32,355 nt of DNA, taken from positions 4,651 to 37,005 of the forward strand of contig NZ_KI271607.1 in NCBI RefSeq assembly GCF_000469325.1. Direction: 5' to 3'. The stretch is from Schleiferilactobacillus shenzhenensis LY-73 (GTDB lineage Bacteria; Bacillota; Bacilli; Lactobacillales; Lactobacillaceae). Position numbers and translations under genes: made by a program. Below are positions 1-32,355 of this stretch, one piece after another. The notes below the pieces were generated by a model. It made no database searches, had not been told where the DNA came from, and worked only from the letters and a program-made list of their open reading frames with translations. Position 1 is the stretch's first letter. Each line of letters begins with the position of its first letter.

Positions 1-70
1 GTTCCAGCCCCAATCTGCGTAGCCCGTAGTCACCCGGGCCAGAGACGTGACAGTGACTCCCTCGACCCAA

Positions 71-101
71 TTGACGCATTTCTCACTTAGCCGACTACTG
101 T
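71..101 (+). promoter_or_regulatory. weak candidate promoter before the alpha-glucosidase gene
   Basis: TTGACG (71-76) matches five of six bases of a -35 box. The only -10-like hexamer at a tolerable distance is TACTGT (96-101), 19 bases away and poor. The 185 bases before the gene contain no recognisable coding sequence. The gene may equally be read from a promoter outside the window. Confidence 0.25.
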
Positions 102-185
102 TACCGCTAACACCCCTGCACCCCGTTGCCATTGCACACGCTTTCGCTTAAGGTGAATGCAGACGAAACGAAAAGGGGTTTGTGC

Positions 186-1868
186 ATGGGAGAATGGTAT
201 GACAACGCCATCGTGTATCAGGTCTATCCCAAGAGCTTCAAGGATAGCAACGGTGACGGTATCGGCGATTTGGCCGGGATTACGGAGAAGCTCGATTATT
301 TCACCCCGCTGGGCGTGAACACCCTCTGGCTGAACCCGATTTTTAAGTCCCCCCAAGTCGACAACGGCTATGATGTTTCTGATTTCTATGGGATCGATCC
401 CCAGCTGGGGACGATGCATGACTTTGACACACTGGTCAGCGAAGCCCACGCGCGGGGGTTGCGGATCGTGCTGGACATGGTCTTGAACCACACGTCGGAC
501 CAGCATCCCTGGTTCCAGCAGGCGCTGCAAGGCCCTCAGAATCCTTACTATGACTACTATATTTGGGCCAACGGTCATGCAGGTCAGCGGCCAAATAACT
601 GGGGGTCGTTTTTCGGCGGCAGTGTCTGGACCCAGCACCCCCAGGTCAAGGACCGGTATTATTTCCACCTCTTTGAACGCCGGATGCCGGATTTGAACTG
701 GCGCAACCCGCTGGTGCGGGGAGAAATGATCAAAGTGGCCAATTTCTGGGCCGACCGCGGTATTGACGGGTTGCGACTGGATGCATTCATTCACCTGGCC
801 AAGGCGGATCTGCACCAGAATTATCCGACGACCGGCGCCGGGCCGGTGGTGGCGGAGGGCATGTTTGCTAATCTGCCGGCGGTTCAATCCTACTTAGCTG
901 AATTCGTGGCCGGGATCAAAGCGGATCACCCGGATCTGTTTATTCTCGGAGAAGCGGCCAGTGCCACGGTCAATTTGGCGGCGGACTATACCCGGCCTCA
1001 CGCCGACATGGCGGATGCGGTTATTTCGTTCCGTTATTTCCCCACGGAACCGCACGCGGCCCGCACAGCGGTACCGCAGAATTATCAGCCGCAGCGGTTG
1101 GATTGGCTGGGCTTCAAGCAAGTGATGACCGATTGGCAGCAGACACTTTTGGCCCCGCGCCGATTGACGCTCTATTGGGGCAACCACGACATGGCCCGGG
1201 TCGCCACCCGGGTCGGCAGCCGCCGCTATCCTCAGCGCTCCGCTAAGTCCTTAGCAACGCTGATGTACTTGCAGCGGGGGATTCCGGTGCTGTACTACGG
1301 CGACGAACTGGGGTTGAGTAACGGCACTTTGGCCAGTTTGGCGGCCTTCGGAGATCCCACCGTGACGGCTTTTGCCAACGCGGCTCGGGCTGCGGGCTGG
1401 TCGCCTGAGCGCATTCTGGAGAATGTCAATGCCACCCACAAACTCACGGCTCGGGCACCGCTGCCCTGGTCTGATGGGGTGGGCCATGGGTTCTCCACCG
1501 TCGCGCCGTGGCTGGCAGTGACCCAAGAGGGGACGCCGGTGGCCGACCAGATGGCGGACGCGGACAGTGTTTGGCACCACTATCAGGCCCTCTTCCAGCT
1601 GAAGCAGCAGCCCCTGTTCACCACCGGGGCCTGGCAGCTCCAAGATTGGGCGCCGTGGCTGTATGCCTACACCCGCACCACCGAGCACGAACAAGCCCTG
1701 ATTTTAGTGAACATTTCTGACAGAAAACAAACACTGACTTTGCCCGCCGCGTGGCAGCACCCGGCGGCCAGCAAGCTCCCAGTGGGCAGTGTCGCTCGCC
1801 ACACCGACAGCGTCACGCTGGGCCCGTGGAGCAGTGTAGTTTATATGAAGAAGGAGACGACCAATTAA
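186..1868 (+). CDS. malL: GH13 alpha-glucosidase (MalL / oligo-1,6-glucosidase family)
   Basis: This cytoplasmic glycoside hydrolase releases glucose from the ends of short maltodextrins or isomalto-oligosaccharides. The 560-residue length is usual for the GH13_31-like group and there is no signal peptide. The four GH13 blocks are visible: DMVLNH (D97-H102), GLRLDAF with nucleophile D199, LGEA with acid/base E256, and NHD with D335. The DSNGDGIGDL loop (20-29) is also typical. ATG 186 is preferred to an upstream TTG because AAAAGGGG lies just before it and the family starts MxxWYxNAxVYQ. Residue 200, next to the nucleophile, is Ala rather than the Val of oligo-1,6-glucosidases, which hints at activity on alpha-1,4 bonds; this is inference. 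The stop codon overlaps the start of the next gene (TAATG), so the two GH13 genes are translationally coupled. Confidence 0.93.
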   Translation: MGEWYDNAIVYQVYPKSFKDSNGDGIGDLAGITEKLDYFTPLGVNTLWLNPIFKSPQVDNGYDVSDFYGIDPQLGTMHDFDTLVSEAHARGLRIVLDMVLNHTSDQHPWFQQALQGPQNPYYDYYIWANGHAGQRPNNWGSFFGGSVWTQHPQVKDRYYFHLFERRMPDLNWRNPLVRGEMIKVANFWADRGIDGLRLDAFIHLAKADLHQNYPTTGAGPVVAEGMFANLPAVQSYLAEFVAGIKADHPDLFILGEAASATVNLAADYTRPHADMADAVISFRYFPTEPHAARTAVPQNYQPQRLDWLGFKQVMTDWQQTLLAPRRLTLYWGNHDMARVATRVGSRRYPQRSAKSLATLMYLQRGIPVLYYGDELGLSNGTLASLAAFGDPTVTAFANAARAAGWSPERILENVNATHKLTARAPLPWSDGVGHGFSTVAPWLAVTQEGTPVADQMADADSVWHHYQALFQLKQQPLFTTGAWQLQDWAPWLYAYTRTTEHEQALILVNISDRKQTLTLPAAWQHPAASKLPVGSVARHTDSVTLGPWSSVVYMKKETTN

Positions 1869-3646
1869 TGGAACGTGCAGCAATTTACCATCGCCCTGAG
1901 AGCGAATACGCTAGTCTGTATACGGACAATGACCTCCGCCTGCGCCTGCGCACCAAGCGGGACGACATCGCCCAAGTGGACTGTATCTGGGGCGACCCGT
2001 ACAGCCGGGTGATCAAGGACGGCGTCAATCAGTGGGATTATCGGCGCACGCCGATGCACATCATCGCCCAGACCGAGGATTACGATTATTGGGGCGTCAG
2101 CGTCAGCACGCCGTCCAAGCGGCTCCAGTACGGGTTCGAGCTCACCGACACCGCAGAGGAACCGGAATCGGTGGGTTACGGCGACCGTGGTTTCTTTCCT
2201 GCGGCACCAGCCGATGTCAGTGATGCCGCTATGTTCCATATGCCGTACTTCCACGATATTGATCGGATCAAAGTGCCGCAGTGGGTGAGCGAGACTGTCT
2301 GGTACCAGATCTTCCCGGAACGCTTCGCGAACGGCGACCGCAGCAATGACCCAGAGGGCACACTGCCGTGGGCCAGCAAGGAGCATCCGGACCGCACGGA
2401 CTTCTATGGCGGCGACTTGCAAGGGGTGATCGACCACCTGGATTATCTGCAGCACCTGGGCATTACGGGGATTTATTTCTGCCCCATCTTCAAGGCCCAC
2501 TCCAACCACAAGTACGACACCATCGATTACTTAGAGATCGATCCGGACTTTGGGGACAAGAACACCTTCCGCAAGCTGGTCGATGCGGCTCACGAGCGGG
2601 GCATCAAGGTCATGATCGACGCAGTCTTCAACCACATCGGCGATGAATCCTACCAGTGGCAGGACGTCTTGACGAAGGGGAAGAAATCCCGCTTCGCCGA
2701 TTGGTTCCACGTCCATTCCTTCCCGGCCCGCTATGATCAGACCAGCGACTTTGAAGAAGCGAAGAACATTACCTACGACACGTTCGCCAATACGCCGCAC
2801 ATGCCGAAACTGAACACGGCCAACCCCGAGGTGCAGGACTATCTGCTGACGGTGGCCAAGTATTGGATTGAAAATTTCGACATTGATGCCTGGCGTTTGG
2901 ACGTGGCTAACGAGGTGGATCACCACTTCTGGCGCAAGTTCGCCGAAGTCTGCCATGCGGCCAAGCCCGATTTCTACATTCTCGGGGAAGTCTGGCACTC
3001 TTCTCAGCCATGGCTGCAAGGGGACCAGTTCAGCGCCGTGATGAACTATGCCTTCACCGGCCTGATCGAAGACGGCGTGGTCAAGAAGAAAATCACGCCG
3101 ACACAAATGGTCTCGGCCATGAACCAGCAGGAAATGCGGTACGCGGACCAGACCAGCGAAGTGATGTTCAATGTTCTGGATTCCCACGATACACCGCGGC
3201 TGCTGACGGTGTGCCACGACGACGCCGACTTAATGCGCCAAACGCTGGCCTTCACCTATCTGCAAAAAGGGTCGCCGTGTGTTTATTACGGCGATGAAGT
3301 GGGTATGGACGGGGCCGATGATCCCGACTGCCGCAAGTGCATGGTGTGGGATCCGGAAGCCCAAGACCAGGACATGCTGCATTTCTTCCGCAAGCTCATT
3401 GCGCTCCGCAAGAAATACGCGGACGTCGTCAGTCAAGGCACGGTGGAATGGCGGACGGTGGACGACCTCACGGGGACCGTCCACGTGGTGCGGAAGTTCC
3501 ATGGCGTCCGCGTGCATGGTGTCTTCAACCTGGGCGAACAGGCCATTACTTTGAAGCACAGCCACCAAGACGAGACGGTCTTGAGTCAAGGTGTTGATGG
3601 TAAGCAACTGGCGCCGAATGGGTTCATTCTGTACGTGAAGAAGTAA
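1868..3646 (+). CDS. GH13_20 neopullulanase / cyclomaltodextrinase / maltogenic amylase
   Basis: This intracellular enzyme hydrolyses cyclodextrins, pullulan or linear maltodextrins, mainly to maltose. At 592 residues it has the usual family length. The N-terminal ~120 residues fit a CBM34 domain, followed by the (beta/alpha)8 barrel. Catalytic blocks are DAVFNH, WRLDVANE with nucleophile D345, LGEVWH with acid/base E374, and DSHDTPRL with D441. The family normally dimerises through the N-domain, which narrows substrate access. ATG 1868 shares its A with the TAA of the upstream gene, and AAGGAG (1851-1856) lies inside that gene; a longer reading to 1751 would overlap it fully and is not supported. 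A strong terminator follows, so this gene and the alpha-glucosidase form a unit separate from malEFG. Exact substrate preference cannot be told from sequence. Confidence 0.92.
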   Translation: MERAAIYHRPESEYASLYTDNDLRLRLRTKRDDIAQVDCIWGDPYSRVIKDGVNQWDYRRTPMHIIAQTEDYDYWGVSVSTPSKRLQYGFELTDTAEEPESVGYGDRGFFPAAPADVSDAAMFHMPYFHDIDRIKVPQWVSETVWYQIFPERFANGDRSNDPEGTLPWASKEHPDRTDFYGGDLQGVIDHLDYLQHLGITGIYFCPIFKAHSNHKYDTIDYLEIDPDFGDKNTFRKLVDAAHERGIKVMIDAVFNHIGDESYQWQDVLTKGKKSRFADWFHVHSFPARYDQTSDFEEAKNITYDTFANTPHMPKLNTANPEVQDYLLTVAKYWIENFDIDAWRLDVANEVDHHFWRKFAEVCHAAKPDFYILGEVWHSSQPWLQGDQFSAVMNYAFTGLIEDGVVKKKITPTQMVSAMNQQEMRYADQTSEVMFNVLDSHDTPRLLTVCHDDADLMRQTLAFTYLQKGSPCVYYGDEVGMDGADDPDCRKCMVWDPEAQDQDMLHFFRKLIALRKKYADVVSQGTVEWRTVDDLTGTVHVVRKFHGVRVHGVFNLGEQAITLKHSHQDETVLSQGVDGKQLAPNGFILYVKK

Positions 3647-3656
3647 GTGCTTAGCA

Positions 3657-3692
3657 AAGCCGAGAAAGGCGAAATCGCTTCTCGGCTTTTTT
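3657..3692 (+). terminator. rho-independent terminator after the neopullulanase gene
   Basis: AAGCCGAGAA (3657-3666) pairs with TTCTCGGCTT (3679-3688), and the right arm runs into a T-tract. It begins about ten bases after the stop codon and separates the two GH13 genes from the transport operon. Confidence 0.9.
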
Positions 3693-3793
3693 GATGGGCT
3701 GTTTTCCGTAAGCAGGTCATTGAAAACGATCCAAACGGAAGACTTGTATATCAGTCCACAAGAAGATAAAAGCATCGAACCATTGATAATGAA

Positions 3794-3805
3794 TGGACCG
3801 GTCCA
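3794..3805. repeat. perfect 12-base palindrome centred on CG
   Basis: TGGACCGGTCCA is self-complementary and lies six bases before the LacI-type operator candidate. It may be a second site of the same regulator or a chance palindrome. Confidence 0.35.
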
Positions 3806-3810
3806 ACCTG

Positions 3811-3822
3811 GCAACCGTTTGC
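3811..3822. promoter_or_regulatory. LacI/MalR-family operator candidate
   Basis: GCAACCGTTTGC is a near-perfect palindrome around a central CG; four of the five outer pairs match. It agrees with the GCAAnCGnTTGC operators bound by MalR-type LacI-family regulators of maltose genes in lactobacilli and streptococci. It lies about 110 bases upstream of the malE -35 box, so it would act at a distance or by looping. The regulator gene is not in the window. Confidence 0.55.
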
Positions 3823-3867
3823 AAACCTGGTTCCACCGGGATTGATGACCAGAATGTGGTTCGTCAG

Positions 3868-3881
3868 CGATAGCGTTGCCA
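3868..3881. promoter_or_regulatory. possible cre-like site (CcpA)
   Basis: CGATAGCGTTGCCA matches the catabolite-responsive element consensus TGWNANCGNTNWCA except at two fixed positions. It lies about 40 bases upstream of the malE -35 box, a plausible place for carbon catabolite control. Motifs this short occur by chance, so this is tentative. Confidence 0.35.
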
Positions 3882-3921
3882 CACCTCAGCCATCTTGATA
3901 ACGGTAACATCGGTCTAGCGA

Positions 3922-3950
3922 TTGTAAATTACGTTTCAAGGTCACATACT
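3922..3950 (+). promoter_or_regulatory. malE promoter
   Basis: TTGTAA (-35, 3922-3927), an exact 17-base spacer and CATACT (-10, 3945-3950) form a reasonable housekeeping promoter. It would give a leader of about 160 bases before malE, which contains a small hairpin (AGCCA 4074-4078 with TGGCT 4086-4090) just ahead of the AGGAGG ribosome binding site. Confidence 0.5.
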
Positions 3951-4117
3951 AGAATATGTAAAACAAATCAGGTCACCGGCACGAGCCGCACTCGCCTGTC
4001 CAACATTTTGTCACCGCTTCCTCAACGGGAGCAGGATCAGCAAAACCGCGTTTCAGACGTCATTCTATTTAACAGCCATTTTTTCTGGCTCACCAGGACC
4101 TAATAGGAGGAAACAAC

Positions 4118-5359
4118 ATGAAGTTGTGGAAAAAAGTTGCTGTCGCCAGTACGACATTGCTTGCCGCCGTTGCCTTAACGGCTTGCGGAAGCAGTTCCAA
4201 TTCATCGAGCAGCACGTCATCGAGCAAATCCGGTGCCGTCAAGGGGAGTGTCAGCCTGTGGGTCGACACGACGCAGGTACCGTTCTATAAGACGATCGTC
4301 AAGAACTTCAACAAGAAGTATCCGGACGTCAAGGTGAAGCTGACCCAGAGCCCGAACGGGTCTTCCAATGCCAAGACCGATGTGGGCAAAGACCCGGCCA
4401 AAGCGGCTGACGTCTTCGAAGTGCCTAATGACCAACTCGGTCAAATGGCCGAGGCAGGCTACATCAACCCGCTGTCCCCGACCGCTGAAAAAACCGTCAA
4501 GGCCAACAACACGGCCACGTCGGTTAAGGGTGTCACTTGGAAGGATAAGATGTATGCGTTCCCGTTCGCAGAACAGGCCCAGACACTTTATTACAACAAG
4601 TCCAAGTTGACCGCTGATGACGTGAAGTCTTGGGATACGTTAACGTCCAAGGGCGTTGTCGCAACGGACTTTACCGTCCCGTATAACTTCTACCCGATTT
4701 TCTTATCTGCCGGTACTTATCTTTATGGTAAAGACGGCGAAACCTTGAAAGGCACCAATGCCAACAGCCAAGAAGGGGTCAATGCCCTGAAGTGGTTTGC
4801 TGAGCAAAAGGCCAACAAGGGTGTCATGCAGACATCGAACGCTTTGAACCAGTTGAAGTCCGGTCATGCCCAGGCCATCATTGATGGACCTTGGGACGCT
4901 GCCAACCTGAAGAAGATCCTCGGTGACAACTTCGCTGTTGCCCCGTATCCGACGATTAAACTGGGCGGCGAAGAGAAGCAGATGCAAGCCTTCTTGGGCA
5001 TCGAAGCATTCGCCGTTAACTCCCACACTGATACTAAGAATCAAAAAGCAGCGGCTGCGTTGGCTGAGTTCATTACCAACAAGCAGTCTCAACTGATTGT
5101 TTACGAGCAGTCTGGTCAGATCCCGACGGATAAAGCCACCCAAGCCAGCAGCAAGGTCGCTAATGATCCGGTTGCCCAAGCCGTGATGGCCATGGCTAAG
5201 CCTGGATTCTCTACCTTGATGCCGAAGATGCTGCAAATGGCCACCTTCTGGGATGCCGCAACACCGCTGATCAATGGCGCTTACACGGGCTCCATCAAGG
5301 AAAGCCAGTACAGTGCTAAGCTGGAAACCTTCGTACAGCGGATCTCCAAAGCCAACTAA
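4118..5359 (+). CDS. malE: maltose/maltodextrin ABC transporter substrate-binding lipoprotein
   Basis: MalE captures maltose or maltodextrins outside the membrane and hands them to MalFG. The 413-residue protein starts with a lysine-containing, hydrophobic lipoprotein signal ending in lipobox LTAC, with C23 as the lipidated residue. A Ser-rich linker (about residues 24-39) follows, then a family-1 solute-binding domain. ATG 4118 has a near-perfect AGGAGG (4105-4110). It is the first gene of the malE-malF-malG-malA-malP-pgmB unit and sits behind the promoter and operator candidates. A hairpin with a short T-run lies after its stop, which usually gives binding proteins more transcript than their permeases. 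Substrate is inferred from the neighbours MalP, PgmB and the GH13 enzymes. Confidence 0.93.
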   Translation: MKLWKKVAVASTTLLAAVALTACGSSSNSSSSTSSSKSGAVKGSVSLWVDTTQVPFYKTIVKNFNKKYPDVKVKLTQSPNGSSNAKTDVGKDPAKAADVFEVPNDQLGQMAEAGYINPLSPTAEKTVKANNTATSVKGVTWKDKMYAFPFAEQAQTLYYNKSKLTADDVKSWDTLTSKGVVATDFTVPYNFYPIFLSAGTYLYGKDGETLKGTNANSQEGVNALKWFAEQKANKGVMQTSNALNQLKSGHAQAIIDGPWDAANLKKILGDNFAVAPYPTIKLGGEEKQMQAFLGIEAFAVNSHTDTKNQKAAAALAEFITNKQSQLIVYEQSGQIPTDKATQASSKVANDPVAQAVMAMAKPGFSTLMPKMLQMATFWDAATPLINGAYTGSIKESQYSAKLETFVQRISKAN

Positions 5360-5371
5360 CAGTTCTTTTTG

Positions 5372-5402
5372 AAGGGGTGAGGCCAGCGCCTCGCTCCTTT
5401 TA
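5372..5402 (+). terminator. intercistronic hairpin (attenuator) between malE and malF
   Basis: AAGGGGTGAGGC (5372-5383) pairs along all 12 positions, two of them G-T wobbles, with GCCTCGCTCCTT (5388-5399), leaving a four-base loop. A short T-run follows. The gap to malF has no convincing new promoter, so it probably lets only part of the transcription through, or protects the malE message from 3' decay. Confidence 0.7.
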
Positions 5403-5465
5403 CTTATATTGGTGAAAACAATGCACCGCCGGGGGGTTCTCCGGTGGCGAAAGAAGGGGCAGTTT

Positions 5466-6824
5466 ATGTTTAAGAGGAAAGATAAAAAGCCACCCAAAGC
5501 AACGTATCGCGAGGTCTGGGCGAAAGGCGGCCTGGCGTCCAAGCTCTCGTTCTTCTTGATGGGTGTCAGCAGTTTAAAGAATCGCCAGTGGGTGCGTGGG
5601 ATTGCGTACCTGGCTGTTGAAATCGGGTTTATCGTTTGGTTAGCATTCACCGGTGTGTCAGCGCTGAGTCTGCTCACTACATTGGGGGCTATCAAGAAAA
5701 AACAGGTCGTATTCGATAAGGCAGAAGGGGTGTACATTACCAAGCTGCCAGACAACTCGGTCACTATCTTGCTGTTCGGGGTACTTGCCGTACTGTTGAT
5801 CGTGGCCATGGTGTTTCTTTATGTCACGAATTTGCGGGCCACTAAGTCACTGTATATCGCTAATCGTGACGGCGAGCACGTGGAGAGCAACATGGAACAG
5901 CTGAAATCATTGTTTGACACGCGGCTGCACACAACGTTGATGACCATCCCCATTATCGGGATCTTGGCGTTCACTGTCTTACCCACGTTGTACATGATTT
6001 CTATGGCGTTCACCAACTACGATGCGAAACATTCGATTGGTTTCTCTTGGACTGGTTTCCAAGCCTTCGGCAACGTCTTGACCGGGGACTTGGCCGGGAC
6101 ATTCTTCCCGGTATTGGGCTGGACGCTGGTTTGGGCCGTCTGTGCTACGGCGACGACGTTTTTCTTCGGCGTTTTGTTAGCCATGCTGATCGAGTCCAAG
6201 GGGATTAAGTTTAAGGGCGTTTGGCGGACCATCTTCGTCATTGTTTACGCCGTTCCCCAATTCGTTTCTCTGCTGATGATGGCTCAGTTCCTGGACCTGC
6301 AAGGCCCGCTAAACAACATTTTGCTGAACTGGGGCTGGATCGCTCACCCGATCAACTTCATCGGGGCGTCCGCGAGCCCGCTGGTGGCCCGAATTACCGT
6401 TATCGTGGTCAACATGTGGATTGGTATCCCAGTATCGATGCTGATTTCCACGGCCATTATTCAAAACTTACCGCAAGATCAAATCGAAGCGGCTAAGATC
6501 GACGGGGCCAATGCCTTGCAAGTCTTCCGCTCCATTACGTTCCCTCAGATATTGTTTGTCATGGCACCCTCGTTGATTCAACAATTTATCGGCAATATCA
6601 ACAACTTCAACGTGATCTTCCTATTGACCGGTGGCCAGCCAATGAACAACAACTACGTGGGGGCGGGCGATACCGACCTGCTGGTGACCTGGTTGTACAA
6701 CTTGGTCTTCGGGCAGACCCAACGGTATAACGCGTCCGCGGTCCTGGGTATCTTGATCTTCATTCTCAGTGCTGTCTTCTCGCTGTTTGCATACCGGCGG
6801 ACGAACGCCTTTAAGGAGGGCTGA
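5466..6824 (+). CDS. malF: maltodextrin ABC transporter permease MalF
   Basis: MalF forms half of the membrane channel of the maltodextrin importer. At 452 residues it has the long form of the family, with extra N-terminal membrane segments (about residues 45-65 and 100-121) and a soluble stretch before the core permease domain. The cytoplasmic EAA loop, which docks the ATPase, reads EAAKIDGANALQVF and begins at E341. I chose ATG 5466 because AAGGGG (5454-5459) sits six bases before it; frame-compatible TTG 5409, GTG 5412 and ATG 5421 lie in the hairpin-rich gap and lack a good site. malG follows five bases after the stop, with its AAGGAGGG inside the malF end. No MalK/MsmK ATPase gene is nearby, so a shared ATPase encoded elsewhere must power the pair. 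Confidence 0.93.
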   Translation: MFKRKDKKPPKATYREVWAKGGLASKLSFFLMGVSSLKNRQWVRGIAYLAVEIGFIVWLAFTGVSALSLLTTLGAIKKKQVVFDKAEGVYITKLPDNSVTILLFGVLAVLLIVAMVFLYVTNLRATKSLYIANRDGEHVESNMEQLKSLFDTRLHTTLMTIPIIGILAFTVLPTLYMISMAFTNYDAKHSIGFSWTGFQAFGNVLTGDLAGTFFPVLGWTLVWAVCATATTFFFGVLLAMLIESKGIKFKGVWRTIFVIVYAVPQFVSLLMMAQFLDLQGPLNNILLNWGWIAHPINFIGASASPLVARITVIVVNMWIGIPVSMLISTAIIQNLPQDQIEAAKIDGANALQVFRSITFPQILFVMAPSLIQQFIGNINNFNVIFLLTGGQPMNNNYVGAGDTDLLVTWLYNLVFGQTQRYNASAVLGILIFILSAVFSLFAYRRTNAFKEG

Positions 6825-6829
6825 TCACA

Positions 6830-7687
6830 ATGAAATCATACAAAGCACAACGGCGCCTGTCCTTGGTGTTCCGCTATCTCTTATTGACACTCTTAGCCGT
6901 GGTTTGGCTGGTGCCCATCGTCTGGATCGTTTTGGCAAGCTTCTCATACAATGACACCGGCTTCGTCTCCACTTTCTGGCCTGAGCAATTCACGATTCAA
7001 AATTATATTGGGATCTTTACCAGCAGCCAGTTCCCGTTCCTGTATTGGCTGCGCAACACCTTCGTGGTCGCGGTCATCTCCATGGTCCTGTCCACGTTCG
7101 TGACGATTTCCGTGGCTTATGCCCTGTCCCGGCTGCGGTTCCGCTTTCGTAAACCATTTCTGCAAATTGCCTTGGTCCTGGGGATGTTCCCTGGGTTCAT
7201 GTCCATGATCGCCTTGTACTACATCTTGAAGAGTTTCAACATGCTGAACTTGGGCGGCTTGATCTTGGTTTACGTCGGCGGTGCCGGCCTCGGTTTCTAC
7301 ATTGCTAAGGGCTTCTTCGATACGATTCCGCGCTCCATGGACGAAGCGGCGATCATCGACGGCGCGACCCGGTGGCAAGTCTTCATTCACATCGGCTTGC
7401 CGATGTCTCGGCCAATGATCGTGTACACGGCCTTGATGGCCTTCATCGGTCCGTGGATCGACTTCATCTTCTCTGGCATCATCCTTTCTTCCTCGGGTAA
7501 TCCCAAGACGTACACGATTGCCTATGGGCTGTACAACATGCTGCACAGTACGAAGGGCTCGTCCACGACGTACTTCACCCAGTTCATCGCCGGGTGTGTG
7601 GTCATCGCGATCCCCATTACGATTCTGTTCGTCGTCATGCAGAAATTCTACGTCAACGGGATTACCGCTGGTGCAGATAAAGGGTAA
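6830..7687 (+). CDS. malG: maltodextrin ABC transporter permease MalG
   Basis: MalG is the second channel subunit and pairs with MalF in the membrane. The 285-residue length and roughly six hydrophobic segments are normal for the family; the first spans about residues 14-34. The EAA loop reads EAAIIDGATRWQVF and precedes the last two membrane segments, as expected for the ATPase contact. ATG 6830 follows AAGGAGGG (6813-6820), which lies in the end of malF, so the two are coupled. A 92-base gap with a long hairpin separates it from malA. Confidence 0.94.
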   Translation: MKSYKAQRRLSLVFRYLLLTLLAVVWLVPIVWIVLASFSYNDTGFVSTFWPEQFTIQNYIGIFTSSQFPFLYWLRNTFVVAVISMVLSTFVTISVAYALSRLRFRFRKPFLQIALVLGMFPGFMSMIALYYILKSFNMLNLGGLILVYVGGAGLGFYIAKGFFDTIPRSMDEAAIIDGATRWQVFIHIGLPMSRPMIVYTALMAFIGPWIDFIFSGIILSSSGNPKTYTIAYGLYNMLHSTKGSSTTYFTQFIAGCVVIAIPITILFVVMQKFYVNGITAGADKG

Positions 7688-7693
7688 TCGCCA

Positions 7694-7729
7694 AAAGTGG
7701 TGCAGAGGCTTGCCTCTTGGGTCCGCTTT
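7694..7729 (+). other. intercistronic hairpin between malG and malA
   Basis: An outer stem AAAGTGG/CCGCTTT (7694-7700 with 7723-7729, one G-T wobble) encloses an inner stem AGAGGC/GCCTCT (7704-7709 with 7712-7717). There is no proper T-tract after it, so it looks like a processing or stability element, not a full terminator. Confidence 0.5.
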
Positions 7730-7779
7730 CTGGTACACCAAAGGGGTAAACGATACGCACACTGAGGAGGATCCCCCAT

Positions 7780-8592
7780 ATGAAGTTAAGTACACGGTTT
7801 CCGTTCAATTACTGGTCAACGACGCTGCAGCCCAAGAAGATGTTTGCCCACCGGCATGATTTAGGGTGGTGGAAGATGATCTTTTCTTGGATCATTCTAT
7901 TGGCACTGGTGATTATTCCCGTGCCGGTCTATTACGGTCGCCAAACCACGGTGGATACGGATATTCTGCTGCCCAAAGTGACGCAGGCGGTGAAGAAAGA
8001 CGCTGTCGACCAAGCGTTGGCGACGGCGTTCCAAAACCGTTCGACCGCTCATGCCGTCCTTTACCAAGATAAGCAGACCATTGTGGGCCGCAACCTGACA
8101 AAGAAAGAAATTAAGAGCCGCGCCGTCAGTGTTAGCGTCGCTCCGAAATCGTTTGCTCTGCAGGAAGACCAGGCGGCGTTCAAGGTCCCGTTGCGGGCCA
8201 GTATCCGCTATCAATCCGCGAAGCAGTACCTGAATGAGCAGTGGTACGCGGAGAACAAGAGCTTAGTGACGATGTACTTCGTTACCCTGTTCGGCGGGAT
8301 CACCTTTGTCACGGCCCTCTTGCTGTGGCTGGGGATTGCTTTCTTCATGTGGCTGACACGCTTTAATCGGTATACGAGTATTCATAAATATAAGGAAAGT
8401 CTGAACTTGGTGCTCAATGCCATGGGCGGCGGGGCGGTCCTCGCCTGCCTGGTGGGCCTGGTGCACTTCGCGTTTGGGCTGCAACTGGTGATTTTGTCCC
8501 TGTGGACGGTCATCATGATTAGTTTGATGTTTTGGCAAACCCGTCTGAATGACGGATACGTTGCCACGGGAAGGATGCAAACGTATGACTAA
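7780..8592 (+). CDS. malA: DUF1189 family membrane protein MalA (YvdJ-like)
   Basis: This 270-residue protein matches the DUF1189 family, annotated in lactobacilli as maltodextrose utilisation protein MalA and in Bacillus as YvdJ. It is regularly encoded next to the malEFG permeases, but its biochemical role is not established. A cytoplasmic N-terminus is followed by a membrane segment at about 33-52, an extracytoplasmic domain of about 115 residues, and three further hydrophobic stretches in the C-terminal third. ATG 7780 has a strong GAGGAGGAT (7764-7772). The end overlaps malP by eight bases, which suggests translational coupling. By place and topology it could assist the transporter or sense it; that is inference. 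Confidence 0.82.
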
Positions 8593-10861
8593 ACGATTGT
8601 TCGACATCGATCCCTGGCTGATTCGCACCCACACGTTAGCTAAGGACGACAAACGCCTCCAGGAAAGCCTGACCGCCATCGGCAATGGCTACATGGGTCT
8701 GCGGGGCAACTTCGAGGAAGGCTACTCCGGTGACAGCCTCCAAGGGACCTATTACGGGGGCGTGTGGTTCCCCGATAAGACCCGGGTGGGCTGGTGGAAG
8801 ATCGGCTACCCTGAATATTTTGGTAAGGCCATCAATGGGCCGGACTTCATCAGTATGCCGCTGACGATCAACAATGTGCCCATCGACCTGGCGAAGACGC
8901 CGTTCCACGATTTCTATCTCAGCCTGGACATGCACAATGCTGTCCTGCACCGTGAATTCATCGTGGATCTGCCAGACACCCAGGTGCAACTGAGCTTCGA
9001 CCGCTTCATGAGTAACGATATCCGCCAAGCCGCGGTGATCCGCATGACCGCCACGACCCTCCAGGGGAGTGCCGACATTCGGGTGGAATCCCGCTTGGAC
9101 AGCAACGTCCACAACGAAGACAGTAATTATGAAGAAATGCTCTGGCAGGAGCTCGGCCGCCACGCTGACAGCAACGGTACCAGTTATCTGACGGTGATCA
9201 CCAAGCCCAACCCTTACGACGTGCCGCGCTTCAGCATTACGCTGAGCATGACCAATCACCTGACCAGCCCGGCGCCCGCCACTCGCACAGCGGAGGACGG
9301 CAGCCTGCTGGTGCAGGAGGACCTTTCTTGGCACCTGGGCGAAGGAGAGAGCAGCACCCTGACGAAGTTCGTCACCGTGGTCACCTCCCGGGATATTCCC
9401 ACGGATAAGCAAGTCGAGGCTGGCCAGGACTTGATGAGCAAGGTCGCGCATAAGGGTTACGATGCACTGCTGGCCGCTCAGAACAAGATTTGGCGGGAGC
9501 GCTGGGACATGGCCGACGTGGTGATCGACGGCGACGATGAAGCCCAGCAAGGGATCCGTTTCAACCTGGCCCAGCTTTTCATGACCTATTACGGTGATGA
9601 CGCCCGTTTGAACATTGGCCCCAAGGGGTTCACCGGGGAGAAATACGGCGGCGCCACTTACTGGGATACCGAAGCCTACATCATTCCGATGTACCTTTCT
9701 GTTACGCCCCCCAAGGTCGTTCGCCAGCTGCTGGAATACCGGTACAACCAGCTCGCTGGGGCGTTCCACAACGCCCAGCAGCAGGGCCTGAAGGGCGCGC
9801 TGTTCCCGATGGTCACCTTCAACGGTATCGAGTCCCACAATGAGTGGGAGATTACGTTCGAGGAGATCCACCGTAACGGGGCGATCGCCCATGCCATTGC
9901 CCAATACACAGACTACACGGGAGACCACAGTTACGTGGACGACCACGGCATCGAAGTGCTCGTTGCCATCAGCCGTTTCTGGGCCGACCGGGTGCATTTC
10001 TCAAAGCGCAAAGGCCAATACATGATCCACGGGGTGACCGGACCCAACGAGTACGAGAACAACGTGAACAATAATTGGTACACCAACACCATGGCGACCT
10101 GGACGCTGCGCTACACGCTGAAGATGCTGCCGGAGGCGAAGGCTAGTCAGCGAGAGAAGCTCGCGGTCAGTGCCGAAGAAAAGGCTCACTGGCAGGACAT
10201 TATCGATCGCATGTACTATCCGGAGGACAAGAAGCTGGGCATCTTCGTCCAGAACGATACCTTCCTGGATAAGGATATTCGGCCGGCCAGCAGTATTCCC
10301 GCCGATCAGCGGCCAATCAACCAGCACTGGTCCTGGGATCGCATCCTGCGCAGCCCGTTCATCAAGCAGGCCGATGTCTTGCAGGGTATCTACTTCCTTA
10401 ACGACGAGTTCACTATGCAGCAGAAGGAGCGCAATTACGACTTCTATGAGCCGCTGACCGTGCACGAGTCGTCACTCTCGCCGAGTATCCACGCCATCTT
10501 GGCGGCGGAGCTGGGCAAGGAAGACAAGGCGGTGGAATTGTACCAGCGGACGGCCCGGCTGGACCTGGACAACTACAACAACGACACCGACGACGGACTG
10601 CACATCACCTCCATGAGCGGCAGCTGGCTGGCCATTGTCCAAGGGTTTGCCGGTATGCGTCAGCACGCGGACAAGCTGTCGTTCAAGCCTTTATTACCCA
10701 AGCATTGGCACAAGTACACGTTCGCCATCAATTACCGCGACCGCATCATTCAGGTGACGGTGGATTCGTCCGGCGCTACCCTCCAGCTGCTCAAGGGCGA
10801 CCCGCTGACCGTCTGGGTCTACGACAAGCCGGAGGAACTGACTGCGTCTGTCCGCGCGTAA
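8585..10861 (+). CDS. malP: maltose phosphorylase (GH65)
   Basis: MalP cleaves cytoplasmic maltose with phosphate to glucose and beta-D-glucose-1-phosphate, saving one ATP. The 758-residue length and three-part GH65 layout fit: N-terminal beta-sandwich, (alpha/alpha)6 barrel and C-terminal beta-sheet domain. The catalytic block [19 protein letters not shown] is present; its general acid is E489, the equivalent of Glu487 of the Lactobacillus brevis enzyme. I chose ATG 8585 because AAGGAT (8571-8576) lies eight bases upstream and the family starts with KRLFxIDPW; a start at 8549 would run 44 bases into malA. The immediate downstream pgmB uses the product. GH65 also holds kojibiose and trehalose phosphorylases, but the neighbours favour maltose. 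Confidence 0.95.
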
Positions 10862-10910
10862 CGGCCGTGCGGTACAATAGAGATGGTTGTAAGAAAGGAT
10901 TGTGACGACA

Positions 10911-11582
10911 TTGATCAAGGGGTTTGTATTTGATTTGGACGGCGTGATCACCGATACCGCGCGGTTCCACTATCAGGCTTGGAAGAAAGTGGCCCACGAC
11001 GAGTTGGGCATCGACATTAACCCGGCCGTAAACGAAAAGCTGAAGGGTGTTTCCCGGATGGATTCACTTAACGTCATCTTGAAGTTCGGCGGCAAGGAGA
11101 ATGCGTACACCGACACCGAGAAGCGGGAGTTTGCGACGGAGAAGAACGACCTGTACAAGTCGCTCATCAAGCAGATGACGCCGGCGGACATTCTGCCCGG
11201 CATCAGCAACTTTCTCCAGGCCATCACTAAAGCGGGCTATCCGATGTCGTTGGCCTCGGCTTCGCGCAACGCCCCGTTCATCATCGAACGGCTGGAATTG
11301 GGTGAATACTTCGCGGCCATCGTTGACCCGGCCACTCTGAGCAAGGGCAAGCCGGATCCGGAGATCTTTGAGAAAGCCGCCGACCTGATCCATTCACCGT
11401 ATGCCGATACGGTCGGTTTGGAAGACGCGGTGGCCGGCATCGAGGGCATCCAGCGGGCCGGCATGTTTGCCGTCGGGGTGGGCAAACCCGAAGTGTTGGG
11501 CAAAGCCGACATCCTGTTCCCGGACACGGCCCACTTGGATCTGGCCAAGATCGAAGCGGCCTTTGCCGAAAAGCGGAAGTAG
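10911..11582 (+). CDS. pgmB: beta-phosphoglucomutase
   Basis: This HAD-superfamily enzyme turns beta-glucose-1-phosphate from MalP into glucose-6-phosphate for glycolysis. The motif FDLDGVITDT gives nucleophile D8 and acid/base D10, the same numbers as in the Lactococcus lactis enzyme if translation begins at TTG 10911. GTG 10902 is an alternative, but it lies only two bases after the AAAGGA ribosome binding site. The sequence at about 129-138 (SKGKPDPEIF) and the LEDAVAGIEG block (about 154-163) are the usual HAD motifs III and IV, with a helical cap domain between. The 223-residue length is normal. A TACAAT hexamer at 10873 could be the -10 of an internal promoter, though no good -35 accompanies it. 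The maltodextrin operon ends at the terminator after this gene. Confidence 0.94.
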   Translation: MIKGFVFDLDGVITDTARFHYQAWKKVAHDELGIDINPAVNEKLKGVSRMDSLNVILKFGGKENAYTDTEKREFATEKNDLYKSLIKQMTPADILPGISNFLQAITKAGYPMSLASASRNAPFIIERLELGEYFAAIVDPATLSKGKPDPEIFEKAADLIHSPYADTVGLEDAVAGIEGIQRAGMFAVGVGKPEVLGKADILFPDTAHLDLAKIEAAFAEKRK

Positions 11583-11606
11583 TTCCGCCGAAAAAGACAC
11601 TATCAG

Positions 11607-11638
11607 CGCAGACGGCCTCCAGCCGCCTGCGTTTTTTT
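11607..11638 (+). terminator. rho-independent terminator after pgmB
   Basis: CGCAGACGGC (11607-11616) pairs with GCCGCCTGCG (11622-11631), with one mismatch and a five-base loop, followed by seven T. It ends the maltodextrin operon. Confidence 0.9.
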
Positions 11639-11713
11639 CGGCCCAGGCCTTCCTTTTGCCTGTTGAATGTTGTAGGGTAATGTAATCATTGTGTAAAAAG
11701 GAGTGGCAGACGC

Positions 11714-13120
11714 ATGCGCGATTTGACCCGGGGACCGATCCTCAAACAAATTATCTGGTTTACGATTCCCTTGCTGATTGGGAATATTTTCCAGCAAATG
11801 TATACGGTGATCGACACCCTCATCGTGGGCCGGACCATTAGCGTTCAGGCACTAGCCGCGGTGGGGTCGACCGGGTCGCTGTTCATGCTGATCATCGGCT
11901 TCGCTCAGTCCACCACGGCTGGACTGGCCATCGTCACCGCTCAGCGCCACGGCTCGCGGGATTACAAGGGCGTCAAGCGCTCGTTTGCCACCAGCATTCT
12001 GGTCTCTTTGGTCATTTCAGCCGTGTTGACCGCGTTGAGCATGACTTTTACGATGCCTTTGCTGCGCCTGATGCAAACACCGGAGAACATTATTCATGAC
12101 GCTGCCAGTTTCATTTCTGTCCTCTTCGGCGGCATCGTCATCGCGGTCTTCTACAACTTGTTTGCCAACATGCTGCGGGCCCTGGGGGATTCGCGTACAC
12201 CGCTGATCTTCCTGATCCTGGCCTGTATCGTGAACATCGGCTTGGACTTCTGGTTCATCCTCGGCTTCCACATGGGCGTGGCCGGTGCCGGCTATGCGTC
12301 TCTGACAGCCCAGGGCTTGTCCGCCGTGCTCAGCGGCTGGTACATCTGGCACCGGGTGCCGGAACTGGTTCTGCGGCCGAAGGACTTCCGCGGGCTGGGC
12401 AAGGAGATCATTCCCCACATCCGCATCGGCATTCCCATGGGCTTCCAGGCGTCGATCATCTCCATCGGTGCGCTGATCCTGCAGATCATGCTCAATACCC
12501 TCGGTTCTGACGCGGTCGCGGCGTACACTGCCGCCGGCCGCATCGACGGACTGGCGACGATGCCCGCCATGTCCTTCGGTATTACCATGGCCACCTTCGC
12601 AGCCCAGAACTTGGGCGCTCGCAACTATGACCGCATTCGGACGGGCGTGAAGAAAGCCCTGGTCGCCTCCTGTTCCGTCTCCATCATACTGGGCGCGGGC
12701 ATCATTCTTTTGGGCAAGCCGCTGGTCAACATGTTCGTCGGCAGCCATCAGCCCCTGGTCACCAACATGGCCCAGATTTACTTCCACTTCAATTCCAGCA
12801 TGTACTTCCTGCTGGCGATTCTTTTCATCGTCCGGTATACCCTGCAGGGGCTGGGCCAGAGCATGGTACCGACGATCGCCGGGGTCATGGAGCTGCTGAT
12901 GCGGACGTTTGCCGGCTTGATCCTGGTGCACTATTTCGGCTTCGCCGGGGCGTCGGCGGCCAACCCGCTGGCGTGGCTGGGTTCATTGACCGTGTTGATC
13001 AGTTCTTACGTCAGAACGATGCGGCACTTGAAGAATATGGCGGTGAACCAGCCGCTGGCAGAAAAGAAAGCACAGCACAGCGAGCCCCTGGAACCGGCTC
13101 TGGAACAGCATCATCATTGA
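11714..13120 (+). CDS. MATE family multidrug/Na+ antiporter
   Basis: This 468-residue membrane protein belongs to the multi-antimicrobial extrusion family, which expels cationic compounds in exchange for H+ or Na+. About twelve hydrophobic segments are arranged as two similar halves. The N-terminal block with GNIFQQMYTVIDTLIVGR and ALAAVGSTGS is typical of bacterial NorM/DinF-like members. The tail is polar and ends in three histidines. ATG 11714 is preceded by AAAAAGGAG. The gene stands alone between two terminators, so it is not part of the maltose or competence units. Substrate cannot be predicted. Confidence 0.9.
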   Translation: MRDLTRGPILKQIIWFTIPLLIGNIFQQMYTVIDTLIVGRTISVQALAAVGSTGSLFMLIIGFAQSTTAGLAIVTAQRHGSRDYKGVKRSFATSILVSLVISAVLTALSMTFTMPLLRLMQTPENIIHDAASFISVLFGGIVIAVFYNLFANMLRALGDSRTPLIFLILACIVNIGLDFWFILGFHMGVAGAGYASLTAQGLSAVLSGWYIWHRVPELVLRPKDFRGLGKEIIPHIRIGIPMGFQASIISIGALILQIMLNTLGSDAVAAYTAAGRIDGLATMPAMSFGITMATFAAQNLGARNYDRIRTGVKKALVASCSVSIILGAGIILLGKPLVNMFVGSHQPLVTNMAQIYFHFNSSMYFLLAILFIVRYTLQGLGQSMVPTIAGVMELLMRTFAGLILVHYFGFAGASAANPLAWLGSLTVLISSYVRTMRHLKNMAVNQPLAEKKAQHSEPLEPALEQHHH

Positions 13121-13128
13121 TTAGGCAG

Positions 13129-13159
13129 CACCCCGAAAATTTTTTCGGGGTGTTTTTTT
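13129..13159 (+). terminator. rho-independent terminator after the MATE gene
   Basis: CACCCCGAAAA (13129-13139) pairs perfectly with TTTTCGGGGTG (13142-13152), followed by seven T. It lies just upstream of comGA, so comG transcription must begin in the short gap after it. Confidence 0.93.
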
Positions 13160-13175
13160 AACTTTCGGCTCCTTT

Positions 13176-13183
13176 TGCGTATT
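13176..13183 (+). promoter_or_regulatory. weak com-box-like octamer upstream of comGA
   Basis: TGCGTATT, preceded by TTT, agrees with five of eight positions of the ComX/SigH-type com-box TACGAATA. It sits in the only space where a comG promoter can be, between the terminator and comGA. The match is weak and no good housekeeping promoter is visible there either. Confidence 0.25.
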
Positions 13184-13206
13184 TGTATATGCAGGGGGTG
13201 ATGCCA

Positions 13207-14166
13207 TTGGACGTGGCGAAAGAATTAATTGCGCCGGCCGTGGCCGTGCAAGTGTTGGACATATACTTACGGCCGGAGCGGACGGGCTACGCCATCGTTT
13301 GGCGGCAAGTCACCGGTCTGCGCACCATCAAGATGATCACCAATGACGAAGGCCAGCAGGTGATCAACGCCCTCAAGTACCTGGCCCAGCTGGACGTGAG
13401 CGAGACCCGCCGGCCTCAGTCGGGGATGTGGCGGTACGGCCCGCAGCTGAATATTCGGGTGGCGACGGTGGGGGATTATTTGGAACGGGAGAGCAGTGTG
13501 CTGCGGATCTTGTATCCGCTGACGAAGGACCCACACCTTTTCTTCCCCAATCAATTCGCCATGCTCTGCGATCTGGCGCGGCAGCGGGGGCTGATTGCCT
13601 TCGCCGGGCCGATGGGGTCGGGCAAGACGACCCTGATGTACCAGGTCGCTGCGCGGCTGGCCCAGACCCACGTGGTGATGGCCATCGAAGATCCGGTCGA
13701 GATTGCCCACCCGGGCATCAAGCAGGTCCAAGTCAACGACACGGCCGGGATGACCTATCCCGTGCTGCTCAAGGCGGCGCTGCGGGAACGGCCGGATGTG
13801 CTGATCATCGGCGAGGTGCGGGACGCGGCCACGGCAAAGCTGGCTTTCGAAGCCGCGCTGAGCGGCCACTCGGTGTTCACGACGATCCACGCCCGCACCA
13901 CCGGGGGCATCGCCGGCCGTCTGCTGCAGATGGGCCTGCCCGCCGAGGTGCTGCATAACAGTCTCACCGGCGTCGTCTATCAGCGGCTCCTGCCGGGGCA
14001 AAACGGGCCGCCTCAGCTTCTGTGCGACATTGCCGCCCACACAGCGCTGACGGCCCTCATCGACACGCCCCAGCAGTGTTTCATCAATTGGCAGCAGGCG
14101 CTGCGCAGTCTATACAGCGACGGTCTCATCAGCAGAGAAACGGCGGTGGCATTCCAGTATGGCTAG
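13207..14166 (+). CDS. comGA: ComGA, competence pseudopilus assembly ATPase
   Basis: ComGA is the PilB/GspE-type secretion ATPase that drives assembly of the DNA-uptake pseudopilus at the inner face of the membrane. Walker A GPMGSGKTT (K140), Asp box EDPVE (E161-D162), Walker B-like LIIGEVRD (around E203) and the His box with H228 are all in place. The start is uncertain. TTG 13207 is eight bases after AGGGGG (13193-13198). ATG 13201 is too close to that site, while ATG 13189 has no site. This gives 319 residues, slightly short of Bacillus ComGA but covering the N-terminal and ATPase domains. It overlaps comGB by eight bases. Expression normally needs the competence sigma factor; only a weak com-box-like motif is seen. 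Confidence 0.9.
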   Translation: MDVAKELIAPAVAVQVLDIYLRPERTGYAIVWRQVTGLRTIKMITNDEGQQVINALKYLAQLDVSETRRPQSGMWRYGPQLNIRVATVGDYLERESSVLRILYPLTKDPHLFFPNQFAMLCDLARQRGLIAFAGPMGSGKTTLMYQVAARLAQTHVVMAIEDPVEIAHPGIKQVQVNDTAGMTYPVLLKAALRERPDVLIIGEVRDAATAKLAFEAALSGHSVFTTIHARTTGGIAGRLLQMGLPAEVLHNSLTGVVYQRLLPGQNGPPQLLCDIAAHTALTALIDTPQQCFINWQQALRSLYSDGLISRETAVAFQYG

Positions 14167-15202
14167 CCGAAGAAAAACGCGAGGGCAGGTTCCCAGTAGG
14201 AAAAAACGGCCGCGCATTAAGTATGTTGAAGAAACGTTTTTCATCATGCAGGTGGGCAAGATGCTGCAGCATGGCTTGGCTTTACCGGTGGCCATTGATT
14301 ACATCACTCGGACGCGGCCAGCATTGCGCACGGCCACCCGCCAGCTCAGCCGGCTGCTCCAAAGCGGCCGCAGTTTAGCCGAGGGGATGCGGTCGGTCGG
14401 CTTTTCTGACCCGCTCTGCGACCAAGTCGCCATGGCTCAGGCCAATGGCCGGCTGAGCAGCTTCCTCATGCGGGTCGGCCGCTTCCAGCAGGGCCAGCGC
14501 CAGCGCCTGCAGAAACTGCAGCGTGCCTGCCTGTATCCCATGTTCCTGTTGGCCTTCGTGGGCATGATCCTGCTGCTGGTGCGGTTGGTGATCCGGCCGC
14601 AATTCGCAGCGTTGGGGATGACGGGGGAGGCTGGCTTCAGTCAATGGCTGACGATGGGCTTCGGTCTGCTGGTGGTTATCGGCTGCAGCCTCGGCTGGGC
14701 CGGCTACCGCAGCTGGCACGCGCCGATGAACGCCAAGCGGGTGGCCGCTATTCAGCGCTGGCCCATTGTGGGCGGCGTGCTGCGCTGCTACATTTACCAC
14801 ACGCTGCTCTATGACTTGAGCATGCTGCTGGGCAACGGCTGGACCATGAAGGAGATCATCGCCCTGCAAGGGGCCTTTGAACCAGGCTCGCTGGTGGCCG
14901 CTTTGCTCCACGACATGGAGGCCAAGTTCCAGGAGGGGACCAGCTTCATTGCCATCATGGACGCGCTGGTGTATTTCCCGGACGAGGTGGCCAGTCTCCT
15001 CGCCCAGGGCAGCACCGCCGCGGAACTGGCTGGTGAGTTGGAGATTCTCGCGGACCAGTATTACGAGCTCATGCTTACCCGCATCGACAAGCTGATCACC
15101 CGCGTGCAGCCGGCGTGTTTCCTGCTGGTGGGGCTGTCGGTGCTCTGTATTTACGGGGAGCTGCTGCTGCCGATCTATGGCCAGATGCAGGTCCTGAATT
15201 AA
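14159..15202 (+). CDS. comGB: ComGB, competence pseudopilus inner-membrane platform protein
   Basis: ComGB is the GspF/PilC-type polytopic protein on which pseudopilins are assembled, working with ComGA. The 347 residues start with a very basic segment, then two T2SSF domains. Membrane segments lie at about 127-145, 167-185 and 319-340, the usual GspF layout. It starts eight bases inside comGA and has no clear ribosome binding site, so translation is probably coupled. Base composition here is very GC-rich (the 60 bases from 14701 are 70% GC by hand count), in sharp contrast with comGD-comGF downstream. Confidence 0.9.
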   Translation: MASRRKTRGQVPSRKKRPRIKYVEETFFIMQVGKMLQHGLALPVAIDYITRTRPALRTATRQLSRLLQSGRSLAEGMRSVGFSDPLCDQVAMAQANGRLSSFLMRVGRFQQGQRQRLQKLQRACLYPMFLLAFVGMILLLVRLVIRPQFAALGMTGEAGFSQWLTMGFGLLVVIGCSLGWAGYRSWHAPMNAKRVAAIQRWPIVGGVLRCYIYHTLLYDLSMLLGNGWTMKEIIALQGAFEPGSLVAALLHDMEAKFQEGTSFIAIMDALVYFPDEVASLLAQGSTAAELAGELEILADQYYELMLTRIDKLITRVQPACFLLVGLSVLCIYGELLLPIYGQMQVLN

Positions 15203-15236
15203 GACAATTGAGAAGAAAGAAAATGGAGGAATCAAG

Positions 15237-15602
15237 ATGATGCAATTGATCAAGCGCCAGTGGCAAGGGATGAAGCGGAAGAAGCGGAAGGGTTTCACGT
15301 TGTTGGAAATGCTGCTGGTGGTATTCATTATCGCCGCGCTGTTGTTGCTGGTGCTGCCGAATTTGATTAGCCAGCAGGGACGGGTGACTGCTCAAACGGA
15401 TGAGGCACTAGTAACTACAGTGCAAACCCAAGTATCACTTTATCAAGCCGATCAGAGTAAACTTCCAGAGAACCTTGAGAAGTTGGAAGAAACAGGTTAC
15501 CTGTCAGAGAAACAACTCAAACAGGCAAACCAAGTCGTCATGTATGATCCTAAAACGGGCAATGTCACAGTCAAAGGTTCTGGAACAAACAGTGACAGTT
15601 AA
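15237..15602 (+). CDS. comGC: ComGC, major competence pseudopilin
   Basis: ComGC is the main subunit of the competence pseudopilus; it is cleaved by the prepilin peptidase ComC and assembled outside the membrane. The class III signal KRKGFTLLEMLLVV is plain, with cleavage expected between G19 and F20 and the key Glu at E24 (mature position 5). One hydrophobic helix (about 20-45) is followed by a short polar domain; 121 residues is normal. ATG 15237 has GGAGGA (15225-15230). The first half is as GC-rich as comGB, but from about 15400 the codon use becomes AT-richer and stays so through comGF. It overlaps comGD by 11 bases. Confidence 0.93.
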   Translation: MMQLIKRQWQGMKRKKRKGFTLLEMLLVVFIIAALLLLVLPNLISQQGRVTAQTDEALVTTVQTQVSLYQADQSKLPENLEKLEETGYLSEKQLKQANQVVMYDPKTGNVTVKGSGTNSDS

Positions 15603-16179
15603 AAAAGCATTCACTGTTGTGGAAACGTTGATTGTTTTGTCTTGTGTATGCCTTCTCCTACTGTGTTCTGTTCCGTATTTACAACATATTTCTCGTGCTT
15701 CGAGCAATCGTGCGTTTGTTGACCGGTTTAAAATGGCCTACCAGAAGTACGAGAATACGGTGCGTCTACGGTCTGTCAATATTCGAGTGAGCGTAGAAGC
15801 AACAGCCAATGGCCCGCCGGCTATTGTCTTTACGCCGGGTGAAAAGATGGTCCTTCCTGAGACACTAGCGATTACGGAACACCCTGGAAACATGAATATT
15901 GGTGTATCAAGTGTACAGGCCTGTACTTGGCGCTTCAAGGATGTCGGGAGTGACCTAGAATATACCGTTACAGTACAAATACGATGGGGGCGCTTAATTG
16001 AAGAAAAGGAAGGGATTTCTTTTGGTGGAAAGCCTGATTTCGTTAACGATTTTAACCGTGAGTCTCACAATCTACATGGTGTCGAGTACACAATTCAATC
16101 GTCAACTAGGCCACGCAAAGCGAAATTGTTCAGCCAATGCGATTATGCTGGCCGTTCTGCGTTCAGAGACAAAACATAA
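15592..16179 (+). CDS. comGD: ComGD, minor competence pseudopilin with an extended C-terminus
   Basis: The N-terminus KKAFTVVETLIVLS followed by a hydrophobic helix is a prepilin signal, with Ala in place of Gly before the cleavage site and E11 as the conserved Glu. Position after comGC identifies it as ComGD. GTG 15592 lies inside the end of comGC; its ribosome binding site is weak, so coupling is likely. ComGD proteins are usually about 140 residues, but this frame stays open for 195. The last ~60 residues (from about 15998) are read from the same bases as comGE in another frame. The natural stop near the comGE start may have been lost, or the overlap is genuine. The codon use is AT-richer than in neighbours outside the island. 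Confidence 0.82.
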   Translation: MTVKKAFTVVETLIVLSCVCLLLLCSVPYLQHISRASSNRAFVDRFKMAYQKYENTVRLRSVNIRVSVEATANGPPAIVFTPGEKMVLPETLAITEHPGNMNIGVSSVQACTWRFKDVGSDLEYTVTVQIRWGRLIEEKEGISFGGKPDFVNDFNRESHNLHGVEYTIQSSTRPRKAKLFSQCDYAGRSAFRDKT

Positions 16180-16279
16180 TGTTCGATTGACTGTTGACGG
16201 CTTGAATTTTAAAGCGGTCTGGAATGAACAGGCGATACATGTAGACAGTAAGGTGGGCACCAACCAATGGTCCTGGTAA
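15998..16279 (+). CDS. comGE: ComGE, minor competence pseudopilin
   Basis: The N-terminus KKRKGFLLVESLISLTIL is a prepilin signal with G6 before the cleavage site and E11 as the conserved Glu; this and the position identify ComGE. It is 93 residues, near the family length. A TAA stop in this frame directly precedes TTG 15998, which fixes the start there or later; GGGGG (15986-15990) seven bases upstream can serve as ribosome binding site. It overlaps comGD by 182 bases, far more than usual, and comGF by 13. ComGE-type minor pseudopilins are thought to prime or cap the pseudopilus. Confidence 0.82.
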   Translation: MKKRKGFLLVESLISLTILTVSLTIYMVSSTQFNRQLGHAKRNCSANAIMLAVLRSETKHNVRLTVDGLNFKAVWNEQAIHVDSKVGTNQWSW

Positions 16280-16818
16280 AAAAGAAGCGTGACGGCTTTA
16301 CCTTTCTGGAAACAGTCGCGAGTCTATTTATCGTACTGGCATTTTTGGGTTTGGTTTCCGTTGGTGTTCAGTACGCCATCAGTAACAAGAACAATCAAGG
16401 ATTAGGTGACGATCGATTTGGCTGGTTCCTCGGGTGCCAGGATTTGGCAGATTACTTACATGGTAAAACGCTCGTGGGAATTGAACAGAACGGTGAGCTG
16501 GTCAGGTTGCTTGCTACTGATGGTGATGGCACAAGCAGAGAGGTTAATTTTTACAGGTCGAAGACCGAAAAACGATATATGGTCAGAGCGCAGGTCCTTG
16601 GTGAAGGGCATGTGCCAATCATCACCGGACTAAAATACATTGGAAAGTTTTCGTTGATTAATGATCGGACTCTCAAATTGACAGTCGAGTTGCCCGATCC
16701 TAAAACGCCCGGAAATCCGGAAGGAGTCACCTATGAAACGTATCTCCCAATTGCTGGCACGGCGCCGGCGCGGGGTCATCCTGCCGACATCACTCGTTCT
16801 GGCAGCCCTGCTCCTTAG
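16267..16818 (+). CDS. comGF: ComGF, minor competence pseudopilin
   Basis: The start KKKRDGFTFLETVASLFIVL is a prepilin-like signal (G10 before the cleavage point, E15 as conserved Glu), followed by a globular domain of about 140 residues; the order in the operon makes this ComGF. ATG 16267 lies 11 bases after AAGGTGG and inside comGE. The C-terminal 28 codons overlap comGG in another frame; that part is rich in Ala, Pro, Gly and Arg and returns to high GC, so it may be a non-conserved tail. ComGF helps to stabilise the minor pseudopilin complex. Confidence 0.85.
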   Translation: MVLVKKKRDGFTFLETVASLFIVLAFLGLVSVGVQYAISNKNNQGLGDDRFGWFLGCQDLADYLHGKTLVGIEQNGELVRLLATDGDGTSREVNFYRSKTEKRYMVRAQVLGEGHVPIITGLKYIGKFSLINDRTLKLTVELPDPKTPGNPEGVTYETYLPIAGTAPARGHPADITRSGSPAP

Positions 16819-17065
16819 CCTGTTGGCACTGACCGTCGCCCAAGGCACCAACCGGGTCCAAGCCTGGCACGAGCTGATCCTGAACCAACAGTTCCAAGGC
16901 GCCTTTCTTATCGCCAAGCAAGAAGTTGAAGCGGGCCGACCCACCGGAACTGTGCGCTTCAATGATTGGCAATCCGCTGAATGGGAGCTCAAGCAAGATC
17001 GTATCTACATCACGCTCCACCCCAGCAACCACCAGCAATCTAAATCGCCAACGACCATCTACTAG
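16733..17065 (+). CDS. comGG: ComGG-like minor pseudopilin
   Basis: This 110-residue protein starts with a basic cluster and RRGVILPTSLVLAALLLSLL, then one hydrophobic helix and a short polar domain. The V-I-L-P order resembles the F-I-Y-P of Bacillus ComGG, which likewise lacks the position-5 Glu of other pseudopilins. Being last in the comG series supports the call. ATG 16733 has a good AAGGAG (16721-16726) although it lies 86 bases inside comGF. GC content is again high, so the AT-rich island ends at about this start. The terminator at 17125 closes the operon. Confidence 0.75.
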   Translation: MKRISQLLARRRRGVILPTSLVLAALLLSLLALTVAQGTNRVQAWHELILNQQFQGAFLIAKQEVEAGRPTGTVRFNDWQSAEWELKQDRIYITLHPSNHQQSKSPTTIY

Positions 17066-17118
17066 TCCGTATACCGTTTCCATTCCCGCCCGTAGCGGGT
17101 TTCACAAACAAATACCGG

Positions 17119-17147
17119 TTGGTCAAATACATGGATGATGATACAAT
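17119..17147 (+). promoter_or_regulatory. promoter of the methyltransferase gene, overlapping the comG terminator
   Basis: TTGGTC (-35, 17119-17124), a 17-base spacer and TACAAT (-10, 17142-17147) precede the methyltransferase gene by about 37 bases. The -10 is strong and the -35 weak. Transcription from comG would pass through the same bases as a terminator hairpin. Confidence 0.5.
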
Positions 17148-17169
17148 TATCCATGTATTTTTGTTTTTT
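17125..17169 (+). terminator. comG operon terminator with an embedded -10 element
   Basis: AAATACATGGAT (17125-17136) pairs perfectly over 12 bases with ATCCATGTATTT (17149-17160), followed by a T-rich run to 17169. It is a terminator for the comG operon. Its 12-base loop contains TACAAT, the -10 of the promoter candidate for the next gene. Confidence 0.8.
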
Positions 17170-17183
17170 GGAAGGAGAGCGCC

Positions 17184-18212
17184 GTGGCTGAAACAGATGC
17201 AGTACAACACGTCTTTGCCCCGTTGGACGAGGCCATCACGACCCTGAGTGATGATTTGAAGGTATCCTATCTCGAAGCGCTGCCGGAAGAATTGGCGAAC
17301 CTGAACGCCAATGAAGTGCACGTGGAGAATGGGGCGCCGGCACCGGGGACGGTGGCTAAGCTGACACCGTTGGCCGCCCAGTTCAGTCAGGCGAAGGCAA
17401 CCGCCGGACTGACAGCCGCCCAAACGGCCATTCAATTGGCCATCGTCAAGGGCATGCGGGCCGCGAAGACCGACGCCAATCAGATGATTACCCCAGAAGC
17501 CATTGGTACGCTAGTGGCCACTACGGCGGATGTCATTTTGCACGGCGCCCCCAGCGCGACCATCCTGGACCCTAGTGTGGGTACGGGCAATCTGCTGCTG
17601 ACGGTGATGCGGCAGCTGCCTAAGCCAACAGACGAACAGCGGCACGGGTACGGAGTGGACAACAACGAAGACTTGCTCGCCATCGCCGATGCCTTCGCCC
17701 GCCAGCTGGGGGAGACGGTCGACTGGTTCCACCAAGACGGCATCGCGCCGCTGGTGGTGCCGGCCGTCGATCTGGTCGTCAATGAGCCGCCGGTGGGCTA
17801 CTATCCGCTGGATGACGTGGCGAAGGACTTTGCCACCCACGCCAGCACGGGCCACTCCTTTGCCCACCACCTCTTCATTGAGCAGGGCATGCACTACGTC
17901 AAGGACGGGGGCTTCGGATTCTTCATCGTGCCCACGGCCATTTTCAACACCAAGGAAGCCCACAGCTTAACCGCCTGGATGGCGCAACAGACGTATATCC
18001 AAGCACTGCTGGAACTGCCCAAACAGCTTTTCCAGGACGAGAAAGTCGAGAAATCGATCCTCGTTCTGCAAAAACACGGCGGCGCTGCCCAGCAGGCGAA
18101 GCAGATCCTGCTGGCGGGAATTCCGGACCCGACCGATCGCCGGGGCATCGCAGAATTCTTCCATCATGTCCAGGATTGGCGCAAGGAAAATATCAAGACG
18201 AATTCAAAATAA
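17184..18212 (+). CDS. class I SAM-dependent methyltransferase, YtxK-like
   Basis: This 342-residue cytoplasmic protein has an N-terminal helical region and an N6-adenine-methylase-type Rossmann domain. The SAM-binding motif is DPSVGTGNLL (D129 onward). At the catalytic motif IV place it has NEPPVGYYP (200-208) rather than a clean NPPY, as in YtxK-like proteins with xxPVGYYP; whether these modify DNA or something else is unknown. GTG 17184 has AAGGAG (17172-17177). Lying between comG and ackA is a conserved arrangement in Firmicutes. No restriction or specificity gene is near, so it is not a restriction-modification enzyme by context. Confidence 0.82.
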   Translation: MAETDAVQHVFAPLDEAITTLSDDLKVSYLEALPEELANLNANEVHVENGAPAPGTVAKLTPLAAQFSQAKATAGLTAAQTAIQLAIVKGMRAAKTDANQMITPEAIGTLVATTADVILHGAPSATILDPSVGTGNLLLTVMRQLPKPTDEQRHGYGVDNNEDLLAIADAFARQLGETVDWFHQDGIAPLVVPAVDLVVNEPPVGYYPLDDVAKDFATHASTGHSFAHHLFIEQGMHYVKDGGFGFFIVPTAIFNTKEAHSLTAWMAQQTYIQALLELPKQLFQDEKVEKSILVLQKHGGAAQQAKQILLAGIPDPTDRRGIAEFFHHVQDWRKENIKTNSK

Positions 18213-18231
18213 AAACCCAACGACTGATAAT
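18203..18231 (+). promoter_or_regulatory. candidate ackA promoter
   Basis: TTCAAA (18203-18208), a 17-base spacer and GATAAT (18226-18231) lie 45 bases before ackA and overlap the end of the methyltransferase gene. No terminator separates the two genes, so read-through also seems likely. Confidence 0.4.
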
Positions 18232-18276
18232 GGCGTATGCTAAAGTCAGTCTTTAACGAAAGCAGGTTATCCATCG

Positions 18277-19467
18277 ATGAAAATTTTGGCGGTAAACACA
18301 GGGAGTTCCACACTCAAGTGGAAGCTGTACGACATGCCGGCGGAGCACGTACTGGCAGAAGGAATGCTGGACCGCATGGGTCTGGGCGATTCCGTCTTTA
18401 CAGTCAAGTTCAATGGGTCGAAGACCAAAGAGGTCGGCGACATCAAGAACGCTGAAGAAGCGGTCAAGAAATTAATGGCGACGCTGATCGACCGGAAGAT
18501 CATCGGCAGCTTCGACGAGATTGCGGGAATCGGTCACCGAATCGTGGCTGGCGGGGAGACGTTCACAGAATCTGCCCTGATGACGCCCGAGAACATTAAG
18601 AAGGTTCGCGGTCTGGCCGATTTTGCGCCGCTGCACAACCCGGCGGAAGCTGGCGGTATTGAAGCCTTTGCCAAAATTTTGCCGAACGTGCCTCAGGTCG
18701 GCGTTTTTGACACGGCGTTTCACACCACAATGCCGAAAGAAAACTACCTGTACAGCATTCCCATGGAATATTACCGCAAGTATGGTGCCCGTAAGTACGG
18801 TGCCCACGGGACGAGCCACCGGTACGTGTCGGCCCGGGCAGCGGAACTGCTGCACGCTGACTTGAAATCTTTGAAGATGATCACCCTGCACATGGGCAGC
18901 GGCGTTTCTGTCACGGCCATCAAGGACGGCAAGTCTCTGGATACGTCCATGGGCTTCACGCCGCTGGCCGGTGTCACCATGTCCACCCGCTCCGGGGACA
19001 TTGATGCGTCCCTGGTCGCTTACTTAATGGGCAAGCTGAAGATTACGGACCCGAACCAGATGATCGACATCCTCAACACGAAGTCGGGGATCTACGGCAT
19101 TTCTGAACTCTCCCCAGACATGCGTCAGTTGGAGCAGACCATCGATACGCGGCCGCAATCCAAGCTGGCCATCGACATCTTCGTCAACCGGATCATCAAG
19201 TACATCGGTTCCTACACCGCCATCATGGGCGGTCTGGATGTCTTGGTCTTCACTGCCGGCATCGGCGAAGGCGACATCAAGATGCGTGACCGCATCGTCA
19301 AGAAGCTCAATTACATGGGGGCCAAGATCGACCCGGAGCGCAACGATGTGATGGCCAAGGAGCGCTTGATCTCCACCGATGATTCCAGCGTTAAGGTGAT
19401 GCTTGTGCCGACCAACGAAGAATTGATGATTGCTCGGGACACCGTCCGCGTTGCTCATCTGGCGTAG
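18277..19467 (+). CDS. ackA: acetate kinase
   Basis: AckA interconverts acetyl-phosphate plus ADP with acetate plus ATP, giving ATP from the phosphoketolase or pyruvate routes. At 396 residues it has the family length. The N-terminal MKILAVNTGSSTLKWKL (N7) is the acetokinase signature 1; GHRIVAGGE (R88), the catalytic Asp in FDTAFH (D145), the HGTSHRY block and HMGSGVSVTAI follow in order, as in ASKHA-fold kinases. ATG 18277 has AAAGCAGG ten bases upstream. A strong terminator follows. Confidence 0.97.
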   Translation: MKILAVNTGSSTLKWKLYDMPAEHVLAEGMLDRMGLGDSVFTVKFNGSKTKEVGDIKNAEEAVKKLMATLIDRKIIGSFDEIAGIGHRIVAGGETFTESALMTPENIKKVRGLADFAPLHNPAEAGGIEAFAKILPNVPQVGVFDTAFHTTMPKENYLYSIPMEYYRKYGARKYGAHGTSHRYVSARAAELLHADLKSLKMITLHMGSGVSVTAIKDGKSLDTSMGFTPLAGVTMSTRSGDIDASLVAYLMGKLKITDPNQMIDILNTKSGIYGISELSPDMRQLEQTIDTRPQSKLAIDIFVNRIIKYIGSYTAIMGGLDVLVFTAGIGEGDIKMRDRIVKKLNYMGAKIDPERNDVMAKERLISTDDSSVKVMLVPTNEELMIARDTVRVAHLA

Positions 19468-19486
19468 GCGAACGGTCCCATCGTTC

Positions 19487-19529
19487 AGAACCCTGCGAGC
19501 GGCCCTGCGCCGCGTCTCGGGGTTCTTTT
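19487..19529 (+). terminator. rho-independent terminator after ackA
   Basis: AGAACCC (19487-19493) pairs with GGGTTCT (19520-19526), and an inner stem GCGGC/GCCGC (19499-19503 with 19509-19513) closes a five-base loop. A short T-run follows the right arm. Confidence 0.85.
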
Positions 19530-19546
19530 AGAAAGGAGCAGCCACC

Positions 19547-20008
19547 ATGACCATTCTGTATGCTGTCATCGTCCTAGCGCTGGCTGTGGTCGTGATCATT
19601 GAACGGCGCGCACTGCGGATCAAGGCGCAGAGGCGCTGGTGGTTCACGATCCTCTTGTGGGTCGTGGCCGCCGCCATGCTGATCTTGCCGGTATGGCAGA
19701 AAGGCGGGCAGCAATACCTCATTAGCGGCCTCTTTATCGCAGCGGTGATTGTCCTGCTGACGCTGTGGCGTCAAGGGCTGACGGAGTTTGCGGTGATCAA
19801 CGGGATGCTGGCTACCCGCGCCTTCAGCGGTCTCACCGGTTACATGCTGACGGAGACGCCGGATAAACCGCTGGCGATTACTTTTTATGGCGGCAGTGTG
19901 CGCGTCACCACGCTGCATCTCCTGGCCAGCGCAGACGAAGTGCGCACGTTTCTCAAGAAGCACGCACCGCAGATCAAGCCATTGCGGGAGGCACCCGGAG
20001 AGCGGTAA
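19547..20008 (+). CDS. small membrane protein of unknown function
   Basis: I do not recognise a family. The 153-residue protein has three hydrophobic segments (about 1-19, 33-51 and 57-75) joined by short basic loops, then a soluble C-terminal part of about 75 residues that is probably cytoplasmic. The part around 90-125 (LATRAFSGLTGYMLTET, then ITFYGGSVRVTTLHL) looks like a small beta-rich domain. ATG 19547 has GAAAGGAG (19531-19538) just after the ackA terminator; no clear promoter is visible in between. It may be read from ackA read-through. The next gene has its own promoter. Confidence 0.75.
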   Translation: MTILYAVIVLALAVVVIIERRALRIKAQRRWWFTILLWVVAAAMLILPVWQKGGQQYLISGLFIAAVIVLLTLWRQGLTEFAVINGMLATRAFSGLTGYMLTETPDKPLAITFYGGSVRVTTLHLLASADEVRTFLKKHAPQIKPLREAPGER

Positions 20009-20009
20009 C

Positions 20010-20038
20010 TTGCGCCAAACCCGTGTTCTCTATACAAT
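20010..20038 (+). promoter_or_regulatory. promoter of the 227-residue protein gene (and probably zwf)
   Basis: TTGCGC (20010-20015), an exact 17-base spacer and TACAAT (20033-20038) sit 34 bases before the start codon. The same -35/spacer form is found upstream of the alaS leader. No terminator is seen before zwf, so zwf is probably in the same transcript. Confidence 0.6.
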
Positions 20039-20071
20039 AGTAAGTGAATAGAGTGAAAGAGGTGATGCGCT

Positions 20072-20755
20072 ATGGCTAGACATCGCCGGCGGATCCAACA
20101 TATCGGGCAGATCATTCCAGCGGACCGGATGCGGCAATATGTCGCCCACGCTCAGCTGGCGGACCTGCACTTCCTTCAAGAGCTGATCGACGGCCGCACG
20201 GAGGAGATCCTAGCCGAGGAGGGGGCCAACGAGTTCCCGGCCTTCGCTCGGCTCGCCCAGCAGCGGGAGGATCAGCTCACCACCCTGGCTCGGCTGATCG
20301 ACAAGAATCAAGGCCGGGGGTATTACAAGAAGCATGCCACCGCACCGAATTTCTTCCATGATTATCTGCGGGATTATCCCACGGACGAGATCTTCGATGC
20401 CATCCATACGCTGTGGGCCATCGAGGCCCAGTTGCGGGACATGCAGGCCGCCATCGGGCCGATCCTGCAGTGGCAGCGGCGGATCAAGCAGGCGGGCTTC
20501 ACGATTAACACAGTCCACCATTCCCAGCGCAGTCTCAGCGTGTATCTGTACCTCCCTGTGAATCAGGCCGAGGCCTTCACCATCGTCTTCGGCCAGCACT
20601 TCGACGTGCCCCGCTTTCTGACCACCGTCGCCCACCGGCCCAGTGATCCGGAATTCAGCGTGCGGCTCTCCGACCACGTGACCGGGATGTATTATAATCA
20701 GAGTGAGGGCGCTCAGCAACGGTACCGCGAGGCCGATATTAATTTGTACGTTTAA
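20072..20755 (+). CDS. unrecognised soluble protein upstream of zwf
   Basis: I cannot assign a family. The 227-residue protein starts very basic (MARHRRRIQ), has no signal peptide or membrane segment, and is mainly helical in its first two thirds with many Gln, Glu and Arg. The last third (about 145-227) is richer in beta-prone residues. No catalytic or metal-binding motif is evident and there is no cysteine. ATG 20072 has GAGGTG (20059-20064) and a good promoter further upstream. The stop lies 19 bases before the zwf start, so co-expression with glucose-6-phosphate dehydrogenase is likely, but that says little about its role. Confidence 0.75.
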   Translation: MARHRRRIQHIGQIIPADRMRQYVAHAQLADLHFLQELIDGRTEEILAEEGANEFPAFARLAQQREDQLTTLARLIDKNQGRGYYKKHATAPNFFHDYLRDYPTDEIFDAIHTLWAIEAQLRDMQAAIGPILQWQRRIKQAGFTINTVHHSQRSLSVYLYLPVNQAEAFTIVFGQHFDVPRFLTTVAHRPSDPEFSVRLSDHVTGMYYNQSEGAQQRYREADINLYV

Positions 20756-20774
20756 GTAAGAAATGAGGTTGACC

Positions 20775-22253
20775 ATGACAGAGAAAAGGGCATTATTCAT
20801 CATTTTCGGCGGTTCCGGAGACTTGGCCCAGCGCAAGCTGTACCCGGCTTTGTACGGCCTGTATTACCAGGGCCGGCTCGCCAAGCACTTTGCGGTGATC
20901 GGCACCGCCCGGCGGCCGTGGACGGATGATCATTACCACGACGTGATCAAGCAGTCGCTGGTGGGCGCCCCCGGGTCGGCCCACCAGAAGGCGGAGTTCG
21001 CAGATCATTTCTATTATCAGTCCCACGATGTGACGGATGCCGCCCACTATGTGACGCTGCGCGACTTGGCAGCCAAGCTGGACCAGCAATATGCCCTGGA
21101 CGGCAACCGGGTCTTCTACATGGCGATGGCGCCGCGTTTCTTCGCCACCATTGCCGAGCACGTGAAGTCCGAGAAGCTGTTGTCGGACAAGGGCTTCAAT
21201 CGCTTGATCGTGGAGAAACCCTTCGGTCGAGACTTTGCGTCGGCGAAACAGCTCAACGACGATATTTCCCAGGCGTTCACCGAGAACCAGATCTACCGCA
21301 TCGATCATTACTTAGGCAAGGAAATGGTCCAGGACATCATGCCTCTGCGGTTTGCCAACCCGTTGTTCGAACACGTTTGGTCCAAGGACTTCATCGATAA
21401 TATCCAGATCACCCTGGCCGAGGACATCGGCGTGGAAGAACGCGCTGGGTATTACGAGACGGCCGGGGCACTGCGGGACATGGTCCAGAACCATATCTTC
21501 CAGATCATTGCCATGTTGACGATGGAGAAGCCGGTCAAGTACGATGCCCCGTCGATCCATGCCGCGAAGCGGGCGGTGCTGGCGGACATCAAGCCGTACA
21601 CGCCGGCCCAGGTCCATGCTAATTTTGTCCGCGGCCAATATGTCGGCGGCGACAACGTTGGCCTGTCGTACCGGGAAGAGGATAACATTGCCTCCGATTC
21701 CACCGTGGAGACGTACGTCGCCGGCCGGGTGGACATTGCCAACGACCGCTGGCAGGGGGTGCCGATTTACCTGCGTACCGGTAAGAAGCTGGCTGAGAAG
21801 CAGTCGCGCATCGATATCGTCTTCAAGCCGACAGAGAACAACATTCTGCCGACAGCCGGGGACACCAGCGTCGGCAGCGATGTGCTGACCTTGATTATCG
21901 AACCGGAGACAGGGATGCACCTGACCTTGAACGGCAAGGCCATCGGTGTCAGCGACGCGGTCAGTCCCTTCACTTTGGACCACGCCCTCGACCAAGACGA
22001 ACTGGCCAAGGCGCCCGAAGCATACCAGCGGCTGATGCTCAACATTTTGGAAGGCAACAAACTGACCTTCACCCACTGGCAGGAGCTGGCGGCGAGTTGG
22101 CACTTCATCGATGCCATTCGCACCGTCTGGGATAACGACGGCGCGGACGGATTGGCGTTTTACAACAGCGGCACCATGGGTCCGCGGGAAGCCGACGAAT
22201 TGCTGGCTCGGGATAACCGCCAGTGGGTCTGGCAAGGACCGGCAGCGGATTAA
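20775..22253 (+). CDS. zwf: glucose-6-phosphate 1-dehydrogenase
   Basis: Zwf oxidises glucose-6-phosphate to 6-phosphogluconolactone with NAD(P)+, the entry to the pentose phosphate or phosphoketolase route. The N-terminal FGGSGDLAQRKLYPALY is the coenzyme-binding fold. The active-site block RIDHYLGKE puts D177 and H178, and later H240, at the same numbers as in the Leuconostoc mesenteroides enzyme when ATG 20775 is the start. ATG 20763 is in frame, but GAGG (20766-20769) serves 20775. The 492 residues are normal. Glucose-6-phosphate from the maltose pathway is one substrate source. A hairpin terminator follows. Confidence 0.97.
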   Translation: MTEKRALFIIFGGSGDLAQRKLYPALYGLYYQGRLAKHFAVIGTARRPWTDDHYHDVIKQSLVGAPGSAHQKAEFADHFYYQSHDVTDAAHYVTLRDLAAKLDQQYALDGNRVFYMAMAPRFFATIAEHVKSEKLLSDKGFNRLIVEKPFGRDFASAKQLNDDISQAFTENQIYRIDHYLGKEMVQDIMPLRFANPLFEHVWSKDFIDNIQITLAEDIGVEERAGYYETAGALRDMVQNHIFQIIAMLTMEKPVKYDAPSIHAAKRAVLADIKPYTPAQVHANFVRGQYVGGDNVGLSYREEDNIASDSTVETYVAGRVDIANDRWQGVPIYLRTGKKLAEKQSRIDIVFKPTENNILPTAGDTSVGSDVLTLIIEPETGMHLTLNGKAIGVSDAVSPFTLDHALDQDELAKAPEAYQRLMLNILEGNKLTFTHWQELAASWHFIDAIRTVWDNDGADGLAFYNSGTMGPREADELLARDNRQWVWQGPAAD

Positions 22254-22260
22254 CAGTGTG

Positions 22261-22299
22261 GCGCGGAGCCGACTCAATAGTGAGCCGCCCCGCGTTTTT
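22261..22299 (+). terminator. rho-independent terminator after zwf
   Basis: An imperfect GC-rich stem (22261-22275 with 22280-22294, strongest parts CGCGG/CCGCG and CTCA/TGAG) is followed by five T. It separates zwf from dinB. Confidence 0.75.
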
Positions 22300-22334
22300 C
22301 TTCATGCACGATAGGCAGAAAGGGGGCAGCGGCC

Positions 22335-23462
22335 ATGCTCGGTCGGTTACCAATCATTCGCCATGACGAACGCCGGATCATTCACCTGGACATGGACGCC
22401 TTCTATGCGTCCGTCGAAGAGCGGGAACATCCGGAGTTCGTTGGCCGGCCGCTGGTCATTGCCCGGGACCCGCGGGAAACGCGGGGTAAAGGGGTGGTGA
22501 CCACGGCCAACTATGTGGCCCGCCAATTCGGGGTGCATTCGGCGATGCCGGCCAACCAAGCCGCTCAACTCTTGGCCGGTGAACCGGTGATTTGGCAGCC
22601 GCCGAACTTCACGCTGTACCGGGCGGTCTCGGACCAGATCCACGGTATCATGCACCGGGTCACGGAGTTCATTGAGCCCGTGGCGCTGGACGAAGCGTAT
22701 ATGGATGTCACCCGCCGTTTTCCGGATTGGCCCCAGGCAGTCAGAGCCGCCGCCTACCTTCAGCGCAGTATCCGCCAGGAGACCCGGCTGACCTCCTCCG
22801 TGGGTATTTCTTACAATAAGTATCTGGCCAAGCTGGCTTCAGACTACAATAAGCCCTTCGGTCGGACGATCATCACCCCGGAAGCCGCGCCGCTCTTCCT
22901 GGACCGGCTGCCGATCCGCAAGTTCCAAGGTGTGGGGGAGAAAACCGCCCCCAAGCTGCTGGCCATGGGCATCACCACGGGCGAGCAGCTGCGGGCGCTG
23001 TCTCTTACCCAGCTGACCGACGCCTTCGGCAAGTTCGGCTACATGCTTTACCGCCGAGTGCGGGGCGTGGATGACCGCCCGGTGGCGTACGCCCGGGAAC
23101 GCAAGTCCATCGGCAAGGAGCGGACCTTCGCGCCCTTTCTGCAATCCGATGAAGCCTGCACCCGCCGAATCAGTGCGCTGGCCGCGGAAGTGGCGGAGCT
23201 GTTGCAAAGCAAGCAGCGCAAGGGCAGCACCATCACCTTGAAGATGCGGGACGGCGACTTCGTCACGGAGACCAAACGGGTGACCTTGGCCGAGCCGACG
23301 CAGGACGCCCAGCGGATTACCACCGAAGCGCTGCGTTTGTGGGAAGCTTACGGGACCGGGATGCTGGCTCAAGGTATCCGCCTGCTGGGGGTGACCGTCT
23401 CCGGCCTGGTCCCGGTGACGATGGAGAACCTGACGCTGCCCTTGTTCGGGGAACCGCTGTGA
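22335..23462 (+). CDS. dinB: DNA polymerase IV (Y family)
   Basis: DinB is an error-prone polymerase that copies past damaged bases. The 375-residue protein shows the Y-family signature HLDMDAFYASVE with metal ligand D19, and the second catalytic block LDEAYMD with D119 and E120. A helix-hairpin-helix (around 185-215, KFQGVGEKTAPKLLAMGI) and the little-finger domain follow. The C-terminus ends in LPLFGEPL, resembling a beta-clamp-binding motif (QLxLF type), as is usual for Pol IV. ATG 22335 has AAAGGGGGC just upstream. It stands between the zwf terminator and the promoter of ytoI; no LexA box was noticed in the 35-base leader. Confidence 0.95.
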   Translation: MLGRLPIIRHDERRIIHLDMDAFYASVEEREHPEFVGRPLVIARDPRETRGKGVVTTANYVARQFGVHSAMPANQAAQLLAGEPVIWQPPNFTLYRAVSDQIHGIMHRVTEFIEPVALDEAYMDVTRRFPDWPQAVRAAAYLQRSIRQETRLTSSVGISYNKYLAKLASDYNKPFGRTIITPEAAPLFLDRLPIRKFQGVGEKTAPKLLAMGITTGEQLRALSLTQLTDAFGKFGYMLYRRVRGVDDRPVAYARERKSIGKERTFAPFLQSDEACTRRISALAAEVAELLQSKQRKGSTITLKMRDGDFVTETKRVTLAEPTQDAQRITTEALRLWEAYGTGMLAQGIRLLGVTVSGLVPVTMENLTLPLFGEPL

Positions 23463-23468
23463 TATACT
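23463..23468 (+). promoter_or_regulatory. extended -10 promoter of the ytoI-nrnA-cshB group
   Basis: TATACT, preceded directly by TGA, has the form of an extended -10 element and overlaps the dinB stop codon. A TTGTTC hexamer lies 15 bases upstream as a weak -35. The following genes are close or overlapping, so it could serve all of ytoI, nrnA and cshB. Confidence 0.45.
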
Positions 23469-23496
23469 ATCGACAGAAGTAAATGGGGTGCACACC

Positions 23497-24804
23497 GTGG
23501 CAACGAAACACGAAAAAATCATTCAATATATCGCCGACACGGACATCGGCCAGAAGATTTCTGTCCGCAGTGTCGCCCGCCAGATGGGTGTCTCGGAAGG
23601 GACGGCTTACCGGGCGATCAAGTCGGCGGAGACCGACGGGCTGGTGGCGACGGTGCCCCGGGTCGGCACTATTCGCGTGGAGAAGACCATGCGCGGGGAC
23701 ATCAAGAACCTGACGTTCGGCGATATTCTGCACATCATCGACGGCACACTGTTCGGCGGGGAAGACGGCTTGGATCATCGCCTGGACCGTTTCGTCATTG
23801 GGGCGATGACCACCGACGCCATGCAGGAATACATCACGGCGGGCGCCATGCTCATCGTCGGCAACCGGGAAGACGCCCAGCTGATGGCGCTGCGCAACGG
23901 TGCTGGCGTCCTGATCACCGGCGGCTTCACCGCCAGCGCGGCCGTCGTCAAGGCAGCCAACGATGCCGCCTTGCCCCTGCTGGGGTCCAACTACGACAGT
24001 TTCACCGTGGCGACGATGATCAACCGGGCCATTTCTGACCAGCAGATCAAGAAGGAGATCGTCACGGTGGCTGACGCTTATGTGCCCATCGGCGAGACCG
24101 CTTACCTGCGCCAGGACGAGACCGTTGCCCGCTACCGTCAGCTCGCCCGAGCCGTCAAGCATTCTCGCTTCCCGGTCGTTGCCCGGGACATGCGGGTGGT
24201 CGGGGTGATCACCGCCAAGGACGTCCTCAGTGCGTCCGCCGAGGCCACCCTGGACCGGGTGATGACCAAGAACCCGGTGACGGTGAGAAAGGAAATGAGT
24301 GTCGCTTCCGTCTCTCACCTGATGGCCTGGAACAGTATTGAGCTGATTCCCGTGGTGGACGCGGAGTTCCGGCTGCTGGGCATCGTCACTCGAACCGACG
24401 TGATGCGTAATTTGCCGGCGCCGGGGCACCAGAGCGAGGGGGCCAACACCTTCTTCGACGTCATTCATGGGAGCCTGCGGGCCAACGAGGGTGAGAAACG
24501 CTGGCAGACGCTGGTGACGCCCCAGATGACCAACGCCCTGGGGACCATTGCCGTGGGTGTGTTATCGGAGATGATCACCGATGTCGCCCAGGATTTCTTG
24601 AAACATAATTACCAGAAACGCTCTCTCATTGAGCAGATTACCGTGAATTACTTGAAATTGATCCAGCTGGAACACCGGGTCCAGATCGTCCCAGAACTCT
24701 TGGACCTGGGCCGGCGGTCCGCCAAGCTGGAGATTACCGTGACGGCGGAGCACGTGTTGAGCGCCAAGGCCTTCGTCGTTTGTCAGATATTGGAGGAAGA
24801 ATAA
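23497..24804 (+). CDS. ytoI: winged-helix/DRTGG/CBS/hotdog regulator (YtoI / SpxR type)
   Basis: This 435-residue protein has the domain order of Bacillus YtoI and streptococcal or listerial SpxR. A helix-turn-helix lies at about 1-62 (VRSVARQMGVSEGTAYRAIK), a DRTGG domain at about 71-180, paired CBS domains at about 190-306 and a C-terminal hotdog domain at about 318-435. CBS domains bind adenine nucleotides and the hotdog probably an acyl-CoA or similar ligand, so it is likely a transcription factor sensing energy or CoA status. GTG 23497 is chosen because GGGG (23485-23488) is eight bases upstream; GTG 23488 overlaps that site. nrnA follows with no gap, the same order as in Bacillus. Confidence 0.9.
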   Translation: MATKHEKIIQYIADTDIGQKISVRSVARQMGVSEGTAYRAIKSAETDGLVATVPRVGTIRVEKTMRGDIKNLTFGDILHIIDGTLFGGEDGLDHRLDRFVIGAMTTDAMQEYITAGAMLIVGNREDAQLMALRNGAGVLITGGFTASAAVVKAANDAALPLLGSNYDSFTVATMINRAISDQQIKKEIVTVADAYVPIGETAYLRQDETVARYRQLARAVKHSRFPVVARDMRVVGVITAKDVLSASAEATLDRVMTKNPVTVRKEMSVASVSHLMAWNSIELIPVVDAEFRLLGIVTRTDVMRNLPAPGHQSEGANTFFDVIHGSLRANEGEKRWQTLVTPQMTNALGTIAVGVLSEMITDVAQDFLKHNYQKRSLIEQITVNYLKLIQLEHRVQIVPELLDLGRRSAKLEITVTAEHVLSAKAFVVCQILEEE

Positions 24805-25767
24805 GTGGCTGAGAACAATGCATCATTGAGTGAGATCATTAAGACCATTGAACAATACGATACCATCATCATCCATCGGCACCAGCATCCGGATCCGGAT
24901 GCGATCGGTTCCCAGGGCGGCCTGGCAGAAATGCTCAAGGCATCCTTTCCGGGGAAAAAGGTCTATGCCGTGGGGGCCGACATCGGCAACCTCGAATGGC
25001 TCAACGCCATGGATACGGTAGCGGACGATGTGTACACCAACGCGTTAGTCATCGTGACCGATACGGCGGATACTCCCCGAATCTGCGATGCCCGGTTTAA
25101 TACCGGCAAGGCCTTGATCAAGATCGACCATCACCCCAATGACGACCCGTACGGCGACCAAGTTTACGTGGATACGGCCGCCTCCAGCTGCGCCGAGATC
25201 ATCGTCGACCTCTTCCACGCGGGCCACGGCCGATTGAAGTTGAACGGTCGCGCCGCTCGGCTGCTGTACGCCGGTATTGTCGGTGATACCGGCCGCTTCT
25301 TGTACCCGGCGACCACCAGCAAGACCTTCCAGGCCGCCAGCGAACTGGTCACCTATGATTTCTCCGCGTCTGATGTGTCCCAGCACATGAACGAGATTTC
25401 GCTGGGCCAAGCCAAACTGCAAAGTTACGTCTTCAACCACTTGCAGGTGGACGCCAACGGGGCGGCCTGGGTAGTCATTCCGGCGGCAGCGTTGAAGGAA
25501 CTGGGCATTAGTGCCGACGACGCCTCAGCCGCCGTCTCGACCCCGGGCCGCTTGCGGGACGTTCAAGCCTGGCTGGAATTCGTCGAGAATCCCGGTGCAC
25601 CGTACCGGGTCCACTTGCGCTCCAAGGGGCCGGTCATTAACGAGTTGGCCAAAGCGCACAATGGCGGCGGCCATCCGCTGGCCAGCGGTGCCAAAGCGAA
25701 AGACCAGGCCGAGATCGACGCCATGGTCGCCCAGTTGCAGCAGGTCGTTGCGAACTGGCACAAGTAG
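24805..25767 (+). CDS. nrnA: NrnA bifunctional oligoribonuclease / pAp phosphatase
   Basis: NrnA degrades 2-5-base RNA fragments and removes the 3'-phosphate from pAp, a by-product of sulfur and acyl-carrier metabolism. The DHH motifs are clear: HPDPDAIGS (28-36), DHHPND with D108-H110, and the C-terminal DHHA1 block GGGHPLASG. The 320-residue length is right for the family. GTG 24805 follows the ytoI stop directly and has GGAGGA upstream. The ytoI-nrnA pair is conserved in Firmicutes. Standard Mn2+-dependent cytoplasmic enzyme; nothing unusual seen. Confidence 0.95.
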   Translation: MAENNASLSEIIKTIEQYDTIIIHRHQHPDPDAIGSQGGLAEMLKASFPGKKVYAVGADIGNLEWLNAMDTVADDVYTNALVIVTDTADTPRICDARFNTGKALIKIDHHPNDDPYGDQVYVDTAASSCAEIIVDLFHAGHGRLKLNGRAARLLYAGIVGDTGRFLYPATTSKTFQAASELVTYDFSASDVSQHMNEISLGQAKLQSYVFNHLQVDANGAAWVVIPAAALKELGISADDASAAVSTPGRLRDVQAWLEFVENPGAPYRVHLRSKGPVINELAKAHNGGGHPLASGAKAKDQAEIDAMVAQLQQVVANWHK

Positions 25768-25803
25768 ACAGACGGCCTGCGGGCCGAGAGGAGTTTTCAT
25801 TTC

Positions 25804-27123
25804 ATGAGCACATTCGCTCAGTACAATTTTCCTGATTTTCTGAACCAAGCCTTAGCGGCGATCCACTTCACGACGCCCACCGACGCCCAGGAAGCCTTGC
25901 TGCCGCCGATCATGGCGGGTCAAGACGTGATCGGCCAGGCCGAGACCGGCAGCGGCAAGACCCATGCCTTCCTACTACCCATTCTGGCAGGGATCGATAC
26001 CAGCGACCATACCGTCCAGGCGGTGATCACGGCGCCCAGTCGGGAGCTGGCGGAGCAGTTACGGGACGCTGCCGAGCAGCTGGTCAGCCGCCAAGACCCT
26101 CAGACCCGGATTCTGCTGGCCGTGGGCGGTACCGACAAGGAACGGCTGGTGGATAAGATCGAGCACCAGCAGCCCCAGCTGATCATCGGCACGCCCGGCC
26201 GGTTGGCGGATATGGTCACCAGCCACGTACTCCAGGTGCAGACGACCCGCTACTTTGTGGTGGACGAAGCGGACATGTCTCTGGACATGGGCTTTCTCAA
26301 AGACGTGGACAACATCGCCTCGGCGATGCCCAGCAAGTTGCAGATGATGGTTTTCTCAGCGACGATTCCAGACAAGCTGCAGCCCTTCCTGCGCAAATAC
26401 ATGCACAGCCCTGAGCTGGTCCGGGTGGCCCCCAAGTCGGTGATTGCGCCGACCATCAAGAACGTTCTGCTGGCCACCAAGGGGCGGGACCACAATAAGA
26501 TCATTGATACCCTGCTGCATATCGGTCAGCCTTTCTTAGCGCTGGTCTTCGCCAACACCAAGGAACGGGTGGACGAGCTGTATGATTACCTGCAGAAGCA
26601 GGGGCTCAAGGTCGCCAAGATTCACGGGGACATTCCCGCCCGGGAACGGCGGCGGACGATGAAGGAAGTCCGCGACTTGCAGTACCAATACGTGGTCGCC
26701 ACCGACTTGGCCGCCCGGGGCATCGATGTGCCCGGGGTTTCCTTAGTAATCAACGACGACTTCCCCAAGGACCCGGAGTTCTTCATTCACCGAGTGGGGC
26801 GGACGGGCAGAAATGGAGTGGCCGGCCTGGCTGTCTCCTTGTATGACCCGGAACAGGAACATGTCGTTGCCCAAATCGAGGGCATGGGCATCAAGTTCAT
26901 TCCCATGGATTTGAAACATGGTGAGTTAGTGGATTCCTACGACCGCAACCGGCGGGAACAGCGACAGGGCGGCGGTCAGGACATCGACCCGAGCATCAAA
27001 GGGATGGTGGCCAAAGAGAAGAAGAAACGCAAGCCGGGATACAAGAACAAGATCCGTAAAGCGATCAAGGTCGATGCCCGGCGCAAGCGGAAGATTGCCA
27101 GAAGGGAGCAGCGGCGGAAATGA
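25804..27123 (+). CDS. cshB: DEAD-box RNA helicase CshB
   Basis: CshB unwinds RNA in ribosome assembly and mRNA turnover, especially in the cold. All helicase motifs are present: a Q-motif-like PTDAQ, Walker A AETGSGKT (K52), PSRELAEQ, GTPGRLADM, VDEAD (D154-D157), SAT (185-187), ATDLAARGIDV and HRVGRTGR. The 439-residue length, the order of motifs and the very basic Lys/Arg tail (about 395-439) agree with Bacillus CshB. ATG 25804 has AGAGGAG ten bases upstream. The last bases overlap the start of the next gene (ATGA), so the FGE-like protein is translationally coupled to it. Confidence 0.93.
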   Translation: MSTFAQYNFPDFLNQALAAIHFTTPTDAQEALLPPIMAGQDVIGQAETGSGKTHAFLLPILAGIDTSDHTVQAVITAPSRELAEQLRDAAEQLVSRQDPQTRILLAVGGTDKERLVDKIEHQQPQLIIGTPGRLADMVTSHVLQVQTTRYFVVDEADMSLDMGFLKDVDNIASAMPSKLQMMVFSATIPDKLQPFLRKYMHSPELVRVAPKSVIAPTIKNVLLATKGRDHNKIIDTLLHIGQPFLALVFANTKERVDELYDYLQKQGLKVAKIHGDIPARERRRTMKEVRDLQYQYVVATDLAARGIDVPGVSLVINDDFPKDPEFFIHRVGRTGRNGVAGLAVSLYDPEQEHVVAQIEGMGIKFIPMDLKHGELVDSYDRNRREQRQGGGQDIDPSIKGMVAKEKKKRKPGYKNKIRKAIKVDARRKRKIARREQRRK

Positions 27124-28121
27124 ATCCTCAGCAGTTGAACCGGCCGGATTGGGAAAAATTAACGGGTGAAGAGCAGCATTTGCTGTTCACCCAGATTTTG
27201 CGGTACTTTGTGAATCCGCTTTTGCCGACGACGGAGATCACGCCCGTGCGCTTCACCGTGCACGGTCAGAGCATCGCGTCGCAAACGGTGATGATTGCCG
27301 GTCAGCGGTACATCTTTGTCCCCGGGCAGAGCGAGGCCCAGCTGGGCTACCAGGTCACCGGCCAGGAGGTCCGGCTGCCGCAGCTATGGGATGACCAGGC
27401 TGTCGTCTTGGAACACCCGGACTTGCCGGAGCGGCCGCTGACCACCAACCAGCAGCGGGAACGCTACTTAATGGACTTCACCACGCCGCCGCGGACCGTG
27501 CCCATCCATCCGTTGCTGGTCGCCCAGCAGCCCCTGCCGGTGGGCCAGCGCAGCATTGGTCTGTATTCACCGGGCACGGACGACTTTTCCGGCGACGTGG
27601 TCGCCTTCAAGAAAGTCCGCCAAGCGGTGGGCAACGAACTGCGCCATGCACCGCGGGCAATCAATACACCCGAGATGAGCGTGTATTTCGTGCCCACCGT
27701 CGTGCTCGATGAGTATCAGCTGCGCATTGCCCAACCTTTACCGCCAATGGCTTTGACTCGCGAGCTGGCGAAGCAGGGATTCTCCGTGCTGTCGCCGGAC
27801 GAATACGAGTACGTGGTCAGCGGTGGCGAGCCGACGCTGTTTCCCTGGGGCAACAAGACCTTGGACCAGCTGCCCCCGGTACTGCCGAACCGGTTCGGTA
27901 TCCGCTTCAGTGCCCGCCAATACACCGCCGAAATGACGACTGATCCGTTGACTTGGCGAGGCGGCTGGCCGGTGTCCGGCGGGCGCAAGAATGTTGAGGT
28001 CCAGCTGCCGTTTTCTGCCTTTTACGACAGCGGGCGGCTGCCAGGGTTAGGCGACATGCCGCTGCCCCAGCAGGTGTACCACCAGGTGATTCGGGTGTCG
28101 TTTGAGGACGACAACATTTAA
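27120..28121 (+). CDS. cysteine-free protein resembling the FGE/SUMF1 fold
   Basis: This 333-residue protein has no cysteine, no signal peptide and no membrane segment. A central part resembles the FGE-sulfatase (formylglycine-generating enzyme) fold: SPDEYEYVVSGGEPTLFPWGN aligns in spirit with the LPTEAEWEYAARGG...PWGN block (D227-Y231, W243-N245). Further on PNRFGI and WRGGWPVSGG recall the NxxGLxDMxGNVWEW and RGGSW blocks. Because the two active-site cysteines of true formylglycine enzymes are absent, it cannot have that chemistry; a binding role such as ligand or nucleic acid recognition is possible. It overlaps cshB by ATGA, so both are made together. I recognise no named family with certainty. 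Confidence 0.72.
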   Translation: MNPQQLNRPDWEKLTGEEQHLLFTQILRYFVNPLLPTTEITPVRFTVHGQSIASQTVMIAGQRYIFVPGQSEAQLGYQVTGQEVRLPQLWDDQAVVLEHPDLPERPLTTNQQRERYLMDFTTPPRTVPIHPLLVAQQPLPVGQRSIGLYSPGTDDFSGDVVAFKKVRQAVGNELRHAPRAINTPEMSVYFVPTVVLDEYQLRIAQPLPPMALTRELAKQGFSVLSPDEYEYVVSGGEPTLFPWGNKTLDQLPPVLPNRFGIRFSARQYTAEMTTDPLTWRGGWPVSGGRKNVEVQLPFSAFYDSGRLPGLGDMPLPQQVYHQVIRVSFEDDNI

Positions 28122-28205
28122 GCCGGGCCCTCGGTGACTTCGGATTCCCAGATTGGCGGCAAATAATGTGTCAATTGGCCGCTTGTCCAGAATATTTACG
28201 AACTT

Positions 28206-28234
28206 TTGACAAAATCTGGTCGTCATCGTGACGA
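28206..28234. promoter_or_regulatory. TTGACA next to a perfect inverted repeat upstream of the phosphodiesterase gene
   Basis: A consensus -35 hexamer TTGACA (28206-28211) is followed by the perfect inverted repeat TCGTCA-TCG-TGACGA (28220-28234). No good -10 lies at the right distance; the repeat occupies that place. It could be an operator, or a short RNA hairpin ahead of the leader. Confidence 0.35.
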
Positions 28235-28304
28235 AAAAGGAGTATCGTTCTCTTTGAATTCAGCTGGGGTTTCTCACCGGCCAAACCAAGGAGTTAACTT
28301 ACTT

Positions 28305-29003
28305 ATGCAAACTTTGATCTTCGGTCACCGCGGGTATCCCGCGCGTTTCGCAGAGAACAGTCTGGAAGGATTTCGGTATGTTTGTGCGCACCACATCGAT
28401 GGTATCGAGACCGATGTCCAGCGGACACGGGATGGCCACCTGGTGATCATCCACGATGAGACGATCGACCGGACAACAGATGGCACCGGCTATGTCAAAG
28501 ATATGACCTTAGCGGAGCTGCAGTCATTCCACCAAGCCAACGGTGAGCCGATCCCGACCCTGGCCCAGTTCCTGGATGCCCTGGACGGCTGGCACGGCCA
28601 GATCAACATCGAATTCAAGACCGGGAAGGTCCGTTACCCCGGAATTGAAGCTGAGACCCAGCGCATCGTCGCCAATGCCGGCCGGACAGATGAAGTCGTG
28701 TATTCATCCTTTAATCCCGACAGTCTGGTCGCCCTCCACGCCATTGCCCCGCAACAGCCCGTGGCCCTGCTGGCAACAGAAGGCACTCCCGAAAAGGTGG
28801 CTCCCGTGAAGAATATCGTCTCGGCGCTTCACCTGGAAAAGACCGACACCCCCAGCGCACTCCCCGAGCGCATTTGGACCGTGAATGATCCCTGGCAAAT
28901 GCGGGCACTGTTCAACGCCCCCAAAGTCGTCGCCATCATTACAGACAAGTTCGAAGAAGCCCAAGACGTCCGGGCACTGCAAGGCGCCAAGGCCACGGCA
29001 TAA
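28305..29003 (+). CDS. glycerophosphodiester phosphodiesterase
   Basis: GDPD enzymes split glycerophosphodiesters from lipid or teichoic acid turnover into glycerol-3-phosphate and an alcohol. The 232-residue single-domain protein carries GHRGYPARFAENS (catalytic H8), the metal ligands E35 and D37 in GIETDVQ, and the second histidine H50 in IIHDETIDRTTDG. There is no signal peptide, so it acts in the cytoplasm. ATG 28305 gives the usual start just before the GHRG motif; AAGGAG (28288-28293) lies 11 bases upstream. Frame-compatible starts reach further upstream (for example TTG 28254 after AAAGGAG), but would add an unrelated tail. Confidence 0.93.
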   Translation: MQTLIFGHRGYPARFAENSLEGFRYVCAHHIDGIETDVQRTRDGHLVIIHDETIDRTTDGTGYVKDMTLAELQSFHQANGEPIPTLAQFLDALDGWHGQINIEFKTGKVRYPGIEAETQRIVANAGRTDEVVYSSFNPDSLVALHAIAPQQPVALLATEGTPEKVAPVKNIVSALHLEKTDTPSALPERIWTVNDPWQMRALFNAPKVVAIITDKFEEAQDVRALQGAKATA

Positions 29004-29038
29004 GTGACAGTTGAGTGTATAACACGACTATCTGTGTA

Positions 29039-29069
29039 GGCAAGCTGGGGCCGGAGGCCCCAGATTGCC
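29039..29069 (+). terminator. strong 14-pair hairpin after the phosphodiesterase gene
   Basis: GGCAAGCTGGGGCC (29039-29052) pairs with GGCCCCAGATTGCC (29056-29069), one mismatch, three-base loop. There is no T-tract, so it may act as a stability or processing element rather than as a canonical terminator. It ends 16 bases before the alaS -35 box. Confidence 0.5.
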
Positions 29070-29085
29070 GGCGGGCGCCCACCGT

Positions 29086-29114
29086 TTGCGCCTGAACACC
29101 CCCCGTGCTATACT
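29086..29114 (+). promoter_or_regulatory. alaS promoter
   Basis: TTGCGC (29086-29091), an exact 17-base spacer and TATACT (29109-29114) with a TGn extension form a strong promoter. Transcription would begin near 29121, at the start of the T-box leader. Confidence 0.75.
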
Positions 29115-29120
29115 CGTTTT

Positions 29121-29313
29121 TGTTCGGGACATGCAGCCCGCCCCGTACCGCTTCAGAGAAGCTCCGGTCAGTGCAAGGAGTGCGGTACCCCAGGCTGTGC
29201 TACCCAATGGACTAACGATTACAATTTAATCAATATAAAGTGGTAATGACGAACATCATTGCAATCAAGGTGGTACCGCGTGTAAGCGCCCTTGAATGCG
29301 ATGATGTTTTTTT
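29121..29313 (+). promoter_or_regulatory. T-box leader of alaS
   Basis: The leader senses uncharged tRNA-Ala. Stem I is built from GGG/CCC (29126-29128 with 29203-29205), GCAGCC/GGCTGT (29133-29138 with 29193-29198) and GTACCGC/GCGGTAC (29145-29151 with 29182-29188). An AGAGA motif (from 29155) and an apical GGTCAGTGCAA loop top it. The specifier codon candidate is GCT (29199-29201, Ala), followed by A. The T-box AAGGTGGTACCGCG (29267-29280) has TGGT, whose last base suits the A discriminator of tRNA-Ala. The terminator stem 29252-29270 with 29290-29308 and a T-run is exclusive with the antiterminator, so uncharged tRNA-Ala raises alaS expression. The whole is standard T-box logic; the specifier assignment is inferred from hand folding. 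Confidence 0.9.
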
Positions 29314-29341
29314 ACCGTGATGGAAGAAAGAGGCAGACGAT

Positions 29342-32008
29342 ATGAAAGAAATGAGCAGTGCCCAACTGCGCCAAACGTTCCTGGATTTCTGGAAATCAAA
29401 GGGCCACGATGTGGAACCTTCCGCATCCCTGATCCCCAAGGATGATCCCACGTTGCTCTGGATCAACTCTGGGGTCGCCACGTTGAAGAAGTACTTCGAC
29501 GGCACCGTTATTCCCAAGAATCCGCGCATCACCAACGCCCAGAAGAGTATCCGCACCAACGATATTGAGAACGTGGGCAAGACCGCCCGGCACCAGACCT
29601 TCTTCGAGATGCTCGGGAACTTTTCTGTCGGTGATTACTTCAAGAAAGAAGTCATCCCCTGGGCCTGGGAACTGCTGACGGACCCCAAGTGGTTCGGCTT
29701 CGATCCCGAGCGTCTGTACATGACCGTCTACCCCAAGGACACGGAGACGTATCAACTGTGGCAAGACGTCGGGGTGAAGAAAGACCATATCGTTCTGGCC
29801 GAAGACAACTTCTGGGATATCGGCGGCGGCCCTAGCGGCCCGGACTCCGAGATCTTCTATGACCGCGGTCAAAAGTACAACAACGTGGCGGAAGACGACC
29901 CTGAGAATTATCCTGGCGGCGAGAACGAACGCTACTTAGAGATTTGGAACATTGTCTTTTCTGAATTCAATCACCTGCCCGACGGCCGTTACGTGGAGCA
30001 GCCCCACAAGAACATTGATACCGGGATGGGCCTGGAGCGGGTGCTGTCGATTTTCCAAGACGCCCCAACGAACTTCGAGACCGACTTGTTCCTGCCGATG
30101 ATCCGCGAAGCCGAGAAGCTGAGCGGCAAGAAGTACGGGGTGAACAAGAAGGACGACGTCAGCTTCAAGATCATTGCCGACCACGCCCGGGCCGTCACCT
30201 TCGCCATCGGTGATGGGGCACTGCCGTCCAATGAAGGCCGGGGCTACGTGCTTCGCCGGCTGATTCGTCGAGCCGTGCTGAATGGCAAGAAGCTGGGCAT
30301 CGACAAGCCCTTCCTGTTTGATCTAGTGCCGGTCGTCGGCGAGATCATGAAGAGCTATTACCCGGAACCGCTGGCCCAGAAGGACTTCATTTCTCACATC
30401 ATCAAGGGCGAGGAAGAAAGATTCCAGGCCACCTTGAACGATGGCTTGGACATTCTGGACGGTCGTATTGCCGACTTGAAGAAAGCTGGGGAGAAGACAT
30501 TCCCGGGCAGCGATGCCTTCAAGTTGTTCGATACTTACGGCTTCCCGCTAGAGCTGACCGTGGAGTCCGCGGCCGATGAAGGTCTCCAAGTCGACGTCGC
30601 CGGTTTCAAGGCCGCGATGCAGGAGCAGAAAGACCGTGCTCGCGCTGCCCGCAAGGATGTTAACTCGATGGGGTCACAAAATAAGCTCTTAATGGACATT
30701 AAGGAAGAAAGCCAATTCACTGGTTACGATGAGTTGACCACCACTGGGGCGAAACTGACGCACTTGATCGTGAAGACGACCCAGGGCGACCAGCAAGTCG
30801 ACAAGGAAGTCGATGCGGTCACCAGCGGCCAGGCCGAATTATTGTTCGACAAGACGCCGTTCTATGCTGAAATGGGCGGCCAAGTCGCGGATAAAGGGAC
30901 GATTGAGGATCGTGCTGGAAATGTCGTCGCCAAAGTCACTGATGTCCAGCACGCACCGAATGGCCAGAATCTGCACTTTGTGGATGTGGTCGGCAATCTG
31001 CAGGCTCATCAGACCTACACCTTGAAGGTCGACCGCAGCTTCCGCCTGGCCGTGCGCAAGAACCACACGGCCACCCATTTGCTGGACCAAGCCCTGCGCG
31101 AAGTCCTCGGCGGGCACACACACCAGGCGGGTTCCTTAGTCGAACCCGATTATCTGCGCTTCGACTTCAACCACCAAGGACAAGTGACACCGAAAGAATT
31201 ACAGAAGCTGGAAGATATCGTTAATAGCAAGATTTTTGCTGAGATTCCCGTGAAGACCACGGAGACCGACCTCGAGACTGCCCAGAAGATGGGGGCGATC
31301 GCATTGTTCACCGACAAGTACGGTGACCGGGTGCGGGTCGTGAACATCGGCGACTGGTCCATCGAACTGTGCGGTGGCACCCACGTGAAGAATACGGCCG
31401 AACTAGGCCTGTTCAAGATCACCTCGGAGTCCGCCATTGGTGCCGGTGTGCGGCGCATTGAAGCCGTTACCTCCCAAGCTGCTGTGGCGTATCTGGACAA
31501 GCAGCTGCACCTGCTTCACGAGACGGCCGGCATCGTCAAGGCCAACCAGATCCAAGACACACCGGAACGGGTCAGCCAGATGCAGCAAGACCTCAAGAGC
31601 AGTGAGAAAGAGCTCGCCGGTCTGCAAGCAAAGATGGCAGCGGCCCAAGCCAATTCCGTCTTCGACCACGCCACAGACATCAATGGCCTACAAGTGATTA
31701 CCGCCCAGGTCAACGTTGACGGCATGAATGCCCTGCGCCAGATGGTCGACCAGTGGAAGAGTAAGGATGCGTCTGACGTGCTGGTTCTGGCCACTGAAGC
31801 CAACGGCAAGGCCAACCTCATCGCAGCCGCGAATAAGAAAGCCCAAGGCCAAGGCATCAAAGCCGGCAACCTGATCAAAGCCATCGCACCCATCGTTGGT
31901 GGCGGTGGCGGCGGCCGGCCCGATATGGCCCAGGCTGGCGGTAAGCAGCCGGAGAAAATCCCGGCTGCGTTGGCGGCGGTGAAGGATGCTGTGACGGCGG
32001 GGAAATAA
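29342..32008 (+). CDS. alaS: alanyl-tRNA synthetase
   Basis: AlaRS charges tRNA-Ala and clears mischarged Ser or Gly. The 888 residues contain a class II aminoacylation domain (about 1-240), a tRNA-recognition domain, an editing domain and the C-terminal C-Ala/DHHA1 part. Editing motifs HTATH (H575, H579) and CGGTH (C677, H681) bind the zinc. The glycine-rich GGGGGGRPDMAQAGG near the C-terminus is the usual C-Ala signature. ATG 29342 has AAAGAGG (29326-29332) after the T-box terminator. Length and motif order are ordinary. The C-terminus is followed by a gene-free repeat cluster. Confidence 0.97.
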   Translation: MKEMSSAQLRQTFLDFWKSKGHDVEPSASLIPKDDPTLLWINSGVATLKKYFDGTVIPKNPRITNAQKSIRTNDIENVGKTARHQTFFEMLGNFSVGDYFKKEVIPWAWELLTDPKWFGFDPERLYMTVYPKDTETYQLWQDVGVKKDHIVLAEDNFWDIGGGPSGPDSEIFYDRGQKYNNVAEDDPENYPGGENERYLEIWNIVFSEFNHLPDGRYVEQPHKNIDTGMGLERVLSIFQDAPTNFETDLFLPMIREAEKLSGKKYGVNKKDDVSFKIIADHARAVTFAIGDGALPSNEGRGYVLRRLIRRAVLNGKKLGIDKPFLFDLVPVVGEIMKSYYPEPLAQKDFISHIIKGEEERFQATLNDGLDILDGRIADLKKAGEKTFPGSDAFKLFDTYGFPLELTVESAADEGLQVDVAGFKAAMQEQKDRARAARKDVNSMGSQNKLLMDIKEESQFTGYDELTTTGAKLTHLIVKTTQGDQQVDKEVDAVTSGQAELLFDKTPFYAEMGGQVADKGTIEDRAGNVVAKVTDVQHAPNGQNLHFVDVVGNLQAHQTYTLKVDRSFRLAVRKNHTATHLLDQALREVLGGHTHQAGSLVEPDYLRFDFNHQGQVTPKELQKLEDIVNSKIFAEIPVKTTETDLETAQKMGAIALFTDKYGDRVRVVNIGDWSIELCGGTHVKNTAELGLFKITSESAIGAGVRRIEAVTSQAAVAYLDKQLHLLHETAGIVKANQIQDTPERVSQMQQDLKSSEKELAGLQAKMAAAQANSVFDHATDINGLQVITAQVNVDGMNALRQMVDQWKSKDASDVLVLATEANGKANLIAAANKKAQGQGIKAGNLIKAIAPIVGGGGGGRPDMAQAGGKQPEKIPAALAAVKDAVTAGK

Positions 32009-32064
32009 CCAGTAGTCTGCGGTGTTAGAGGGGCGCTCGACCGCCCAGAGGAGTTCTGGCGGGC

Positions 32065-32086
32065 AGGCCGCCATGGTCTGAGGACC
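32065..32086 (+). repeat. second repeated block (AGGCC...GTCT.AGGACC), copy 1
   Basis: AGGCCGCCATGGTCTGAGGA and two more bases recur at 32236-32257 with four changes, on the same strand. It shows that at least two different repeat units are interleaved here. Confidence 0.65.
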
Positions 32087-32097
32087 TGTTGCCGCTC

Positions 32098-32155
32098 CTA
32101 AACGAGCTCCGCCGAGCAGAAGCTAGGGGCTAAGGGCAAAGTCGGGTAAAACCTA
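32098..32155 (+). repeat. 58-base direct repeat, copy 1
   Basis: It starts TAAACGAGCTCCGCCGAGCA and ends GGGTAAAACCTA. The second copy begins exactly 200 bases downstream; the first third is almost identical and the final 12 bases are identical, with scattered changes between. Confidence 0.8.
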
Positions 32156-32207
32156 AGACCGGGTTTTCCCCGCCTTCGCCCTTAGCCCTACGCTTCTCCC
32201 GCTCGGC
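32111..32207. repeat. long imperfect inverted repeat (stem of about 43 bases)
   Basis: The arm 32111-32153 (from GCCGAGCAGAAGC to GTAAAACC) is complementary, with several mismatches and small gaps, to 32161-32207 (from GGGTTTTCCCC to GCTCGGC), leaving a seven-base loop. In RNA or single-stranded DNA it would form a long hairpin. Confidence 0.75.
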
Positions 32208-32215
32208 TCCGCCCT

Positions 32216-32237
32216 CTAAACGGGCTCCGCCGAGCAG
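32216..32237 (+). repeat. partial copy of the repeat core
   Basis: CTAAACGGGCTCCGCCGAGC and the next two bases repeat the first 22 bases of the 32098 copy with one change. The GAAGCTAGGG part does not follow; a different repeated block does (AGGCC...AGGACC). Confidence 0.75.
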
Positions 32238-32257
32238 GCCACCACAGTCTAAGGACC
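32236..32257 (+). repeat. second repeated block, copy 2
   Basis: AGGCCACCACAGTCTAAGGA plus CC is the partner of the block at 32065-32086. It directly follows the partial core copy at 32216-32237. Confidence 0.65.
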
Positions 32258-32297
32258 GTAACGTAAAAACCCAAGTGCGGGACTTTCCCCGAGCTGC

Positions 32298-32355
32298 GTA
32301 AACGGGCTCCGCGGCCCAGAAGCTAGGGCATAAGGCGGGGCAAGGGTAAAACCTA
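32298..32355 (+). repeat. 58-base direct repeat, copy 2 (to the window edge)
   Basis: It begins GTAAACGGGCTCCGC and ends GGGTAAAACCTA exactly at the window edge. It is related to the copy at 32098 at a spacing of 200 bases and may continue beyond the window. Confidence 0.8.

Follow-up and report, generated by a model that had tools for sequence, protein, structure and literature searches.

The repeat cluster that lies downstream of alaS in Schleiferilactobacillus shenzhenensis LY-73 is probably a stack of non-autonomous mobile elements, each of about 120 nt, that would act as folded DNA (single-stranded or cruciform) at the boundaries of transcription units. We put the probability of this reading, which places the elements among repeats of the ERIC, REPIN and MITE kind, at roughly 0.6. 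The cluster closes the 32,355-nt stretch of DNA that was analysed (hereafter the window). Copies of its hairpins are dispersed through this and related genomes, show compensatory change without an excess of G·U in their varying pairs, and mostly face promoters or terminators with one particular end.

Composition of the cluster and architecture of the hairpins

The first-pass annotation of this region described a 58-base unit that recurs exactly 200 bases apart, with a partial copy between the two and an inverted arm next to the first, and saw in them an interleaved mosaic. The units at 32098 and 32298 are indeed similar but are not exact copies, since they share 43 of 58 bases (84% over a 37-nt core, with an exact 12-mer at 32144/32344). 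What was taken for a repeat unit is merely the left half of a complete 118-nt hairpin (Table 1), and the inverted arm, which does adjoin the first copy, is not a separate feature but belongs to the same fold (arms of 36 nt at 32118-32153 and 32162-32197, 83% complementary). The partial copy is present, and the apparent 200-base period is the length of the hairpin (118) plus that of this half unit (82). The second copy breaks off at the window edge as described, but the edge is the end of contig C26 (37,005 bases) and the remainder of the copy lies on contig C47; when the end of C26 and the start of C47 were joined with N4 between them, they folded as a single hairpin of -86.6 kcal/mol. The mosaic appearance is explained by stacked copies, the older ones without a right arm, together with the contig break. 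The leftmost unit, a decayed remnant, aligned to the L154 element with a local score of 39, compared with a maximum of 24 in shuffles (n=500).

Table 1. Features of the alaS-ireB region of S. shenzhenensis (genome G000). Positions are those of the window unless a contig is given.
Feature	Position	Strand	Basis or remark
alaS (alanine--tRNA ligase)	29342..32008	+	left neighbour; NCBIfam TIGR00344
Decayed remnant of B-type left arm, CGGGCAGGCCGCCATGGTCTGAGGACC	32060..32086	+	local alignment to L154 element
Complete A-type hairpin, AAACGAGC...GCCCTCT, 118 nt	32100..32217	+	folds; R2 structure-model match of 121.5 bits (model partly built from this element, which is also row 1 of alignment A2)
B-type half copy without its right arm, retaining apical loop and left arm, short tail	32217..32298	+	nhmmer, repeat search
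Second A-type hairpin, left arm, broken at loop by contig end	32300..32355	+	two-contig fold
Right arm of second A-type hairpin	G000:C47:1-57		opens contig C47
Full B-type element	C47:58-179		followed by ireB promoter
Right neighbour of alaS (presumed ireB), ATG	C47:270		start codon via stretch common to L053/L054

The known parts of the gap between alaS and its right neighbour, which we take to be ireB, sum to 616 bp in S. shenzhenensis; the distance from alaS to the same start codon is 111 bp in S. harbinensis (L053) and 155 bp in S. perolens (L054). The promoter stretch ATTCGTTAGAAT is retained, and the R1 structure model found no element at either of their alaS-ireB loci (the R1 scan, over 80 loci, gave matches in L089 and L068 only). 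On the other side of alaS, window positions 29230-29320 contain AAGGTGGTACCGCG and, after it, a hairpin and T-run that resemble a terminator, presumably a T-box-like leader, for which Rfam reported nothing at its gathering score.

Full copies in the S. shenzhenensis genome, 117-123 nt in length, were aligned as type B (28 copies, alignment A1, which omits one odd 129-nt copy, L145:2514, among 29 of this type) and type A (12 copies, alignment A2). The elements start with AAACGGGC, finish with GCCCTCT or nearly so, and share a plan that consists, from the base, of a 4-bp stem, a 3x3 internal loop, a 7-bp stem, a bulge on the right arm, a long upper stem and a short apical loop. A larger set of 137 full elements was drawn from fetched stretches of the same genome (50 elements) and of its two genus-mates, S. 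harbinensis DSM 16991 (G001) and S. perolens DSM 12744 (G002; 34 and 53 elements from the two), candidates with more than two end mismatches or a dG above -56 being discarded and the window copy being added by hand. The internal loop reads TNC/TN(C,G) in 88 of 134 elements and is fully paired in 30 of 134, three of the 137 having been excluded from this count; in the complete window hairpin it is TCC (32108-32110) / TCC (32208-32210). The bulge is AACC in 75 of 137 elements, and the apical pattern, a broad one, is present in 115 of 137. We propose that an enzyme recognizes these conserved unpaired parts (the TNC/TNC internal loop, the AACC-type bulge and the apical CCNAA..CRGG) and would tolerate nearly any stem sequence provided that pairing holds.

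The apical loop of many copies, AAGTGCGG (e.g., L136 and L138), is like the Haemophilus DNA-uptake core AAGTGCGGT, a likeness that is probably a coincidence since other copies read AAGCCCGG or AAGACCGG. In addition, assembly breaks, N runs or duplicated stretches around an N were seen at L144, L146, L147, L149, L153 and the window end, and the same faults were seen in S. perolens at L242, L247, L256 and L259. These faults are probable artefacts of the palindromes, and the hairpins mark intergenic spots at which assemblies break.

Compensatory change in the stems

Changes on both sides of a pair occurred in 24 of 46 pairs of A1 and 21 of 45 pairs of A2, and 96.3% and 96.9% of cells, respectively, were paired, compared with at most 52.4% (A1) and 57.7% (A2) in slid-register controls. 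The covariation score was reached by none of 500 shuffles in either alignment, and the number of pair types by 10 of 500 (A1) and 18 of 500 (A2). Stems that vary by compensatory Watson-Crick changes, with no excess of G·U, around loops and a bulge that persist are characteristic of folded DNA. The arms might also be kept alike if one served as template for repair of the other, but this is disfavored because such repair should erase the conserved mismatches.

The extensive covariation and the very stable folds would also suit a structured RNA, such as an mRNA stabilizer, a terminator or a small RNA, and the composition of the pairs bears on this. A hairpin kept as RNA is expected to tolerate G·U better than A·C. 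In 42 mostly Watson-Crick pairs of alignment A3 (three of 45 pairs being left out, as were 23 of 112 rows in which the start motif was not AAACGGGC-like, mostly opposite-strand matches), the 89 rows gave 3643 Watson-Crick, 23 G·U, 32 A·C and 22 other cells, such that G·U accounts for less than 1% of cells and is no commoner than A·C. The corresponding counts for 44 pairs of A1 (two of 46 left out) were 1201, 6, 13 and 11. By comparison, 11 tRNAs from the studied loci, parsed with a noisy procedure that was partly off register, gave 133 Watson-Crick, 17 G·U, 4 A·C and 33 other cells. The lack of a G·U excess over A·C in the varying pairs thus argues for folded DNA and not RNA.

The pairs omitted from A3, each under 85% Watson-Crick, comprise one with G·T/T·G in 71 cells, one with T·G in 72 cells and a third with 16 A·C, and with all 45 pairs included G·T would outnumber A·C. 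The two G·T-rich pairs are nearly fixed and adjoin loops, and we regard them as fixed loop edges because, unlike intermediates, they do not swap with Watson-Crick pairs; this is a judgement and a weakness of the argument, since in a top-strand RNA the same two conserved positions would be G·U wobbles. Nevertheless, the copies are found ahead of promoters or past terminators, and the Rfam search of the window gave no match at gathering score and, below it, 16 weak matches to microRNA families that were far under the cut-offs. With these observations and the pair counts taken together, an RNA function is quite unlikely.

Boundary placement, polarity and turnover of sites

Right flanks were compared for 126 rightmost copies, 10 of the 137 elements being dropped because another unit came next and one because its flank was masked (L231:2085, which another unit follows, escaped the exclusion rule and was counted). 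An A5 tract starts within 20 nt of the right end in 47 of these 126 copies, at a distance of 0-13 nt (mostly 2-6), and is followed by a hairpin in 42 of the 47, the arrangement expected of a terminator that serves an opposite-strand gene. Shuffled flanks contained such a tract in a mean of 2.9 and a maximum of 8 cases (n=200 shuffles), mirrored left flanks contained A5 in three cases and T5 in none, and a T5 tract was present on the right flank of 9 of the 126. Among the 79 copies without A5, a promoter-like pair scored at least 9.5, the threshold of a simple in-house score, in 39, compared with a background of 5.8% in shuffled flanks and of 3.8% among left flanks, and 31 of the 39 -35 boxes start 1-12 nt from the element. 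Neither an A5 tract nor a promoter match at threshold was found for 40 of the 126 copies. None of these counts rests on our rough gene caller, which is too crude for neighbour statistics. The same tendency was seen in Lacticaseibacillus zeae, where A5 occurs in 7 of 20 right flanks (two of the 20 have a further unit next) and A5 or T5 in 1 of 20 left flanks, and back-to-back pairs (L263, L256 and L259) have both right ends outward. The question of the first-pass annotation whether copies lie at gene ends can be answered in terms of the right end, which mostly lies beside a terminator T-tract or a promoter-like -35 box. Elements are proposed to insert where a transcription unit begins or ends, such that the right end is left a few bases outside the -35 box or terminator T-tract; selection could also be the cause of the boundary placement.

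Incomplete copies follow the same polarity. Of the 121 loci, 48 contain left-arm half copies, and these stand on the left side of intact elements 70 times and on the right side three times (the two units at the contig end of the window and one masked unit in L146); right-arm halves lie to the left in eight cases and to the right in two, and ten intact copies have another unit immediately after them. This pattern is most simply read as addition of new copies beside the boundary and loss of the right arm from old ones. A later element would thus join on the same side of the boundary and displace older copies away from it, the displaced copies would decay, chiefly through loss of the right arm, and elements may also disappear when short direct repeats at the hairpin base recombine in a deletion. 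We infer that this order of addition is general. The elements offer a natural system in which to study the maintenance of DNA hairpins in bacteria, their movement and their targeting to promoters and terminators.

The very tight placement beside a -35 box or T-tract and the conservation of the unpaired motifs could also reflect an architectural element of the host, that is, a cruciform or protein-binding hairpin that serves as an insulator, supercoil buffer, or gyrase or nucleoid-protein site and is maintained by selection and spread by gene conversion. An architectural role of the gyrase/nucleoid-protein type has been reported for BIMEs. Comparison of sites bears on this alternative; it was made between species, and speaks of turnover at that level and not of recent transposition. 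A loose neighbourhood rule applied to the fetched sets identified seven same-site loci between S. shenzhenensis and S. harbinensis, six between S. shenzhenensis and S. perolens, and nine between S. harbinensis and S. perolens, and most sites were unshared. Nineteen same-site pairs, chosen by eye (7 of 9, 4 of 9 and 8 of 11 rows in the three comparisons, those left out having a weaker neighbourhood or being a second copy at their site), had a mean identity of 71%, compared with 67% for random between-genome pairs, 73% for random within-genome pairs and a mean of 92% for the best match in the own genome, and the same-site partner ranked 2 to 41. Since same-site identity is only slightly above random, sites are shared more than sequences. 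These shared sites with unlike copies are what an architectural element would lead one to expect, as is L287/L313, at which L. zeae and its near relative G263 are both occupied by different copies. Nevertheless, most sites are unshared, two relatives have no element at the alaS site, close relatives differ in their copies, and 243 of 301 family genomes gave no match (at most 11 candidates scored in each), and we therefore consider an architectural role unlikely.

Turnover at single sites is consistent with the mobile-element reading. At L294, L. zeae and G263 both carry an element that L. chiayiensis lacks, and the one at L304 is common to L. zeae and G263. No clean target duplication could be read at the empty site L294/L308, where the alignment falls short of base resolution. 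This is relevant to an ordinary MITE of a DDE insertion sequence, which would likewise be small, dispersed, non-coding and bounded by inverted ends; given the unreadable target duplication and outer ends that have only a 4-bp common stem while the stems vary, such an origin is improbable on this evidence. One site, L305, was found in three states. In L. chiayiensis an old, weakly folding copy of 117 nt lies beside the terminator; in L. zeae only the left arm of such an old copy remains (45 of 53 aligned columns) and a new intact element stands at the boundary; and in G263 the left arm is accompanied by the scar TAACGCGCTCA at the position of the new element of L. zeae. In this scar, the left and right element ends are joined at a 6-base direct repeat, and L305/L307 is the one site at which an excision-like scar was aligned to a relative; a scar-like remnant, TAAACGGGCTCCGCCCTCT, also occurs at L142 in S. 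shenzhenensis. Because the three-state site and the excluded G·T-rich pairs pull in opposite directions, our confidence in the main reading is unaltered by them.

Dispersal, candidate enzymes and known repeat families

A 347-base query gave at least 87 matches in the S. shenzhenensis genome (best 40 of 71 candidates scored), which rules out the local duplication that the first-pass annotation had set against a dispersed element, and among the matches listed by the structure models all three Schleiferilactobacillus genomes are rich. A DNA-level search of 41 relatives recovered just four genomes, those of the genus together with G013, and overlooked a large part of what the structure model detected. 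At E<=1e-4, R1 matched 58 of 301 Lactobacillaceae genomes in 16 of 40 genera, and three or more matches were found in 34 genomes of seven genera (at most 11 candidates scored per genome throughout); the remaining 24 of the 58 have one or two matches, which may be chance hairpins. Of 27 named genomes, 15 match and 12 do not, with model matches, which are not copy numbers because a palindrome can match on both strands, numbering 61 in L. zeae, 58 in S. perolens, 55 in L. chiayiensis, 50 in Secundilactobacillus similis, 34 in S. harbinensis, 33 in S. collinoides, 19 in L. zhaodongensis, 12 in S. kimchicus and 1-9 in seven more. Seven loci of other genera (L280-L286) retain, as judged by eye, the base stem, loop, bulge and long stem. 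An order-wide search at 1e-5 matched 12 of 246 genomes, eight of them Lactobacillaceae; the other four have 1-2 matches each, which may be chance hairpins. Searches of plasmids with one A element and of phages with one B element gave no blastn match, a weak test since the stems diverge. The elements would thereby form a large repeat family, new to bacteria of food and probiotic use such as L. zeae. In the G013 genome, also of the Lactobacillaceae, tandem copies with a spacing of 124 bases were observed (G013:C7:31614-31904; loci L042, L045 and L048).

Mobility would be conferred in trans by a putative enzyme that recognizes the folded form. The Y1 transposase domain PF01797, which bears on the suggestion of the first-pass annotation to look for a RAYT-type transposase, was not found in any of the three element-rich Schleiferilactobacillus genomes, the same search being positive in 5 of 14 control genomes. 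Across the family it is present in 93 of 301 genomes and is slightly enriched among genomes with elements (25 of 58) relative to the others (68 of 243; odds ratio 1.95, Fisher p 0.028). This association, the logic of folded single-stranded DNA and the dispersed intergenic palindromes all fit a REP/REPIN-type element moved by a Y1 (RAYT / IS200-IS605) transposase; however, 33 of the 58 element-bearing genomes have no PF01797 and 68 carriers have no element, which excludes Y1 as a requirement and makes an element of this type hardly credible. The enzyme search, which covered Y1 (PF01797), found no mobilizing enzyme or autonomous copy. We offer only tentatively the broader proposal of a family-wide class of folded DNA in Lactobacillaceae that is mobilized in trans, guided to edges and added with polarity by a putative recombinase that is neither a Y1 enzyme nor an integron integrase.

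Several known systems share parts of this description. Integron attC sites are folded single-stranded hairpins of 57-141 nt that have conserved unpaired bases, form polar arrays and carry the core GTTRRRY...RYYYAAC. The present elements resemble them in the folded hairpin with conserved unpaired bases and in the polar arrays, but the core is not at the element ends (AAACGGGC / GCCCTCT, by eye) and no cassettes lie between copies; GCCTAAC is present on the right arm of B-type copies. Polar addition might, by analogy, represent integron-like logic without cassettes, an interpretation that we regard as doubtful. The EFAR of Enterococcus faecalis are miniature insertion sequences that insert at stem-loop targets and consist of two hairpins built from modules. 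Efa-1 is described in PMC2267715 as a 163-nt pair of adjacent stem-loops. Compared by description, EFAR are similar as miniature insertion sequences of a related order and differ from the single hairpin found here.

ERIC, a 127-bp palindrome of enterobacteria according to PMC2267715, likewise forms one long imperfect stem-loop, comparable in size, and is dispersed, non-coding and present in many copies; a long single stem-loop is a feature of many families. ERIC belongs to another phylum, and the portion of that account available for this comparison by description mentions neither stacked half copies nor a polarity that faces boundaries. REPs are palindromes of 20-40 bp, many with GTAG ends, in the available parts of PMC3116915 and PMC3733652. 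As these sources describe REPs, REPINs and BIMEs, our elements share with them the dispersed extragenic palindromes, the single-stranded DNA hairpin and the proposed non-autonomous mobility, but are 117-123 nt long with AAACG...CTCT rather than GTAG ends. The resemblance to REP/BIME-like or MITE-like repeats noted in the first-pass annotation thus holds if the terms are taken broadly, for any small non-coding palindromic repeat, whereas REP or BIME proper is unsupported because these are single hairpins of about 120 nt, not 20-40 bp REPs, and PF01797 was not found in the three genus genomes. MRSC-65-2, a long single covarying stem with dozens of copies per genome, is proposed to be a selfish element in PMC11109978; the authors of that study also consider that its importance may lie at the DNA level, and their main text does not mention Lactobacillus. 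The long covarying stem and the many copies per genome are shared with it; judged by motif and not by a model, its UYCCGG repeat occurs in 10 of 137 elements, and in none on the other strand.

In the family-specific sequence and enzyme tests that were run, no diagnostic feature of a known family was found, and the single long stem-loop was present. A literature search, with subscription journals mostly outside its coverage, yielded no recognized description of this hairpin family, which is no proof of novelty. The elements belong to dispersed palindromic mobile DNA, and their distinctive features are boundary placement and polar stacking.

Finally, S. perolens contains a second dispersed palindromic repeat of roughly 200-250 bp (GTGCCAATGCGGAGCAATCGGAGG...GATTGCGCAGCATTGGCAC), often to the left of the hairpin element (L247, L252, L239, L242, L264 and others), and a similar-looking repeat with the common stretch GCGTTCCAGCCCC occurs in S. 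shenzhenensis (L148, L153, L157, L158 and L168).
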